A stretch of DNA of 64,000 nucleotides. Origin: Croceicoccus marinus (GTDB taxonomy: Bacteria > Pseudomonadota > Alphaproteobacteria > Sphingomonadales > Sphingomonadaceae). A program made the position numbers and the translations under genes. The DNA lies in the NCBI RefSeq assembly GCF_001661675.2, contig NZ_CP019602.1, forward strand, positions 1,761,501 through 1,825,500, read 5' to 3'. Positions within the stretch are counted from its first letter, which is position 1. Each line of letters begins with the position of its first letter. Of the stretch, positions 1-64,000 are shown piece after piece. The notes under the pieces were generated by a model. That model was not told where the DNA came from. It ran no database searches and saw only the letters and a list, made by a program, of their open reading frames with translations.

Positions 1-17
1 AAGGACGTCGCAGAACG

Positions 18-938
18 ATGCCGTCTGAAGCGCCAGCCAGGGACCGTATCCTCGTCGTCGACGACACGCCGGACTCGTTGAGCCTGCTGGTCGACACGCT
101 TGAGCAGGAAGGCATGACCGCCCTTGTCGCGACAAGCGGGGAAGCGGCGCTGGAACTGCTGGATCACGACACGCCCGACCTGATCCTGATGGATGCGGTG
201 ATGCCGGGGATGGACGGGTTCGAGGCGACGCGCCGGATCAAGCGCGATCCCGCCTTTGCCTATGTGCCCGTCATCTTCATGACCGGCCTGACCGAACCGG
301 AGCATGCCATCGCGGCGCTGGAAAACGGCGGGATCGACTATATTCGGAAGCCGATCGTGATCGAAGAGCTGCTTGCGCGTATCCGCGTGCATCTCGCCAA
401 TGCGCGCAACGCGCATCGCTCACGCCTGGCGCTGGACGGCGCGGGTCGGCATCTCGTCGCGGTCGATCGCGGCGGCCGGGTGACCTGGTGCACGCCGCAG
501 GCCGGCAGGCTGCTGTCCCGCATCGAGCCCGGCTGGAACGAGGACGCGCGGCAGTTGCCGGAAAGACTGGTCTATCCGATGCAGCGGATCGCGCAGCAGG
601 CGCTGCTTCCGGGCCATTCGATCCGCGTCGAATTTCCCGACTTCGACATCGATCTCGCCGCGGTGGAAAGCGAGCGCGAAGGCGACACGCTAATCCGTTT
701 GACCGAAGTTCGCGAAGGCGCGGAGATCGCCTTGCTTCAGAACCGCATCGGCCTGACCCAGCGCGAGGCCGAGGTGCTGCTGTGGGTCAGCTATGGCAAG
801 TCCAACCGCTCGGTCAGCGAGATCCTGGGCATCAGTCCGCGCACGGTGAACAAGCACCTGCAGCAGATCTTCACCAAGCTGGGGGTCGAGACGCGAGCCG
901 CCGCAACCGCCCTTGCGGTCAGGATCATCTCGGGATGA
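18..938 (+). CDS. Response regulator with REC and LuxR-type HTH domains
   Basis: Phosphorylation-controlled transcription factor of 306 aa. The N-terminal receiver domain (about residues 10-125) has the acidic pair VVDD, the phospho-acceptor Asp59 in LILMDA, Thr89 (FMTG) and Lys111 (RKP). The C-terminal 60 residues form a LuxR/NarL helix-turn-helix (LTQREAEVLLWVSYGKS, then TVNKHLQQIFTKLGVETR). About 110 residues between them match no domain I recognise and may be a PAS-like linker. No histidine kinase follows. One could lie upstream of the window, because the gene begins 18 bases from the edge. An upstream operon partner is therefore inference only; the domain call is firm. Confidence 0.9.
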   Translation: MPSEAPARDRILVVDDTPDSLSLLVDTLEQEGMTALVATSGEAALELLDHDTPDLILMDAVMPGMDGFEATRRIKRDPAFAYVPVIFMTGLTEPEHAIAALENGGIDYIRKPIVIEELLARIRVHLANARNAHRSRLALDGAGRHLVAVDRGGRVTWCTPQAGRLLSRIEPGWNEDARQLPERLVYPMQRIAQQALLPGHSIRVEFPDFDIDLAAVESEREGDTLIRLTEVREGAEIALLQNRIGLTQREAEVLLWVSYGKSNRSVSEILGISPRTVNKHLQQIFTKLGVETRAAATALAVRIISG

Positions 939-1166
939 TCCGCGACAGCGCGCCGATGCGGGCTGAAAAGAGCCCTATCAGGGGCAAAACCCTGCCAATC
1001 TACGTCATTTGGACACTTACGGCATGGCCTGGCGACGCCGTATCATGCTGTCAATTCGCATCGGTCACCGGACCCGGTCTCATTATCGCGGCGCCTTGTT
1101 GCAAGGTGTCCCGTCCCCGGGCCAGGCCGACAGGATCATTCTAGCCGACACAACCGAAGGGGCGAC

Positions 1167-2168
1167 ATGAACGGAACTCGCGTAGGTAACAGGATCATCG
1201 GCGCTGATGCGCCGGTCACCGTCGGTTGGGAAAACATTCCCAAGGTCGAAGGCGGCCCGGTCAAGCGCTTTGTCTTCACCTGGTTCCAGCCCACCATGCT
1301 GCTAGCACTGGTGGCATTCTGGTATTACGCGCCCAATTCGATCGCGACGGCATCCACCGCGATCGGCATCGGCATCGGGTTCAAGATCCTGCTGCTGTCG
1401 CTGGAATGGGTTAACCCGCGCCATGACAGCTGGCGGCTGACCTGGAAGGAACTGGCCACCGACCTGTTCTATGTCGGCATCGGTTATACCGTGATCAACA
1501 TGATCGAAAGCTTCATCGGCGCCGGTGTCGTCATCGGCTTCGTCCAGGATTCGTTCGCGTGGGAGAAGTTCAACTGGTTCATGGCCATGCCGCTGCTGCT
1601 GCAGGCGATCATGATCTCGATGATCTTCGACTTCGGCCAGTACTGGATGCATCGCGGGATGCATAACTGGTACCCGCTGTGGCTGACCCATGCGCCGCAT
1701 CACTACATCACCCAGCTCAACATCAACAAGGGCGCGGTCGGCAATCCGATCGAGCTGTTCCTGATCGGCCTGGGCATCGGCGGCTTCTTCGATTTCCTGC
1801 CGCGTGCTTTCCTGCTGGCGGGCACGCTGGGCCTGACGGTGTCGATCTATCAGCACATCAACGTGCGCTTCAACACCCCGCGCTGGTGGCGCTTCCTGTT
1901 CAACACGACCGAGCATCACAGCGTCCACCACTCGCAGGATTACGAGGCGAGCCGCAGCAATTATTCGGCGACCTGGATCATCTTCGACCGCATGTTCGGC
2001 ACCTGCGTTGATGGCGAGGCGGAACTGCTGGGCATGGAAGGCGGCCGCCCGATGTCGATCCGCGAGACGATGGTGTATCCTTTCACCGAGGCGTGGAAAT
2101 CGATGAAGGCGCGCGCCGGCCGCTCGGAGCAGCCGGCGGAAGAGCCAACCGCCGTCCCGGCCGAGTGA
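1167..2168 (+). CDS. Fatty acid hydroxylase / sterol desaturase family protein
   Basis: Integral membrane di-iron oxygenase of 333 aa, family PF04116. It shows the family's histidine clusters: HRGMH at 162-166, HAPHH at 175-179, His230, and EHHSVHH at 249-255. These would bind two irons for O2-dependent hydroxylation or desaturation of a lipid. Hydrophobic helices lie at about 40-80, 100-125, 140-155 and 190-225. Substrate cannot be read from the sequence; hydroxylation of sphingolipid, ornithine-lipid or carotenoid-type substrates is possible. The ATG at 1167 follows a GAAGGGGCGAC ribosome-binding stretch. The gene stands alone between a response regulator and an unknown membrane protein, with a strong hairpin just after its stop. 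Confidence 0.88.
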   Translation: MNGTRVGNRIIGADAPVTVGWENIPKVEGGPVKRFVFTWFQPTMLLALVAFWYYAPNSIATASTAIGIGIGFKILLLSLEWVNPRHDSWRLTWKELATDLFYVGIGYTVINMIESFIGAGVVIGFVQDSFAWEKFNWFMAMPLLLQAIMISMIFDFGQYWMHRGMHNWYPLWLTHAPHHYITQLNINKGAVGNPIELFLIGLGIGGFFDFLPRAFLLAGTLGLTVSIYQHINVRFNTPRWWRFLFNTTEHHSVHHSQDYEASRSNYSATWIIFDRMFGTCVDGEAELLGMEGGRPMSIRETMVYPFTEAWKSMKARAGRSEQPAEEPTAVPAE

Positions 2169-2194
2169 GGCGGGACCGTCGCCCGATCCTGAAA

Positions 2195-2223
2195 GGTGCC
2201 CGCGAATATGCTTCGCGGGCACC
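2195..2223 (+). terminator. 12-bp perfect stem-loop after the hydroxylase gene
   Basis: GGTGCCCGCGAA (2195-2206) and its exact complement (2212-2223) flank a 5-nt loop. It lies 27 nt after the stop of the hydroxylase gene. There is no U-tract, so it may be a processing or 3'-protecting hairpin rather than a classical intrinsic terminator. Confidence 0.55.
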
Positions 2224-2300
2224 TGACGGTCTGGATTGTTCGAAGTAGCGATCGCATGGCGCCCCACTTGGACGCCATCGAACATTGACTGGGATGGACT

Positions 2301-2954
2301 GTGAACCTGCGTTTCCTTGAACCGATCTGGCATATCCGCGGCAGTATGCCGCTACCCCCGAATCAGACGCATGACGAGGCGTTCGACAGGCTCATGCCGC
2401 TGTTCAGGACGAGCGGTACGACCCATGAAAGATCGGGCGAGACGCTGACCTTCCTCAAGAAGGACCAGGAAGCGCAGGACAAGATGTCGATTTTCGACCG
2501 CGGCGTGCTCCACATAGATCAGCAGCCGAGCGGCGCGATCCTGCGCTATCGGATGGCCAGCCGTGCCCTGTTGTACTGCTTCCTGGCGCCGCTTCTGTTT
2601 CTCGCCATCGCGCAGGTGACGGTGATGGTCGCCGACCATCAAAAGGCCTCTTCCGAGGCAAGCACGGGATCCGATACCGAAGACAAGTCGAAGAAGGACG
2701 AGGCGCGCGACCTGCCGCAACATGCGATCGACAAGGCGCTGGGTGCGCCCGCCCCCGAACTTCCGGACGCCGATGAAGCCGAGGAGGAGGACGAAGGACC
2801 GTCCCCCACGCCCGCCTATGTGTTCGCGGCGATCTTCGTGGCGCTATATATCGGTGGCCGGATCCTGGAGGACCATCTGATCAAGAGGCGGTTCCGCAGG
2901 AGGCTGTACGGCGAGGACAAGGCTGGCAACGGTTCTGCGATGCTGTCTGCCTAG
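2301..2954 (+). CDS. Hypothetical membrane protein
   Basis: Unrecognised 217-aa protein. The proposed start is a GTG at 2301; a downstream ATG at residue 16 (SMPLPPNQ) is an alternative. The N-terminal ~90 residues are polar. One membrane helix follows at about 91-111 (ALLYCFLAPLLFLAIAQVTV). A charged, acidic Asp/Glu/Lys-rich linker (about 115-165) leads to a second helix near 170-187 (TPAYVFAAIFVALYIGGRI) and a basic tail (KRRFRRRLYG). This fits a two-pass inner-membrane protein with a long soluble loop. Coding quality is good for the frame, but no function is proposed. Confidence 0.7.
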   Translation: MNLRFLEPIWHIRGSMPLPPNQTHDEAFDRLMPLFRTSGTTHERSGETLTFLKKDQEAQDKMSIFDRGVLHIDQQPSGAILRYRMASRALLYCFLAPLLFLAIAQVTVMVADHQKASSEASTGSDTEDKSKKDEARDLPQHAIDKALGAPAPELPDADEAEEEDEGPSPTPAYVFAAIFVALYIGGRILEDHLIKRRFRRRLYGEDKAGNGSAMLSA

Positions 2955-3368
2955 GATCGGGTATGTCCCGTTTCGCTGCCGCTGACCACGGATCGGTCGC
3001 GACATAATTAAACGATAACGAATGAAAGACCCGGCAGGTTTGGTCGCGTCTTTTGCGTTCGTGGTGGTTATCGTTCGGACACTGGTCCGCGACCGGTAGC
3101 ACGCACGTTGTCGCCGCTACGATCATCGACGTCAAAAAATATTCGCAAGCGAGAACGGCATGACAAGGCATGGCGCAGTGGTCGCCCCAGCAGGCGAGTG
3201 GCGGAGGAACCGGACTGCTGCGAACCTCCCTCCACGTCTTTTTCCCTGCTCGGCAGGGTATCTGCAGGCAATTTCCGCGGATTTAAGCAGATACATATTC
3301 GAGCGGCCGCGGAAATCTGCCAAACACGGGCTGAATTCCCTAAACCGGAAGCAGGGAATTTGCGTTGA
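2955..3368. other. Gene-free stretch, lower GC than neighbours
   Basis: No convincing gene is seen on either strand. Short open frames here have no recognisable motifs and no good ribosome-binding sites. The sequence is visibly less GC-rich than the chromosome on either side (for example AT-rich runs near 3005-3025 and 3130-3145). It marks the left edge of the decayed accessory region. Confidence 0.5.
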
Positions 3369-3589
3369 ACGAGCAGCGAACTTCTGCGCTATATCAGCGA
3401 GACGACGACCCTGTTCGACTTTTCTCACCTTCGTATCACGCCGCGCATGATGGTCTACACGAGCAAGCTCGGGCACCGCATGGTTGGCGAGGACTGGATA
3501 GAGGTGATTGGCAAAATTGATCCTCCGCTCCTGCCAGCCGAGTCCCTTACCGCCTTCACCGATCTGCTCGATCCGGAAGTGGAGTCCCG
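3369..3589 (+). pseudogene. Possible degraded coding remnant upstream of terminase
   Basis: Reading from the codon after the stop at 3366 gives an open, protein-like frame (TSSELLRYISETTTLFDF, later GEDWIEVIGKIDPPLLP) that loses sense after about 3590. The only ATGs are at 3447/3450. I do not recognise the family. It may be the residue of a phage gene preceding the terminase, or chance. Confidence is low. Confidence 0.25.
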
Positions 3590-3601
3590 TAGTCGATCCA
3601 G

Positions 3602-5235
3602 AAACGGGGTGCGACAAGGAAACAGCTTGTTGAAGAGCTGCACTCCACCCGCCGTTCAGACCTGCCCGAGGATATTATTGATCTGCTCCGGGCGGGGATG
3701 GCAATGCCTGAGAGCATTCTTCCCGACAATACGGTTCTACTGCTACGCAAGCTGCAGCAACGGTCGTTTCCAGCGTTCCTCATGCGAGCATGGCCGGAGG
3801 TGACCGGCGGAGATCCTGTTCAGTGAAACTGGCACCTTGATGCGATAGCCTACCAGATGGAGCGCGTGGCGGCGGGAGATCGCCGCCGCCTCCTTCTCAA
3901 TCTGCCCCCGCGCAACGGCAAGTCCAAGCTGGTGTCGATCATCCGGGTCGCGTTCCTGCTTGGCCGCAACCCGACGCTCAACTTCGTCTGCGTCAGCTAC
4001 TCGAACGAGCTCTCAGGAAAGCTCGCGCGCGACTGCCTGTCGATCATGCAGTCTGACTGGTACCAGCAGCTGTTTCCGGCCACCGCATATCGCGCAAGCG
4101 CTCCGCCAACTGCGACTTCGAGACCACACGCGGCGGCGGACGCTTCGCAACGTCGATCACCGGTACGCTCACTGGCCGCGGAGGTGACATCATAATCCTG
4201 GATGACGTGATCAAACCCGAGGAGGCGAACTGGGAGACTACGCGACAGAACGTCGATAACTGGCTCCAGTCTACGCTGTCATCACGCCTGAACGACAAGT
4301 CTTCCGGCGCCATACTCTGTTTGATGCAGCGGCTGCACCAGCTCGACCTGTCCGGCCTGCTTCTGGAGACCGCGACATACGACCACCTCTCGCTGCCTGC
4401 GATTGCAATCGATGCCGAGGTTATCCCGCTCACGCGTGGCCGAAGTCATCATCGCCGTGCAGGAGAGGTCCTGCACCCGGCGCGTGAACCGCTTGCCGTA
4501 CTTGAAGAGGTACGGGCTTCGATGGGTTCAGCATCCTTTAACGCCCAGTATCAGCAGGATCCGGTCCCGACTCATGGTAATGTATTCAAGGCAAATTGGC
4601 TCGCCACCTACGATCCCGATGCCACGGACCGGAATTACGGAGTGATAGTACAGTCCTGGGACACGGCGATAAAGACCGGCCCTGCCAACGATTGGTCGGC
4701 CTGCGTTACCGCGGGGGTCTATGGAGGCGACCTGTTCATCCTCGATGTCTGGCGCGGGCGTGTCGAATTCCCTGAACTCAAGCGCAAGGCAATCGGGCTG
4801 GTCACACGCTTCAAGCCCAAGGCTATTCTGATCGAGGACAAGGCCTCCGGCCAGCAGCTGCTGCAGGAGCTACGCGCAGACCGTTCAGGCACCGCCCGGC
4901 CTATTGGCTGCAACCCTGAAGGTGACAAGCTTACCCGAGTATCAGGACTTTCTCCCATGGTTGAGGCCGGGTAGCTCTATCTCCCTTCTGACCCGCCGTG
5001 GCTTGCCGATTTTACCTCCGAGCTCCTGTCGTTCCCCAACGGGCGCCACGACGATCAGGCTGGCGCATTATCACAGCTGCTTGCATGGGTTCGCCAGAGA
5101 GCATCATTTCCTGTCAGCCTGGCATGGCCGCCTGAGATGCCAGCGCCCTACGATCCCGAAGGGGGTGAAACGGATCCTTATCTGTGGGGATCAGGCAATC
5201 ATTGCGAAATCGATGCGGATGAGCTGTGGATTTGA
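3602..5235 (+). pseudogene. Phage terminase large subunit, multiply disrupted
   Basis: Remnant of the ATPase/nuclease motor that packages phage DNA. Conceptual translation gives, in order, FPAFLMRAWPEV (N-terminal adaptor), an in-frame TGA at 3824, NWHLDAIAYQMERV, the Walker A-like segment LLLNLPPRNGKS (about 3893-3928), and FVCVSYSNEL. A one-base frame change between about 4085 and 4105 follows, then GGGRFATSITGTLTGRGGD, the Walker B segment IIILDDVIKPEE, SFNAQYQQDP, and the RNase H-like nuclease segment VQSWDTAIK with ILIEDKASG. A TAG at 4972 interrupts it, then LYLPSDPPW and FPNGRHDDQAGALSQ run to the TGA at 5233. Two stops and a frameshift make it inactive. No portal, capsid or integrase gene accompanies it, so it is an isolated prophage relic. 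Confidence 0.88.
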
Positions 5236-5553
5236 GAAAGCCCGCCCCGGGGAACGAGAATTTCAGACGGGCGAGCGGCTACTTCAGTCTATGGGGAATG
5301 AGATTTGCGTGCGAGTGGGCGTACAGCGCTCGCCATAGTCACTGTTCCAGAAGGAAAGCAACGGACCGCTTTTGCGGCAAGTGCTTGAGCGCTTATTTCA
5401 AGCCTGCTCATTGCAATGGAGCGTCGCGGGCATCTGAACCTCGGCGCCCGACGTTAGGGCTACGGCCGGCGCAACAATCGACCAGACGCACTAGACATGC
5501 ACATAGTGATGGAGGCGAGCGGCATTTCCCGCTCGCCTCTTATGTTTCTCAAT
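5236..5553. other. Intergenic region between terminase relic and autotransporter
   Basis: About 320 bases with no supported gene. It contains the 11-bp hairpin at 5512-5539 described separately. The short open frames have no recognisable motifs. Confidence 0.5.
5512..5539. terminator. Bidirectional-type hairpin, GAGGCGAGCGG stem
   Basis: GAGGCGAGCGG (5512-5522) pairs perfectly with CCGCTCGCCTC (5529-5539) over a 6-nt loop. On the plus strand it is followed by TTATGTTTCTC. It lies 14 nt beyond the autotransporter stop and would serve that minus-strand transcript. Confidence 0.6.
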
Positions 5554-8500
5554 TTAGAAGCTGATGGACAGGTTCGCCCTTGCAGCATTGGTCATGCCGT
5601 AGTCGGCAATCGTACCACTATAGCCAAGCCCAGTCGTCACGCGGTCCGATACTCTGTAGCTAAGCGCAAGATCGACCAGTGCGGCGTCCTTGGCAAGCGG
5701 TGCGCCAGCGATAATGAAGGCCGGATCACCTGGTGCAAATGCAAGGGTAGCTCCGGTCTCGTGGTCACCCAGCGCATGTTGCCATTCGCCTGACATGCTC
5801 GCGGAGAAGCGGGCTGCAGAATCGAGCGGAATGGTGGATTTGAAGCCAATCGAACCGAAGGTCCAGTCCGCCTTCTCATTTTCTGCATTCAACCCGAGCG
5901 TTCCGCCGTTCTCCGCAAACTGCCCACGATCGAAACGGGTCCAGTTCACGCCCATAAACGGCTCCAGGGCGCCATTACCCAGCGGGATGCGAACGCCTGC
6001 ACGGGCAAAAGCTCCAAAGGTTTCGGCATCGTATTTGGCAGACACGGATTGGTCGATCGTAGGCAGGACCAGGTCCCGCTCGGTTTCGACATCATACCTG
6101 GCATATTGCCCACCGGCCGACAATCTGACCGGCCCCAGCGTGGTGCCTGCATAGACCCCTGCATGCAGCCCCTCGATGGACGCATTCGAAAAGCGTTGGG
6201 CGATGTCCATTTCACCGTCGGTATAACCGACAGCTGCGCCGAACGTCGAATTGCCGGATTGAAAATCGAGCCCGCCTAGCATGCCCGCCGAGTTGCGATC
6301 ATAGCCAGCGGCATTCTGATCGCTCGACCATTCATCACGCGCACCGATGGCCTGCAACCAGAGGTTGGGACCCTTGAAGCGCGGTGTATCCATTCGGCCC
6401 AGAATCGCGCGGCGTGTCCGGTCGCTGTCCTGCACAAGTGCATTGGCGACGCTTGCGTGCACTTCGCCGGAAAGATTGTCGAAGATATCTTGCGCGCCCT
6501 TCGCCGACTGGCCTACGACGTCATAATACAAAGCGCTTTCGGCCGCGAACGCCGCGTTGATAGCGCTGCCTACTTCGGACTGATTGCCGGTTGCCGCAAT
6601 ATCAGCGAAGTCAACATCGTTACGGGTAAGCGTCAGATCTACGCCGTTGCTGCCATAGGACAACGTCGGCATCAGGAAGGCGAGATCGGTTTCGACGCCA
6701 TCGAAGCTTCCCTCCACCGACGAGCCGGTGACGATCGTGTATTCCGTCTGCGGAGCGTAAGTACCATCCGCTGCGAAAACCTGCACAGTGCCGCCCGAGA
6801 GGGTGACGGCGCCGGTTGCCGCGAGACGATCTGCCTGTCCATCAGCATTGGCGTTGATCTCGAGCGTCGAGCCACTGGCGAATGAAATGTCGCCATCAAT
6901 CATCAGGGTGCCGATCGCATCGCCCGCAGGTGCCACAGTCGATCCCGACATTGCAGAGATGCCGCCCACGACGCCGACGCCGGAAAGACGTGTGGCTTCT
7001 TGCAAAGTTACAAGCGAGCCGCCGAGGTAACCGTCGACAATCAGCGTGCCGCCAGCAACAGTCGTGCCGCCGGTGTAGCTGTTGGTGCCGGTCAGCGTGA
7101 CCGCGCCGGTGCCGTCCTTGGTGAAGGTGCCGGTGCCCGAGACATCGCCGCCGAAACTCCCGTCGGTGTCCTGGTCGATCACGAGATCGGCATTGTTGAG
7201 CACGTCGCCGGTAAGCGAGGTGGTCGAGCCGATCAGCGTGCCGCCAGCAACAGTCGTGCCGCCGGTGTAGCTGTTGGTGCCGGTCAGCGTGACCGCGCCG
7301 GTGCCGTCCTTGGTGAAGGTGCCGGTGCCCGAGACATCGCCGCCGAAGCTGCCGTCGGTGTTCTGGTCGATCACGAGATCGGCATTGTTGAGCACGTCGC
7401 CGGTGAGCGAGGTGGTCGAGCCGATCAGCGTGCCGCCAGCAACGGTGGTGCCGCCGGTGTAGCTGTTGGTGCCGGTGAGCGTGACCGCGCCGGTGCCGTC
7501 CTTGGTGAAGGTGCCGGTACCCGAAACATCGCCGCCGAAGCTGCCGTCGGTGTTCTGGTCGATCACGAGATCGGCATTGTTGAGCACGTCGCCGGTAAGC
7601 GAGGTGGTCGAGCCGATCAGCGTGCCGCCAGCAACAGTCGTGCCGCCGGTGTAGCTGTTGGTGCCGGTCAGCGTGACCGCGCCGGTGCCGTCCTTGGTGA
7701 AGGTGCCGGTGCCCGAGACATCGCCGCCGAAGCTGCCGTCGGTGTTCTGGTCGATCACGAGATCGGCATTGTTGAGCACGTCGCCGGTGAGCGAGGTGGT
7801 CGAGCCGATCAGCGTGCCGCCAGCAACGGTGGTGCCGCCGGTGTAGCTGTTGGTGCCGGTGAGGGTAACCGCGCCGGTACCGTCCTTGGTGAAGGTGCCG
7901 GTGCCCGAGACATCGCCGCCGAAACTCCCGTCGGTGTCCTGGTCGATCACGAGATCGGCATTGTTGAGCACATCGCCGGTAAGCGAGGTGGTCGAGCCGA
8001 TCAGCGTGCCGCCAGCAACAGTCGTGCCGCCGGTGTAGCTGTTGGTGCCGGTCAGCGTAACCGCGCCGGTGCCGTTCTTGGTGAAGGTGCCGGTGCCCGA
8101 GACATCGCCGCCGAAACTGCCGTCGGTGTTCTGGTCGATCACGAGATCGGCATTGTTGAGCACGTCGCCGGTGAGCGAGGTGGTCGAGCCGATCAGCGTG
8201 CCGCCAGCAACAGTCGTGCCGCCGGTGTAACTGTTGGTGCCGGTCAGCGTGACCGCGCCGGTACCGTCCTTGGTGAAGGTGCCGGTGCCCGAGACATCGC
8301 CGCCGAAACTCCCGTCGGTGTCCTGGTCGATCACGAGATCGGCATTGTTGAGCACATCGCCGGTAAGCGAGGTGGTCGAGCCGATCAGCGTGCCGCCAGC
8401 AACAGTCGTGCCGCCGGTGTAGCTGTTGGTGCCGGTGAGGGTAAGGTTGCCCGAACCTGCCTTGATGAGCGAGCCGACGCCGGAGATCGCACCTGCATAG

Positions 8501-10344
8501 GTTGTGCTGGCATCATTGCCGCCAGTGGTGAGGGCAGCGTCAAGAATTACCTCACCTGAGCCCGACAAGCTGCCGATAGTCTCGTCGGCGATGACCTGCA
8601 GCGTTCCCGCGGCGGCGATCTGCACCGAGCCCGTGTCGAGGATGGCGGAACCGCCATCTAGGCCCAGCGTCCCTTCCTGCACCAGCGTGGTGCCGGAATA
8701 GGTGTTAGCTCCGCCCAGAATCTGGGTGCCCGCACCTGTCTTGGTGAGGCCGCCGCCAAGGTCGGCCGCGACCGTCGCGAAGGCGTAGTTCACTCGGGTC
8801 ACGGACCAATCGCGCACATAAGCCGAAAAATCGCCGGAACTCTCGTAGCCGGGCGCACCCGCATCAGCCGAATAATCCTGCGCTACCGGTGCCGAGGTGT
8901 TAAAGCCGGCGTAACCCGAACCCCAAGCCATGTAATCAACCTCATCAGGGCTGGAGGACACGCTGGAAATCGAATAGTCGGAAGCCACGCCGCCGAACAA
9001 TTGCGCTGCAGCTTCCTGCGCGGTCACGACGGCAGGCGTCGTGGTCCAGAGGGGGCCGTCACCCACCTGCCACGAGCCGATATAATCCAGTTCCTCGACG
9101 GTGGAACTAATTGATCCGTCAAAGCGGGTTGTCCCGCCTGTCGCATTGACGGTCAGCGTCGAGGCGCCGAGGTTTACGGCTCCACTGCCACCGAGGGTCC
9201 CGATGGTCTGATCTGCGCCGAGCATTACCGTACCGCCTGTCACCGTGACATTGCCATTGGGTGCCAGTGCGCCTGCAGTGGCGGCGATCAGCGTGCCGTC
9301 TGCGATCGTGGTGCCGCCGGTATAGCTGTTCGTGCCGGTCAGCGTGACGGTGCCCGCGCCGTCCTTGGTCAGCGAACCGCTGCCCGAGACATCGCCGCCG
9401 AAACTGCCGTCGGTGTCCTGGTCGATCACGAGATCGGCATTGTTGAGCACGTCGCCGGTGAGCGAGGTGGTCGAGCCGATCAGCGTGCCGCCTTGAATCT
9501 CATATCCGCCATCAAAGCTGTTTGCACCGGATAGGAGCAGGCTCCCCGAGCCGGTTTTGACGAGCGGACCAGCATTTGTTCCGGTAATGTCGCCTGATAG
9601 CTCCACATCGAAGTCGTGGGTGTTTAGCGTTCCTCCGCTCGCAACCTGAAGATCGTTGGAAACGTCTCCATCTCCGGTGAACTCCACCGTTCCGCCATCC
9701 AAAGTTGGTGAGTAAGCACCATCATCGATATCACTAGGCGTGACGGTGTCGCCCGAGCTAATCTTCGACCCAACCGTAACCACGGATGATCCTGCCGGGA
9801 CGCTGTTGAGCGCCAGGGTTGAAAAAACCAGCTGGCCGCCGGCGCCGAAAGCTTCGCCGGTGCCGTTTGGCACCATCGTCACGCTGCTGAAGGCGTTACG
9901 ATCGTCGATCGCGGCGACGAAGTGCTCTTCACCGCCGATGGCAGTATCGATGCCTCCCACCAGCAATGGCGTCGAACCATCGAACAGCATGTAGATTTGA
10001 GACGAATTCGCCAGACTTCCGTCAGGCGTTGTATTGTTCACGGTGCAACAGGTTCCCCAGTTCGACACGTTGAGGCCAACCGCATTGATCAGGTAGGGTG
10101 TGGTATAGGAGGCGTCCGAAAAGAACGAGAGCTCGTAACCGGCACTAACAGCACCGGCAAAATCACCTGACGGGTAGCTCACGCTCCAGTTGGTGAAGCC
10201 ATCGCCTCCTTCGTCACCGGTTCCGGTGTTCATTGCACTGCTTCCAGCGCGCAGCGTCTGAACGTAGATCGTTTCGACAGCGGTCGTGTCCGTAACAGAA
10301 AAGCGATAGCCCGAGATTACCGACAGGTCGTATTTGAAAATCAA
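5554..10344 (-). CDS. Giant autotransporter, repeat-rich passenger plus beta-barrel (5' end frameshifted)
   Basis: Type V secretion protein. The open frame from 10344 encodes 1596 aa: a passenger of roughly 1300 residues made of autotransporter-associated beta-strand repeats (the TNSYTGGTTVAGGTLI motif, PF12951-like), then an outer-membrane autotransporter beta-domain over about the last 270 residues, ending in the terminal-Phe signature NLSISF. Seven near-identical 64-residue repeats lie at about residues 630-1100, and an eighth, diverged copy lies upstream near residue 285. The TTG at 10344 is only the first usable codon after a frameshift. The true start and signal peptide lie at 10544 in another frame (separate entry). 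As sequenced, export would fail, so it may be a recent pseudogene or a sequencing error. Role by family: surface adhesion or aggregation. Confidence 0.85.
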   Translation of the reverse strand: MIFKYDLSVISGYRFSVTDTTAVETIYVQTLRAGSSAMNTGTGDEGGDGFTNWSVSYPSGDFAGAVSAGYELSFFSDASYTTPYLINAVGLNVSNWGTCCTVNNTTPDGSLANSSQIYMLFDGSTPLLVGGIDTAIGGEEHFVAAIDDRNAFSSVTMVPNGTGEAFGAGGQLVFSTLALNSVPAGSSVVTVGSKISSGDTVTPSDIDDGAYSPTLDGGTVEFTGDGDVSNDLQVASGGTLNTHDFDVELSGDITGTNAGPLVKTGSGSLLLSGANSFDGGYEIQGGTLIGSTTSLTGDVLNNADLVIDQDTDGSFGGDVSGSGSLTKDGAGTVTLTGTNSYTGGTTIADGTLIAATAGALAPNGNVTVTGGTVMLGADQTIGTLGGSGAVNLGASTLTVNATGGTTRFDGSISSTVEELDYIGSWQVGDGPLWTTTPAVVTAQEAAAQLFGGVASDYSISSVSSSPDEVDYMAWGSGYAGFNTSAPVAQDYSADAGAPGYESSGDFSAYVRDWSVTRVNYAFATVAADLGGGLTKTGAGTQILGGANTYSGTTLVQEGTLGLDGGSAILDTGSVQIAAAGTLQVIADETIGSLSGSGEVILDAALTTGGNDASTTYAGAISGVGSLIKAGSGNLTLTGTNSYTGGTTVAGGTLIGSTTSLTGDVLNNADLVIDQDTDGSFGGDVSGTGTFTKDGTGAVTLTGTNSYTGGTTVAGGTLIGSTTSLTGDVLNNADLVIDQNTDGSFGGDVSGTGTFTKNGTGAVTLTGTNSYTGGTTVAGGTLIGSTTSLTGDVLNNADLVIDQDTDGSFGGDVSGTGTFTKDGTGAVTLTGTNSYTGGTTVAGGTLIGSTTSLTGDVLNNADLVIDQNTDGSFGGDVSGTGTFTKDGTGAVTLTGTNSYTGGTTVAGGTLIGSTTSLTGDVLNNADLVIDQNTDGSFGGDVSGTGTFTKDGTGAVTLTGTNSYTGGTTVAGGTLIGSTTSLTGDVLNNADLVIDQNTDGSFGGDVSGTGTFTKDGTGAVTLTGTNSYTGGTTVAGGTLIGSTTSLTGDVLNNADLVIDQDTDGSFGGDVSGTGTFTKDGTGAVTLTGTNSYTGGTTVAGGTLIVDGYLGGSLVTLQEATRLSGVGVVGGISAMSGSTVAPAGDAIGTLMIDGDISFASGSTLEINANADGQADRLAATGAVTLSGGTVQVFAADGTYAPQTEYTIVTGSSVEGSFDGVETDLAFLMPTLSYGSNGVDLTLTRNDVDFADIAATGNQSEVGSAINAAFAAESALYYDVVGQSAKGAQDIFDNLSGEVHASVANALVQDSDRTRRAILGRMDTPRFKGPNLWLQAIGARDEWSSDQNAAGYDRNSAGMLGGLDFQSGNSTFGAAVGYTDGEMDIAQRFSNASIEGLHAGVYAGTTLGPVRLSAGGQYARYDVETERDLVLPTIDQSVSAKYDAETFGAFARAGVRIPLGNGALEPFMGVNWTRFDRGQFAENGGTLGLNAENEKADWTFGSIGFKSTIPLDSAARFSASMSGEWQHALGDHETGATLAFAPGDPAFIIAGAPLAKDAALVDLALSYRVSDRVTTGLGYSGTIADYGMTNAARANLSISF
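7038..8442 (-). repeat. Seven tandem copies of a 192-bp unit inside the autotransporter
   Basis: The same 192-bp block recurs at a strict 192-bp period (copies begin near 7082, 7274, 7466, 7658, 7850, 8042 and 8234 in one phase). Copies differ at only a few sites. The commonest amino-acid difference is DQDTDG versus DQNTDG, and one copy has TKNG for TKDG. Synonymous changes (aca gtc/acg gtg, gtgagg/gtcagc) shuffle between copies, which suggests recombination or gene conversion. The unit encodes one 64-residue beta-helix rung set. An eighth, more diverged copy is at about 9405-9500. Confidence 0.93.
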
Positions 10345-10544
10345 CGATGTCTGCGTGGGACTGGACGGATTAGCCGCATTGTAAGCAGCATCTGCGGCAA
10401 CTGCCGTATCGAGGAACGTCTGAGACCAGCATTGAGGTCATCGTTGAAAAAGACGGCCGGATCTGCGTGCGCGGTCATGCTGACCATGGACACCGAACCC
10501 AGCAGCGAACCCACCAATGCAATCGTTTTATTTCCGTTAATCAC
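10341..10544 (-). pseudogene. Out-of-frame signal-peptide start of the autotransporter
   Basis: From a GTG at 10544 the minus strand reads a typical Sec signal peptide (INGNKTIALVGSLLGSVSM, ending SMTAHA) followed by DPAVFFNDDLNA. After the codons for NDDLNA, a frame change between 10428 and 10429 restores WSQTFLDTAVAADAAYN, which runs directly into the long autotransporter frame. A single missing base there explains both pieces. In the unshifted frame translation stops at a TGA at 10341. No homopolymer sits at the break. Confidence 0.8.
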
Positions 10545-10626
10545 TCTGCACCCCACACTGAACAAGCTTCATTAACTTGAGGGGCGCTCCTAGCGGCGCA
10601 CTGGTTAAGAAAACTACCGAGGGAAT

Positions 10627-10871
10627 ATGAAAGTTGCTGTTAATGGCCTTAAACGTGAACGCGGTTGGTACCCAAAGGGCGAGCGTCTGTGGGTATCTCT
10701 TGCCCACCGCAAGACTGACACGCGGGTGGCCGGTCTGCCTACGACCGGCATGGTCGTCCCAATGGTGCTCGAAGACCGATCGACGGAGACTGGATCGAAG
10801 CCTCTGTCACTCAGGTCCTCGTGCCTAAACGCAAGCCAGGTGAAGTCGTCATTATGAACATCGGGCGGTGA
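10627..10871 (+). pseudogene. IS630-family transposase fragment
   Basis: The translated pieces RGWYPKGERL, then TGMVVPMVLE, a one-base frame change near 10771, and RPIDGDWIEASVTQVLVP plus KRKPGEVVIMNIG match the DDE-domain middle of IS630 transposases. The usual family order there is RGWAPRG, then APxVLDGPINGxxF, then VLVPxLxPGDVVIMDNLGSHK. The copy ends abruptly where DNLGSHK should be (N-I-G-stop). Both the N-terminal helix-turn-helix and the last catalytic Glu are missing. No terminal inverted repeats are visible. It is a dead fragment abutting the truncated recombinase. Confidence 0.75.
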
Positions 10872-10921
10872 CGGGAGGTGTCGTGACCGGTTTGCCCTCC
10901 AGCAGATGATGCCTCAGGTGA

Positions 10922-12487
10922 GGATTTGGATCTTGGTGGGAACACCCGCGTCGCTGGTCGCTGCTGAAGGACGAGTACGATGATGGCGGATTATCGGGCG
11001 GAACGCTCGAGCGCCCTGCCCTGCAGCGCCTGCTCGCCGATATCGAAGCGGGCACGATCGACATCGTGGTCGTCTACAAGGTTGACCGGCTGACGCGCTC
11101 GCTGCTGGATTTCTCGAAGCTGGTCGAAACCTTCGATGCCAACGATACCAGCTTTGTCTCTGTCACCCAGTCGTTCAATACCACCACCTCTATGAGGCGG
11201 CTGACCCTCAACATGCTGCTCTCCTTCGCGCAGTTCGAGCGCGAGGTCACGGCTGAACGCATCCGCGACAAGATCGCGGCCTCCAAGGCCAAGGGCATGT
11301 GGATGGGTGGTAATCCCCCGCTCGGCTATCGCCCCGAGGGCCGCAGCCTCGCGATTGTCGAGGAGCATGCCCGCGTCGTCCGTCATGTGTTCGACCGTTA
11401 CCTCGCGCTCGGCAATGTGCGGGAGGTAACGGCCGAACTCGATGATCAGGGCATCATCGTCCCCGAACGCTTCGCCACCACGGGACGCAAGAGCGGCGGC
11501 ATCCCGTTTACCCGCGGGCAGCTCTACCGGCTGCTATCGAACCCGATCTATATCGGCAGGATCGCACACAATGGCACAAGCTACGACGGCAGACATGATG
11601 CGATCGTCGCCCCCGACATCTGGAAAGCGGTGCAGGCGAAGTTCGCCGATCAGCGGCAGGGCGAGGAAGCCGGCAAGCGCATCCGCAACGCAAGCCTGCT
11701 GGCGGGACGGATCCAGGATGAGCAAGGCCAGCCACTGGTCGCTACCCATGCGGTCAAGAAGGCGCAGAGCTACCGCTATTATGTCAGCCGGGCACTCCAG
11801 CACGCACCGGGTCATGATGACCCCAACGGCATGCGTATCCCAGCGCTTGAGATCGAAGCCGCCGTCATCAACATGCTCGCGGGCGCAATCGATGATCCAC
11901 TCGCGCTGCTAACCAGCGCTGCCCTCCCGCTCGAGAGCGACCGGCTGCCCGCCATGCTGGCTACGGCCAATACCACCGCAACGCTCATCCGCCGCCGTCA
12001 TCACAAGACGATACGTTCGTTGATCGCCGCAGTGACTATCGCCGCGCGGCAGGTAAGCATCACCATCTCGGTCCCGGCACTATGCACGGCACTCGGGGTC
12101 GATACGAACCCGACCGCCAAGGTGGAAGTCGAATTGACCGAGCCGATGCGGCTGACCCGAACCGGGCGGGCCTTGAAGCTGGTGCAGCGCGATGGAAGAA
12201 CAATCACCCAAGGCGAACCCGATCAGGGACTGATCGAGCTTCTCACCAAGGCCCGCAACTGGTGGACGCAATTGCAGGACGGACGCACCGACATCGCAAC
12301 CATCGCACGCAGCGAGAAGATCAACGATTCCTGGGTGTCGCGGATTGTCCGCCTGAACTTCCTCGCACCGCAACTGACCGAAGCGATCCTCGCAGGCACC
12401 CAGCCCACATCGGTCAATGCTATCTCGCTGCGCAGCGCCGAGCTGCCGATCGATTGGGATGAACAACTCGCGATGTTCAAGCTCTGA
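10922..12487 (+). pseudogene. Serine recombinase, N-terminally truncated
   Basis: Site-specific DNA recombinase of the large serine family. The open frame enters mid-domain at YDDGGLSGGTLERPALQRL and continues through IDIVVVYKVDRLTRSLLDF, FAQFEREVTAERIRDKI, the 'recombinase' domain (GYRPEG to the LSNPIYIGRI segment) and a zinc-ribbon-like region without cysteines (THAVKKAQSYRYYVSRAL). The N-terminal strand carrying the catalytic Ser (usually YTRxS) is absent: an in-frame TGA at 10919 precedes it and the sequence before that is IS630 debris. The first usual start codon is a GTG at 11066, giving 473 aa. Without the nucleophile it should be inactive. Confidence 0.82.
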
Positions 12488-12512
12488 CCAACAGCATCAG
12501 CAGGCAGACCAT

Positions 12513-12538
12513 GACGGCGCTTCGGCGCCGTCTCTTGT
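12513..12538 (+). terminator. Rho-independent terminator after recombinase
   Basis: GACGGCGC (12513-12520), TTCG tetraloop, GCGCCGTC (12525-12532), then TCTTGTT. It lies 25 nt beyond the recombinase stop. Confidence 0.7.
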
Positions 12539-12735
12539 TGGTCCTTTGCTCACTTGCAGAGGCCCGCGCCAATCTGAGTTCCGTACTGCGAAATTGGGCC
12601 TTGGAGAAAAATCGGGCATTCTGGCCGGAAAGGCTGAATGTCGCCGTCTCCGCGCACCGGAACACACCCCGAAATGGGCGCGAGTGGCGGTCTCAAGGAG
12701 TGATATTATTCTTTTATATCAGCGTTTTAGCTGCG

Positions 12736-12825
<90 letters not shown>

Positions 12826-12981
12826 GCGAGGACTGCAGGCGGGGCAATCGCACCCGCCGGTCGTTTCGAAGCCGCGCGGTTAGCCGATGATTCGCCTGTT
12901 GCCAAGGGTCTATTTGTGCGTTTCGGGGTTAACCCTCCGGTCCGGCTTGTGGGTTGGCTTCGCGAAACCTATATTGCCATC

Positions 12982-13416
12982 ATGCCAGGAAGTTTTCGCA
13001 ACATCCCGCGCAAGGACGCGTCAGAGCTCGATAGTCGCTCCTCGTTCTTCTCGCCTCAAGCCGGAGGGACAGTTTCAGTTCCAAAGATTGCCGAAGCGCG
13101 CTTCGCCATCGGCGATATCGTGCGCCACAGGCTGCACGATTTCCGCGGTGTCGTTTTTGATATCGATCCCGTCTTCGCGAATAGCGAGGAATGGTACGAA
13201 TCGATCCCCAGCGCGATGCGCCCAACGCGCGACCAGCCGTTCTATCACCTCTTCGCCGAGAACGAGGAGTCGAGCTACATTGCCTATGTCAGCCAGCAGA
13301 ACCTGGTCGAGGATGGTATTGGCGGACCGATCGACCACCCCTCGATCGACATGGTGTTCGGCGAGTATGACCTCGACGACGAGCGCTATACGCTGCACCG
13401 CAGCCTGCGTCACTGA
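12982..13416 (+). CDS. hspQ: Heat-shock protein HspQ, hemimethylated-DNA-binding-like
   Basis: A 144-aa protein. Residues from about 40 on (ARFAIGDIVRHRLHDFRG, VVFDIDPVF, PFYHLFAENEE, YIAYVSQQNLV, GPIDHPSI) match the YccV/HspQ fold. HspQ in Enterobacteria modulates Lon-dependent proteolysis and binds hemimethylated DNA in vitro; neither activity can be confirmed here. ATG 12982 is chosen because the HspQ-like region begins about 40 residues later and the upstream reading frame crosses the tRNA. The first ~30 residues (Ser/Arg-rich) are extra relative to the enteric protein. Confidence 0.85.
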   Translation: MPGSFRNIPRKDASELDSRSSFFSPQAGGTVSVPKIAEARFAIGDIVRHRLHDFRGVVFDIDPVFANSEEWYESIPSAMRPTRDQPFYHLFAENEESSYIAYVSQQNLVEDGIGGPIDHPSIDMVFGEYDLDDERYTLHRSLRH

Positions 13417-13462
13417 CGCTCCGGCAGGCAAAGCCCGGCGCTTCTTCAGAGCGGCGCGGGTA

Positions 13463-14317
13463 TCAGCTCCTGAGCTTCCAGCCCGATTTCAGTACCAGAT
13501 AGGTCGCGACAAACAGGACCACGTTCAACAGGCCGAGCCCCAGCCCGGCCCACAGCACCGCATGTCCGCTTTCACCGATGTCACTCTCTACCAGGAAGCC
13601 ATAGCGGAACCCGGAGATGACGTAGAAGAATGGATTGAAGCGGCTGATCGTCTGGAACACCGGCGACAGATTGTCGATCACATAGAAAGTGCCGGACAGC
13701 AGGGCCAGCGGCGCCACGATGAAATTCGTGACCGCCGCGTTATGGTCGAACTTCTCCGCCCAGATGGAGGTCAGCACGCCCATCAGCGACAGCAGGATCA
13801 CACCCATCAGGCCGAACCAGGCGATCGCCACGGGATGCGCAAGGCTGAGATCGGCACCCGGATAGAGCCAGACGGCCAGACCGACGGCCAGGCCGACCAG
13901 GATACCGCGCGTCGCCGCGGCACACACCAGGCCGGTCAGCAGTTCCAGCGTCGACAGCGGCGGCATAAGGTAATCGATGATGGTGCCCTGGATCTTGCCA
14001 CCCAGTAGCGAGAAGCTGGCATTGGCGAAGGCATTCTGCATCATGCCCATCACGATCAGGCCCGGCGCGACGAAAGTGGTGAAGTTGACGCCCAGCACTT
14101 CGCGGCCGCCGCGGCCCAGCGCGACCGAAAATATCACCAGATACAGTAACGTCGTGATCGCCGGAGCCCAGATCGTCTGCGTCTGGACCTTGAAGAAACG
14201 GCGCACTTCCTTAATATAGAGGGTCCACAGCCCCAGCCGGTTGACCCGGCCGATGACTGGCTCTCCAAACTGGTGAAAAGCTGGATTGGTGGCGGTCTCT
14301 TTTACGGGGTCGTTCAT
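13463..14317 (-). CDS. ABC-2 type transporter permease
   Basis: Inner-membrane permease of 284 aa with six predicted helices. The first lies near residues 48-70 (IWAPAITTLLYLVIFSVAL) and the last near 255-278 (AVLWAGLGLGLLNVVLFVAT). The family signature region reads LSGTFYVIDNLSPVFQTIS and RFNPFFYVISGFRYGF, typical of the YadH/NodJ-like ABC2_membrane group. No ATPase gene is adjacent, so its nucleotide-binding partner must be elsewhere. Substrate is unknown; YadH/NodJ relatives export polysaccharide or lipid-linked compounds. It is transcribed divergently from gcrA, with about 120 bp between the two starts. Confidence 0.88.
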   Translation of the reverse strand: MNDPVKETATNPAFHQFGEPVIGRVNRLGLWTLYIKEVRRFFKVQTQTIWAPAITTLLYLVIFSVALGRGGREVLGVNFTTFVAPGLIVMGMMQNAFANASFSLLGGKIQGTIIDYLMPPLSTLELLTGLVCAAATRGILVGLAVGLAVWLYPGADLSLAHPVAIAWFGLMGVILLSLMGVLTSIWAEKFDHNAAVTNFIVAPLALLSGTFYVIDNLSPVFQTISRFNPFFYVISGFRYGFLVESDIGESGHAVLWAGLGLGLLNVVLFVATYLVLKSGWKLRS

Positions 14318-14439
14318 TAACTGCTCGCCTAATGACGGGCAATCGATATGGCAAGCGCAGGCTGCGGAACAAGCCCGTGGCCGTAATCGGGCGGCATGAA
14401 ATCCGCCGGTTGCGCAGGATTGATTTTTTTGGAGAACGC

Positions 14440-15114
14440 ATGAGCTGGACCGACGAACGGATCGAGAAGCTTACCAAGATGTGGGAAAGCGGCTCGACAG
14501 CCAGTCAGATTGCCGAGGAACTCGGCGGGGTCAGCCGTAACGCGGTGATCGGCAAGGCGCATCGCCTGGGGCTGAAGGCACGTCCTTCTCCGGTGAAGGA
14601 GAAGGCTGCGGTCAAGGCAAAGCCCAAGCCTGTGCTCAAGAAGCCGGAGACGAGCGAGCCCAAGGCAGAACCCGCCCGCACGGCAGCGCCTCCACCCGCC
14701 CCGGCACCTGCGCCGCGTCCGGCACCCGCTGCCGCAGCAGCGCCGGAACAGCGGCCGGCCCAGCCCTCGGGCAACCAGCCGCGCATCGTATCGGTCGGGC
14801 CGGGCGGCTTCTTGCGCCAGGGTCCCGGCGACCAGCAATCGCCGATCCCGCCCGCACCGCCGCGCCGCCTGGTGCCCGCCAAGCCCGCACCTGAAATTGC
14901 CAACAAGACGAGCCTGCTCGATCTGAACGACCGGATCTGCCGCTGGCCGATGGGGCATCCGGGCGAGCCCGACTTCCATTTCTGCGGCGATAAGGTGAAC
15001 CCCGGCTTCCCCTATTGCGTCGAACATTGCGGCCGGGCCTATCAGGCACAGCTGCCGCGCGGCGCGCGCCGTCCACCTCCGCCGCTTCCGTTCGGCGGTC
15101 CGCGCGTGCGCTAA
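14440..15114 (+). CDS. gcrA: GcrA-family cell cycle regulator
   Basis: Alphaproteobacterial sigma70-associated regulator that in Caulobacter activates cell-cycle promoters, many carrying methylated GANTC sites. The N-terminal MSWTDERIEKLTKMWESG and ASQIAEELGGVSRNAVIGK are diagnostic of the GcrA DNA-binding helix-turn-helix. The C-terminal region (LNDRICRWPMGHPGEPDF, CGDKVNPGFPYCVEHC) is the sigma-interacting part. A long Pro/Ala/Lys-rich linker (about residues 48-150) separates them. At 224 aa it is longer than the ~170-aa Caulobacter protein, and the linker accounts for the extra length. The ATG at 14440 follows GGAGAACGC. A strong terminator follows. Confidence 0.93.
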   Translation: MSWTDERIEKLTKMWESGSTASQIAEELGGVSRNAVIGKAHRLGLKARPSPVKEKAAVKAKPKPVLKKPETSEPKAEPARTAAPPPAPAPAPRPAPAAAAAPEQRPAQPSGNQPRIVSVGPGGFLRQGPGDQQSPIPPAPPRRLVPAKPAPEIANKTSLLDLNDRICRWPMGHPGEPDFHFCGDKVNPGFPYCVEHCGRAYQAQLPRGARRPPPPLPFGGPRVR

Positions 15115-15146
15115 GGCTGCGCGGGACAGAGCAGACGATATTGAAA

Positions 15147-15178
15147 GGCCCGCCGGTTCGTTCCGGCGGGCCTTTTTT
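15147..15178 (+). terminator. Rho-independent terminator of gcrA
   Basis: GGCCCGCCGG (15147-15156), TTCGTT loop, CCGGCGGGCC (15163-15172), then six T. An A-run precedes the stem, so it could also act on the opposite strand. Confidence 0.9.
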
Positions 15179-15270
15179 CCTGACAGCGAATGCAGGGCTA
15201 GCGGCAGAGCGGGCGATGTCATTCCCGCAATAAGGGAACATCGCCGGCGCTCAAGCCGATCCAGGCCCCC

Positions 15271-15954
15271 TCAGGATGGCCTGCAGAACCAGATCGTATG
15301 CTTGGGGCCCTTCCCCCTGCCCTGCGCGTCATAGCGGGCGCTGACCTCGACCGCATCGACAGTGAAACGCGCGCGCTCAAGCTGCCGGGTGAAGCGCGGG
15401 TCGGGTGCGGCGGACCAGATGGCCAGCACCCCTTCAGGGGTAAGCGCGCGGCGCGCCGCGGCGAGCCCGGCGTTGGAATAGATGCGGTCGTTATCTGCAC
15501 GAACCAGCCCGTCCGGCCCGTTGTCGACGTCGAGCAGGATCGCGTCATAGCGGCCGGGACGTTCGGCGATCGCGTCGGCGACATCGCCCATGCGAAGTGT
15601 GAAGCGCAGATCTTCGAACGCATCGCCCGTCAGTTCCGCCATCGGGCCTTTTGCCCATTCGATGATCTCGGGGACCAGTTCGACGACCGTGATCTGCGTC
15701 TTGGGCCGCGCATTCTCAAGCGCCGCGCGCAGGGTAAAGCCCATGCCATAGCCGCCGATCAGCAGATGCGGCGCACGCGCATTGGCAAGCCGTTCCAGGC
15801 TCATCACCGCCAGCGCTTCCTCCGATCCGCGCATGCGCGTGCTCATCAGCTCGTTACGACCAAGCACGATCATGAAATCGCGGCCATGTGAATAGAGCCG
15901 CAGCTCCTCGCCCCCCGGCACTTGCGCCGTGCCCAGTAATTCGCGCGCCAGCAT
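15271..15954 (-). CDS. Spermidine synthase-like protein (Rossmann methyltransferase fold)
   Basis: A 227-aa member of the spermine/spermidine-synthase-like superfamily. It has the nucleotide-binding motif LLIGGYGMGFTLRAAL, the acidic strand-end ITVVELVPEIIEW, and AILLDVDNGPDGLV, the position of the catalytic Asp region. The N-terminal tetramerisation domain of true SpeE is mostly absent, so it is the short, uncharacterised version often annotated 'spermidine synthase'. It lies just downstream of pnp on the same strand but behind a terminator, so it is probably transcribed separately. Substrate is unproven. Confidence 0.82.
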   Translation of the reverse strand: MLARELLGTAQVPGGEELRLYSHGRDFMIVLGRNELMSTRMRGSEEALAVMSLERLANARAPHLLIGGYGMGFTLRAALENARPKTQITVVELVPEIIEWAKGPMAELTGDAFEDLRFTLRMGDVADAIAERPGRYDAILLDVDNGPDGLVRADNDRIYSNAGLAAARRALTPEGVLAIWSAAPDPRFTRQLERARFTVDAVEVSARYDAQGRGKGPKHTIWFCRPS

Positions 15955-15974
15955 CGTTCATTCTCCTCGTCACG

Positions 15975-16003
15975 AAAAAGGCCGCCGGATCGCTCCGGCG
16001 GCC
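15975..16003 (-). terminator. Rho-independent terminator of pnp
   Basis: On the minus strand GGCCGCCGGA, a 4-nt loop, TCCGGCGGCC, then five T (plus-strand A-run 15975-15979). It lies 28 nt beyond the pnp stop and closes the rpsO-pnp transcript. Confidence 0.9.
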
Positions 16004-16030
16004 CCTTTCTTCATGCAATCCGTGAACGGA

Positions 16031-18364
16031 TCAGTCGTCCTTCAGGAACGCGGGCATGTGGTCGGGGTTGCCCCCTTCCTTGCCTTCGCCGTTGCTGCCG
16101 CCGCCGTCACGGTCGCCGCGCGGACCACGCGGTCCGCGGTCACGACCGCCGCCGCCGCCGCGTCCACCGCGATCGCCGCCGCCACGCGGGCCACGACGGT
16201 CACCGCCGCGATCGCCGCGATCACCACGAGGCTCGCGGGGTTCACGGGCCGGACGCGTGTCCTCCAGCTCTTCGCCGGTTTCCTGGTCGACGACGCGCAT
16301 CGACAGGCGAACCTTGCCGCGGTTGTCGATCTCGAGGACCTTGACCTTCACTTCCTGGCCTTCCGACACAACGTCGGTCGGCTTTTCCACGCGCTCATTC
16401 TTCATTTCGGAGACGTGGACGAGACCGTCCTTGCCGCCCATGAAGTTCACGAATGCGCCGAAGTCGACGATGTTCACGACCTTGCCGTTGTAGATCTTGC
16501 CGACTTCCGCCTCTTCGACGATGCCTTCGATCCACTTGCGGGCCGCTTCGATCTGCGCAACGTCGCTGGACGAGATCTTGATGATGCCCTCGTCGTCGAT
16601 GTCGACCTTCGCGCCGGTTTCGGCGACGATCTCGCGGATCACCTTGCCGCCGGTTCCGATGACGTCGCGGATCTTCGACTTGTCGATCTGCATCGTCTCG
16701 ATACGCGGAGCATGCGCCGACAGTTCGGTGCGGGCCGAACCCAGCGCCTTGGTCATCTCGCCAAGGATATGCGCGCGGCCGGCCTTCGCCTGCTCAAGCG
16801 CCTTGGCCATGATTTCCTGGGTGATGCCGGCAATCTTGATGTCCATCTGGAGCGAGGTGATGCCCGCTTCCGTACCGGCCACCTTGAAGTCCATGTCACC
16901 GAGGTGATCCTCGTCGCCGAGGATGTCCGACAGCACGGCGAACTCGTCGCCTTCCAGAATCAGGCCCATCGCGATGCCCGACACCGGACGTTCGATCGGA
17001 ACGCCTGCGTCCATCATCGACAGACAGCCGCCGCAGACCGTCGCCATCGAGGACGAGCCATTCGACTCGGTGATGTCCGACAGGATGCGGATGGTGTAGG
17101 GGAAATCTTCCTTCGACGGCAGCACGGGATGCAGCGCACGCCATGCCAGCTTGCCGTGTCCGATCTCGCGGCGACCCGGAGCGCCGAACCGGCCAACTTC
17201 ACCAACCGAATAGGGCGGGAAGTTGTAGTGCAGCATGAAGTTCGAATAGCTCAGGCCTTCCAGCCCGTCGATCATCTGCTCCGATTCCTTGGTCCCCAGC
17301 GTGGTGGTGCAGATCGCCTGCGTCTCACCGCGCGTGAACAGCGCCGAACCGTGGGTGCGCGGCAGGAAGCCGGCAATCGCCTCGATCGGGCGAACCTGGT
17401 CCAGCTTGCGTCCGTCGATGCGCGCGCCTTCCTTGAGGATGGCGGTACGCACGATTTCGGCTTCCAGCTTCTTCATCTGCTTGCCGGCGGTCATCTGCGT
17501 CTGGCCATCGGCCTCGGCATAATGCGCCTTCGCCTTCGCACGCGCTTCGTTCAGCGCGTTCGAACGGGCCGACTTGTCGGTCAGCTTGTAGGCAGCAGCG
17601 ATATCGCCGCCGATCAGGCCGCGCAGCTCTTCCTTCATGGCGGACTTGTCGTCGGCCAGATTCAGCTCCCAAGGCTCCTTGGCAGCCTGCTCGGCGAGGT
17701 CGATGATCGCGCCGATGACCTTGCGGCATTCGTCATGCGCGAACATGACGGCGCCCAGCATCTCTTCCTCGGTCAGCTCCTTGGCTTCCGATTCCACCAT
17801 CATCACAGCTTCCTGCGTGGCGGCGACGACAAGATCGAGACGGCCGTCTTCGAGGGCGGCGTCCTGCTTGGGGTTGAGCGTGTATTCGCCATCGACAAAG
17901 CCGACGCGGCAGCCGCCGATCGGGCCCATGAAGGGCACGCCCGAGATCGTCAGCGCTGCGGACGCGGCGATCATGGCGACCATGTCGGCCTCGGTCTCGC
18001 CGTCATACGACAGGACCTGGCAGATGACGTTGATTTCGTTGTAGAAACCTTCGGGGAACAGCGGACGGATCGGACGATCGATCAGGCGGCTGGTCAGGGT
18101 TTCCTTCTCGGTCGCGCCGCGTTCGCGCTTGAAGAAGCCGCCGGGAATGCGGCCGGCCGAGGAGAATTTTTCCTGGTAGTGAACGGTAAGGGGGAAGAAG
18201 TCCTGCCCTTCCTTCACACTCTTGGCGGCGGTCACGGCGCAAAGCACCACGGTTTCGCCATAGGTGGCCAGCACGGCGCCGTCAGCCTGACGGGCAATGC
18301 GGCCGGTTTCGAGGGTGAGGGTCTTTCCGCCCCACTCAATCGATACGGTTTTGGTGTCGAACAT
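16031..18364 (-). CDS. pnp: Polyribonucleotide nucleotidyltransferase (PNPase)
   Basis: Phosphorolytic 3'-5' exoribonuclease of 777 aa, a core degradosome enzyme. It has two RNase PH domains (first about 10-145; second about 320-530, with [28 protein letters not shown] and [16 protein letters not shown]), an alpha-helical linker, a KH domain ([18 protein letters not shown], about 560-610) and an S1 domain ([19 protein letters not shown], about 625-695). After S1 comes an unusual tail of about 60 residues rich in Arg, Gly and Asp ([17 protein letters not shown]), ending [14 protein letters not shown]. It lies downstream of rpsO with a hairpin between, as in many bacteria. Confidence 0.97.
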
Positions 18365-18531
18365 GTATTTTCCTTATGAACCCGCGGTGCCGTATTGCAG
18401 CGCGGGGCCTACTGCCGGGGATACCGTCCCGGTCCGGTGCGGGGCGCTTTGTCATGCCCCAGGGCTGCCTTGCCGAATTGCGAGGCATCGCCCGATTTCG
18501 CGGGGCCGTCTTTCCTGCGGCCCCATGCGAC

Positions 18532-18557
18532 AAGGGCGGCCCGTCGGGACCGCCCTT
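18532..18557 (-). terminator. rpsO-pnp intergenic hairpin
   Basis: AAGGGCGG and CCGCCCTT (18532-18539 and 18550-18557) pair perfectly around a 10-nt loop just after the rpsO stop. There is no long U-tract. In E. coli the equivalent site holds an attenuating terminator and RNase III processing. Here it is probably a partial terminator or processing site (inference). Confidence 0.55.
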
Positions 18558-18565
18558 GGAAACTC

Positions 18566-18835
18566 TTACTTGCGCAGGCCGAGCTTCTGGATCAGCGCGT
18601 TGTAGCGCTCTACATCCGTCCTTTTCAGGTAGGCGAGAAGCGAACGGCGCTTGTTGACCATCACCAGCAGACCGCGCCGCGAGTGATTGTCCTTGTGGTG
18701 ATCCTTGAAGTGCTCGGTCAGGTTGCGAATACGCTCGGTCAGGATCGCGACCTGGACTTCGGGACTGCCGGTGTCAGTATCCTGACGGGCGTTGTCCTTG
18801 ATGATTTCCTGCTTCTTTTCGGCGGTAACCGACAT
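18566..18835 (-). CDS. rpsO: 30S ribosomal protein S15
   Basis: An 89-aa primary 16S rRNA-binding protein. The family motifs [36 protein letters not shown] and [16 protein letters not shown] are intact. The start at 18835 ([10 protein letters not shown]) gives the standard length; the upstream in-frame ATG at 18853 adds only MSRSET and is unlikely. It sits between truB and pnp in the conserved order. Confidence 0.97.
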
Positions 18836-18859
18836 AGTTTCACTCCGCGACATCGATGA

Positions 18860-19849
18860 TCAGATGTTGAAGCCCCGAAAGACCCTGGCCACGCCATCCG
18901 AAATATCCATCAAGGCTATCGGCTTTCCGCCGCATTTCGCCCAGACAGTTCCGTCAGGAATGGTCAGTCCGGACAATTGCCGGCCCTGTCGGACCGCTTC
19001 CGCCTGATCCGGAAGGAGATCGAGGGCCGGGATGTCGTCCAGCCCTGCCTCCAGCGGCAGAAGTATTTCAGCAAGGCGCGCGCCGTGACCGATTTCGTTC
19101 AACTTGTCCAGCGAAATCGCCGAATGTTGGCCGAACGGACCAGCACGCGTGCGCCTAAGGTAGGTAACGTGTCCGCAAGTTCCAAGGGCATGCGCGATAT
19201 CGCGCGCCAGGCTGCGGATATAGGTCCCCTTCGATACCGTCGCTTCCAGCGTGACGCTGTCCATCAGTTCCAGCGGCGCGCCGGGATCATAGGGGTCGGG
19301 CCGCCCGCTGGTGGTCGCGAAGACGGAATCGACATCCACGCCATGCCCCTGCCCGCCCACGGGGCCGAGAGCATGGATCGTCACGCGGCGGGTCTTCATC
19401 TCCACGTCCTCGCCCGCGCGCGCGAGATCATAGGCGCGGCGGCCATCGATCTTGAGGGCCGAGTATTTCGGCGGCACCTGCTCGATCTCTCCGGTAAAAG
19501 CCTCGCAGATCGCCAGCAACGCCGCTGCCGGGGGGCGCCGGTCGCTCGTCTCGATCACCGCGCCCTCCGCATCCAGCGTATCGGTCATGGTGCCGAACTG
19601 GATCGTGAACTCGTATGTCTTGGTAGCGTCGAGCATCCGGCCCGCCAGCTTGGTCGCCTCGCCGATGGCGATCGGCAGCACGCCGGTCGCCAGCGGATCC
19701 AGCGTGCCGCCATGACCGACCTTGGTCTTGGCATAGCCCGCTTCGCGCAGATTGCGCTTCACCGCGCCGACAGCCTGGGTCGAGCCCATTTCCAGCGGCT
19801 TGTCTAGGATGATCCAGCCGCTGGGCGGTGCTAGTCTGTCCTCGCTCAT
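18860..19849 (-). CDS. truB: tRNA pseudouridine(55) synthase TruB
   Basis: Makes pseudouridine 55 in the T-loop of tRNAs. A 329-aa protein with the catalytic motif VGHGGTLDPLATGVLP (Asp51 nucleophile) and GWIILDKP at the N-terminus. The YIRSLARDIAHALGTCGHVTY segment and a short PUA-like C-terminus (LTIPDGTVWAKCGGKPIAL) are also present. The start at 19849 (MSEDRLAPP) avoids overlap with the upstream protease gene, which ends at 19861; an upstream frame extension exists but reads antisense-like sequence. It is 24 nt from rpsO and part of the same transcript. Confidence 0.96.
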   Translation of the reverse strand: MSEDRLAPPSGWIILDKPLEMGSTQAVGAVKRNLREAGYAKTKVGHGGTLDPLATGVLPIAIGEATKLAGRMLDATKTYEFTIQFGTMTDTLDAEGAVIETSDRRPPAAALLAICEAFTGEIEQVPPKYSALKIDGRRAYDLARAGEDVEMKTRRVTIHALGPVGGQGHGVDVDSVFATTSGRPDPYDPGAPLELMDSVTLEATVSKGTYIRSLARDIAHALGTCGHVTYLRRTRAGPFGQHSAISLDKLNEIGHGARLAEILLPLEAGLDDIPALDLLPDQAEAVRQGRQLSGLTIPDGTVWAKCGGKPIALMDISDGVARVFRGFNI

Positions 19850-19860
19850 TTTGCCCTCGC

Positions 19861-20544
19861 TCACGATGCGATCGCCTCGGCCAGGCCGATATAGAGGCCT
19901 CGCACCCATTCCACCGGCGGCCACACGATATTCTCGATGATGCCGAGATCGGGAAAGAACCAGCTCAGGGCGATCACCGCGACCAGCAGAAGCATGCCGA
20001 CGGGCCGCAGCTTCTCATACGCCCGCGCGGCGCTGCGCGGCAGCAGTCCCTCGACGATGTGCGATCCGTCGAAGGGCGGAATCGGTAGCAGATTGAAAAA
20101 GGCCAGGAAGATGTTGATCAGGATGAAATAGTCGATCCCGGTAATCGTCCATTGCATCGCGGCGGACACATTGCCAGGATCGATGCCCCTTGCCAGCAGG
20201 CCCAGCACGACGGCCGCGATCCCCGCCATCACGAAATTGCTGCCCGGACCGGCCGCCGCAACCGCCATCATGCCGAAGCGCGGATTGTTCAGCCGCCATT
20301 TGTTGACCGGCACAGGCTTGGCCCAGCCGAACACGGGCCCGCCGATCAGCGCCATCACACCCGGCAGCACGACGGTACCGACCGGATCGACATGGCGTAG
20401 CGGGTTGAGCGAGAGGCGCCGCGCCTCTTTGGCTGTGGGGTCGCCCAGCATCTTGGCGGACCAGCCATGCGAGACTTCGTGGAAAACGATGGCAACGATC
20501 AGGCAGGGAATCAGGATCGCGGCAAGAATGATGGTGTCGGACAT
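19861..20544 (-). CDS. Site-2 protease family (M50) membrane metalloprotease
   Basis: A 227-aa integral membrane zinc protease homologue. The zinc-binding HEVSH lies at 22-26 inside the first helix, and the third ligand Asp159 is in NLLPIPPFDGSH, the classic S2P NPxPPxDG-type motif. Helices lie at about 5-25, 60-75, 93-118 and 135-152. No PDZ domain is present, which distinguishes it from RseP. Substrate is unknown; family members cleave transmembrane anti-sigma factors or signal peptides. It is 11 nt upstream of truB and probably co-transcribed. Confidence 0.88.
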   Translation of the reverse strand: MSDTIILAAILIPCLIVAIVFHEVSHGWSAKMLGDPTAKEARRLSLNPLRHVDPVGTVVLPGVMALIGGPVFGWAKPVPVNKWRLNNPRFGMMAVAAAGPGSNFVMAGIAAVVLGLLARGIDPGNVSAAMQWTITGIDYFILINIFLAFFNLLPIPPFDGSHIVEGLLPRSAARAYEKLRPVGMLLLVAVIALSWFFPDLGIIENIVWPPVEWVRGLYIGLAEAIAS

Positions 20545-20614
20545 GGCGGGTCAGATAGGCGGCCCGCTACCGGATTACACCTGCCGGCCCTTCTTTGATC
20601 TTCCGGCAGACGCT

Positions 20615-21205
20615 TCAGCCGCGATTCGCCTCGACAAAATGGCGGCGGCAGAGTGCGATATAGCGGTCGTTCCCGCCGATCTCGGTCTGTTCGCCTTCGC
20701 TGACCGCACTGCCCTCGGCATCGATGCGCAGGTTCATCGTCGCCTTGCGCCCGCAATGGCACACGGCCTTCAGCTCGATCAGCGCATCGGCAATGCCCAG
20801 CAATGCCGCCGAGCCTTCGAACAATTCGCCTTGGAAATCTGTGCGCAGGCCATAGCACAAGACCGGAACCCCCGCCTCGTCCGCCAGCCGCGCGCATTGC
20901 CAGACCTGCGCGCGGGTCAGGAACTGCGCCTCGTCGATCAGCACACAGGCGATGGGGCTGACTGCATGATGCGGCGCGACCGCATCCCACAGATCGGTGC
21001 CGGGATCATAGAGATGGGCATCTGCCTGCAGCCCGATGCGCGAATGGATCGGCTTGCCCCCGCCTTCGTCCGCGCCGCGATGATCGAGCGCGGCGGTCCA
21101 TAGCATGGTCGTCATCCCGCGCTCGCGATAGTTGAAGTCGGCTTGCAGAAGCTGTGTGGATTTGCCCGCGTTCATGCTGGCATAATAGAAATAGAGCTTG
21201 GCCAT
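20615..21205 (-). CDS. tdk: Thymidine kinase
   Basis: Type II thymidine kinase of 196 aa; phosphorylates thymidine in the pyrimidine salvage pathway using ATP. The P-loop ASMNAGKST is at 9-17 and the Walker B/catalytic LIDEAQFL at 89-96 (Glu92 the base). The lasso/zinc domain has Cys149, Cys151, Cys186 and His189, all family ligands. It sits within the rbfA-truB interval of the translation cluster, where it is not normally part of the conserved order. Confidence 0.95.
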   Translation of the reverse strand: MAKLYFYYASMNAGKSTQLLQADFNYRERGMTTMLWTAALDHRGADEGGGKPIHSRIGLQADAHLYDPGTDLWDAVAPHHAVSPIACVLIDEAQFLTRAQVWQCARLADEAGVPVLCYGLRTDFQGELFEGSAALLGIADALIELKAVCHCGRKATMNLRIDAEGSAVSEGEQTEIGGNDRYIALCRRHFVEANRG

Positions 21206-21303
21206 CGCCGCACTATGCTGATCGCAGGGGCCCGCGCCATAGGGTCTGCGCCGGTATCGGCCCCGATTGCACAGCTTTGTGGCGCTGCCGCGCCAGCTTG
21301 GCG

Positions 21304-21702
21304 CTAGTCCTCGTCATCCTCGATGTCGCGGCGGACGCGCGGATCGTCCAGCAGGCGCTCGATCCGGCCTGCCTCGTCGAATGTTTCGTCAGGGCGGAAC
21401 TGCAGTTTCGGCGCGAATTTCAGCCCAAGGCGCTGGGCCACCTCGCGCTGGAAGAAGGCGGTATTGACCTGCAGCGCCTTGATCACCTTCGCCTCGTCCG
21501 CGCCCAGCAGCGGCTTCACATAGACCTTGGCCTGCCGCAGGTCGGGCGACATGCGCACCTCGGTCACGCTGACGGCATGCGCAGCGATCGTATCATCGTG
21601 CACTTCCCCGCGCGAAAGCAGTTCCGACAATATATGGCGCACCCGCTCGCCGACTTTCAGAACGCGCACGGATTGCTGTTCGGGGGTGGAATTGCGAGCC
21701 AT
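21304..21702 (-). CDS. rbfA: 30S ribosome-binding factor RbfA
   Basis: Late 30S maturation factor, 132 aa, with a KH-like fold. Conserved segments are [58 protein letters not shown] and the acidic C-terminus DIEDDED. The start at 21702 (MARNSTPEQ) is preferred to an ATG two codons upstream because it leaves a 2-nt gap to the upstream DUF1697 stop at 21705. It is part of the infB-rbfA-truB cluster. Confidence 0.95.
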
Positions 21703-21704
21703 GA

Positions 21705-22241
21705 TCAATCCATCTTGTCCAGAATTCGCTTCAGCGAGGCCATGTTGCGCGCGGTGAAGCGGCGGTCGAGCTTGCGCTCGATGAAGGGGCCGGTGAGCCT
21801 GCTGTTGCCGACCCCCTCGACATAATCGACGTAAAGGCAGCGGTCGCCAAGCGCGATGCGCTCGGGTCCCCGCCCCTCATAGGCTGCCGTCAGCACGCCG
21901 AACTGGTCTGCATCGGCTTCGCGCTCCAAAAACAGCGTATGGACCTGCTTGTCGTCGCCTTGCCCATGAAAAGGGTTGTCCTCGATCGCGGCGCTCACCT
22001 CGTCCCTGCTGCGTACGGCTGCGAAAGTGTCGAAATCGAACCGGTCCTTCACGATGAAGGCCAGCATCTCCGACAGCCCCTCCGAAGGTCGATCATCGAA
22101 GGAGAACAGCACGTTGCCGCTGGCGACGACGGTTTCGACGTCTTCCAGATCCTCACGCTCCAGCGCGTCGCGCAGATCGGTCATCTTCAACCGATTGCCG
22201 CCGACATTCATGCTGGCGAAGAAAGCGGCGTAGCGGGGCAT
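21705..22241 (-). CDS. DUF1697 family protein
   Basis: A 178-aa member of PF08002, recognised by [40 protein letters not shown] and NVLFSF at the N-terminus and [20 protein letters not shown] near the end. The family is structurally a two-domain alpha/beta protein of unknown function. Start 22241 is chosen because the family begins immediately with this motif. The gene is inserted between infB and rbfA, an uncommon position. Confidence 0.87.
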
Positions 22242-22354
22242 GATCGTTCCCTGGCTGAAATAGACGAAGGGCAGCGCCAGAATGCACAGCATCGGGAGTC
22301 ACCCTAACGTGCAGCCGCTATCCAGTCCGCTCAATACACCCTTGCGACTGCGCC

Positions 22355-22386
22355 GCCACCAGCCGGGCTGTGACCCGACTGGCGGC
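22355..22386 (-). terminator. Imperfect 13-bp hairpin after infB
   Basis: GCCACCAGCCGGG (22355-22367) and CCCGACTGGCGGC (22374-22386) pair with mismatches over a 6-nt loop, 27 nt past the infB stop. There is no U-tract. It could modulate read-through into DUF1697-rbfA. Confidence 0.4.
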
Positions 22387-22412
22387 TTTGCGCTTTTGTC
22401 TCGCAAGACGTC

Positions 22413-25022
22413 TTAAAGAACGCGTTCGCGCTCCTCGACCTCGAAGACTTCAAGCTGGTCGCCCGGCTTGATGTCGTTCGTGTCCGAAAGCACCACGCCG
22501 CATTCCAGACCCGCGCGGACTTCGTCCACGTCGTCCTTGAAGCGCCGCAGCGATTCGATCGAGGTAGCCGAAACGATGACATCATTGCGGGTAAGACGCG
22601 CGAACAGGCCCTTGCGGATGACGCCTTCCTCGACCAGCAGGCCAGCGGCCTTGTCCTTCTTGCCGGCGGGGAACACCTGCTTGACCGCGGCACGGCCCAC
22701 GACGTTCTCGATCCGCTCGGGACCAAGCTCGCCCGCCATGCGCTTCGCGATCTCCTCGGTCAGGTGATAGATGACGTCGTAATACATCATCTCCACCTTG
22801 TCCTTTTCCATCTGCTGGCGCGCCTTGGCATTGGGACGCACGTTGAAGCCGATGATCGGAGCGCCCGATGCCGCCGCGAGCGTAACGTCGCTCTCGGTAA
22901 TGGCACCGACGCCCGAATGCAGGACGCGAACCTTGATGAGGTCGTTGGACAGGCGGCCCAGCGCGGTCGAGATTGCCTCGACCGAACCCTGCACGTCCGC
23001 CTTGATGACGACCGGGAACTCGACCATCTCGCTCTTCAACGCCGAGAACATGTTCTCGAAGTTCGAAACCGGCATCGCGGTGCGCTTCTCGTTCGCCTTC
23101 TCGGTACGATAGGTCGCGACCTCGCGGGCACGCTGCTCGTTCTCGACCACGTTCATCAGGTCGCCAGCACGCGGAACGCCGCCAAGGCCCAGCACCTCGA
23201 CCGGAGTCGAGGGTCCGGCTTCCTTGACCTGACGGCCCTTGTCGTCGTGCATGGCGCGAACGCGGCCGCTTTCGGTGCCGACGACGAACACGTCGCCGCG
23301 CTTCAGCGTACCGCGGGTGACGAGGACGGTGGCCAGCGGCCCCTTGCCCTTGTCGAGCTGCGCCTCGATCACGGTGGCCTCGGCGTCGCGGTCGGGATTG
23401 GCCTTCAGTTCGAGCAGTTCGGCCTGCAGGTTGATCGCATCGATCAGCTTGTCGAGACCGATCTTCTTCTTGGCCGAAACCTCGACATCCATGACGTCGC
23501 CGCTCATCTCCTCGACCACGATCTCGTGTTCCAGCAGGCGCTCGCGGATCTTCTTCGGGTTCGCCTCGTCCTTGTCGATCTTGTTGATCGCCACGATCAT
23601 CGGCACGCCAGCCGCCTTGGTGTGGTTGATCGCCTCGATCGTCTGCGGCATCAGCCCGTCGTCGGCCGCCACCACCAGGATGACGATGTCGGTGACATTG
23701 GCACCGCGCGCACGCATCTCGGTAAAGGCCTCGTGGCCCGGCGTATCGAGGAAGGTGATCATGTCACCCGCCTTGGTCTTCACCTGATAGGCGCCGATAT
23801 GCTGCGTGATGCCGCCCGCTTCGCCGCGGGTCACGTCCGTGCCGCGCAGCGCGTCGAGCAGGCTGGTCTTGCCGTGGTCGACATGGCCCATGATCGTCAC
23901 GACCGGAGGACGCGGCTTCAGGGTCTCGGCAGGATCGACATCGACCGTATTGTCGATATCGACGTCGCTTTCCGACACGCGCTGGATGTTGTGGCCGAAT
24001 TCCTCGACCAGCAATTCCGCGGTGTCCTGGTCGATCGTCTGGTTGACGGTGACCATCATGCCCAGGTTGAACAACGCCTTCACCAGATCGGCGCCCTTTT
24101 CGGCCATGCGATTGGCCAGTTCCTGCACGGTAATGGCCTCGGGCACGACGACGTCGCGCACCTGCTTCTCACGCTGCTGCTGCTGGCCGCGGTACTGCGA
24201 ACGGCGCTCCTTCTCGCGCGCACGCTTCAGCGCGGCGAGACTGCGGGCCCGCGCGCCTTCGTCGTCGTTCAGCGCCTTGTTGACGGTCAGCTTGCCGCCG
24301 CGGCGGCGGTCGGCGCCCTTGGCTTCGGCGCTGCGCGTATCGCCGCGCGTGTCGCGGGCCCCGCCCTTCTTGTCCGCGGCGGGCTTCTTCTCGACCTTCT
24401 TGGGCTCGGGACGCTTGACCGGAGTGAACTTGCGCGGGGCGGGCACGGCCTCGCCCTGTTCCTCGACTGCCGGATCGCTGGCGGCTTCCTCCTGCTCTGC
24501 GGGCTTTTCGGCTTCAACGGCGGGAGCAGGCTCTTCCTGCGTCTGACTGGCTTCGACTTCTGCCTCGGCCACGGCTTCCTTCTGCGCCTCGGCTTCGGCC
24601 TTGCGGTTGTCCTCGGCACGCTGGCGCTCTTCCTCAAGCGCCTTGGCCTTGGCCTCTTCCTCGCGGCGGCGGGCTTCCTCCGCCATCTTCAGGCGTTCTT
24701 CCTCGGCCTCGCGCTGCAAGCGGGCGACGCGCTCCTGCGGCGTCTCGTCGCTGGGCGAAGGACGGCGGGGCGCGGGCTTGGGCGCGGCGGGCTTGGGCGC
24801 GGCGGGCGGCGCGGCGACAGGAGTTGGCGCAGCTTCGGGGGCAGCGGCAGGCGCAGTCTCGCCCGGCTTCAGGATCTTGCGCTTGCGCTTTACTTCCACG
24901 GCGACCTTGTTGGTCCGGCCATGGCTGAAGGTCTGCTTGACCTCGCCCGCGTCCACCGCACGCTTCAGGCCAAGCGGCTTGCGGGTCCGGGTGCTGTTGT
25001 CGTTATCGCTCATACTGGTCAA
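22413..25022 (-). CDS. infB: Translation initiation factor IF-2
   Basis: GTPase that delivers fMet-tRNA to the 30S subunit; 869 aa. The long N-terminal region (about 30-290) is Ala/Glu/Lys/Arg-rich and low in complexity. The IF2_N segment [20 protein letters not shown] follows. The G domain has G1 [10 protein letters not shown] (about 376), G3 DTPGHEAF and G4 NKIDKDE, then domains II-IV with [20 protein letters not shown] and the C-terminal [26 protein letters not shown] at 25013 is an equally good start. It lies directly downstream of ylxR, as in nearly all bacteria. Confidence 0.97.
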
Positions 25023-25116
25023 AAAACCCTATCAAAATCATCGTCGTCGTCACGCCGTGAACGGCGTCGTCATCTGCTGCGGCCTGCCCCTGCAGGTGCG
25101 CCGAACGCGCCCGCTT

Positions 25117-25923
25117 CTACGGTTCGCTGGCCCGCTGTGCGGCAGGCCCTCCACTTTCCAACCCGGCATTTCCGGGGCCATCGGCGGTCGCGCCATCGTG
25201 GCCAAGGTAATGGTTGAGCCTTGCAAGCAAGGTCGAAACGCGTCCGGCGGCGGCACGATCGGTCAACGCCAGATGGACGGTATTGTCGCGGCCCAATGCC
25301 ACAGACAGCCCCGCCCGGTCCAGAGGCAAGCTTTCGCCCGCCATGCCGGTACCTTCCTTGTCCTCACCCACGCGCCATGCCTGGTCGAGCCGACGCGAAC
25401 CATCGCCACCGGCGTCGGACGCGTGCCCCAACCACCAAACCTTGCCCGAACGCGCCGCCTCGGCGATGCGATCGGATCCGGCGAGCACATTGCCGGAGCG
25501 GTACTCGATGCCCAGCCTGTCGGTCAGGGCGCGCAGCAGCGCCTGCTCCGCCAGTTCGGGAAGTTCGGCCGGAATGACAGGCGGCGGCCCCTTGAAACCG
25601 CGCGCCAGGGCTCCCTTCAGATGGCCCTTCGCGATCGCTTCTTCAAGTTCGGCGCGCGTGACGCCGATCCATGCGCCGCGTCCTGGCGCCTTGGCATGGG
25701 CATCGGGCAGAACCGCGGGCCTGTCGTCGGAAGCTGCGGATCCCTGCGGCCCCATCGCCAGCCGCAACAGGCTTTCGCGCGGAGCGATACGGCCCGTAAT
25801 GACGCATTTGCGCATGGGTCCGTCGCCCCGCGCGCCAGAGCGGCGGGTGACGGTGCCCTCGTCGAACTCGGGCACCTTTTCATCGATGTCGGACGCTACG
25901 GTCTCATTGCTTGGAGTCCGCAT
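25117..25923 (-). CDS. YlxR-like (DUF448) RNA-binding protein
   Basis: A 268-aa protein. Residues from about 37 to 112 carry the YlxR signature (MRKCVITGRIAPRESLLRLA, AKAPGRGAWIGVTRAELEEA). A C-terminal ribosomal-L7Ae-like part (YRSGNVLAGSDRIAEAARSG, KVWWLGHASDAG) is followed by a Gly-rich tail. Fused DUF448-L7Ae proteins are usual in Alphaproteobacteria. The gene overlaps the end of nusA by 20 nt, which indicates translational coupling in the nusA-ylxR-infB operon. Its role is probably RNA binding in transcription or translation. Confidence 0.92.
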   Translation of the reverse strand: MRTPSNETVASDIDEKVPEFDEGTVTRRSGARGDGPMRKCVITGRIAPRESLLRLAMGPQGSAASDDRPAVLPDAHAKAPGRGAWIGVTRAELEEAIAKGHLKGALARGFKGPPPVIPAELPELAEQALLRALTDRLGIEYRSGNVLAGSDRIAEAARSGKVWWLGHASDAGGDGSRRLDQAWRVGEDKEGTGMAGESLPLDRAGLSVALGRDNTVHLALTDRAAAGRVSTLLARLNHYLGHDGATADGPGNAGLESGGPAAQRASEP

Positions 25924-27634
25924 CGGCGGCCTCCTGCATGTTTTCGTCCTCGGCAGTTGCCTCGGCCACGGCTTCGTCGGTCACGGCTTCGGCCTCGGAG
26001 GAAATCGTCTCGTCCGCGGGCTGCCCCTCGGTAACGTCGTCCTCATCCTCGAACCAGTGCGCGCGGGCCGCCATGATGATCTCGTTGCCCTGCTCTTCGG
26101 TCAGGCCATAGGCGCCCAGCACGCCGCCCTTGTCCTCGGGACGACGGTCGCGCTTCATCGGCGGGCCGGCTGCGGGGCCGCCGCGGCGACGGGGACCTTC
26201 GCGGCGCTTGGCGATCAGCTCGTCGGTGGCCAGATCGGCCAGGTCATCCAGCGTCAGGATGCCGGCGTTACCCAGCACCACCAGCATTTCCTCGTTCAGA
26301 TGCGGGATTTCGGCCAGCGCATCGTCCACGCCCATCTCGCGGCGGGCGGTACGGAAGGTCTCCTCGCGGCGCTCAAGCGCCTCGATCGCACGCGACTGCA
26401 GCTCTTCGGCAAGGTCCTCGTCAAAGCCCTCGATACCGGCCAGCTCGTCGCGGTCGACATAGGCGACTTCCTCCAGCTCGGTGAAGCCTTCGGCCACCAG
26501 CAGCTGCGAGAGCGTCTCGTCGACGTCCAGCTCTTCCTCGAACATCTTCGAACGTTCGGCGAATTCCTTCGACCGCTTCTCGCTCGACTCTTGTTCGGTC
26601 ATGATGTCGATCTGGCTCTCGGTCAGCTGCGAGGCCAGGCGTACGTTCTGGCCGCGGCGACCGATGGCAAGCGACAGCTGATCGTCGGGAACGACGACCT
26701 CGATGCGGCTTTCTTCCTCGTCGATGACGACCCGGCTGACGGTCGCGGGCTGAAGCGCGTTGACGACGAAGGTCGCGGTGTCCTCGCTCCAGGGGATGAT
26801 GTCGATCTTCTCACCCTGCAGTTCCTGGACGACGGCCTGCACACGGCTGCCCTTCATGCCGACGCAGGCACCGACCGGGTCGATGCTGCTGTCATGGCTG
26901 ATCACGCCGATCTTGGCGCGGCTGCCCGGGTCGCGGGCGGCGGCCTTGATCTGGATGATGCCGTCGTAGATCTCGGGCACTTCCTGCGCGAACAGCTTCT
27001 TCATGAATTCGGGATGCGCGCGGGACAGGAAGATCTGCGGGCCGCGGTTCGACCGGTCGACCTTCAGGATCAGCGCGCGAATGCGTTCACCGGTGCGGGC
27101 GACTTCGCGCGGGATCTGCTGGTCGCGGCGGATGATGCCCTCGGCCCGGCCCAGGTTCACGATCACGTGGCCGAATTCGACCGACTTGATCACGCCGGTG
27201 ATGACCTCGCCGGCGCGGTCCTTGAATTCCTCGTACTGGCGCTCGCGCTCGGCATCGCGGACCTTCTGGAAGATCACCTGCTTGGCCGATTGCGCGTCGA
27301 TGCGGCCCAGGTCGACGGGGGGCAGCGGATCGACAATGAAGTCGCCGACCTGCGCGCCGTCCTGCAGCTTCTGCGCCTGTTCGACCGAAACCTGCTTGAA
27401 GTAGTCCTCGACCTCCTCGACCACCTCGACCACGCGCCACAGGCGAAGGTCGCCGGTCTGCGGGTCCAGCTTGGCGCGGATGTCGTTCTCGGCGCCATAG
27501 CGGTTGCGGGCCGATTTCTGGATCGCTTCTTCCATCGCCTCGATCACGATGGACTTGTCGATCATCTTCTCGCTGGCCACGGCATTGGCAATCGCCAGAA
27601 GCTCTGCGCGGTTCGCCGAAATCGCATTCGCCAT
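25904..27634 (-). CDS. nusA: Transcription termination/antitermination factor NusA
   Basis: RNA-polymerase-associated factor controlling pausing and termination, 576 aa. It has an N-terminal polymerase-binding domain (EKMIDKSIVIEAMEEAIQKS, NRYGAENDIRAKLD), an S1 domain (GEVITGVIKSVEFGHVIVNL, about 135-200) and two KH domains (GVISHDSSIDPVGACVGMKG; LAIGRRGQNVRLASQL). The C-terminal AR2-type helix-hairpin-helix repeats (LSQLLVAEGFTELEEVAY; LVVLGNAGILTLDDLADL) and an acidic tail end the protein. The order rimP-nusA-ylxR-infB is preserved. Confidence 0.97.
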   Translation of the reverse strand: MANAISANRAELLAIANAVASEKMIDKSIVIEAMEEAIQKSARNRYGAENDIRAKLDPQTGDLRLWRVVEVVEEVEDYFKQVSVEQAQKLQDGAQVGDFIVDPLPPVDLGRIDAQSAKQVIFQKVRDAERERQYEEFKDRAGEVITGVIKSVEFGHVIVNLGRAEGIIRRDQQIPREVARTGERIRALILKVDRSNRGPQIFLSRAHPEFMKKLFAQEVPEIYDGIIQIKAAARDPGSRAKIGVISHDSSIDPVGACVGMKGSRVQAVVQELQGEKIDIIPWSEDTATFVVNALQPATVSRVVIDEEESRIEVVVPDDQLSLAIGRRGQNVRLASQLTESQIDIMTEQESSEKRSKEFAERSKMFEEELDVDETLSQLLVAEGFTELEEVAYVDRDELAGIEGFDEDLAEELQSRAIEALERREETFRTARREMGVDDALAEIPHLNEEMLVVLGNAGILTLDDLADLATDELIAKRREGPRRRGGPAAGPPMKRDRRPEDKGGVLGAYGLTEEQGNEIIMAARAHWFEDEDDVTEGQPADETISSEAEAVTDEAVAEATAEDENMQEAADADSKQ

Positions 27635-27738
27635 GTTAGTCGTCTTCCCTGCTCAATTCAGCGGAGGCCCGCCTGCTCAGCGCAGCGGGACCCATAAGTC
27701 GCCCGCCGCATAATAGTTTGCCGTCGAAAGCGCCAGAA

Positions 27739-28329
27739 CTAGTCCGCATCCTCTTCCGACATATCCTCGACTTCCCCGAATTCCTCGGAAACAACCTCGT
27801 CCGCGCCGGTGGTGTCCAGCGGCACGGTCGACTTGATCAGTCGGTCCGTCAGCATCAGCTTGGCCGAATGGATGCCGGCCAGCGGCATGGTCACCGATCC
27901 CAGCTTCTTGTCGTCGACCGTCACCATGTCGTCCTCGAACGCGGTCAGGTCGCCCTGGAACGTGCGCTTGTTGCCCGCGGGCGCGTCGGCGTCCTTGGAC
28001 AGGGTAATGCGCGCCTCGTGCCCGACCCAGTTCGCGAAATCCTTCGCGCGGGTCAGCGGGCGGTCGATCCCCGGAGAAGACACTTCCAGCCTGTACGCGC
28101 CCTTGATCAGCTCGTCGCCCGCTTCCTCACGCGCGTCGATCGCGTCGGAGATGCGGCGCGAGATCGCCATGCACTGGTCGATCACCAGCTGGCCGGTCTC
28201 CGGGTTCTCGGCCATCACCTGCAGCGTACGCTCGTCATCCGAACCGAACAGTTTCACGCGCACGAGTTCGAAGCCGGAAGCGGTGACTTCCTGTTCGATC
28301 AGATCGGTGAGACGCGCGAGGTCGGTCAT
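27739..28329 (-). CDS. rimP: Ribosome maturation factor RimP
   Basis: 30S assembly factor, 196 aa. N-terminal DLARLTDLIEQEVTASGFEL, then CMAISRRISDAIDAREEAGD and YRLEVSSPGIDRPLTRAKDF are diagnostic. The C-terminal SH3-like part runs LTAFEDDMVTVDDKKLGSV, followed by an acidic tail (EDMSEEDAD). Start 28329 (MTDLARL) fits the family; the longer frame is extraneous. It is the first gene of the nusA-infB operon. A promoter-like TTGCTT, 17-nt spacer, TATCTG sits upstream on the minus strand near 28430-28460, unproven. Confidence 0.94.
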   Translation of the reverse strand: MTDLARLTDLIEQEVTASGFELVRVKLFGSDDERTLQVMAENPETGQLVIDQCMAISRRISDAIDAREEAGDELIKGAYRLEVSSPGIDRPLTRAKDFANWVGHEARITLSKDADAPAGNKRTFQGDLTAFEDDMVTVDDKKLGSVTMPLAGIHSAKLMLTDRLIKSTVPLDTTGADEVVSEEFGEVEDMSEEDAD

Positions 28330-28474
28330 GCAATTCCTTCGTTCGATACCCGCGCCGCGAATACGGAAAGGCGCGCCGGAGCCCTGCGGCACCGGCCCGG
28401 CTTTGTACGCGACAATGTCGGGATGAATCGGCAGATAGTCGCAGCAGCCATAAAAAGCAAGTCGCCTTGGCGGA

Positions 28475-29521
28475 TCAGGCCGCCTTGTCGCTCTCGCTTC
28501 CCGCTTCGTTCAGCGCATGCTTGCGGATGCAGTGGCGAAGCTGGTCGTAACTAAGCCCCAATGCTTCCGCCGCACGGCGCTGGTTCCAGCGGTGGCGGTC
28601 CAGCGCGGATTCGACGATGGCACGCTCATGCCCGTCGACCGCGGCGCGCAGGTCGGTAACGGCAGCGAAATCGAAAGCCGGCTTCAGTTCGACCGGTGGC
28701 AGCGCGTCCGGCCGCTGCGCGGGGCCGCGCGCCGAGGACTTGGGCGCCCATGGCGAATCGAACGGATCGAAGACGACCGCCCCGACCGGTGTGCGTCCAT
28801 CATCCCAGCGATAGACCGCGCGTTCGACGACATTGCGCAATTCACGCACGTTGCCGGGCCATGGATAGGCTTCCAGCTGTTCGATCACCTCTTCCGAAAA
28901 GCCCGGCCATTCCTCCCACATCAGTTCCGCCGCCATGCGCCGGCCGAAGAAATCGGCGATGACGGTGATGTCGCCCTCGCGTGCCCGCAAGGGTGGGAGA
29001 GTGATGACCTCGAAGCTCAACCGGTCGAGAAGGTCGGCCCTGAACTCGCCGCGTTCGGCCAGCGCGGGCAGATCCTCGTTGGTGGCAGCGACGATGCGAA
29101 CGTCGACCACCGTGGGACGCGACGCCCCGATGCGCGTAATCTCGCCGTATTCCACGGCTCTTAGCAGGCGTTCCTGGGCGGCCATCGACAGCGTGCCGAG
29201 TTCGTCGAGGAACAGGGTGCCGCCGTCGGCTTCCTCGAACCGGCCGGTCCGCGCCTTCGATGCTCCGGTGAAGGCACCTGCCTCGTGGCCGAACAATTCC
29301 GCCTCGATCAGCGTTTCGGGAAGAGCGGCGCAATTCATCACGACCAGCGGTTCGCCCCAGCGATCCGACAGGTGATGAAGCCGCTCGGCGATAAGTTCCT
29401 TGCCGGTTCCGCGCTCGCCGATGACCAGCACCGGGCGCGACAGGGCCGCCGCACGGCTGGCCCGCTCCACCGCGTCGAGAATGGCCTTAGACTGGCCGAC
29501 AAACTGCTTGCCCCGATCCAT
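28475..29521 (-). CDS. pspF: PspF, sigma-54 activator of the phage shock operon
   Basis: AAA+ enhancer-binding protein of 348 aa, without an N-terminal regulatory domain, as expected for PspF. Walker A GERGTGKE is at 35-42, the sigma-54 contact loop GAFTGA at 82-87, and Walker B GGTLFLDE at 100-107. The C-terminal Fis-type helix-turn-helix reads ALDRHRWNQRRAAEALGLSY. Start 29521 (MDRGKQFVGQ) is chosen because the family begins here. It is divergent from the psp operon, with a 152-bp control region holding a -24/-12 promoter. PspA normally inhibits PspF by direct binding. Confidence 0.95.
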   Translation of the reverse strand: MDRGKQFVGQSKAILDAVERASRAAALSRPVLVIGERGTGKELIAERLHHLSDRWGEPLVVMNCAALPETLIEAELFGHEAGAFTGASKARTGRFEEADGGTLFLDELGTLSMAAQERLLRAVEYGEITRIGASRPTVVDVRIVAATNEDLPALAERGEFRADLLDRLSFEVITLPPLRAREGDITVIADFFGRRMAAELMWEEWPGFSEEVIEQLEAYPWPGNVRELRNVVERAVYRWDDGRTPVGAVVFDPFDSPWAPKSSARGPAQRPDALPPVELKPAFDFAAVTDLRAAVDGHERAIVESALDRHRWNQRRAAEALGLSYDQLRHCIRKHALNEAGSESDKAA

Positions 29522-29544
29522 GCACCGGAAGTTAGCGCAGAATC

Positions 29545-29585
29545 CCAACTCTTGGCAATAAGTTCGCGGCTCGTCGCCAACTCTT
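29545..29585 (+). promoter_or_regulatory. Candidate PspF upstream activating sites (direct repeat)
   Basis: The 9-mer CCAACTCTT occurs at 29545-29553 and again at 29577-29585, 32 bp apart (about three helical turns). It lies 38-78 bp upstream of the -24 box and close to the pspF start. Spacing and position suit an enhancer bound by PspF, which could also autoregulate pspF. The assignment is inference. Confidence 0.5.
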
Positions 29586-29622
29586 CGGTTCAAATATCTG
29601 TTTTCTAAAGACTTCCTTGATT

Positions 29623-29638
29623 TGGCACGCTCTCTGCA
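29623..29638 (+). promoter_or_regulatory. Sigma-54 (-24/-12) promoter of the psp operon
   Basis: TGGCACG, 4 nt, CTGCA matches the consensus TGGCACG-N4-TTGCW with a single mismatch. It lies 36 bp upstream of the first small gene and opposite pspF, where a PspF-dependent promoter is expected. Confidence 0.88.
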
Positions 29639-29673
29639 AAGTGATTGGCATAGTTCGAAGATGTGGGGACATC

Positions 29674-29859
29674 ATGTTTAATTTTCGTCAATCCAGTACG
29701 ATCGGCCCAGTAGCCACCAGCCTGTTCGCTGCGATCGCGATGCTTTCGCTCAGCGCCTATGCGGTGCGCGACCTGGCCTGCTCGTTTCCGCCGGTCTGCG
29801 ACGTCAAGCTGGTATCGCCGGCCAAGGCCGCACCGGCCCTGGCTTTCGTGCTGGCCTGA
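29674..29859 (+). CDS. Small membrane or secreted protein heading the psp operon
   Basis: A 61-aa protein (MFNFRQSSTIGPVATS start), the first gene downstream of the sigma-54 promoter and 24 nt before pspA. It has one hydrophobic stretch (about 11-29) that could be a signal peptide or anchor, two cysteines (CSFPPVC), and a second hydrophobic end (AAPALAFVLA). I recognise no family. The ATG follows GTGGGGACATC. Its position makes it stress-induced with the psp genes. Confidence 0.62.
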   Translation: MFNFRQSSTIGPVATSLFAAIAMLSLSAYAVRDLACSFPPVCDVKLVSPAKAAPALAFVLA

Positions 29860-29883
29860 AGCTGATATCCCTGAGAGGACCGT

Positions 29884-30840
29884 ATGAACGACAAGAATGA
29901 GCTGACGCCCGAAACGGACCGCAAGCCGCCCGCCGCCGATGACGGCCGGAAGCTGTCCGATACGCCGTGGACCGACGACGAGGCTGCCGCGTCGCGTTTC
30001 GACCGCGAGGTGGCCCGGTTGATGACCGACCGCGAACGTGCCGAGAAGGCGGGGCGGGAAAGAAGTGAATCGCGCCGCCATCGCGACTATGATGACGATG
30101 AGCCGATCCGCTTTCGCGGCGGCAGCAGCCTGAGGCAGAACGGAGCCCAATTGATGGGAATATTTTCGCGCACCCGTGACATCATTGCCGCCAACTTCTC
30201 GGACATGATCGAGAAGGCCGACGATCCCGAAAAGATGATCCGCATGATCATCGTCGAGATGGAGGAAACGCTGGTCGAGGTCCGTGCAGGCGCCGCCCGC
30301 ACCATCGCCGACCAGAAGGAAATGCAGCGTCACGCGGTGAAGCTGGAACGGCTGCAGGAAGACTGGGCGGACAAGGCGCAGCTTGCGCTGTCCAAGGGCC
30401 GCGAGGACCTGGCCCGCGCCGCGCTGATGGAAAAGCGCAAGGCGACCGACCTGGCCAAGCAGCTGTCCGAGGAAATGGACGTGCTGGAGCAGAGCCTGCG
30501 CGCCAACGAGGAAGACATCGCCAAGCTGCAGCAGCGCCTGCGCGAGGCGCGGAGCCGGCAGTCGATGATCGCGGCCCGCCTGGAAAGCGCCGAGAACCGC
30601 GTCCGACTGCGCAAGCTGATGACGACCGAGCGTGTCGACGAAGCACTGGCCCGGTTCGAGATGCTGGAGCGCCGCGTCGATTACGCCGAAGGCCACGCCG
30701 ACGCGCTGGGCATGGCCATGAAGGGCGAGCCGTCGCTTGCCGAGCAGATCGAAGGGCTGTCCGCCGTCGACAAGGTCGACGAGGAACTCGAAGCGCTCAA
30801 GCGCTCGATGGGCGGCCAGAGCGAGAAGAAGGAGGACTGA
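29884..30840 (+). CDS. pspA: PspA with a 90-residue N-terminal extension
   Basis: Membrane-stress effector and PspF inhibitor, an ESCRT-III/Vipp1-family coiled-coil protein. The frame encodes 318 aa, but the canonical PspA start (MGIFSRTRDIIAANFSDM, the membrane-binding amphipathic helix) is internal at codon 91 (ATG 30154). From there 228 residues of coiled coil follow (EKADDPEKMIRMIIVEMEE, then LAKQLSEEMDVLEQSL). Both starts have a plausible Shine-Dalgarno: GAGAGGA before 29884 and GGAG before 30154. The extra 90 residues are polar and charged (DTPWTDDEAAASRFDREVAR) with no known domain. Two isoforms are possible. It lies 4 nt before pspB. Confidence 0.92.
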   Translation: MNDKNELTPETDRKPPAADDGRKLSDTPWTDDEAAASRFDREVARLMTDRERAEKAGRERSESRRHRDYDDDEPIRFRGGSSLRQNGAQLMGIFSRTRDIIAANFSDMIEKADDPEKMIRMIIVEMEETLVEVRAGAARTIADQKEMQRHAVKLERLQEDWADKAQLALSKGREDLARAALMEKRKATDLAKQLSEEMDVLEQSLRANEEDIAKLQQRLREARSRQSMIAARLESAENRVRLRKLMTTERVDEALARFEMLERRVDYAEGHADALGMAMKGEPSLAEQIEGLSAVDKVDEELEALKRSMGGQSEKKED

Positions 30841-30843
30841 CCC

Positions 30844-31134
30844 ATGGAAGGTGTGCTTGCAATTATATGTATTTTCGTCGTCCTTCCGGGCTTGGTCTTT
30901 CACTATGTGACCAAGTGGAAGACCGCGCCCACCCTGACCCAGGGTGACGAGGCGATGCTGGAGGAGCTCTACAAGCTCGCTCGCCGCCTCGACGACCGGA
31001 TGGATACGGTGGAGCGCCTTGTCGCTGCCGATAACGAGGAATTCTCCAAGCCGCGCCTGATCGCCGATCAGGAAGCCGACAATGTGAAGCTGGCCGAGCT
31101 GGAGCGCATGATGAAGGAAAGGAACGCACAATGA
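30844..31134 (+). CDS. pspB: Phage shock protein B
   Basis: A 96-aa inner-membrane protein: one N-terminal helix (about 4-22, GVLAIICIFVVLPGLVF), then a cytoplasmic coiled coil. In E. coli PspB pairs with PspC to relieve PspA inhibition of PspF. The family region LARRLDDRMDTVERLVAADN (about 45-64) is present. It starts 3 nt after pspA and overlaps pspC by 4 nt (ATGA), so the three are coupled. The C-terminal third is longer than in enteric PspB (~75 aa). Confidence 0.9.
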   Translation: MEGVLAIICIFVVLPGLVFHYVTKWKTAPTLTQGDEAMLEELYKLARRLDDRMDTVERLVAADNEEFSKPRLIADQEADNVKLAELERMMKERNAQ

Positions 31135-31508
31135 GCAGCACCGAACGTACCCGCTTCTACCGCGACAAGGTGAACGGCAAGTTCCTGGGCGTCAGTGCGG
31201 GCCTTGCCGACTATACCGGGATCGACGCGATCTGGATCCGCCTTGGCTTCCTGATTGCCACGATCACGATGGGCTGGCCGATCCTGATCTATATCGCGAT
31301 GGGCATGATGGCACCGAAGAAGCCCGAACACCTCTACACCGACCGCAAGGAACAGCAGTTCTGGCAGGGCGTCCGCCAGTCGCCGACCCGCTCGGCGCGC
31401 GAGGTGAAGGCCCGGTTCCGCGACATCGACCGCCGCCTCGCCCATGTCGAGGAATATTACGTAAGCGGCAATCGCCAGCTTTCCGACGAGATCGAGAAGC
31501 TGCGCTGA
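31131..31508 (+). CDS. pspC: Phage shock protein C
   Basis: A 125-aa inner-membrane sensor with the PspC domain FYRDKVNGKFLGVSAGLADY (about 9-28), then IDAIWIRLGFLIATITMG and a second hydrophobic segment to residue 61. The cytoplasmic tail ends RRLAHVEEYYVSGNRQLSDE (101-120) and IEKLR. This final 25 residues resembles the C-termini of the four following small proteins. A 12-bp perfect duplication directly follows the stop. Confidence 0.93.
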   Translation: MSSTERTRFYRDKVNGKFLGVSAGLADYTGIDAIWIRLGFLIATITMGWPILIYIAMGMMAPKKPEHLYTDRKEQQFWQGVRQSPTRSAREVKARFRDIDRRLAHVEEYYVSGNRQLSDEIEKLR

Positions 31509-31532
31509 GGCCCGGCACCCGGCCCGGCACCC
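31509..31532. repeat. 12-bp tandem duplication after pspC
   Basis: GGCCCGGCACCC occurs twice head-to-tail (31509-31520 and 31521-31532), beginning at the base after the pspC stop codon. Confidence 0.85.
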
Positions 31533-31561
31533 ATCAGGGCCCAGATCGAAAGGCTTGAAAC

Positions 31562-31849
31562 ATGGCAGACGAACTTGCTCTTCTGATACCGCTTGCCCCC
31601 TTCATCATGATCTGCCTGATCGTGTGGACCAAGCACCAGTCCAAGATGGCCGAACTGAAAATGAACGCCACCGCGGAAAAGGCGGCGCAATATGCGCAGC
31701 ATACCGCCCAGCTGGAAGAGCGGGTCCGCGTTCTGGAGCGCATCATCACCGACAAGGGCACCGACATCGCACGCCAGATCGAGGCGCTGCGCGAGGAGGA
31801 AAGCGATGCGCGCCTCAATGCCCCCGTCAATCCGCGTCACGAGGTGTAG
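31562..31849 (+). CDS. PspB-like small single-pass membrane protein (1)
   Basis: A 95-aa protein. The N-terminal helix is about 5-22 (LALLIPLAPFIMICLIVW), followed by a basic/Ala-rich linker and the segment LEERVRVLERIITDKGTDIA (51-70) with QIEALRE. This is the same pattern as the PspB and PspC tails: R(V/L/M)xxxERI(V/I)TD. The layout (short or no periplasmic part, cytoplasmic coiled coil) equals PspB. It is in the psp operon, 53 nt after pspC and 3 nt before the next gene. A role as accessory PspB paralogue is inferred. Confidence 0.75.
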   Translation: MADELALLIPLAPFIMICLIVWTKHQSKMAELKMNATAEKAAQYAQHTAQLEERVRVLERIITDKGTDIARQIEALREEESDARLNAPVNPRHEV

Positions 31850-31852
31850 GCG

Positions 31853-32206
31853 ATGGAAGAGCTGATCACTCCTGCCGTGCTGGGCGTCGGCGTCGTGTCC
31901 TTTGCGATCGCATGGGTGGTGAATACCGCGATCCGCGTCAGACATGGCTATCCGCTGGAAAACAGCTGGGGCAAGTCCGTCTATCCGCAGAAGGACAAAG
32001 AGACGGCCGAGCGGCTGAAGCTGGCGAGCCAGGAAAACGCGCAGCTTCGCGCCGAGCTGGGTTCGGTCAAGGACCGGCTCGCCAACGTGGAGCGGATCGT
32101 GACCGACAGCGGCTATCGCCTGACGCACGAGATCGAGGCGCTGCGTTCGTCCGAGGCGCGTTCGCCGGAAATGCATTCGCCTGACAGGGAAGGACAGTTC
32201 AAATGA
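31853..32206 (+). CDS. PspB-like small single-pass membrane protein (2)
   Basis: A 117-aa protein. The membrane helix is about 7-26 (PAVLGVGVVSFAIAWVVN), followed by a polar linker (HGYPLENSWGKSVYPQKDKE) and a coiled coil ending VKDRLANVERIVTDSGYRLT (72-91) and HEIEALRSSE. The block NVERIVTDSGYRLTHEIEAL closely parallels the PspC tail (HVEEYYVSGNRQLSDEIEKL). It overlaps the next gene by 4 nt. The family is unnamed as far as I can tell. Confidence 0.75.
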   Translation: MEELITPAVLGVGVVSFAIAWVVNTAIRVRHGYPLENSWGKSVYPQKDKETAERLKLASQENAQLRAELGSVKDRLANVERIVTDSGYRLTHEIEALRSSEARSPEMHSPDREGQFK

Positions 32207-32475
32207 GTTTCTGGACCGCCATCATCCTGATCGTGCTGATCATTTCGGTCACGCAGATGATCAAGGGTCGGCGCGATGCAAGGGACGGCCTGTACACGGA
32301 CAGGAGCGGCACGCTGCGGCCGCGTCCGGACGGCCTGTCGCCCGAGGACGAGGAGCAGCTTCGCGCCGAGATCGCCGAGCTGAAGGAACGGGTGCATGTG
32401 CTGGAGCGCATCGCGACCGACGAACGCCAGAAGCTCGGCCTTGCCGAAGAGATCGAGCTGCTGCGCGACCGCTGA
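32203..32475 (+). CDS. PspB-like small single-pass membrane protein (3)
   Basis: A 90-aa protein beginning MSFWTAIILIVLIISVTQMI (membrane helix 3-20), then a basic, Pro-containing linker and the coiled coil ELKERVHVLERIATDERQKL (59-78) with AEEIELLRD. It shares the repeated C-terminal signature with its neighbours. It starts inside the end of the preceding gene (ATGA overlap) and is 14 nt before the next. Topology and operon place it in the psp response. Confidence 0.75.
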   Translation: MSFWTAIILIVLIISVTQMIKGRRDARDGLYTDRSGTLRPRPDGLSPEDEEQLRAEIAELKERVHVLERIATDERQKLGLAEEIELLRDR

Positions 32476-32489
32476 GAGGAGGCTGATCC

Positions 32490-32741
32490 ATGAGCTTCGA
32501 AGTCAGTTCCATGGCCCTGTTCGCACTGGCGGGGCTGACCATCGTGACCGCCGCTTTGCTGTATGGCTGGCAGGGCTGGCTGGCATTGAAGATGCGCGAG
32601 GCTGAGATGGGCCACGGGGAATTCGCGCCCTCGCCCGCCCGCGATGTCGGCGATGCGCCCGCCGCCGCGCGGATCGAACTGGCCGATCTGAAGGAACGGG
32701 TCCGCAGGCTGGAAGCGATCGCCAGCGGGGTCGACCTTTAA
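32490..32741 (+). CDS. PspB-like small single-pass membrane protein (4)
   Basis: An 83-aa protein and the last member of the array. The membrane helix is about 8-28 (MALFALAGLTIVTAALLYGW), the linker is Ala/Pro-rich, and the signature is shortened: ADLKERVRRLEAIASGVDL (65-83). It lacks the TD and EIExLR continuation, so it is the most diverged or truncated copy. A good GAGAGGAGG precedes the ATG at 32490. It ends 41 nt before sufE. Confidence 0.72.
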   Translation: MSFEVSSMALFALAGLTIVTAALLYGWQGWLALKMREAEMGHGEFAPSPARDVGDAPAAARIELADLKERVRRLEAIASGVDL

Positions 32742-32782
32742 GGCACTTGCGAGCGGCGGGCGCGGCGGCTAGCTCCGCCCCC

Positions 32783-33208
32783 ATGCGATCCATCGACGAT
32801 ATTGCCGAGGAATACGAATTCCTCGAAGGCGACGAGCGTTACCGGCTGCTGATCGAGCTTGGCCGCGAGCTGGAACCCATGCCCGCCGCGCTGAAGACCG
32901 AGGCGACGCAGGTCAAGGGCTGCTCCGCCGCGGTGTGGGTCTATCCGACGCGTGCCGCTTCGGACGATGGCGGGAACCGGCTGCATTTCATGGCCGACAG
33001 CAATGCCGCGATCACCAAGGGCATCGTCGCGCTTGTCATCGCCGCAGTGCAGGACCGCCCGGCTGCCGAAGTGGCGGACACCGACATAGAGGGTGCGCTG
33101 GCGCCCTTCGACCTGCGCAACCAGCTGTCGTCCAACCGGACGCAGGGCGTACCCAACATGATCGCGCTGATCCGCGAGACCGCGTCGCGGATCGCTGCGG
33201 AAGGCTGA
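32783..33208 (+). CDS. sufE: SufE-family sulfur acceptor protein
   Basis: Takes persulfide sulfur from the cysteine desulfurase SufS for iron-sulfur cluster assembly. A 141-aa protein with active-site Cys47 in VKGCSAAVWVYP, plus YRLLIELGRELEPMP and LAPFDLRNQLSSNRTQGVPN, all family motifs. Start 32783 (MRSIDDIAEEYEF) fits SufE length; an upstream ATG at 32747 adds Ala-rich residues only. No other suf genes are adjacent, so it may trail the psp operon or have its own promoter. Confidence 0.93.
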   Translation: MRSIDDIAEEYEFLEGDERYRLLIELGRELEPMPAALKTEATQVKGCSAAVWVYPTRAASDDGGNRLHFMADSNAAITKGIVALVIAAVQDRPAAEVADTDIEGALAPFDLRNQLSSNRTQGVPNMIALIRETASRIAAEG

Positions 33209-33615
33209 TCCGGCCAGCCCCCGTCCGGCCAGCCGCCGTCCGGCACCGGATCGGCCGGCGGATCAGCAGGGCGCGCGGTTGACACAGGCGACACGTCCTA
33301 CAACCGCTGTCACCCGTTGAAGCGCCGCACGATTCCGCCGTTTTCGGCCCGCCGGTTGACACCTGGGGGGTGCGGGAAAAATTTACGGGATGAAAGAGCC
33401 GTGCGGGCCGATAGCCCGGTCACGGCGCTAGCGCGCGGGGCGCGCGTAGGACAATAAAAGCTGGTCGCCCGCCGCTGACGCCGCTGACGCCGCCGCGAAC
33501 TAGCGTTTTTTTCCGCGCCGCATAACTCCAAAGATGATGGCCGAACCGGATGATCGCTGGCGTTTTCCCGGCGCTGGTGTAGCCCGGTCGAAACGGGAAT
33601 TGGGCGAGGTGTCGC
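33209..33615. other. 407-bp gene-free region with short GC-rich repeats
   Basis: No gene is supported. It begins with two tandem 15-mers (TCCGGCCAGCCCCCG at 33209-33223 and a one-mismatch copy at 33224-33238), plus a partial third, starting directly after the sufE stop. Further on, two GGTTGACAC segments near 33275 and 33353 resemble -35 boxes, and the second could drive the following gene (unproven). Long antisense frames crossing it are not credible. Confidence 0.5.
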
Positions 33616-34590
33616 TTGACTGCAATTCATTACGACGCGCGCTGCGGCGACGAGGGTCGGCGCGCGCAGATCTATGCCGGGGACGTGCATGTCATCTCCG
33701 CGCGGCCGGCCATGCATGCGCTGGCCGACTGGGCACGCGAGCTGCTGGTGGCCGGCTTTGGCGACGAGGATCCCGAAACGCTGCAGCACCGCGTGCCGGT
33801 GGAGCGCTTCGTCGAGCTGTTCGCGCCGATCAAGCCGCGCTTCATCCATCATCCGCGCACCTGGGAACTGCTGTGCGCGGTGGTAAAGGACATGGGGCTG
33901 GACCCGCGCGAGACCTATCTGGACGTGCCGCGCCTGCGCGGGGTGACCAGTCATGGCTATCTGACGTCGGGCGTCGGCTATGCGTTTCCGATGCACCGCG
34001 ACACCTGGTGGGCCGCGCCCATGCAGCAGGTCAACTGGTGGCTGCCGATCTTCGAGATCGAGAGCGCCAGCACGATGGCGTTCCACCCGGCCTGGTGGAA
34101 CCGCGCGATCGAGAACAGCTCGGGCGAGTTCGACTATTACGAATATAACCGCGTGGCGCGCGGCGCGGCGGCGAAACAGGTGAAGCAGGATACGCGGTCC
34201 CAGCCCCGCATCACGCTGGATCCCCCGCCGGTCGACACGCCGTCGGTCCGGCTGGTGGCACCGGTGGGCGGCGCGATCCTGTTTTCGGGCCAGCAGCTGC
34301 ATTCGACCGTGCCCAACGAAAGCGGGCGCACGCGTTTCAGCATCGATTTCCGCACCATCAACATCGCCGACGTGCGCGCGGGCCGCGGTGCGCCCAACAT
34401 GGATTCGGCCCCCGCCGGCACGTCGCTGCGCGATTTCCGCCGCGTGAGCGACAAGGCGCCCATGCCGGAGGAGATCGCGCTGTCGGTCGATCCGCGCCGC
34501 ATCCCGTTCGAGGAGGCGGTGTTCCAGCCGCCCGCATCGCTGCTGGCCGAACTGGCGGCGGAAAACGCGGAGCGCACGGGCGCGGCCTGA
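33616..34590 (+). CDS. Putative Fe(II)/2-oxoglutarate-dependent dioxygenase
   Basis: A 324-aa protein of no named family. A 2OG-oxygenase facial triad can be read: His127-Arg-Asp129 (GYAFPMHRDTWW), His229 (FSGQQLHSTVPNE) and a 2OG-anchoring Arg238 or Arg240 (SGRTRFSIDFRTINI). Aromatic-rich segments (WWAAPMQQVNWWLP, FHPAWW) lie between, as in PhyH-like and aspartyl-hydroxylase-like folds. The start is taken as TTG at 33616; no ATG fits better and nothing upstream is in frame. Its neighbours give no pathway. The fold assignment is inference from motif order. Confidence 0.68.
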   Translation: MTAIHYDARCGDEGRRAQIYAGDVHVISARPAMHALADWARELLVAGFGDEDPETLQHRVPVERFVELFAPIKPRFIHHPRTWELLCAVVKDMGLDPRETYLDVPRLRGVTSHGYLTSGVGYAFPMHRDTWWAAPMQQVNWWLPIFEIESASTMAFHPAWWNRAIENSSGEFDYYEYNRVARGAAAKQVKQDTRSQPRITLDPPPVDTPSVRLVAPVGGAILFSGQQLHSTVPNESGRTRFSIDFRTINIADVRAGRGAPNMDSAPAGTSLRDFRRVSDKAPMPEEIALSVDPRRIPFEEAVFQPPASLLAELAAENAERTGAA

Positions 34591-34615
34591 GCGCCGGACC
34601 ACGGCGGAAGCGGCC

Positions 34616-34652
34616 CTTCCTTGCGCGGCTCCTTGCGGCCCTCCTTGCGCGC
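34616..34652. repeat. Imperfect 12-13-bp triplicate (CTCCTTGCG core)
   Basis: CTTCCTTGCGCGG, CTCCTTGCGGCC and CTCCTTGCGCGC run head-to-tail in the gap between the dioxygenase-like and DUF885 genes. Confidence 0.6.
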
Positions 34653-34668
34653 GCGTCGAAGCCAGCGC

Positions 34669-36471
34669 ATGAAGCGGCGGATGCACCGACTGATCCTGCC
34701 GCTCGCCGTCCTGCTGACCCCGGCCCTCCCCGCCCTGCCCGCACTTGCCCAGACGCCCGCCGGAACCGGCGCGGAGGCGCGGAGCGGGTCCGAATCCGGC
34801 GCGGATGCCCGCCTTCGGGTGCTTTACGAGGAGGATCATGCCTGGGTCACCGCCGACCGCCGGCGGATCCTGACCGCCGATGGCCGCAGCGAGGCGGGAC
34901 CGCGCCTGCCCTCTGCCATGCCGGAGGCCGAGGCGCGCCGCGCCGACCATGCGCGCGACATGCTGGCGCGGCTGGATGCGATTCCCGCCGCGCAGCTGTC
35001 GGAAGGCGAAGCGATCAATGCCGCGGTTTTCCGCGCCGTGCTGGAAGAGCGGATCGGCGAGGCGGATTATCGCGGTTTTGAAATGCCGTTCAATTCGGAC
35101 AGCAATTTCTGGACCTATCTGGATGCGCGCTCGCCCTATGCCGATGTCGCGGATTACGAGAACTATATCGCCCGCATGCGCGATGTGCCGCGCTATTTCG
35201 CGGAGCATGTCGCCAATGCGCGCGCGGGGCTGCAGCGCGGCTTCAGCGTGCCGCGCGTGTCGCTGGAAGGGCGCGACGCATCGATCGAGCCCTATACGAG
35301 GGCCGAGGGCAATCCGTTCCTGAACGCGTTCGACCGGATGCCCGCCAGCATCCCCGCCGCCGAGCAGGCGCGCCTGCGGGCCGAGGCAGAGGCGGCGGTG
35401 ACGGGCAGCATCGTGCCTGCCTATCGCGACCTGCTGGCTTTCATGCGGACGGAATACCTGCCCGGCACGCGTACCAGCCTGGCGGCCAGCGACCTGCCCG
35501 ATGGCAAGGCGTTCTATGCCCGGCAGATCCGCCAGTACACCACGCTGGACCTGACCGCGCAGGAAATCCACCAGATCGGCCTGTCCGAGGTCGCGCGGAT
35601 CGAGGGCGAGATGCGCGCCATCATGCAGGAGGTCGGCTTCACCGGCAGCATCGCCGAATTCAACGAGGCGCTGCGCAGCGATCCGCAGTTCATCGCCCGC
35701 ACGCCCGACGAGCTGATGGGCGTCTCGGCCTATGTGGCGAAGCGGGTCGACGGGCGGATCGGGGATTATTTCGGCTTCCTGCCGCGCCACCGCTTTGCGA
35801 TCCGGCCGGTCGCTCCTGCGCTGGCGCCGTATTACACCGCGGGGCGCGGCGGGCTGGATGCGTGCCAGATGAACACGCACGACCTGCCCTCTCGCCCCTT
35901 GTACAACATTCCCGCGCTGACCTTGCACGAATGCAGCCCGGGGCACAGTTTCCAAGCGGGCGTCGCGCTGGAGCAGGCCGCGATGCCCGCCTTTCGGCGC
36001 GAGACCTATTTCAGCGGGTTCGGCGAAGGCTGGGGCCTCTACACCGAATATCTGGGCGAGGAGATGGGGATCTATCGCACGCCCTATGAGCGGTTCGGGC
36101 GGCTGAGCTACGAGATGTGGCGCGCGGCGCGGCTGGTGATCGATACCGGCATCCACGCCTATGGCTGGGACCGCGAGCAGGCGATCGACTACCTCGCCTC
36201 GCGCACCGCGCTGTCGCGGCACGAGGTGGGGACCGAGGTGGACCGCTATATCAGCTGGCCGGGACAGGCGCTGGCCTACAAGCTGGGCGAGCTGACCATG
36301 CGGCGCGTGCGGGCCAGGGCGGAGGAGGCGCTGGGTCCGCGCTTCGACATTCGCAAGTTCCACGATGTGGTGCTGTCGCTGGGATCGGTGCCGCTGCCGG
36401 TGCTGGAGCAGCGGATCGAGGCGTTCATCGCGGATGGCGGACAGGGGCTGCCGGGCGTAGCATACGACTAG
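34669..36471 (+). CDS. DUF885 family secreted protein (first copy)
   Basis: A 600-aa protein with a Sec signal peptide (MKRRMHRLILPLAVLLTP, cleavage near ALAQ). It carries the zinc-metalloprotease-like motif LHECSPGHSFQ (His420 to His426) and the downstream segment FSGFGEGWGLYTEYLGEEMG, both typical of DUF885 (PF05960). The family is widespread in Sphingomonadales and thought to be periplasmic carboxypeptidase-like, but no substrate is established. ATG 34669 is selected because the signal peptide begins there. The stop codon lies inside a 17-bp tandem duplication. Confidence 0.9.
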   Translation: MKRRMHRLILPLAVLLTPALPALPALAQTPAGTGAEARSGSESGADARLRVLYEEDHAWVTADRRRILTADGRSEAGPRLPSAMPEAEARRADHARDMLARLDAIPAAQLSEGEAINAAVFRAVLEERIGEADYRGFEMPFNSDSNFWTYLDARSPYADVADYENYIARMRDVPRYFAEHVANARAGLQRGFSVPRVSLEGRDASIEPYTRAEGNPFLNAFDRMPASIPAAEQARLRAEAEAAVTGSIVPAYRDLLAFMRTEYLPGTRTSLAASDLPDGKAFYARQIRQYTTLDLTAQEIHQIGLSEVARIEGEMRAIMQEVGFTGSIAEFNEALRSDPQFIARTPDELMGVSAYVAKRVDGRIGDYFGFLPRHRFAIRPVAPALAPYYTAGRGGLDACQMNTHDLPSRPLYNIPALTLHECSPGHSFQAGVALEQAAMPAFRRETYFSGFGEGWGLYTEYLGEEMGIYRTPYERFGRLSYEMWRAARLVIDTGIHAYGWDREQAIDYLASRTALSRHEVGTEVDRYISWPGQALAYKLGELTMRRVRARAEEALGPRFDIRKFHDVVLSLGSVPLPVLEQRIEAFIADGGQGLPGVAYD

Positions 36472-36496
36472 ACCGGGAATACGACCAGACCGGGTT
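36463..36496. repeat. 17-bp tandem duplication across the DUF885 stop codon
   Basis: TACGACTAGACCGGGAA (36463-36479) is followed at once by TACGACCAGACCGGGTT (36480-36496). The stop TAG lies in the first copy and reads CAG in the second. Confidence 0.8.
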
Positions 36497-36510
36497 CGGG
36501 GAGGAACGCG

Positions 36511-36833
36511 ATGATCCTGCCGGCTGCCCTTTCCCTTATTCAGGGCGCCCCGGCGACTGCGGCCGAGCTTGCCGGCGGATCGGTGGAGCGTGAGGACGGT
36601 TCGGTGGTGATCGACATACTCGCCCCGCCCACCTGCACTTCGCGCGAGGGCGAGATCGTGGTGTGCGCCGAAACGCCGCAGTCCGGTGACATGGCTGCGC
36701 CCGGTGGCGAGGAAAGCGGGGTGTCGCAGGGGCGCTGGGCAAGGACAGCGCGCTTGGCCTTACGGGCGAGACGGTGGAGCTGAGCGGCGCGCGCAGCCAG
36801 CGCGCGATGGTGACGCTGACGGTAAATTACTGA
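36511..36833 (+). pseudogene. Small hypothetical protein, frameshifted
   Basis: From ATG 36511 the frame gives MILPAALSLIQGAPATAAEL, DILAPPTCTSREGEIVVCAE and GGEESGVSQ, then turns basic and stops at 36783. Switching frame at the G4 run near 36729 continues as GALGKDSALGLTGETVELSG and ARSQRAMVTLTVNY to a TGA at 36831, which looks like a proper C-terminus. A missing G in the run (G5 to G4) would explain this. The intact product would be about 107 aa and probably secreted. No family is recognised. Confidence 0.5.
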
Positions 36834-36846
36834 CGCGCGAAAGGCC

Positions 36847-38340
36847 TTAGCTGACTGCCGCCCTCGGGAGGCTGAGCCTGACCAGCAGGCCGCCCAGATC
36901 CTCGCTTTCGTCCAGCGCGACCGAGCCGCCGTAGATCTCCACCACGTCGCGCACGATGGCAAGGCCGAGGCCGGTGCCGGGCTTGTTGGTGTCCAGCCGC
37001 GCGCCGCGGGCGAACAGCTTGTCGCGGTCGCGCGGTTCGATGCCCGCGCCGTCATCCTCGATCCAGATCTCGCATTGCGGGGCGTCGGGCACGGCGTCCA
37101 ATGTGACGAACACGCTGCCGCCGCCATATTTCGCGGCATTCTCGATCAGATTGCCCAGGATCTCGTCGAGGTCCTGGCGCTCGATCGCGACCATCGCGCG
37201 GCGGCCGCCGGGCCTGGCGCCGTCGAGGTCGAAGCGCACGCTGGGGTACAGGCGCGCGACCGCGCGTTCGACCGACTCGGCGGATTCGCGCACGTCGGCG
37301 CGCGACAGGCCCACGGCGCGGCGGCCCAGCGCGCGGGCGCGGGCAAGGTGATGGTCGACCTGCCGCCGCATCGCCGCGACCTCGCGCTCGACCATTTCGG
37401 GCAGATTGTCGGCATGGGCGGCGGCGGCATTGTTCAGCACGGTCAGCGGCGTCTTGAGCGCGTGGGCAAGATTGCCGGCATGGGCGCGCGCTTCCTCGGC
37501 CTGTCGTTCCGAATGGGCGAGCAGCGCATTCAGCTCCTCGACCATGGGCTGGACTTCCAGCGGCAGAGGCTGGGTCACGCGGGTGTCGCCGGTCATGCGA
37601 ATACGCTGGATCGCCAGCCGCACGCCGCGCAGGGGCGACAGGCCCAGCCAGATCTGCAACGCCGCCATCGCGATCAGCCCCAGCGCCAGCGCGGCGAAGC
37701 TGTAGACGAGGATGGTGCGGATGCGCGCGATCTGGACGTCCAGCTCCTCGCGGCTGGCGGCGACGACGAACCACCACTGCGTATCGCTGCCCGGAAGATA
37801 GATCGGGCGCTGCATCATGCGCAGCGTTTCCTCCCGGAACTGGTCGCTGTCATAGACCAGCGGCTCCATCGTCTCCGCCTCGCGCACGGTCAGCGTGCGG
37901 TCCCATAGCGAGCGCGAGGGGAAATCCTCGTGCCCGTTGCCGGTGATCTGCCAGTAGAGGCCGCTATTGGGTTCGAGGAAGCGCTGGTCGCCCAGCGGGC
38001 GCGAGAAGAACACCTCGCCGTCGGGGCCGATTTCGGCGGAGGCGACCATCGCGGTCAGCATGTAGTCGAGCTGTTCGTCGAAATTGCGCGTGATCAGGCC
38101 GGTCAGCGCCCGGTCGAGCGCGATGCCGCCCGCCAGCAGCAGGAATGCCGTCCACGCGATCGCGATCAGCATCATGCGGCGCGAGAGCGAGCCGGTGTGG
38201 CCCGCACCCAGCTTCACGCCCTTGAACTTCAGCCGGGCGAAGGCCGGCGGGCTGACGGCAATTGGCGGCGGTGCAGGATCGGGCGCGGCCCGGTCGGTCC
38301 GGGGGCCGGAGCCTGGGGCCGCCTGATACAGCTCCGCCAC
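36847..38340 (-). CDS. Sensor histidine kinase (PhoQ-like)
   Basis: Inner-membrane kinase, 497 aa. A polar/Pro-rich N-terminal tail precedes TM1 (about 57-76). A periplasmic sensing region (77-208) follows, then TM2 (209-230), a HAMP-like linker, and the H-box HAGNLAHALKTPLTVL with phospho-acceptor His293. The ATPase domain has the N-box GNLIENAAKYGGG and G-boxes IEDDGAGIEP and GTGLGLAIVRDVVEIYGG. The HALKTPLTV H-box is typical of the PhoQ-like group. It lies 8 nt downstream of its response regulator. A PepSY-like gene just upstream suggests cell-envelope signalling. Confidence 0.93.
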   Translation of the reverse strand: MAELYQAAPGSGPRTDRAAPDPAPPPIAVSPPAFARLKFKGVKLGAGHTGSLSRRMMLIAIAWTAFLLLAGGIALDRALTGLITRNFDEQLDYMLTAMVASAEIGPDGEVFFSRPLGDQRFLEPNSGLYWQITGNGHEDFPSRSLWDRTLTVREAETMEPLVYDSDQFREETLRMMQRPIYLPGSDTQWWFVVAASREELDVQIARIRTILVYSFAALALGLIAMAALQIWLGLSPLRGVRLAIQRIRMTGDTRVTQPLPLEVQPMVEELNALLAHSERQAEEARAHAGNLAHALKTPLTVLNNAAAAHADNLPEMVEREVAAMRRQVDHHLARARALGRRAVGLSRADVRESAESVERAVARLYPSVRFDLDGARPGGRRAMVAIERQDLDEILGNLIENAAKYGGGSVFVTLDAVPDAPQCEIWIEDDGAGIEPRDRDKLFARGARLDTNKPGTGLGLAIVRDVVEIYGGSVALDESEDLGGLLVRLSLPRAAVS

Positions 38341-38348
38341 CGCCCGCG

Positions 38349-39026
38349 TCAGCTGCGCGGCGCTTCGGCGGGATCGTCGAGGCTATAGCCCAGGCCGCGG
38401 ATGGTGGTGATGACATCGGCGCCCAGCTTCTTGCGGATGCGCGTGACGAAGACCTCGATCGTGTTGGAATCGCGGTCGAAATCCTGGTCATAGATATGTT
38501 CGATCAGCTCGGTCCGGCTGACGACCTTGCCCTTGTGATGCATCAGATAGGACAGCAGCTTGTATTCCTGCGCGGTCAACTTCACCGGCTCGCCGTCGAG
38601 CGTGACGCGGCCCGAACGCGTGTCGAGCCGCACCGGGCCCGCGGTCAGCTCGCTGCTGGCATTGCCGGTCGAACGGCGGATCAGCGCGCGCAGGCGGGCG
38701 ATCAGCTCCTCTGTCTGGAAGGGCTTGGCAAGGTAATCGTCGGCGCCCGCGTCGAGGCCCGCGACCTTGTCGGACCAGCTGTCGCGCGCGGTCAGCACCA
38801 GCACGGGGAAGTTGCGGCCTTCCTTGCGCCACATGCCCAGCACGGTCAGGCCGTCGATCTCGGGCAGGCCAAGGTCGAGCACGACCGCATCGTAATCCTC
38901 TGTCGATCCAAGGAAATGCCCGTCCTCGCCATCGGTGGACAGGTCCACCGCATAGCCGTTGGATTCGAGCGTATTCTTGAGCTGGCTGCCCAGCGTGGGT
39001 TCATCCTCGACGATCAGGATCCGCAT
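38349..39026 (-). CDS. OmpR/PhoP-type response regulator
   Basis: A 225-aa transcription factor partnered with the downstream kinase. The receiver domain has Glu7-Asp8 (VEDEP), phospho-acceptor Asp51 (VVLDLGLPEIDG) and Lys101 (DDYLAKPF). A winged-helix DNA-binding domain follows from about 130 (VKLTAQEYKLLSYLMHHKGK, VVSRTELIEHIYDQDFDRDS, VFVTRIRKKLG). It is the first gene of the kinase pair. Confidence 0.95.
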   Translation of the reverse strand: MRILIVEDEPTLGSQLKNTLESNGYAVDLSTDGEDGHFLGSTEDYDAVVLDLGLPEIDGLTVLGMWRKEGRNFPVLVLTARDSWSDKVAGLDAGADDYLAKPFQTEELIARLRALIRRSTGNASSELTAGPVRLDTRSGRVTLDGEPVKLTAQEYKLLSYLMHHKGKVVSRTELIEHIYDQDFDRDSNTIEVFVTRIRKKLGADVITTIRGLGYSLDDPAEAPRS

Positions 39027-39159
39027 GCACTCTCCGACATTGGCGGGACGCGCCGGTGGTGGCGCACCGCGATTTCATCCGAAGAGATGGGGACCGCGCC
39101 GGAACGGGTCAAGCCGCGCCCCGCCGGCGGCGTGCATAAGAGTGCGGGGAAAGCGCGCT

Positions 39160-39537
39160 TCAGCGGCGCTGGCCGACCACGCGGCCGGTGCGGGCATCGA
39201 CGTCGACGAACACCACGCGCCCGCCGTCGTCCATGAATTTCAGCCGGTAGATCATCGCCGCGCTGTCGAATTCCGGTCCCAGATAGCGCGAATCGCCCAT
39301 GCGCGGGATCACGTTGCGCTCTATCTGGCGCAGCGGCAGCACATTGCCCGCGCGCAATTCGCGGCGCGCCTCGCTCTGCTCGTCACGCGGCTGCGCCATG
39401 GCGGAGGGCACGGCGACGGGCGCGGCAAGGCTGCACAGCAGCAGCGCGCCCAGCCCGCCCCGCAGGGCAGATCGCCCCTGGCGCAGGGAATCCGGCAGGA
39501 AAGAGGGCAGGCGTCGAAAGGCAGAGGCAACGATCAT
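39160..39537 (-). CDS. PepSY-like periplasmic protein
   Basis: A 125-aa protein with a signal peptide (residues about 18-45, GRSALRGGLGALLLCSLAAP, cleavage near SAMAQ) and one PepSY-like domain. That domain has RRELRAGNVLPLRQIERNVI, then YRLKFMDDGGRVVFVDVDAR and TGRVVGQRR at the end. Such small proteins often sit directly upstream of PhoPQ-like systems and may act as accessory sensors or inhibitors. Start 39537 (MIVASAFRRL) gives the proper signal peptide; the longer frame is not needed. Confidence 0.8.
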   Translation of the reverse strand: MIVASAFRRLPSFLPDSLRQGRSALRGGLGALLLCSLAAPVAVPSAMAQPRDEQSEARRELRAGNVLPLRQIERNVIPRMGDSRYLGPEFDSAAMIYRLKFMDDGGRVVFVDVDARTGRVVGQRR

Positions 39538-39634
39538 GATGGGAGCCTGCCTAAGGCCGCCGCATTGAACAAGGCGTGAATGTTGCGCAGCGGCACGAGG
39601 AAGCATCCTCGTTGCCGATGCGCAACATATTCAA

Positions 39635-40387
39635 TTATCGGACAAGTTCGAATGTTGCCGACAGCGTGACCTGGGTCGCGACCTGGCCCGGGCGGGTCGG
39701 CGTCTTGGGTGCGGGCATTGCCGCCTGGACCATCACCGCGCGGTCCTGCATCGGCATGGCCATCGACATCGATTCCGACACCGCCAGCAGCCGCACGTCG
39801 CCAAAGCCCGCCATGCGCGCATAGTCGCGCGCCTGCGCCATCGCCTGGTCGAACGCGGCCTTGCGTGCCTGAGCCTGGGCATTGCTGTCGTCGACGATGC
39901 CCCAGCTGGGCCCGCTGATATTGGTCGCGCCCGATTCCACCAGCGCGTCCAGCGTGCCGCCCACCGCGTCGATGTCGCGCAGTTCGATGGTGACGATGTT
40001 CGATGCCTCGTAACCGGTGAAGCGGGGCTGTTCGTTGTTGCGATAGTCGTACTGGGGGTTCAGGCTGATCCCGCTGGTCTGCACATAACGCCGATCGATC
40101 CCCAGCGCGTCCAGCCGCTGGAGCACGCGCTCCATCTCGGCAGCGTTCTGCTGCATCGCGGCCTGCGCGGTTGGGGCGCGGGTGGTGACGCCCGCGCTGA
40201 CAGTGGCCTTGTCGGGATCGCCCAGGACCTGCTGCATCACCTGCAGTTCGACCACCGGGCCGCTTGTCTGGATGTCGACCTCGGCGGCGCGCGCCGGCAG
40301 GGCGGCGGCGGCGGTCATCGCCGCGATCGCGGGGACGGCGGCGGCCGTGGCGGCAAGGGTCGTGATGGACTTGCGAAAACGAAGCAA
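39635..40387 (-). CDS. SIMPL-domain (DUF541) periplasmic protein
   Basis: A 250-aa secreted protein. The signal peptide runs MLRFRKSITTLAATAAAVPA to about residue 34 (ARAAEV). The SIMPL domain follows: GDPDKATVSAGVTTRAPTAQ, RVLQRLDALGIDRRYVQTSG and YEASNIVTIELRDIDAVGGT. The C-terminal part (AFDQAMAQARDYARMAGFGD) is also typical. Family relatives (E. coli YggE) lessen oxidative stress; the mechanism is unknown. No operon partner is seen. Confidence 0.9.
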   Translation of the reverse strand: MLRFRKSITTLAATAAAVPAIAAMTAAAALPARAAEVDIQTSGPVVELQVMQQVLGDPDKATVSAGVTTRAPTAQAAMQQNAAEMERVLQRLDALGIDRRYVQTSGISLNPQYDYRNNEQPRFTGYEASNIVTIELRDIDAVGGTLDALVESGATNISGPSWGIVDDSNAQAQARKAAFDQAMAQARDYARMAGFGDVRLLAVSESMSMAMPMQDRAVMVQAAMPAPKTPTRPGQVATQVTLSATFELVR

Positions 40388-40515
40388 GGCGGTTCTCCTG
40401 TAGTTATGGTCCTATAAAGACGGAGCCATGCTGGCTGTTCCTTGAACGCATTCTGGCGGACCTGTTCATCCATCGCGCGCTTGCAGGGCGCGCGCGGGCG
40501 GACTAGGCGGCGGCG

Positions 40516-42315
<1,800 letters not shown>

Positions 42316-42332
42316 GGCGGCAGGACCCCCGG

Positions 42333-42361
42333 CGCGTTTCGCCCGTTGATGGCGAAACGCG
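42333..42361 (+). promoter_or_regulatory. Perfect 11-bp hairpin before the DUF4126-like gene
   Basis: CGCGTTTCGCC and GGCGAAACGCG pair over a 7-nt loop. The second arm ends one base before the Shine-Dalgarno AAGGAG and 12 nt before the ATG at 42373. There is no U-tract; it might act as a weak terminator or influence initiation. Confidence 0.5.
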
Positions 42362-42372
42362 AAGGAGATTTC

Positions 42373-42819
42373 ATGCTACGACCGATCCTGATGGGCCTTG
42401 TCGCCGGACAACGATCCATGACCCCGCTGGCCGCGCTGGCCGGTGCCGCGCGCAATGGCAATCTGCCCTATGACAACGGCCCGGCCCGGCTGATGAGCCA
42501 TCCGCTGATTGCGGCGGGCGGTGTCGCGATGGCGGCGCTGGAAATGGCGGGCGACAAGATGAAGGATGCGCCCGACCGGACGGTGTTCCTGGGCTTGCTG
42601 GCGCGCACGATCACATCGGGTTTCGCAGGGGCCGCGCTGTCGCCGCCCAAACGGCAGCTGGCGGGCGCGGCGCTGGGGATCGGCACGGCGCTGGCCGCGT
42701 CCTTCGTGGGCCTTGCCATGCGCAAGCGGGCGATGCGCAAATACGGGCAGACCTCGACCGGGTTTGCCGAGGAAGCCATCGTCTTCCCGGCGGCGAACCT
42801 GATCGCGCACGTTCGCTAG
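42373..42819 (+). CDS. DUF4126-like membrane protein
   Basis: A 148-aa protein with GLVAGQRSMTPLAALA at the N-terminus, a motif of DUF4126-type membrane proteins (GLRSxTPPAVL-like), and several weakly hydrophobic helices (about 46-60, 72-90, 97-113). It ends EEAIVFPAANLIAHVR. Start 42373 is preferred over ATGs at 42346/42349 because AAGGAG lies 6 nt before it. Function unknown; it is near Uup but separated by a hairpin. Confidence 0.75.
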   Translation: MLRPILMGLVAGQRSMTPLAALAGAARNGNLPYDNGPARLMSHPLIAAGGVAMAALEMAGDKMKDAPDRTVFLGLLARTITSGFAGAALSPPKRQLAGAALGIGTALAASFVGLAMRKRAMRKYGQTSTGFAEEAIVFPAANLIAHVR

Positions 42820-42834
42820 ATCGGGCGCGGGGTG

Positions 42835-42864
42835 GAAGGGGGCAGGCTGCGGGCCGCCCCCTTC
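42835..42864. terminator. Bidirectional terminator between convergent genes
   Basis: GAAGGGGGC (42835-42843) pairs with GCCCCCTTC (42856-42864) over a 12-nt loop, in the 54-bp gap between the DUF4126-like gene and the convergent second DUF885 gene. U-tracts are poor. Confidence 0.55.
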
Positions 42865-42873
42865 GCGTCCTGA

Positions 42874-44688
42874 TCAGGCCTTTTGCGCGGCGATCCAGCG
42901 GTCGACGCGCGCTTCCAGCACGCTCAGCGGCATCACGCCTTCCTTCACGATTTCGTGGAACTGGCGGATGTCGAAGCGCTCGCCCAGTTCGGCCTCGGCC
43001 TTGGCGCGCAATTCGACCCACTTGTTCTGGCCGATCTTGTAGCTGCAGGCTTGCCCGGGCCAGATGCAATATCGGCGCACCTCGGCCTCCGACCGGGTGC
43101 GGGTGAAGCCGACCGTGTCGACGAAATATTGCGTGCCCTCCTCGACGCTCCATTTCTTGTGGTGCAGGCCGGTGTCGACCACCAGCCGCGCGGCGCGGAA
43201 CAGCCAGCTTTGCAGCGCGCCGGCCTTTTCCATGCCTTCATAGCCGTCGAGTTCGGACGCCAGCTGCTCGGCATAGAGCGCCCACCCCTCGCCATAGGAC
43301 GAGATGTAGTAGTTCTTGAGCAGCATCGGCGTTTCGCCCGCCTGCTGGACAAGGCTGCCCTGAAGGTGATGGCCGGGCACCGCCTCGTGATAGGTGAGCG
43401 CGGGGAGCGTGTATTTCGGCCAATCCTCGGTGTGCTTGAGGTTGATGTAATAGATGCCGGGACGCGATCCATCGAGCGTCGGGCTTTCGTAATAGCCGAG
43501 CGGCGCGCCGTCCTGGATCTCGGCAGGCACGGCACGGATCTCGATCGGTTGGGTGGGCAGCGTCGCGAACGCCTGCGGCAGCTTGGCCTGCATCGCGTCA
43601 TTGCTGGCGTTGAGGTCCGCGATCATCGCGGCGCGGCCTTCGGGTGTGTTCGGGTAAAGCTGCTCGGGCCGCGAATTGAACTGGGCCAGACGCTCGCCCA
43701 CCGTGCCGGTGGTGAGGCCGACCTCGGCCAGCATCGTCTCCAGCTCGGCGCTGAGTTCGGCGACCTGGCGCAGGCCGATCTGGTGGATCTCCTCGGCGGT
43801 CAGGTCGGTCGTCGTCGAATTGGCGAGTTCGAGGCGGTAGAGCTCTTCCGAATTCGGTACGCGCCACACGCCGTCGCCCTCGGCCGCGGTGGGCTTCAGC
43901 TCTTCCAGCATGGCGGCCTGCCGCAGCAGGGCGGGCTTGATGCTACCGTCCACGATCGCCGCTGCGCGCGCGGCCCAGTCACCCGCGATGCCTGCGGCCT
44001 GCGCCCGCTCGGCCAGGGAATTGACGAGGCGCGATTCGGCGGTCGGTGCCTGGGCCATGGCGCGGATCTGCGCGATCGCGATGTCGAGCGACCATGCGGG
44101 CGCGAGATAGCCCCTGGCCGCCTGCTCGCGCTGAAGCGCGGTTTCGTCGTCCAGCCCTTCGCCGAACTGCACCAGGCGCTGCAGATAGGCGACCGCGTCG
44201 TCCTCGCTCTCGACCGGGTGCTTGGTGTCCATGAAGCTGGGCACCGCGCTATAGGAGCCGCCCATGTGGCTGAGCACATAGGGGCTGTAGACGCTGCCCA
44301 TGCCGTAGGGGGCGCCCCACAGGCGCTTTTCCAGCATGTCGGTCACGACCGCGTGATGCACCTTCTGCGCTTCGTCCAGCCCCTCGGTCGGGATCGCGCG
44401 GATCGCGGCCAGCATCTGCTTGGCGTGCGCTTCCTCTGCCACGATCCCCGCGCGGCCGAATTCGCCGAGGTGATGGCGCGCCCAGGCGTTCTCACCCGTG
44501 TCGATCCCCAGCGACGTCATCGCCGAGGGGTTGAGCCGCATGTCGCCGGTGAAGACGCGGTCCATCACCGCGTTCAGCTGCGCCCCAGCCCCGCCCTGCG
44601 CGCGGGCGATGCCCGGCAGCGAGAAAGCCAGCGCGATCGTGCCGGTGCCGGCGAGGAAATGTCTGCGGTGCAGGGCAACAGGTTTCAT
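42874..44688 (-). CDS. DUF885 family secreted protein (second copy)
   Basis: A 604-aa protein with a twin-arginine-like N-terminus (LHRRHFLAGTGTIALAFSLP), so it is probably exported folded by Tat, unlike the Sec-dependent paralogue at 34669. The metalloprotease-like motif reads YHEAVPGHHLQG and the family block YISSYGEGWALYAEQLASEL follows. The C-terminal RRYCIWPGQACSYKIGQNKW parallels RYISWPGQALAYKLGE in the other copy. Substrate is unknown. The two paralogues are 6.4 kb apart. Confidence 0.9.
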   Translation of the reverse strand: MKPVALHRRHFLAGTGTIALAFSLPGIARAQGGAGAQLNAVMDRVFTGDMRLNPSAMTSLGIDTGENAWARHHLGEFGRAGIVAEEAHAKQMLAAIRAIPTEGLDEAQKVHHAVVTDMLEKRLWGAPYGMGSVYSPYVLSHMGGSYSAVPSFMDTKHPVESEDDAVAYLQRLVQFGEGLDDETALQREQAARGYLAPAWSLDIAIAQIRAMAQAPTAESRLVNSLAERAQAAGIAGDWAARAAAIVDGSIKPALLRQAAMLEELKPTAAEGDGVWRVPNSEELYRLELANSTTTDLTAEEIHQIGLRQVAELSAELETMLAEVGLTTGTVGERLAQFNSRPEQLYPNTPEGRAAMIADLNASNDAMQAKLPQAFATLPTQPIEIRAVPAEIQDGAPLGYYESPTLDGSRPGIYYINLKHTEDWPKYTLPALTYHEAVPGHHLQGSLVQQAGETPMLLKNYYISSYGEGWALYAEQLASELDGYEGMEKAGALQSWLFRAARLVVDTGLHHKKWSVEEGTQYFVDTVGFTRTRSEAEVRRYCIWPGQACSYKIGQNKWVELRAKAEAELGERFDIRQFHEIVKEGVMPLSVLEARVDRWIAAQKA

Positions 44689-44796
44689 GAAGGGCTCGCT
44701 CGATCTCTTGCGGTTTCAACTGAAACCGGTGATTGCACGCGTGTTCCGCAAAGATCAAGCGGCCCCGTTTCCCGCCCCGTGCCCGCCCGTTCCGGA

Positions 44797-45318
44797 TCAT
44801 CCGATGCGATAGAATCCCGCCACTCGGTCGAGCGCCAGCCCCAGCACCAGCTTGCCGCTGCGCGCGGGCCAGCCCATCGCCTTTTCGGCATTGCCGACCG
44901 CCTCGCCCGCGCAGACCACGCGCCAGAGTATGTCGGCCAGCCCCGGCCCCGCCGCCTTCACCGCCTTGTCGAAACGCGCCTTGGCCGCGATCTGGCGTTC
45001 CGACGGGTCCAGCCCGCGATCGGGATTGGTGCCGCTGATCCGCACCGCGTCCCAGCGCATGGTGATCGAGGGCGCGATCTGCGCGCGTTCCCAGTCGGCG
45101 CGCAGGCGCTCGCCCGCCTCGTACTGCGGTTCGGTCAGATGGCCGTGCGCATACAGCCAGCCGAGCGGCGATTCCTTGAGGTTGACGGTAACGGCGCGCG
45201 CGCGTTTCGACGCGCCGCCGCGATAGTCCTTGGAAATCCGGCGCGGCCCCTCGCTGGTGAGTTCGCGCGTGACATATTCGCCCGGTCCCCGGTGCCCGGT
45301 ATCCTGCTGTTCGGTCAT
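44797..45318 (-). CDS. DUF6456-like protein
   Basis: A 173-aa soluble protein starting MTEQQDTGHRGPGEY. The core NLKESPLGWLYAHGHLTEPQ, AGERLRADWERAQI, RFDKAVKAAGPGLADILWRV and VCAGEAVGNAEKAMGWPARS followed by LVLGLALDRVAGFYRIG matches the alphaproteobacterial DUF6456 domain (often fused to a helix-turn-helix). Its function is probably DNA- or replication-related but unproven. It is divergent from an XRE regulator across a 103-bp region containing a 34-bp dyad. Start 45318 is selected because the frame beyond is antisense to the regulator. Confidence 0.75.
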   Translation of the reverse strand: MTEQQDTGHRGPGEYVTRELTSEGPRRISKDYRGGASKRARAVTVNLKESPLGWLYAHGHLTEPQYEAGERLRADWERAQIAPSITMRWDAVRISGTNPDRGLDPSERQIAAKARFDKAVKAAGPGLADILWRVVCAGEAVGNAEKAMGWPARSGKLVLGLALDRVAGFYRIG

Positions 45319-45371
45319 GAAATGTCCCCTTGGATTGCTGTGCAGGGGATGTGCGGACGGCTTGCCTTGTA

Positions 45372-45405
45372 GGAAAATAAAACCGAATAGGTTCGTGAAT
45401 TTTCC
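45372..45405. promoter_or_regulatory. 34-bp dyad in a divergent promoter region
   Basis: GGAAAAT (45372-45378) mirrors ATTTTCC (45399-45405), and an inner AACC/GGTT pair surrounds GAATA. It is notably AT-rich for this genome and sits 17 nt before the XRE gene start, so it may be that regulator's operator. Confidence 0.5.
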
Positions 45406-45421
45406 CGGAAGGAACCGCGCC

Positions 45422-45994
45422 GTGATTAACCGCATTCGCACGATCCGCAAGGACAAGGGCATGACGCTGGCGGATCTTGCCGCCGCCTGCACCCCGCCGA
45501 CGACGCCGCAGACGGTGGGGCGGCTGGAGACTGGGATGCGCACCCTGTCGATCGACTGGCTGAACCGGATTGCGGGCGGGCTGGGCGTCGCGCCCGAACT
45601 GCTGCTGGCGAGCGAGACGCGCGATGCGGCCATGGTCGTCGCGCGGCTGACGTCAGACGGTGCCGAGCCGCTCCCCTCCCCGCGCGAGGCGGTCGAGCCG
45701 CTGGCGATGCTGGGCGATGGCGCGGTGCATGTGGTGGAGGTCGAAAGCGCGGTGGGCGAATATCGTGCGGGCGACCGGCTGTGGATGCGCGACCTGCCGC
45801 CCGAGGAACGCGCCCGCGCGATCAATCGCGACGTACTGGTCCCCCGCCCCGGCGGGCGTTTCGCCTTCGGGCGGCTGATCGACTTTTCCGACGACAATCT
45901 GGCGCTGCTTCCGCCAGGTGCGGGGCAGCGCCAGATCGTGGTGCAAAGCCCGCCGTGGATCGCGCTGGCGGCGCTGCTGGTGCGGGCGCTTTAG
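45422..45994 (+). CDS. XRE-family helix-turn-helix regulator with S24-like C-terminus
   Basis: A 190-aa protein from GTG 45422. The HTH (about 3-56: IRTIRKDKGMTLADLAAACT, PQTVGRLETGMRTLSIDWLN) resembles cI/XRE. The C-terminal half (EYRAGDRLWMRDLPPEERAR, INRDVLVPRPGGRFAFGRLI) resembles LexA/S24 beta-folds but lacks the GxSM catalytic serine, so self-cleavage is unlikely. An effector- or protein-binding role is possible. A longer upstream frame exists but overlaps the divergent gene. Confidence 0.8.
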   Translation: MINRIRTIRKDKGMTLADLAAACTPPTTPQTVGRLETGMRTLSIDWLNRIAGGLGVAPELLLASETRDAAMVVARLTSDGAEPLPSPREAVEPLAMLGDGAVHVVEVESAVGEYRAGDRLWMRDLPPEERARAINRDVLVPRPGGRFAFGRLIDFSDDNLALLPPGAGQRQIVVQSPPWIALAALLVRAL

Positions 45995-46003
45995 CGCCGT
46001 CTG

Positions 46004-47983
46004 TCAGGCCGCGACCTCGCGGCCGGCCGCATCCTTGGCATCGTGCGGTTTGCGCAGCGCCAGCAGCGCCATGTAGGGCGCGCACAGGAAGCGCAGGCCC
46101 AGGAAGCCGTAGATCATCGCCACCAGCAGCGCGAAGCTTACGCCCAGCGGCTGGGCGAACGCGATCGCCAGCCCGGCGACCGATAGCATCACGGCGGCAA
46201 GAACGATTTCCGGCACGGTGCAAGCCAGCGCGGAAATCATTCCGCCGCTTTCGCCGAACTTGGGCGTGCGCCGCCACGCATGGGGCTTCTTCGACAGGCC
46301 CGCGACACCCGACACCAGCACGATATAGGTAAGCGAGGCGCGCGCGATCTCTCCCCGGATCATGTCGGCGATGCGGTGGCAGCCGGTCAGGCGATAGCGG
46401 TGCCAGTTGCGCACCAGCCCGGTGCCCAGCCCCAGCGCGATCATCGGCCAGGTGATCGGCGCCAGCGTGATCGGATCCATCGCGCCCGCCAGCACCGCGA
46501 TCGCGATGCCGGTCACGCCGATCAGGCCCAGCAATATGCCCGCCAGTGTCTGCAGCGGCGCAGAGCAGCGCAGCACTTCGAGCAGCTTGGTCCAGCCAGG
46601 CATGGGCCGAGCATAAGGGGTGGGCAGGAACAGCTTCCAGTGCTGGCGAAGTTGCTGCACCGGACCCGCGGTCCAGCGGAAGCGCTGCTTCTTGTAATCC
46701 TCGAACGTGTCGGGGATCAGGCCGCGGCCGAACGTCTCGCCCAGATACATGCCGCGATAGCCGGCGGCGCGCAGGCGGACGGACACTTCGGAATCCTCGG
46801 TCAGGCACCATTCGGCCCAGCCGCCCACGCGGCGCAGCGCATCGGCGCGCAGCAGGCACATGGTGCCGATCGTGAACGCGCCGCCATATTCGGACACGCC
46901 GCACATATCGACCTTGTTGTTGGGCATGTATTCCCAGTGGCAGCCGGTCAGATAGCCGCTGCCTTCATAGTCGCGGTAATCGTGCGGCGTCTGCAGATAG
47001 CCCACCGCGCGGTCGCGGAAGAACGGCACCAGGCGCGAGAGGAAATCGGGTTCGGCAAGGTAATCGGCGTCGATCACCGACACGATCTCGGCATCGGGAT
47101 CCATCCGTCCGTCGAGCACCCAGTTCAATGCGCCCGCCTTGGCGCCGGGCAGCGGATCGACGTGGAAGAAGCGGAACACCTCGCGCCCCAGGCGGCGGTT
47201 CAGCGCGGCGGCGTGGCTTTCCAGCGGGCGCCACAGTGCCTCGTCCTTGGTGTTGTTGTCGATGACGATGACTTCGAAATTGGCGTATTCCTGCGCGGCG
47301 AGGCGATTCATCGTCTCCTTCACCACCTGCGACGGTTCGGCATAGCAGGGCAGGTGCACCGAAACGCGCGGATCATAAGCTTCGCTGCCGGCATGGGCCT
47401 GCGCGCCGCGCCAGCGGCGGGCGGGGCGTTCGCCGGGCAGCGGCGCGCGATTGGGCAGGCGCCAGTGGCTGTGGGTCAGCGAAGCCTCGCGCGCGATGCG
47501 TTCGATCCAGCCAAGATAGCCCAGCGCCAGCGCGGCCGTGACGGCGAGGTAGAGCGCAGCCTCGTTCCAGAACGGCAGCGGCGCTTCGTTCACCAGCAGG
47601 CACAGCCACCACCAGCTGACCGCCAGGGCCAGCGCCTCGACGCTGAGCCAGGCCATCCCCGGCAGGCTGAGCCGCCAGCCCATCGTCTGGCGCAGCGACA
47701 GCGCCAGCAGGAACGCGCCCAATGGGATCAGCAGCGTGTAGAACTCACCCGTCACCGCGCCCGCAATGCCATAGGCCAGCGCGATCAGCCCCGACAGTTC
47801 GGCGATGTTGCGCGGCAGATAGCCGCCGATGCGCAGGCCGCCCTTCAGCGTGATCCAGCCGCCGACCGCGGCAGGAACCTCGTCAGCGTCGCGGCGCCAG
47901 GCGGACCAGATGGCCACCAGGAAGGTCAGCAGGCCCAGGAACAGCATCCACGGGTCGAAGTCGGCTCGGACGGGAATCGGCAA
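46004..47983 (-). CDS. Membrane glycosyltransferase (GT2, cellulose-synthase-like)
   Basis: A 659-aa multi-pass inner-membrane processive glycosyltransferase. Helices lie at about 12-30, 60-110, 118-160 and a C-terminal block from 470 on. The GT2 domain begins RVSVHLPCYAEPSQVVKETM and has the D residues in VIDNN, SVIDADY and LTEDSEVS, and the QxxRW equivalent KQRFRW. These are the D, DxD, TED and Q/RxxRW signature of family-2 synthases, so it polymerises a UDP-sugar into a surface polysaccharide or glucan. No partner biosynthesis genes are nearby. It ends 9 nt from the convergent XRE gene. Confidence 0.88.
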   Translation of the reverse strand: MPIPVRADFDPWMLFLGLLTFLVAIWSAWRRDADEVPAAVGGWITLKGGLRIGGYLPRNIAELSGLIALAYGIAGAVTGEFYTLLIPLGAFLLALSLRQTMGWRLSLPGMAWLSVEALALAVSWWWLCLLVNEAPLPFWNEAALYLAVTAALALGYLGWIERIAREASLTHSHWRLPNRAPLPGERPARRWRGAQAHAGSEAYDPRVSVHLPCYAEPSQVVKETMNRLAAQEYANFEVIVIDNNTKDEALWRPLESHAAALNRRLGREVFRFFHVDPLPGAKAGALNWVLDGRMDPDAEIVSVIDADYLAEPDFLSRLVPFFRDRAVGYLQTPHDYRDYEGSGYLTGCHWEYMPNNKVDMCGVSEYGGAFTIGTMCLLRADALRRVGGWAEWCLTEDSEVSVRLRAAGYRGMYLGETFGRGLIPDTFEDYKKQRFRWTAGPVQQLRQHWKLFLPTPYARPMPGWTKLLEVLRCSAPLQTLAGILLGLIGVTGIAIAVLAGAMDPITLAPITWPMIALGLGTGLVRNWHRYRLTGCHRIADMIRGEIARASLTYIVLVSGVAGLSKKPHAWRRTPKFGESGGMISALACTVPEIVLAAVMLSVAGLAIAFAQPLGVSFALLVAMIYGFLGLRFLCAPYMALLALRKPHDAKDAAGREVAA

Positions 47984-48269
47984 AACGAAAGGCTTTCGCT
48001 GTGGTCACAAACGGCGGCTTGGGTCTGTCGTCATTTCTGCGGGACAAATTCGCGCACGCGCCGGTCCGGCAGGCCGAGCCATGCCGGACGGGCGCCTGAA
48101 TGCACGCGATGTCGCGGATCACAATGGTAAACGATCGCGTGCGGGCAAGCTGCCTCGCGACGAAGCGCCCCAATTCCGCCTTAATTGGAAAGCGCGGGCC
48201 CGCCCCTATGCCCGGCGGGATGGCTGCCTGATGAACGGCCGCCATCCCGGTCGGGGCGGGTGTGCCCGG
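47984..48269. other. Gene-free gap upstream of the glycosyltransferase
   Basis: About 286 bp with no supported gene on either strand and no clear terminator. It separates the start of the glycosyltransferase gene from the stop of secF. It may hold the glycosyltransferase promoter. Confidence 0.4.
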
Positions 48270-49256
48270 TCACACCTCGCCGCGGGCGAGGCGTTCCTGG
48301 CGGTCGGCCTCGTCCTCGCGCGGGACGAAGCTGTCGGATTTCACGCGCAGCCAGATCAGGATCGGCGCGGCCATGTAGATCGAGCTGTAGGTACCCACGA
48401 AGATGCCGAACGCGATCGCGGCCGCGAAGCCGAAGGTCATCGCCGGGCCCACGAACATCAGCACCATCAGCACGGTCAGCGTGGTCAGCGAGGTCATCAC
48501 CGTGCGGGCCAGCGTCTCGTTCACCGAGAGGTCGAGCAGTTCGGCCATCGGCATCTTGCGGTATTTCTTCAGGTTCTCGCGCACGCGGTCATAGACGATG
48601 ATCGTGTCGTTCAGCGAATAGCCGATGATCGCCAGCACCGCGGCCACGATGTTGAGGTCGAATTCCAGACCCGTGATCGCGAACAGCCCCAGCGTTAGCG
48701 ACACGTCGTGGAGCAGCGCGAACATCGCGCCGACGCCGAACTGCCATTCGAAGCGGATCCAGATGTAGATCGAGATCATGACCATCGCCGCCAGCAGCGC
48801 CAGCATGCCGGTTTCGAACAATTCGCCAGATACCTTGCCCGACACCGAATCGACGCCGTCGATGCGCACGCCGGGATGGTTCTGCTCCATGTTGCCGGTG
48901 ATCGCGCTGGTCATGCGGTCGGCAAGGTCCTTGGCCGCCGATGCGCCCTCGTCCGATTCGGGAAGGCGCATGCGGATCGACACCTCGTTCGGCTGGCCGA
49001 AGCGCTGGATGACCGGATCGCCATAGCCCAGCGAGCCGATCTCGCGCCGCAGTTCCGCGACGGGGGCCTCGGCCTCCTGCGTGAAGGTGGCGCGGATCAT
49101 CTGGCCGCCGACGAAATCGACGCCCAGGTTCAGGCCCTGCGTCGCGACAAGCCCCCAGCTGGCGATCATCAGCAGGATCGAGACGACGTAGAACGGCACC
49201 CGCCACTTCAGGAAGTGGATGTTGGTCGTGTCGGGAACGAGCTTCAGGAGTTTCAT
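48270..49256 (-). CDS. secF: Protein translocase subunit SecF
   Basis: A 328-aa proton-driven accessory to SecYEG, partner of SecD. TM1 follows the N-terminal KWRVPFYVVSILLMIAS; the motif GLNLGVDFVGGQMI lies in the first periplasmic part. The conserved VAAVLAIIGYSLNDTIIVYDRVREN and NETLARTVMTSLTTLTVLM are present. Thirteen nt separate it from secD. Confidence 0.96.
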   Translation of the reverse strand: MKLLKLVPDTTNIHFLKWRVPFYVVSILLMIASWGLVATQGLNLGVDFVGGQMIRATFTQEAEAPVAELRREIGSLGYGDPVIQRFGQPNEVSIRMRLPESDEGASAAKDLADRMTSAITGNMEQNHPGVRIDGVDSVSGKVSGELFETGMLALLAAMVMISIYIWIRFEWQFGVGAMFALLHDVSLTLGLFAITGLEFDLNIVAAVLAIIGYSLNDTIIVYDRVRENLKKYRKMPMAELLDLSVNETLARTVMTSLTTLTVLMVLMFVGPAMTFGFAAAIAFGIFVGTYSSIYMAAPILIWLRVKSDSFVPREDEADRQERLARGEV

Positions 49257-49269
49257 GTTGGCTCCTCCC

Positions 49270-50862
49270 TCAGATATGCAGGTCTGCGGGGCGGTTGCGG
49301 CGCAGATAGCCCGCCACCCACATTCTGGTCAGCGTGACCGCGGTGAAGACCGAGGTGACGATACCGATGATGAGAACGATCGCGAAGCCGCGGATCGGGC
49401 CGGAGCCGAACAGGAACAGCAGCGTGCCCGCGATCACGTTGGTGATGTTGGCGTCGAAGATCGCGCGCTGCGCCTCGCGGTAGCCGACCTCGACCGCCTG
49501 CACCACGCGGCGGCCGCGCCGGCGTTCCTCGCGGATGCGTTCGTTGATCAGCACGTTGGCGTCGACCGCGGTACCGATGGTCAGCACGAAGCCGGCGATG
49601 CCGGGCAGCGTCAGCGTCGATCCCAGCAGCGCCATGATGCCCAGGATCAGCAGCACGTTCAGCACCAGCGCGCCATTGGCGTACAGGCCGAATCGGCCGT
49701 AGGTGACGATCATGAAGACCAGCACCGCGGTGCCGCCGATGATCAGCGCGAGCACGCCGCGCTCGATCGAATCGGCGCCGAGGTCGGGTCCGACGGTGCG
49801 TTCCTCGACTACCGCCAGGTCGACGGGCAGTGCGCCCGAGCGCAGCGAGATCGCGAGATTGTTGGCGGTGTCGACGTTGAACCCGCCCGAAATCTGCGCC
49901 TGGCCGCCCAGGATCGGCTCGTTGATGTTGGGTGCCGACAGCACCTCGCCGTCGAGGATGATGGCGAAGGGGCGGTTGACGTTCTGCGTCGTCAGCTGTG
50001 CGAAGCGGCGGCCGCCTTCCTGGTTGAAGGTGATGTTGACGACGGCGGCGCCGTTCTGGTCATAGCCCTGCTGCGCATTGGTCAGCTGGTCGCCCTGAAT
50101 GCCGCCCAGGCGGCGCACCGCGATCGAGCCCTGCTGCGCCGAATCGGGCGCGAAGGGCAGGATCTGGCTGCCCGGAGGCGCGATGCCCTGCGCCACGTCC
50201 TCGGGCAAAGCGGCGGTGTCGACCAGCTTGAATTCAAGCTTGGCGGTCTGTCCCAGCAATTCCTTCAGCGCTTCGGGATCCTGCAGGCCGGGAACCTGCA
50301 CCACGATGCGATTGTCGCCCTGGCGGATGATCGTCGGCTCGCGCGTGCCAAGTTCGTCGATGCGGCGGCGGACCACGTCGGTCGCGGTGTCCATCGCATT
50401 GTCGATCGCCTGCGTCAGACCGGCCTCGGTCGGGGTCAGCACCATGCGCTGGCCGTCGACGACCGACAGCTCCCAGTCCTGCTGACCCGTCAGGCCCACA
50501 CCCTCGATCATGGGGAGCAGTTGCTCGCGCGCGGCGTCGATCTCGCTTGCGTCCTCCAGCATGAAGGACAGGCGGCCGTCCTCGCGGCTGATGTCGCCGA
50601 TGTCGATGCCCGCATTCCCCATCGCGGCGCGCACTTCCTCTTCCATCGAGGTCAGGCGCAGGCCGAGAACGTCACCGGTCTCCGCCTCGAGCAGGATGTG
50701 GCTGCCGCCTGCAAGGTCGAGGCCGAGATTGATCTCGGGGTCGGGCAGGCTTGACGGCCAGGTGCCGCCCGCCAGCATCATGATCGAGGGTACGGCCAGC
50801 AGCGCGCCCAGCAGGGTGATGCCCCATAGCCAGACGCGCTTCCACACGGGAAAGTCGAGCAT
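49270..50862 (-). CDS. secD: Protein translocase subunit SecD
   Basis: A 530-aa subunit with N-terminal TM1 and GLDLAGGSHILLE. A large periplasmic P1 domain follows (about 50-330, with TREPTIIRQGDNRIVVQVPG). Five C-terminal helices contain LNVLLILGIMALLGSTLTLPG, FVLTIGTAVDANVLINERIREE and GFAIVLIIGIVTSVFTAV. It maintains the proton-motive-force-driven step of export. The order yajC-secD-secF is standard. Confidence 0.97.
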   Translation of the reverse strand: MLDFPVWKRVWLWGITLLGALLAVPSIMMLAGGTWPSSLPDPEINLGLDLAGGSHILLEAETGDVLGLRLTSMEEEVRAAMGNAGIDIGDISREDGRLSFMLEDASEIDAAREQLLPMIEGVGLTGQQDWELSVVDGQRMVLTPTEAGLTQAIDNAMDTATDVVRRRIDELGTREPTIIRQGDNRIVVQVPGLQDPEALKELLGQTAKLEFKLVDTAALPEDVAQGIAPPGSQILPFAPDSAQQGSIAVRRLGGIQGDQLTNAQQGYDQNGAAVVNITFNQEGGRRFAQLTTQNVNRPFAIILDGEVLSAPNINEPILGGQAQISGGFNVDTANNLAISLRSGALPVDLAVVEERTVGPDLGADSIERGVLALIIGGTAVLVFMIVTYGRFGLYANGALVLNVLLILGIMALLGSTLTLPGIAGFVLTIGTAVDANVLINERIREERRRGRRVVQAVEVGYREAQRAIFDANITNVIAGTLLFLFGSGPIRGFAIVLIIGIVTSVFTAVTLTRMWVAGYLRRNRPADLHI

Positions 50863-50872
50863 CGGTTGTGCC

Positions 50873-51205
50873 TCAGTCGTTCGCCGGAGTGGCGCTGCCC
50901 GCCGGGATCACGTCGCCGATGGTATTGCGCACGGCCTTGACCCGCACGCCCTGCCCCAGTTCCAGGTCGACGTAGTCGTCGTCGAGCTTCACCACCTTGC
51001 CGACGAGGCCGCCGGCGGTGACGACGCGGTCACCCTTCTTCAGGCCCGCGACCTTGGCCTGGTGCTCCTTCATCCGGCGGCGCTGCGGCCCAAGGATCAG
51101 GAACCAGAAGATCAGCGCCATGCCGCCCAGAAGGACGAAATTGGTCCACACGGGCGGGCCTGCGGCGGCAGGTGCGGCGGCGAGAAACAGAAGAGTGCTG
51201 GTCAT
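50873..51205 (-). CDS. yajC: Preprotein translocase subunit YajC
   Basis: A 110-aa single-pass membrane protein. The helix is [20 protein letters not shown], then [20 protein letters not shown] and [20 protein letters not shown], all diagnostic. Start 51205 ([13 protein letters not shown]) is used; an upstream frame of 25 residues is not part of the family. It lies 10 nt before secD. Confidence 0.93.
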
Positions 51206-51420
51206 GGAAAAACGTGCCGATGCTTTCGCAAAAGGGAATCGCGCACGGTGCCGGGCGGCACCACGCGCTGACGATGGCACGGGCGGTTAGCAGCATTGCG
51301 CACGGGTGGCAAACGCCAGCCTGTGGGCGCTTTCGCCCTGCTGCCCCCGGATGATTGCAACAAGCGTCGCAAGTGGCCTTGCGCTTGCCGAAATGCCCGA
51401 CTATAGGGCCGCTCTCCGGT

Positions 51421-51497
51421 CGGGACGTAGCGCAGCCTGGTAGCGCATCACACTGGGGGTGTGGGGGTCGGAGGTTCGAATCCTCTCGTCCCGACCA
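51421..51497 (+). tRNA. tRNA-Pro (GGG anticodon)
   Basis: A 77-nt tRNA with acceptor CGGGACG/CGTCCCG, D-arm GCGCAGCCTGGTAGCGC, anticodon stem-loop TCACA CTGGGGG TGTGG (GGG at 34-36), T-loop TTCGAAT and encoded CCA. It decodes CCC proline codons. It lies about 215 bp from yajC, on the opposite strand. Confidence 0.96.
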
Positions 51498-51635
51498 AAT
51501 TCTTCCGCCGCCCCTTCGATGGGCCGGCGAAGGCACAAGCACCCCGAATTACTGACATTGATGTTGGCTAACACCCCGCGGCACCGACGCGGGCTGCGCC
51601 GAGTCGCGCCCGCACCCTGTCGCGACGCTTGCCTT

Positions 51636-51647
51636 GTTCGGTCGAAC
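51636..51647. promoter_or_regulatory. Candidate TetR operator (GTTCG-GT-CGAAC)
   Basis: A short perfect palindrome, GTTCG/CGAAC around GT, located 18 nt before the TetR start codon. Such a site would permit autorepression of the efflux operon. The assignment is inference from position only. Confidence 0.35.
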
Positions 51648-51665
51648 GAATTACCAGCGCTGGCC

Positions 51666-52301
51666 ATGAAGGACGTGCTGCTCGACATCGCGATCGCCCA
51701 TTTCGGCAGGGAAGGTTTCGCCGGCGCCGCCACGCGCGCCATCGCGAAAGAGGCGGATACCGCGATGTCGTCGATCACCTATCACTTCGGCGGCAAGGAA
51801 GGGCTCTATCTCGCTTGCGCCGACCATATCGCGGATGGCGTCGCCGGGCGATTCGAACAGGCGGTCGCCGCGATCCGGACCAGCCCGCCCGCCACGCGCG
51901 AGGATGCGGTGAACCGGGTCTGCGAGCTGCTGACGATCTTCGCGCGGCTGATGCTCGATCCCGCCTCGCGCCATTGGTCCTATTTCATCGTGCGCGAGCA
52001 GCATTCCCCGACCGAGGCGTTCGAGCGGCTGTGGCAGGGCGCGATGAAACACCTGATGGATGTGGCAGTCGAGCTGATCCGCACCGCGCGCCCCGACTTC
52101 CCGCTGGCCGAGGCGCGCGCCTGCGCGATCGGGCTGTGGGGGCAGGCGCTGATCCTGCGCACCGGAAGCGCGTCGGTGTGCCGCATCATGGGCGTCGGCG
52201 AAATGGACCCTGCCACCGCCGACGTCCTGATCGCGCGCTTCGTCGCCAATACGCGCTGCATCCTTCTTGCCGAACCTATCGCCCAGCCGGAGCACGACTG
52301 A
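51666..52301 (+). CDS. TetR-family regulator, CecR-like
   Basis: A 211-aa repressor. The N-terminal HTH reads LLDIAIAHFGREGFAGAATR AIAKEADTAMSSITYHFGGK, then EGLYLAC. The C-terminal ligand domain resembles the DUF1956/CecR type (LIRTARPDFPLAEARACAIG). It lies 1 nt before the HlyD-like gene, so it is the first gene of the efflux operon and probably represses it. Start 51666 (MKDVLLDIA) gives a full HTH; an upstream in-frame extension enters the tRNA. Confidence 0.85.
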   Translation: MKDVLLDIAIAHFGREGFAGAATRAIAKEADTAMSSITYHFGGKEGLYLACADHIADGVAGRFEQAVAAIRTSPPATREDAVNRVCELLTIFARLMLDPASRHWSYFIVREQHSPTEAFERLWQGAMKHLMDVAVELIRTARPDFPLAEARACAIGLWGQALILRTGSASVCRIMGVGEMDPATADVLIARFVANTRCILLAEPIAQPEHD

Positions 52302-52302
52302 C

Positions 52303-53304
52303 ATGAACCGCCGCATCATCGCCGGGATCGCCCTTGCCGCGCTGATCATCGCCGCCATCGCCACATCGGGCTTCGGCCTGCTGAAGGGGGATGACGGCCC
52401 GCTTACCCTGTACGGCAATGTCGACATCCGCGAGGTCGAGATGGCGTTCCAGGCATCGGGCCGCGTCAGCCGCGTCCCGGTCGAGGAAGGCGAGCGCGTG
52501 GCGGAAGGCGAATTGCTTGCGGTGCTGGACCCCAGCCAGGCGCAGGACCGGCTGGCGCAGGCCGATGCGCAGCTGGCGCAGGCGCGCGCGCAGCTGGCGA
52601 AGCTGCAGGCGGGCAGCCGGCCGCAGGAGATCCGGCAGGCCAATGCCCAGCAGGCCGCTGCGCGCGCGGCGCTGAACGATGCGCAGGCCGATTACGAACG
52701 CCGCCAGCCGCTGGTCGAATCGGGCGCGATCAGCCGGGCCGTGTGGGAAAAGACCGTCACCGCGCTGCGCAGCGCGGAAGCCCGCTTTGCCGAGGCGAAC
52801 CAGGGCGCGTCGCTGACCGCCGAAGGGCCCCGCGCCGAGGATATCGCCGCCGCCCGCGCACAGCTTGAAGCCGCACGCGCCGCGCGCGCCGCGATCGACA
52901 CCGACCTCGACTACACGCGGCTGGAAGCGCCGGTGGACGGGACGGTCGTCACCCGGTCGGTCGAGCCGGGCAGCCTTGTCGCGCCCGGCGTGACCGCCTT
53001 CACCATCGCGATCGACCGCCCGCTTCGGGTGCGCGCCTATATCGCGCAGACCGATCTGGCGCGGATCAATCCGGGCATGAAGGTTCGGGTGACCGCCGAC
53101 GGCAATCCAGACACCTATCAGGGCACCATCGGCTATATCTCGCCGCGCGCCGAATTCACGCCCAGGTCGGTGGAGACCGAGGATCTGCGCACCGACCTCG
53201 TCTATCGCCTGCGCATCGTGGTCGACGATCCGGACGAGGCGCTGCGCCAGGGCCAGCCCGTCACCGTGACCATCCCCGCGGCCCGCCCGGCGGTGGAGGA
53301 CTGA
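52303..53304 (+). CDS. HlyD-family membrane fusion protein (YbhG-like)
   Basis: A 333-aa periplasmic adaptor that bridges an inner-membrane ABC transporter and an outer-membrane channel. It has an N-terminal anchor (about 4-20, RIIAGIALAALIIAAIATS), a biotinyl-lipoyl half (VPVEEGERVAEGELLAVLD), and a long alpha-helical hairpin (about 80-195, with repeated QLAQARAQLAKLQ). The second lipoyl half is YTRLEAPVDGTVVTRSVEPG, followed by a beta-barrel. The start at 52303 is 1 nt after the TetR stop. Confidence 0.92.
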   Translation: MNRRIIAGIALAALIIAAIATSGFGLLKGDDGPLTLYGNVDIREVEMAFQASGRVSRVPVEEGERVAEGELLAVLDPSQAQDRLAQADAQLAQARAQLAKLQAGSRPQEIRQANAQQAAARAALNDAQADYERRQPLVESGAISRAVWEKTVTALRSAEARFAEANQGASLTAEGPRAEDIAAARAQLEAARAARAAIDTDLDYTRLEAPVDGTVVTRSVEPGSLVAPGVTAFTIAIDRPLRVRAYIAQTDLARINPGMKVRVTADGNPDTYQGTIGYISPRAEFTPRSVETEDLRTDLVYRLRIVVDDPDEALRQGQPVTVTIPAARPAVED

Positions 53305-53307
53305 CCC

Positions 53308-55074
53308 ATGCCGGGCGCTGCGCCCTCCCCCGGTTCCGGTTCCGCTTCCGATTCTGGCGCGGTCGCCTGCGCGCGGGATCTGGTGAAGCGCTTCGCGGGG
53401 GCGGAGAAGCCTGCGCTCGGCCGTGTTTCGCTGGAGATTCCGACGGGGCGCGTCACCGGGCTGGTCGGTCCGGACGGCGCGGGCAAGACGACGCTGATCC
53501 GCATATTGGCCGGGCTGATGGCGCCGGACGAGGGATCGGTCAGCGTGCTGGGCGGCAAGCCCGGCAGCGATCTGGAGCATATCGGCTACATGCCGCAGCG
53601 CTTCGGCCTGTACGAGGATCTGACCGTCCAGCAGAACCTCGACCTCTATGCCGACATGCGCGCCCTGCCCGCCGATGAGCGGGAGGAGGCGTTCGGCCGG
53701 CTGCTCGACTTCACCGACCTCGCCCGGTTCCGCGAGCGGCTGGCCGGCGCGTTGTCGGGGGGCATGAAGCAGAAGCTGGGCCTGGCCTGCGCGCTGGTAA
53801 AGACCCCGCGCCTGCTGCTGCTGGACGAGCCGGGCGTCGGCGTCGACCCGATCTCGCGCCGCGAATTATGGGCGATGGTGCAGGAGCTGATTACGGATGG
53901 CTTGGGGGTCTTGTGGTCCACCGCCTATCTCGACGAGGCGGAGAAATGCGATCACGTCTATCTGCTGAGCGAAGGCGAACTGCTGTTCAGCGGCGACCCG
54001 GCCGAGCTTACCCGTTCGGTCGAAGACCGCGTGGTCCGGCTGACCGGGTTCGAGGATCGCCGCCGCCATGTTCTGACCCAGATGCTCGACCGCGACGGGG
54101 TGCTGGACGGGACGATCCAGGGCCGTTCGGTCCGCCTGTTGCTGAAGACCCCGGATGAGCTGAAGGGCGAGAGCGGGTTCGAACTGACCCGCGCCCAGCC
54201 CCGGTTCGAGGATGGCTTCATCGAGCGGCTGGGCGGCGGGCCCAAGGGCACCAGCGCGCTGGCCGAGGCCTATCGCACGATCGAGGCGGGCGAGGGTCCC
54301 GCGATCGAGGCCCGGGGGCTGACCCGCCGCTTCGGCGATTTCACCGCCGCGCATGACGTCAGCTTTTCGGTGCCCTACGGATCGATCTTCGGCCTGCTGG
54401 GGCCCAATGGCGCAGGCAAGTCGACCACCTTCAAGATGCTGTGCGGCCTGCTGTCCCCCAGCGAGGGTTCTGGCGCGGTGGCGGGGCACGATCTGCGCGC
54501 GTCGGGCGGCAGGGCGCGGGCGGCGCTGGGATACATGGCGCAGAAATTCTCGCTCTACGGTGAATTGTCGGTGGCGCAGAACCTGAACTTCTTTGCGGGC
54601 GCCTATGGGCTGGAGGGCCGCGACGCGCGCCGCGCGGTCGAGCGGGTAACCGAGATCTTCGAGCTGGGCGAGCGGATGAAAGCCACGGCGGGAACGCTGC
54701 CCCTGGGCTTCAAGCAGCGGCTGGCGTTGGCCGCCGCGGTGCTGCACGAACCGCCGGTGCTGTTCCTGGACGAACCGACCAGCGGGGTCGATCCTGTCAC
54801 CCGCCGCGAATTCTGGATGCATATCAACGGGCTGGTCGAAAAGGGCGTGGCAGTGCTGGTCACCACCCATTTCATGGAGGAGGCCGAATATTGCGACGCG
54901 ATCACGCTGATCTACCGCTCCGAACAGATCGCCAGCGGCACGCCTGACGAATTGAAACAGCAGGCCGCCCACATGGCCGGTCTCGATGATCCGACGATGG
55001 AGGACACCTTCATCGCCATGATCGAGGCGAGCGACGCGCAGCGCCCTGGCAGCGACGAGGAGGAAGCGGCGTGA
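53308..55074 (+). CDS. Dual ABC transporter ATP-binding protein (YbhF-like)
   Basis: A 588-aa protein with two fused ABC domains. The first has Walker A GPDGAGKTTLIRIL, signature LSGGMKQKLGLACAL and Walker B LLLLDEPGVGVDP. The second has GPNGAGKSTTFKML and LFLDEPTSGVDP, but its signature is degenerate (LPLGFKQRLALAAA rather than LSGGQ). The asymmetry resembles the two sites of YbhF-type exporters. It overlaps the next gene by 4 nt. Confidence 0.93.
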   Translation: MPGAAPSPGSGSASDSGAVACARDLVKRFAGAEKPALGRVSLEIPTGRVTGLVGPDGAGKTTLIRILAGLMAPDEGSVSVLGGKPGSDLEHIGYMPQRFGLYEDLTVQQNLDLYADMRALPADEREEAFGRLLDFTDLARFRERLAGALSGGMKQKLGLACALVKTPRLLLLDEPGVGVDPISRRELWAMVQELITDGLGVLWSTAYLDEAEKCDHVYLLSEGELLFSGDPAELTRSVEDRVVRLTGFEDRRRHVLTQMLDRDGVLDGTIQGRSVRLLLKTPDELKGESGFELTRAQPRFEDGFIERLGGGPKGTSALAEAYRTIEAGEGPAIEARGLTRRFGDFTAAHDVSFSVPYGSIFGLLGPNGAGKSTTFKMLCGLLSPSEGSGAVAGHDLRASGGRARAALGYMAQKFSLYGELSVAQNLNFFAGAYGLEGRDARRAVERVTEIFELGERMKATAGTLPLGFKQRLALAAAVLHEPPVLFLDEPTSGVDPVTRREFWMHINGLVEKGVAVLVTTHFMEEAEYCDAITLIYRSEQIASGTPDELKQQAAHMAGLDDPTMEDTFIAMIEASDAQRPGSDEEEAA

Positions 55075-56201
55075 GTGGCCCGCTGATCGACCGACGTCGG
55101 CTGACCGCGATGATCGCCAAGGAAATCGCCCAGATCATGCGCGATCCATCGACCTTCCTGATTGCCTTCATCCTGCCGCTGCTGCTGCTGTTCCTGTTCG
55201 GCTATGCGCTCAATCTCGATTCCAACAATACGCGCATCGGCATCGCGATCGAGGATTCGAGCGCGCCCGCGCTGTCGCTGGCGGGCGCGTACCAGAACAA
55301 CCCCAATTTTCAGGTCATCACCGCGCGCAGCGTCCAGCCGCTGAAGGACCGGATGGTCAGCGGCGAGATCCGCGGCATCGTCGTGATTCCGCAGGATTTC
55401 GGGCGCGGCTATGCGCGCGGCAATCCGCCGCCGGTGCAGATCATCACCGACGGGTCGATGCCCAATACCGCCAATTTCACCCGCGCCTATGCCGAGGGTC
55501 TGCTGAACAGCTGGATGGCGAACGAGGCGGCCATGCGCGGCGTGAATGCCGCTCCGCCGATCGATCTGTCGCTGCGCTATTGGTACAATCCCTCGCTCAC
55601 CAGTCGCAATTTCCTGGTGCCGGGCGCCATCGCCATCGTGATGACGATGATCGGGACGCTGCTGACCAGCCTTGTGATCGCGCGCGAATGGGAACGCGGC
55701 ACGATGGAGGCGATGATGGCCACGCCGATGCACATGGCCGAGTTCCTGATCAGCAAGATCGTGCCCTATTTCGTGCTGGCACTGGCTTCGATGGCGCTGT
55801 GCACCTTGCTGGCGGTGACCGTGTTCGGCGTGCCGCTGCGCGGTTCGCCGCTGGCGCTGTTCGTGATCGCGGTCGCCTATCTGATGCCCGCGCTGGGGCA
55901 GGGCCTGTTCATTTCGGCGGCGACCAGGAACCAGTTCGTCGCCAGCCAGATCGCGCTGCTGTCGGGGTTCCTGCCCACTTTCCTGCTGTCGGGCTTCATG
56001 TTCGAGATTTCGTCGATGCCGCCCGTCATCCAGGCGATCACCTATATCGTGCCCGCGCGCTATTTCGTTCCGCTGCTGCAGACCGTGTTCCTGGCGGGCG
56101 ACATCTGGCCGATGATCTGGCCCAATGTGGGCATCATGCTGCTGTTCGGCGCGGGTTTCTTCGCGCTGTGCATCCGCTTCACGCGCCGGAGTCTGGACTA
56201 A
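55071..56201 (+). CDS. ABC-2 permease (YbhS-like)
   Basis: A 376-aa inner-membrane permease. TM1 is about 26-46 (STFLIAFILPLLLLFLFGYA), a large periplasmic domain follows, and five helices lie from about 180 on with the ABC2 core LVIAREWERGTMEAMMATPM. The C-terminal sequence is ALCIRFTRRSLD. It begins with GTG 55071, overlapping the ATPase stop. Its stop TAA lies in the first of three 17-bp tandem repeats. Confidence 0.92.
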   Translation: MSGPLIDRRRLTAMIAKEIAQIMRDPSTFLIAFILPLLLLFLFGYALNLDSNNTRIGIAIEDSSAPALSLAGAYQNNPNFQVITARSVQPLKDRMVSGEIRGIVVIPQDFGRGYARGNPPPVQIITDGSMPNTANFTRAYAEGLLNSWMANEAAMRGVNAAPPIDLSLRYWYNPSLTSRNFLVPGAIAIVMTMIGTLLTSLVIAREWERGTMEAMMATPMHMAEFLISKIVPYFVLALASMALCTLLAVTVFGVPLRGSPLALFVIAVAYLMPALGQGLFISAATRNQFVASQIALLSGFLPTFLLSGFMFEISSMPPVIQAITYIVPARYFVPLLQTVFLAGDIWPMIWPNVGIMLLFGAGFFALCIRFTRRSLD

Positions 56202-56238
56202 TGGGGAGCCTGGACTGATGGGGAGCCTGGACCGATGA
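56188..56238 (+). repeat. Three tandem 17-bp repeats at a permease gene junction
   Basis: GGAGTCTGGACTAATGG (56188-56204), GGAGCCTGGACTGATGG (56205-56221) and GGAGCCTGGACCGATGA (56222-56238). Copy 1 holds the stop of the first permease and copy 3 the ATG of the second. Copies also create two overlapping five- to six-codon mini-frames (ATG GGG AGC CTG GAC, then TGA or CGA TGA). Confidence 0.88.
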
Positions 56239-57338
56239 ACGGCGCGCTGAAGGCGATGATCGTCAAGGAGTTCTGGGCGCTGCTGCGCGATCCCAAGGCG
56301 CGCATCACGCTGGTACTGCCGCCGCTGCTGCAGCTGCTGATCTTCAGCTTCGCGGTTACGCTGGAGGTCGAGAATGTCGCCATCGGCGTGCTCGACCGGT
56401 CGAACGGCACCGCCAGTACGGAGCTGATCCAGCGCATCGCCGGGGCGCGTACCTTCGGCGAGATCCGCCGTCTGGAATCCGCCGACGATCTGCGCCGCGC
56501 CATCGACCGGCAGGAAGTTCTGGCAGCCATCGTGATCGAGCAGGATTTCGACCGCCAGGTCGCGCGAGGCGAGCCGGCGACGGTGGGAGTGGTGCTGGAC
56601 GGCAGGCGGTCGAACGCGGCGCAGATCGTGGGCGGCTATCTCACGCGCATCGCCGCCGATGCGGGGCCGGAACTGCGCCCCTCGTCCACTCCGCCGCCGC
56701 AGAACGCGGTTGCCATCAACTGGTTCAATCCGAACCTGGAATATATCTGGTTCAACATGCCCAGCCTGCTGGTGGTGATCGTCTCCGTGTCGGGCCTGTC
56801 GGTCACCGCGCAGACCGTCGCGCGCGAGCGTGAGATGGGGACGTTCGACCAGCTGATGGTCAGCCCGCTGACCGTGCCGCAGATCCTGATCGGCAAGATG
56901 GTGCCGCCGTTCTGCGTGGGCCTGTTCAACGGCACCGTGTTCCTGGTGCTGGCGCCGCTGGTGTTCGGCGTGCCCTTCACCGGTTCGCTGGGCTGGTTCT
57001 ATGTCGGGCTGTCGATCTATCTGGTCTCGCTGGTGGGGCTGGGGATGTTCGTGTCGGCGCTGTCGACCACGCAGCAGCAGGCGTTCCTAGGATCGTTCGT
57101 GGCGACCATCCCGGTCATCCTGCTGTCGGGCTTCGCCAGCCCGCTTGAGAACATGCCCGACTGGCTTCGGGCGATCACTTTTATCAACCCCGCGCGCTAT
57201 TTCATGGAAATCTCGATCGGCCAGTTCCTGAAAGCCATGCCGGTGTCCGACATGCTGCCGCTATTGTGGCCGCTTGTCCTGATCGCCTTCGTCACGATCA
57301 GCGTGTCGGGCTGGCTGTTCCGCGCGCGCATGGAGTGA
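56235..57338 (+). CDS. ABC-2 permease (YbhR-like)
   Basis: A 367-aa permease paralogous to the preceding one. It has TM1 near 26-46 (ITLVLPPLLQLLIFSFAVTL), a periplasmic domain, and a block of helices with VAREREMGTFDQLMVSPLTV. The C-terminus is SVSGWLFRARME. Together the two permeases form the membrane channel energised by the dual ATPase. Its start is inside the 17-bp repeat array. The outer-membrane gene begins at the base after its stop. Confidence 0.92.
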   Translation: MNGALKAMIVKEFWALLRDPKARITLVLPPLLQLLIFSFAVTLEVENVAIGVLDRSNGTASTELIQRIAGARTFGEIRRLESADDLRRAIDRQEVLAAIVIEQDFDRQVARGEPATVGVVLDGRRSNAAQIVGGYLTRIAADAGPELRPSSTPPPQNAVAINWFNPNLEYIWFNMPSLLVVIVSVSGLSVTAQTVAREREMGTFDQLMVSPLTVPQILIGKMVPPFCVGLFNGTVFLVLAPLVFGVPFTGSLGWFYVGLSIYLVSLVGLGMFVSALSTTQQQAFLGSFVATIPVILLSGFASPLENMPDWLRAITFINPARYFMEISIGQFLKAMPVSDMLPLLWPLVLIAFVTISVSGWLFRARME

Positions 57339-58784
57339 ATGCGAATGTTCCGCCCCGCCCTTCCCCTGTTGCTGGCCGCCCCCTTGCTTGCGGGGGCCCT
57401 TGCCGGCTGCACGGTCGGACCCGATTACGACGCGCCGGTGCCGCAGGTGTCGGACACATGGATCGAGCCTGCCGACACCGGCGCGATCCAGCCTGCCTGG
57501 TGGGACCGCTTCGACGATCCGCGATTGAGCGCGCTGATCGCCCGCGCCATGGCCGAGGCACCCTCTCTGGCCGAAGCGCGTGCGCGGCTGGCCGAGGCGC
57601 GTGCCAATCGCGACGCGGTACTGGGCGCGCGGGCGCCGCAGGTCTCTGCCAGCGGCGCGGCGACCGAAAACCGGATCAGCGAGAACGGCTTGCTGCCGGT
57701 GGGCGCCTTTCCCGGCTTCGATCCCCGCTACAGCCTGTTCGACCTGGGCTTCGATGCCAGCTGGGAAATCGACCTGTGGGGCCGCCGCACGCGTGAGGCG
57801 CAGGCGGCGCAGGCACAGGCCGAGGCCGCGCAGGCCGCCTATCAGGATGCGCTGGTCCAGCTGACCGCGGAAATCGCGCGCGGATACGTGGACCTGCGCG
57901 CGGCGCAGCAGGTGTCGGCGCTGGCCGCCGGGCGCGAGGACGCGACCGGAGACCTGGCCGCGCTGACCGACCAGCTGTTCCAGGCGGGCGAAGCCAGCCG
58001 CATCGATGCCGAGGCGATGCGCGCCGAGGCCGCGAGCGCCGCCGATGCCGCCGCGCAGGCGCGCGCGCTGGAAGCCGCCGCCGCCTATCGCCTGTCCGCG
58101 CTGATGGGCACCCCGCCCGAAAACCTGCTACCCGATCTGGCCGCCGCCGCGCCGATTCCCGCCGCACCCGAAGCGATCCTGGTCGGGCTGCGGTCCGACC
58201 TGCTGCGCCGCCGACCCGACGTGCGCCGGGCCGAACGCGAACTGGCCGCCGCCACCGCGCGGATCGGCGCCGCCACCGCCGACCTGTTCCCGCGCTTCTC
58301 GCTGATCGGAGGGCTCGGCACGCAGGCGCAGGACGCCGGCAATCTGTTCGATCCCGGCTCCACGCGCTTTTCGATCGGGCCGAGTTTCAGCTGGCCGATC
58401 TTTTCGGGCGGGCAGATCCGCGCCCGGATCCGCGCCGCCGATGCGGGCGCCGATGCCGCCGCCGCCGCCTATCAGCAGGCGGTCGCCGAAGCGCTGGCGG
58501 ATAGCGAGGGCGCGGTCAACCGCTTCCTGGAAGCGCGCAGCCGCACAGCCGCCGCCGCCCAGGCCGCCGAAGCGCAGGAGCGGGCCTTCGCGCTTTCGCG
58601 GCAGCGGTTCGAGCGGGGCGAGGACAACCGGCTCGAACTCGACCGTGCGCGGCTGGAACTGCTGGCGCGCGAGCAGTCGCTGGCATCGGCGCGGGTCGAG
58701 GCGGCGAATGCCGCGGTCGCGGTCTACAAGTCGCTGGGCGGCGCATGGCAGGCCGAAACGCCTGTCGATGCCGCCCGGCCCTGA
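57339..58784 (+). CDS. NodT-family outer-membrane efflux lipoprotein
   Basis: A 481-aa TolC-like channel anchored as a lipoprotein: the signal PLLLAAPLLAGALAGC has lipobox LAGC (Cys24) followed by TVGPDYDAP. It has two efflux repeats with the long coiled coils typical of OEP proteins (AYQDALVQLTAEIARGYVDL; RRRPDVRRAERELAAATARI; YQQAVAEALADSEGAVNRFL). With the HlyD protein and ABC pump it gives a complete tripartite exporter. It abuts the upstream permease exactly. Confidence 0.93.
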   Translation: MRMFRPALPLLLAAPLLAGALAGCTVGPDYDAPVPQVSDTWIEPADTGAIQPAWWDRFDDPRLSALIARAMAEAPSLAEARARLAEARANRDAVLGARAPQVSASGAATENRISENGLLPVGAFPGFDPRYSLFDLGFDASWEIDLWGRRTREAQAAQAQAEAAQAAYQDALVQLTAEIARGYVDLRAAQQVSALAAGREDATGDLAALTDQLFQAGEASRIDAEAMRAEAASAADAAAQARALEAAAAYRLSALMGTPPENLLPDLAAAAPIPAAPEAILVGLRSDLLRRRPDVRRAERELAAATARIGAATADLFPRFSLIGGLGTQAQDAGNLFDPGSTRFSIGPSFSWPIFSGGQIRARIRAADAGADAAAAAYQQAVAEALADSEGAVNRFLEARSRTAAAAQAAEAQERAFALSRQRFERGEDNRLELDRARLELLAREQSLASARVEAANAAVAVYKSLGGAWQAETPVDAARP

Positions 58785-58792
58785 AGCCCGCC

Positions 58793-58848
58793 CCTGAACG
58801 CGGGAACCTGAACGCGGGAACCTTGGCGCGGGAACCGGCGCGCGGGAA
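58793..58848. repeat. Four tandem 14-bp repeats after nodT-like gene
   Basis: CCTGAACGCGGGAA twice (58793-58806, 58807-58820), then CCTTGGCGCGGGAA (58821-58834) and CCGGCGCGCGGGAA (58835-58848). They begin 8 nt after the stop of the outer-membrane gene. Confidence 0.85.
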
Positions 58849-58951
58849 CCGGAGAGCCACCGACGCGCTTGATCTGTCGCGGGCCGTCTATATCTAGGCG
58901 GCCTTGTGCCATCCGGGCCGCACGCCCGGGCACATCGTCCGATTCTCCCAC

Positions 58952-60019
58952 ATGGCGGAGCCTTCCTTGCTCAGACATTTCACCGGTTCGATCATCTTCA
59001 CCGTCGTCGCGCTCGCGCTCGGCGCTTTCGTCGGCTGGGAATATACCGGCACGATAGAAGGCATGCTGTCCATATTGTGGATCTGCGCGGTGCTGGCGGT
59101 GCTGGAGACATCGCTGTCGTTCGACAATGCGGCGGTCAACGCTACCGTGCTGAAGGACATGGACCCGTTGTGGCAGCGCCGCTTCCTGACATGGGGCATC
59201 GCCATCGCCGTGTTCGGCATGCGCATCGTGTTTCCCATCGTGATCGTGGCCATCGCGGCATCGCTGGGGCCATGGGGCGCGCTGATGCTGGCGATCAACG
59301 AACCGGATCGCTACGCGCAGATCATGGGAGAGGCGCATACCGGGCTGATGGGCTTCGGCGGCGCGTTCCTGGGCATGGTCGGCCTGAAATATTTCTTCGA
59401 CGCCGACAAGGAGATCCACTGGATCCGCGTGATCGAGGGGCCGCTGGCGAAATTCGGGCGGCTGCAGGCGTTCGAGATCGGGGTGATGATCCTGGCGATC
59501 TGGGGCACCTCCACCCTGCTGGCGGGCGAGGAGCGGCTGACCTTCCTGACCGCCGGGCTGTTCGGACTGCTGACCTTCATCGCGGTCGAGATGATCGGCG
59601 ACGTGCTGGGCGCGCCCGAGGAGACAACCGGCATGGCCGCGAAATCCGGCCTCGCCTCGTTCCTTTACCTGGAGGTGCTGGATGCCAGCTTTTCCTTCGA
59701 CGGGGTGATCGGGGCCTTCGCGCTGTCGACCAATCTGTTCGTGATCGCCATCGGGCTTGGCATCGGCGCGATGTTCGTGCGTTCGATGACGATCTATCTG
59801 GTCCATCAGGGCACCATGAGCCAGTACCGCTTCCTGGAGCACGGGGCGTTCTATGCGATCCTGGTGCTGGCCGCGATCATGTTCCTGAACGTCGAGTACC
59901 ACATTCCCGAGGTCGTGACCGGGCTGATCGGCGCGGTGCTGATCGGGCTGGCCTTCTTCAGCTCGCTGCGCTGGAACCGGGCGGAACTGCGGCGGGACCG
60001 GGCGGGGGTGCAGGCATAG
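58952..60019 (+). CDS. DUF475 / TerC-like integral membrane protein
   Basis: A 355-aa protein with about nine hydrophobic helices and the acidic helix motif ETSLSFDNAAVNATVLKDMD, which recurs as LEVLDASFSFDGVIGAFALS. These paired Asp/Asn motifs in helices define the TerC/DUF475 group, thought to handle metal ions (Mn or tellurite-linked). Start 58952 (MAEPSLLRH) is used rather than the upstream frame. It ends overlapping the convergent DUF2339 gene by 62 nt. Confidence 0.88.
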   Translation: MAEPSLLRHFTGSIIFTVVALALGAFVGWEYTGTIEGMLSILWICAVLAVLETSLSFDNAAVNATVLKDMDPLWQRRFLTWGIAIAVFGMRIVFPIVIVAIAASLGPWGALMLAINEPDRYAQIMGEAHTGLMGFGGAFLGMVGLKYFFDADKEIHWIRVIEGPLAKFGRLQAFEIGVMILAIWGTSTLLAGEERLTFLTAGLFGLLTFIAVEMIGDVLGAPEETTGMAAKSGLASFLYLEVLDASFSFDGVIGAFALSTNLFVIAIGLGIGAMFVRSMTIYLVHQGTMSQYRFLEHGAFYAILVLAAIMFLNVEYHIPEVVTGLIGAVLIGLAFFSSLRWNRAELRRDRAGVQA

Positions 60020-62600
60020 CCGCCCCTTCCGCTGCGCCCCCACCCTCTGCACCGGGGGCCACCCGCAGCAGCCGCGAATAGAACCAGCCGATGGCGATCA
60101 GGCTGAAGCCCAGCGCCAGGAAGCTGGCGATGCGGACCAGCCCTTCCAGCCCCGCGGTGTCATAGATGAACACCTTGCACACCGCGACCAGCATCAGAAC
60201 CAGCGAACCGATGCGCCAGCTGCGCGTGCCGCTTCGCGCGCCCCACAGCAGGAAGCCGCCCGCCAGCACGATGCCGAGCAGGGATCGCAGCAGATCCTCT
60301 GCCTGCCCCACCGGCGGATCGGTCAGGATCGTGCCGGCGAATGCCTGCCGCAGTTCGGACAGGGCGAACAGGCTGATGATCAGCATCAGCGCGGCATCGC
60401 ACGCCACGCGGAATGGGCGCTGCGCCGCATCGGGCAGGATCAAAGCGCGGCGCAGCAAAAGGACCGCCGCCGCCCCGACGCCATATGCGACGGCCAGCAG
60501 GTTCGCGACCGGTGTCGGTCCGACCGCCTGCGCGCTCCATAGCGGGTTATGGACGATGCCGGTGTAATAGGCGAAATGCGCCAGCGAAGCGCCCGCCAGC
60601 GCCGCGGCCAGTTCCGGACGTGGCGACCACCGCGCGGGCAACCGCAGCAAGGCCAGCGCGGCGAGGAGCAGCAGACCCTCCCACGCGGAACGCTCGGCCA
60701 GGCCCAGCGCGGCGAATTCGGGAAGATCGTGGATCGCGAAGACCTGCTTGAACAGGATATGCGCCGCCGCGATGGCGGAGAGCGCGGCGGCCATGCGCGC
60801 GGCAAGCGCTCGCCTGCCCTGTTCGCGAAAGCCCAGCACCAATGCGGCCAGCGCGCCCGGCAGCAGATATAGCGCCGCATCCCGCGCGGCCGGCAATTCG
60901 CCCACCAGCAACGGCGAACCCGGCAGCGATTCCGCCGCCGCCCCCAGCCACCAGCCCAGCGGCCAGAGCGCCCAGACCAGCGCCACGGCCAGCGCCGCGC
61001 GCGCCGCCCAGCGCCGGCCGGGCAGACCAAAGGCGAGCGCCACGGCAGCAGCGCCCGCGATCCAGGCAAGGCTGTCGGTCGGCGCGATGCGGGTGATCGC
61101 CGCATAGGCGGTCCACACCGCGGAAAGCTGCAACACCACGCCGCGCCAGCCTGCGACAGGGCCGATCCGGTAGGCACCCAGCGCGGGCATTGCGGCAAGC
61201 ATCAGCCCCGCCGCCCCGAACAGCCATGCCACCGGTCCGGCCGACACATCGAAATGCCACAGCGCCGCGATGAAGATCGCCAGCGGCACCGCCGCCAGCG
61301 CCGCGACATCGGCGCCCCTGGCCTGCCCGCGCCAGAGATGGACCAGCGGCACGCCCGCGAACAGCAGCGCCATCGCCGCCGCGACCAGGGCGAAGTGCGC
61401 GGGATCGGGATCGTACCAGAAGCCCAGCATCCACGCGCCGACGCCGCCCGCGATGGCCGAAGCCTCGCGCAGGCCGGCATTGCGCCAGCCCAACCCGGCA
61501 AAGGCCGCGCCCAGAAGCAGATAAAGGCCCCAGGACAGCGGCTCGTAACCCGTGGTTTCCAGCAGCGCGGCCATCTGCAGCGACGCGAAGCCGCCTGCCG
61601 CCAGCCGCAGCCAGCGGCTTTCGCGCAAGTCCGGCAGCACCAGCGCGGGCAGCAGAGCGCCCAGCACCACGAAATAGAAACCGGTCGCCACCACGTCGCC
61701 CGGCCCGCTGGGCTGCGCGATCAGCATGATCAGGCCCCAGCCCAGCCCGCCGACGATGCCCGCCAGCCCCAGCCAGCCGCCATGGGACCAGCCGCCCCCT
61801 TGCGCGAATCCGGCCTGCCTGCGGGCGGCCTGCCCCAGCCCGCCCGCCACCAGCGCCAGATAGAAGGCCAGCAGCGGCAGGTTCGATTCCTCGGCCCCGA
61901 CCAGAGCCGGTGCGGCGTACCCGCCGACCAGCCCCAGCACCGCGCTGGGCAGGCCGAAGCGGAAGGACAGGCCGATCGCCGCCGCCGTCACCAGCGCCAG
62001 CCCGACAAAGGCGGTGCCGGTGCCGATCAGGCCATAGAACGTGCCCGCCAGAAACACGCTGGCGTAAAGCACCGCCAGCCCCGCCCCCGACAGCGCCTGC
62101 GGCACGCGGGGATCGGCGACCCGGATGCGAAAATGATGCGCGGCTTCCGCCCCGGCGATCAGCGCGAGGCCGAACACCAGCCCCATCACCACGCGCACGG
62201 CCGGGCTCAACAGGCCGACATCGATCGCATAGCGCACGAGGAAGAAGCCCGCGACCGCCAGCGTGATGCCGCCTGCCCAGATGGGCAGCTGGCGGCCGAA
62301 CAATTCCTCGAAATCGAACGCGAAGCGCTTGCGGGCGGGCTCGGGCCCAGTGGGTTCGGGCCAGGTTAATTCGGAGGCCGGCGTTTGCACGGCCGGGAGC
62401 GGTTCGCGGCGGGCTACCTTGGGCACGACCATGGCCGGGGGACGAACGGTGGCGGCGGGGCGGGCCTCGGGCTGTGGCTGCGGGACCGGCAGGGTCTCGG
62501 CAGCGGCGCGCAGGTCGCGAAGCTCGGCCTCCAGCCGGTCGACGCGTTTCCACAGCAGGAAAAGCGCGACCGCACCGCCGACGAGAAGGACAAATTCCAT
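59958..62600 (-). CDS. DUF2339 family large membrane protein
   Basis: An 880-aa protein, nearly all membrane helices (about 25). It has a short N-terminal helix followed by a coiled coil (FLLWKRVDRLEAELRDLRAA) and a Pro-rich linker, then KRFAFDFEELFGRQLPIWAG, the family signature. PF10101 (DUF2339) members have no established function. Its gene is divergent from a TetR regulator across 139 bp holding two operator-like palindromes, so it may be that regulator's target. It ends in a Pro/Gly/Ala-rich low-complexity tail. Confidence 0.88.
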   Translation of the reverse strand: MEFVLLVGGAVALFLLWKRVDRLEAELRDLRAAAETLPVPQPQPEARPAATVRPPAMVVPKVARREPLPAVQTPASELTWPEPTGPEPARKRFAFDFEELFGRQLPIWAGGITLAVAGFFLVRYAIDVGLLSPAVRVVMGLVFGLALIAGAEAAHHFRIRVADPRVPQALSGAGLAVLYASVFLAGTFYGLIGTGTAFVGLALVTAAAIGLSFRFGLPSAVLGLVGGYAAPALVGAEESNLPLLAFYLALVAGGLGQAARRQAGFAQGGGWSHGGWLGLAGIVGGLGWGLIMLIAQPSGPGDVVATGFYFVVLGALLPALVLPDLRESRWLRLAAGGFASLQMAALLETTGYEPLSWGLYLLLGAAFAGLGWRNAGLREASAIAGGVGAWMLGFWYDPDPAHFALVAAAMALLFAGVPLVHLWRGQARGADVAALAAVPLAIFIAALWHFDVSAGPVAWLFGAAGLMLAAMPALGAYRIGPVAGWRGVVLQLSAVWTAYAAITRIAPTDSLAWIAGAAAVALAFGLPGRRWAARAALAVALVWALWPLGWWLGAAAESLPGSPLLVGELPAARDAALYLLPGALAALVLGFREQGRRALAARMAAALSAIAAAHILFKQVFAIHDLPEFAALGLAERSAWEGLLLLAALALLRLPARWSPRPELAAALAGASLAHFAYYTGIVHNPLWSAQAVGPTPVANLLAVAYGVGAAAVLLLRRALILPDAAQRPFRVACDAALMLIISLFALSELRQAFAGTILTDPPVGQAEDLLRSLLGIVLAGGFLLWGARSGTRSWRIGSLVLMLVAVCKVFIYDTAGLEGLVRIASFLALGFSLIAIGWFYSRLLRVAPGAEGGGAAEGAAMPAPPPGPAAVPPGSSAAS

Positions 62601-62679
62601 GACCGCATTCCCCCGAACCCGCCGCGGCTACCCCGGATGCAGCTTGGCGCGACTGTCTGGCCCAGCGCAATAGGTCATA

Positions 62680-62719
62680 ATTGGACGGCGTTCAATATAA
62701 AAATTGGACATTGTTCAAT
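62680..62719. promoter_or_regulatory. Two TetR operator-like palindromes
   Basis: ATTGGACGGCGTTCAAT (62680-62696) and ATTGGACATTGTTCAAT (62703-62719) share the half-sites ATTGgAC/GTTCAAT and start 23 bp apart (two turns). They lie 21 nt before the TetR ATG and 80 bp from the divergent DUF2339 start. Placement suits autoregulation and control of DUF2339. Confidence 0.72.
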
Positions 62720-62739
62720 TGCCCGATTATCCCGGCCGG

Positions 62740-63342
62740 ATGGGAAGACGATCCGACCACACGCGCGAGGAGCTGCACGAATTGCTGCTGTCGCTGGGGC
62801 ATGATTTGCTGGCGCAGACCGGCCTCGCCCGCTTTTCGGGTCGCGAGGTGGCGAAGCAGGCGGGCTATTCGGTTGGCACGATCTATAATGTGTTCGGATC
62901 GCTCGACCATCTGATCGCCGCGATCAATTCGCGCACTTTCGCGCTGTGGGCGGACCAGCTACGGGCGCGGCTGGACGCGGGCGAACGGGACCGGATCGGC
63001 GCGCTGGTCGCGGGCTATTTCGCCTTCGCCCAAGAAAACCCGCATCTCTGGTCCGCGATCTACGAACATCATCTGCCCGCCGATTTCACCCTGCCCGATG
63101 CCGACACGGCGCAGCGCGAGGCGCTGACCCGAATCGTCGAAGGCGAGGTGCGCGCTGCCCTGCCCGCAGATACGCCCGCCGCCATTCCACGCCTTACGCG
63201 GTCGTTGATCGCGGTAGTGCACGGGCATTGCAGCCTTGCGGTCACCGGCAGCTTCGCGCTGATGGGCGTGGACGATCCGCTGGACTGCGCGCTTGCCCGC
63301 GTGCGCGAGGTGCTGGGCGCGCATGGCTATGCGCCCCGGTGA
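62740..63342 (+). CDS. TetR-family transcriptional regulator
   Basis: A 200-aa regulator. The HTH spans about 8-50 (TREELHELLLSLGHDLLAQT, FSGREVAKQAGYSVGTIYNV, FGSLDHL). The C-terminal region (about 75-200) resembles the AcrR/TetR_C-33 type with TRSLIAVVHGHCSLAVTGSF. Start 62740 (MGRRSDHTRE) is used; a TTG 12 codons upstream lies in the second palindrome. It presumably binds the two ATTGGAC/GTTCAAT sites just upstream. Confidence 0.88.
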   Translation: MGRRSDHTREELHELLLSLGHDLLAQTGLARFSGREVAKQAGYSVGTIYNVFGSLDHLIAAINSRTFALWADQLRARLDAGERDRIGALVAGYFAFAQENPHLWSAIYEHHLPADFTLPDADTAQREALTRIVEGEVRAALPADTPAAIPRLTRSLIAVVHGHCSLAVTGSFALMGVDDPLDCALARVREVLGAHGYAPR

Positions 63343-63352
63343 CGGGCAGGCG

Positions 63353-63970
63353 TCAGTAACCCATCAGCGAGAGCACTTCCTTGCGGCTGCGTTCGTCGTC
63401 GCGGAACGTGCCCATCATGCGGCTGGTCACCATGCTGACGCCAGGCGTGCGGACGCCGCGCGCAGTCATGCAGGCGTGGCTCGCCTCGATCACCACGGCG
63501 ACACCGTGGGGCTTCAGATGGTTCCAGATGCATTCGGCGACTTCCGCCGTCAGCCGTTCCTGTATCTGCAGCCGCCGCGCGAAGCCGTGCAGCACGCGCG
63601 CCAGCTTGGAAATGCCGACGACATGGTCGCGCGGAAGATAGGCGATGGCCGCCTTGCCGATGATCGGCGCCATGTGATGTTCGCAATGCGACTGGAACGG
63701 GATGTCCTTCAGCAGCACGACCTCGTCATAGCCGCCCACTTCCTCGAATATGCGTGACAGATGGATCGCCGGATCCTCGCCGTAACCCTGGCAATATTCC
63801 TTCCAGGCGCGGGCCACGCGCTGCGGCGTGTCGAGCAGGCCCTCGCGCTCAGGATCGTCGCCGGTCCACCGGATCAGCGTGCGGATCGCGTCCTGAACCT
63901 CTTGGGGCACCGGCGGCTTGCCGCGGGGATTGTCTTCATCGGGGCCGACAAGGCTGCTCATTGGCGTCAC
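63353..63970 (-). CDS. folE: GTP cyclohydrolase I
   Basis: Opens the GTP ring to give 7,8-dihydroneopterin triphosphate, the first step to tetrahydrofolate. A 205-aa enzyme with zinc ligands Cys96, His99 (SHCEHHMAP) and Cys167 (ASHACMTARG). The segments LLDTPQRVARAWKEYCQGYG and GISKLARVLHGFARRLQIQE are conserved. MSSLVGP, three codons inside, is an alternative start. It is convergent with the TetR gene across 10 nt. Confidence 0.96.
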   Translation of the reverse strand: MTPMSSLVGPDEDNPRGKPPVPQEVQDAIRTLIRWTGDDPEREGLLDTPQRVARAWKEYCQGYGEDPAIHLSRIFEEVGGYDEVVLLKDIPFQSHCEHHMAPIIGKAAIAYLPRDHVVGISKLARVLHGFARRLQIQERLTAEVAECIWNHLKPHGVAVVIEASHACMTARGVRTPGVSMVTSRMMGTFRDDERSRKEVLSLMGY

Positions 63971-64000
63971 TTTCTTTGGCTGTTCGCGCCGGGATAGGGA

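Follow-up and report, generated by a model that had tools for sequence, protein, structure and literature searches.

Four small genes downstream of pspABC in Croceicoccus marinus may encode tail-only relatives of the phage-shock sensors

Within the 64,000-nucleotide stretch of Croceicoccus marinus DNA that was analysed (the window), four small genes lie 3′ of pspC and end before sufE (X1–X4; 31562–32741), and profile comparisons support that X1–X3 share their C-terminal helix with PspC and, more weakly for X1 and X2, with PspB. We consider X1–X3, and via them X4, to be lineage-specific, tail-only paralogs of the psp sensors that may serve as extra PspB/PspC/PspA adaptors, a reading to which our analysis gives a probability of about 0.5. 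The locus comprises the following features:

28475..29593, minus strand: pspF, divergent sigma54 activator (TIGR02974, 468.8 bits; cut-off 443.55)
29623..29638, plus strand: sigma54-type promoter TGGCACG-CTCT-CTGCA (consensus match at 11/12 positions)
29674..29859, plus strand: ORF0, small hydrophobic protein of 61 aa, lying between the promoter and pspA
29884..30840, plus strand: pspA (TIGR02977, 266.7 bits, above cut-off, counted from 30154)
30844..31134, plus strand: pspB (TIGR02976, 78.5 bits, above cut-off; PF06667)
31131..31508, plus strand: pspC (TIGR02978, 118.7 bits, above cut-off; PF04024)
31562..31849, plus strand: X1, 95 aa, TM and coiled coil, putative PspC-tail/PspB-like paralog
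31853..32206, plus strand: X2, 117 aa, TM, KHGYPLE-WG-type linker and coiled coil, putative PspC-tail-like paralog
32203..32475, plus strand: X3, 90 aa, TM and coiled coil
32490..32741, plus strand: X4, 83 aa, terminal array member
32783..33208, plus strand: sufE, next gene after the array (PF02657)

The ORF coordinates confirmed the original prediction of four consecutive, tightly packed genes for proteins of 83–117 aa after pspABC. In the window, pspB and pspC are joined by an ATGA overlap, X1 follows pspC after 53 nt and X2 follows X1 after 3 nt, X2 and X3 again overlap by ATGA, and 14 nt separate X3 from X4. All sequence signatures quoted for these proteins were present. The EI-xx-LR motif said to end three of them was also found, except that X1 has QIEALR and that X1 and X2 run 18–19 residues further. 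With a sigma54 site, a divergent pspF and packed genes, the surroundings are those of a psp operon, and judging from gene position X1–X4 are probably co-transcribed with pspA, pspB and pspC from the PspF/sigma54 operon. No terminator-like site was found on the plus strand between pspC and X1. A sigma54 site matching at least 11/12 positions was present upstream of pspA in 76/89 family loci, and an internal sigma54 promoter for the array was ruled out, as none of the 89 loci had a site with at least 10/12 positions in the 650 bp 3′ of pspC. Also ruled out were mis-called ORFs for X1–X4, by conservation and the codon bias of change, and a known structural RNA at the array, as the window has only two tRNAs, both elsewhere.

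Upstream of the array, pspA has a possible 90-aa N-terminal extension ahead of the methionine at 30154, and an in-frame extension of at least 20 aa was seen in 51/76 loci. The interval originally reported, which starts at 29674, also spans ORF0. Relatives of ORF0 were detected by tblastn in the Croceicoccus loci L227, L228 and L229, with a weak one in L102. A protein of about 50 aa from a single family occupies the ORF0 place in 33/76 promoter-positive loci; ORF0 of the window did not match the profile of this family.

Related arrays are a regular part of psp loci in this family. In a sample of 90 psp loci from the Sphingomonadaceae, the family of the window, 89 carried one to eight X-type genes (in L095 and L116 the count may be one too high, since overlapping pieces of a single gene were counted there), as did 65 of the 66 named psp loci. 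Croceicoccus mobilis Ery22 (L229) has three X genes, Novosphingobium subterraneum DSM 12447 (L247) five and Novosphingobium nitrogenifigens DSM 19370 (L282) one. The proposed tandem family was thereby borne out, and the suggested neighbourhood survey of related genomes, in which absence from psp loci would have spoken against it, found the genes in place. X4 was single and last in all 82 loci possessing it, and X3 stood immediately before X4 in 78/79 loci. Copies within one locus are well diverged, with a median identity of 30%. Compared with Croceicoccus sp. EAC98 (L228), pN/pS of X1–X4 was 0.04, 0.11, 0.38 and 0.27, and compared with the more distant L039 it was 0.39, 0.28, 0.50 and 0.58, in the latter pair close to the values of pspA, pspB and pspC (0.35–0.46).

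Profile–profile alignment with hhalign linked three of the four proteins to PspC. X2 aligned with PspC at 96.2–96.5% (E 1e-9 to 3e-9) over about 80 columns, covering PspC 45–128 and thus TM2 and the tail, while X1 and X3 reached 88–94% and 92–94%, respectively, and the tails of X1–X3 alone 89–96%. Similarity to PspC TM2 plus C-terminal tail was therefore found for X1–X3, and not for X4. The idea that the family was built on the C-terminal helix of PspB/PspC thus captured the shared helix and is incomplete, because the similarity to PspC includes the second TM helix. PspB similarity was weaker: X1 aligned at 86–91% over 65–66 columns and X2 at 86–90% over 32–60 columns, against a noise level of 57% set by FtsB and X2, whereas X3 reached 19–26% and X4 less than 1%; the X–PspB scores of 35–40 lie only modestly over that of FtsB–X2 (30).

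None of the four window proteins reached a Pfam or NCBIfam cut-off. X1 scored 17.7 bits against PF06667 (cut-off 25.6) and 19.2 bits against TIGR02976 (cut-off 51.7), and X3 scored 12.6 and 11.1 bits with the same models, below cut-off; X2 and X4 had no match to either at E up to 1, and the N-terminal PspC domain (PF04024) had no match in X1–X4 at E up to 1. X2 matched TIGR02978 positions 58–121 with an E of 8.4e-5, also below cut-off. When the genome itself was searched, X2 was the second-best place for a PspC-tail profile (E 0.009; next 0.56) and X1 was second for the Pfam PspB profile (E 0.024), with two unrelated places outranking X3. Among family members, with matches counted at E up to 0.1, the NCBIfam PspC model was matched by 19/28 X1, 20/30 X2 and 7/26 X3 proteins and the PspB model by 14/28, 8/30 and 16/26, so that PspC or PspB is the NCBIfam model matched by most members of each type; for X2, the second commonest model was an unrelated one (Npun_F5560, 9/30).

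Such similarity could also arise if the X proteins were generic small TM and coiled-coil proteins of no common descent with PspB/PspC, resembling them by heptad composition. Coiled-coil composition does supply part of the signal, since FtsB reaches 57% with X2 (3–57% across the X profiles), and the PspC and FtsB profiles score about 70% against their own reversals. Single members also match FtsL models (one X1, one X2 and up to three X3 members) or Pfam DivIC (1/28 X1), and PDB matches are to generic coiled coils. However, none of 30 FtsB controls matched the NCBIfam PspB or PspC models, FtsB aligned with PspB/PspC at less than 1%, and X1–X3 are not closer to FtsB than to PspC; the NCBIfam FtsB model was absent among the families listed (25 of 31 for X1; 25 of 26 for X3). 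On the FtsB control we rejected a generic coiled coil as the account of X1–X3, and as an explanation of the whole array we regard it as very unlikely. In the proposed profile test, similarity beyond a generic coiled coil was found for X1–X3, so that the original reading of kinship with PspB/PspC is supported for these three (PspC 88–96.5%; PspB 86–91% for X1 and X2), whereas X4 showed no such link.

X4 showed no direct profile link to PspB or PspC, whether whole proteins or tails were aligned, and matched X1–X3 only (86–93% with X1 and X3, 45–78% with X2); X3 itself aligned with X1 and X2 at over 99%. The missing PspB/PspC similarity of X4, its invariable last position and the presence of sufE next downstream on the same strand in 80/90 loci would suit a scenario in which some X proteins, X4 above all, act outside the Psp response, for instance linked to sufE, and merely share its promoter. 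Against this, X4 is profile-related to X1 and X3, and we hold such a separate function to be highly improbable.

The predicted topology agrees with a PspB-like plan of one N-terminal TM helix, a C-in orientation and a cytoplasmic coiled coil. A TM-like stretch near the N-terminus was predicted in 365/381 family proteins (start codons outside the window were assigned by a simple rule), and 362 of these 365 had more K/R after than before it; by the positive-inside rule, the X proteins would be N-out/C-in, with an amphipathic tail helix following the TM helix. AF2 models placed helices at 9–63 and 68–86 in X1 and at 7–31 and 49–102 in X2, with low pTM (0.41–0.42). A Foldseek search with the X2 model gave no PDB match and one match at E 8.5, and PDB sequence searches with the X1 and X2 profiles gave a best E of 0.004, with hits to coiled coils and further unrelated chains.

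In the adaptor reading favoured here, the X tail would correspond to the helix with which PspC contacts PspA, with the N-terminal PspC domain missing. Because the X genes are probably expressed along with pspA, pspB and pspC as part of the PspF/sigma54 operon, their products would accumulate once the response is on. They would most likely associate with PspB/PspC and among themselves via their TM and coiled-coil helices, and the PspC-type tail could offer PspA a docking site at the membrane, in the manner of E. coli PspC40-119. PspA docking complexes might thereby become more numerous or diverse, independent of the N-terminal part of PspC, and as a consequence the response might be prolonged or PspA placed. 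Such contacts might also be tuned to different stresses, as originally suggested. More tentatively, the locus may be a modular array in which a conserved X3–X4 core and variable X1/X2 tail-only PspC paralogs combine with PspB/PspC into distinct PspA-docking complexes, allowing multi-input or multi-site membrane repair with a number of parts that evolves by tandem duplication.

Two other roles would use the same helices differently. As an effector scaffold, the X proteins would form hetero-oligomeric membrane coiled coils that stabilise the inner membrane or block leaky pores largely without PspA, like Yersinia PspB/PspC with secretins; up to eight diverged copies per locus suit an assembly with several components, Yersinia needs no more than PspB and PspC to withstand secretin leakage (PMC5596341), and in the loci read no psp genes lie near the relatives from outside the class. 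We find this role doubtful, as E. coli PspC contacts PspA through the tail segment that it shares with the X proteins, and the position of the genes within the psp operon points to work linked with PspA. As brakes or decoys, the X proteins would instead pair with the tails of PspC or PspB, or sequester PspA, and give delayed negative feedback after induction. Their probable production from the same operon after activation would fit this, as would the silencing of the Yersinia response by cytoplasmic PspB–PspC contacts (stated in the title of Flores-Kim and Darwin 2016), whereas overproduced E. coli PspC40-119 activates rather than inhibits, and we judge a braking role unlikely.

Relatives outside the family vary in their genomic setting. 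Of 28 class genomes outside the family with a PspC match, 26 were read. Two members of a single genus from a different alphaproteobacterial family (f51) had exactly two additional genes behind pspC; one is PspC-tail-like and matched the PspC profile at 4e-6, the other is PspB-like and matched the PspB profile at 3e-9. These matches also argue against a generic coiled coil, and the two-gene arrays are possible intermediates. For stand-alone relatives of about 80 aa outside the class (named ones are from Thalassotalea, Colwellia and Pseudoalteromonas), about 1.5 kb of flanking sequence in the loci read contained no psp gene, indicating that the fold is not always partnered with psp.

Although Psp is a textbook example of a membrane-stress response, PMC5596341 describes stress sensing by PspB/PspC and the hand-over of PspA as still unsettled, and the X proteins may be an overlooked layer of this well-known response. 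Since the window's four proteins lie under all Pfam and NCBIfam cut-offs, they would probably escape surveys such as that of Popp et al. 2022 (PMC9239133), in which neighbouring genes are named with domain HMMs. The claim that they belong to no named family was mostly right; in UniRef some of the X1 homologs are named "Phage shock protein B", and the portion of Ravi et al. 2024 (PMC11237479) at hand mentions PspB duplicates, likewise additional PspB-like genes within a psp operon (example AOL22920.1), in one sentence without a named family, a PspC-tail relation or an array. Zymomonas papers, in the excerpts available, mention pspABC and the hypothetical ZMO1062 and not the array; among the papers listed on sphingomonad psp expression nothing was found on X genes, nor were experimental papers on their expression, interaction or knockout.

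Compared with PspC (TIGR02978; PF04024), X1–X3 align to TM2 and the C-terminal tail over 52–84 columns, up to PspC 43–128, and share the ending R-L-x-x-V/L-E ... L-x-x-E-I-E-x-L-R, whereas the X proteins lack the N-terminal PspC domain, have one TM helix instead of two and, at 83–117 aa in the window, stay under the PspC cut-offs. With PspB (TIGR02976/PF06667) they share the single N-terminal TM helix and the coiled-coil end [DE]R-x-x-x-V/L-E-R-I/L, X1 aligning to profile positions 1–69, but PspB lacks the PspC-like (E/Q)IExLR ending of X1–X3. The stand-alone proteins of about 80 aa combine a TM helix with an LKERVxxLEKIVTD-type tail and were picked up by the profiles of X1 and X3; some are annotated as Phage shock protein B (UniRef), C (JGI) or, once, FtsB (JGI). 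A counterpart of the same extent is E. coli PspC40-119, which likewise consists of TM and tail without the N-terminal domain, but is a laboratory truncation and not a natural gene. As reported in PMC3068692, this fragment binds PspA via a leucine zipper and, when overproduced, induces psp without PspB, while at low level only full-length PspC, and not the fragment, gives stress-dependent induction. The X genes would be natural tail-only PspC-like genes covering the same extent as this laboratory construct, in which PspA binding is uncoupled from sensing, and their arrays a natural experiment in sensor splitting that is testable in laboratory sphingomonads.

The psp locus of the window carries four small-protein genes between pspC and sufE, here called X1 to X4:

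X1: 31562-31849, starting 53 nt past pspC
X2: 31853-32206, 3 nt after X1
X3: 32203-32475, in a 4-nt ATGA overlap with X2
X4: 32490-32741, 14 nt after X3

NCBIfam cut-offs were exceeded by the divergent pspF and by pspA, pspB and pspC, while none of X1-X4 reached a cut-off in the Pfam and NCBIfam scan. Below cut-off, X1 scored 17.7 and 19.2 bits against the PspB models of Pfam and NCBIfam, respectively, and X2 scored 22.4 bits against the NCBIfam PspC model (positions 58-121). The single terminator-like site on the + strand lay within X2 (31877), with none between pspC and X1 on that strand. Of 89 loci, 76 have a sigma54 -24/-12 site (at least 11 of 12 positions) ahead of pspA (29623-29638 in the window), whereas control stretches after pspC held a site of that quality in 0/89. 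The genome containing the window (4.1 Mb), whose closest named protein relatives are from Croceicoccus, also encodes a short second PspC-domain gene outside the window (79-aa open frame, G000:C1:761520-761687).

Directly 3' of the sigma54 promoter and ahead of pspA, a 61-aa hydrophobic ORF occupies 29674-29859. In 33 of the 76 loci with the promoter, this position is taken by a gene for a ~50-aa protein, all from a single family (consensus MyDRrFFqsKLGqAA.ASiAAM.aFVALS); the profile of that family did not match the window's ORF, though the two are alike in place and size. Positions 29884-30153 could encode a charged 90-aa N-terminal extension of PspA; in-frame PspA extensions of at least 20 aa were found in 51/76 loci.

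Profile-profile comparison placed X1, X2 and X3 in one family (E ≤2e-18). X2 matched PspC at 96.2-96.5% (E 1e-9 to 3e-9) over PspC positions 45-128, corresponding to TM2 and the tail, and X1 and X3 matched PspC at 88-94% and 92-94%. Matches to PspB reached 86-91% for X1 and X2 and 19-26% for X3, and PspB and PspC matched each other at 28-81%. After removal of the TM segments, the PspC tail still matched the X1, X2 and X3 tails at 89-96%, and the PspB tail matched those of X1, X2 and X3 at 66-75%, 80-90% and 21-41%. Reversed-profile controls mostly stayed below 12%, except for PspC and FtsB against their own reversals (~70%) and PspC against reversed X2 (23%). FtsB, our control for a generic TM plus coiled coil, gave <1% with PspB and PspC and 3-57% with X1-X4; coiled-coil composition alone can therefore yield part of an X match. 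X4 matched X1 and X3 at 86-93% and X2 at 45-78%, and matched neither PspB nor PspC in profile-profile comparison; a non-Psp role of X4 is one rival to the adaptor role considered below.

Scans of individual members against 18950 NCBIfam models (E up to 0.1) matched X1 members to PspC (19/28) and PspB (14/28), X2 members to PspC (20/30), Npun_F5560 (9/30), PspB (8/30) and GvpT (7/30), and X3 members to PspB (16/26) and PspC (7/26). Neither model was matched by X4 members (n=22) or FtsB control members (n=30). With Pfam, PspB was matched by 10 of 28 X1 members and the next family by 2. Searching the window's own genome, the PspC-tail profile ranked PspC first and X2 second (E 0.009), with unrelated places from 0.56, and the X1 profile found X1, X2, X3 and X4, at E between 7e-28 and 0.016, ahead of a single further place at 1.79. 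The Pfam PspB model recovered pspB first, followed by X1 (0.024), two places of no relation (0.19 and 0.24), X3 (0.57) and a further place.

Within the sphingomonads, the window's family, PspC was matched in 92 of 99 sampled genomes. The 89 loci with long PspC matches plus the window gave a set of 90, omitting genomes G040 and G097 (weak or partial matches); in the G040 locus (L194), two X-like genes accompany pspA and a short pspC. Iterated profiles detected 381 X genes in the 90 loci, with 0, 1, 2, 3, 4, 5, 6, 7 and 8 copies in 1, 4, 7, 9, 31, 23, 9, 5 and 1 loci, respectively. X1-, X2- and X3-types occurred in 68, 71 and 85 loci, in varying number; X4 occurred in 82/90, invariably as a single, final gene, with X3 immediately 5' of it in 78 of the 79 loci having both. 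A second set, retrieved with PspC as the sole query, comprised 66 named loci, including members of Croceicoccus, Novosphingobium, Sphingomonas, Sphingobium, Croceibacterium and Altererythrobacter; 65 of them had at least one X gene, and the sequence of the sole exception (L292) breaks off 248 bases past the point where the PspC match begins.

A TM-like stretch lies near the N-terminus of 365/381 X proteins, with K/R commoner after than before it in 362 of these. AlphaFold2 models of X1 and X2 (pLDDT 85, pTM 0.41-0.42) predict, besides the TM helix, one long helix, broken in X1 at its TD motif, and do not give the packing. X paralogs within a locus share a median identity of 30%, and 2 of 718 such pairs are at least 60% identical, while the window's X2 is 76% identical to that of a same-genus genome (L039); from this divergence, the X types appear to predate the genera. 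In the comparison with Croceicoccus sp. EAC98 (L228), pN/pS was 0.04, 0.11, 0.38 and 0.27 for X1 to X4 and 0.04-0.12 across pspA, pspB and pspC; against L039, it was 0.28-0.58 for X1-X4 and 0.35-0.46 for the three psp genes.

In Alphaproteobacteria, PspC was matched in 32/289 genomes, 28 of them outside the family. Among 26 of these 28 loci, examined with about 1.5 kb on each side, 24 contained psp genes, and 21 of the 24, including one genome of the alphaproteobacterial family f51, had no extra genes at E 1e-3. Two other f51 genomes, both of one genus (G271, G366; loci L308, L309), carry two extra genes directly 3' of pspC, one PspC-tail-like (78-80 aa, 4e-6) and one PspB-like (73 aa; 3e-9, 5e-9), and G341 contains an additional PspB/PspC-like pair. 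Sensor parts have therefore undergone small duplications outside sphingomonads too, and the f51 genes are possible intermediates toward the sphingomonad array; within the genomes sampled, the large array occurs only in sphingomonads. The psp locus L299 (family f14; 820-1857, match strand) holds two PspB-like and two PspC-like genes in alternation.

The X2 profile matched 13/289 class genomes (4 in the family) and 30/299 genomes of Pseudomonadota (13 in the family), scoring ≤43.4 bits outside the family versus up to 137 inside. A few outside matches cover most of the profile, and some are long coiled-coil proteins whose match looks accidental. Others, also matched by the X1 and X3 profiles, are TM plus tail proteins of ~64-99 aa, with no psp genes found within about 1.5 kb; in 17 of 20 10-kb loci, no psp gene was seen among three genes on each side (the other 3 listed no X gene). 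Relatives of one such protein, from Thalassotalea, Colwellia and Pseudoalteromonas, are annotated variously as hypothetical proteins, as Phage shock protein B or C, and in one case as FtsB. In L209-L226, outside the class, X1/X3 relatives stand alone at about 70-99 aa, some called frames being longer; in L211 and L224 the relative lies opposite a gene pair, by eye a putative ECF sigma factor and partner. Family f146 (L162, L198; match strand, about 1380-1872) has a tandem X-like pair of 76-79 and 64 aa, and in G279 (f146) a pspABC locus lies about 80 kb from the X-like pair on the same contig.

AOL22920.1 belongs to an accession series that we take to be Erythrobacter. It is the example of 'PspB duplicates' in psp operons given by Ravi et al. 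2024 (PMC11237479), beyond which our literature search, covering subscription journals thinly, returned no paper on X genes among the matches listed, so the array is little recorded. Popp et al. 2022 surveyed gene neighbourhoods by HMM domains, and the accessible portions of that article do not mention such genes (PMC9239133).

For E. coli, one study (PMC3068692) describes a PspC fragment, PspC40-119 (TM plus tail), whose overproduction induces psp even without PspB, which contacts PspA via its leucine zipper and whose TM part suffices for PspB contact; when the proteins are present at low level, the stress signal is relayed by full-length PspC only. Because X1-X3 have the extent of this fragment, we favour a role of the X proteins as putative extra adaptors for PspB, PspC and PspA, which would work in parallel with stress sensing or at a step after it; a membrane scaffold, a brake or coincidence are rival explanations. 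The X array is a real and conserved variant of a known system.
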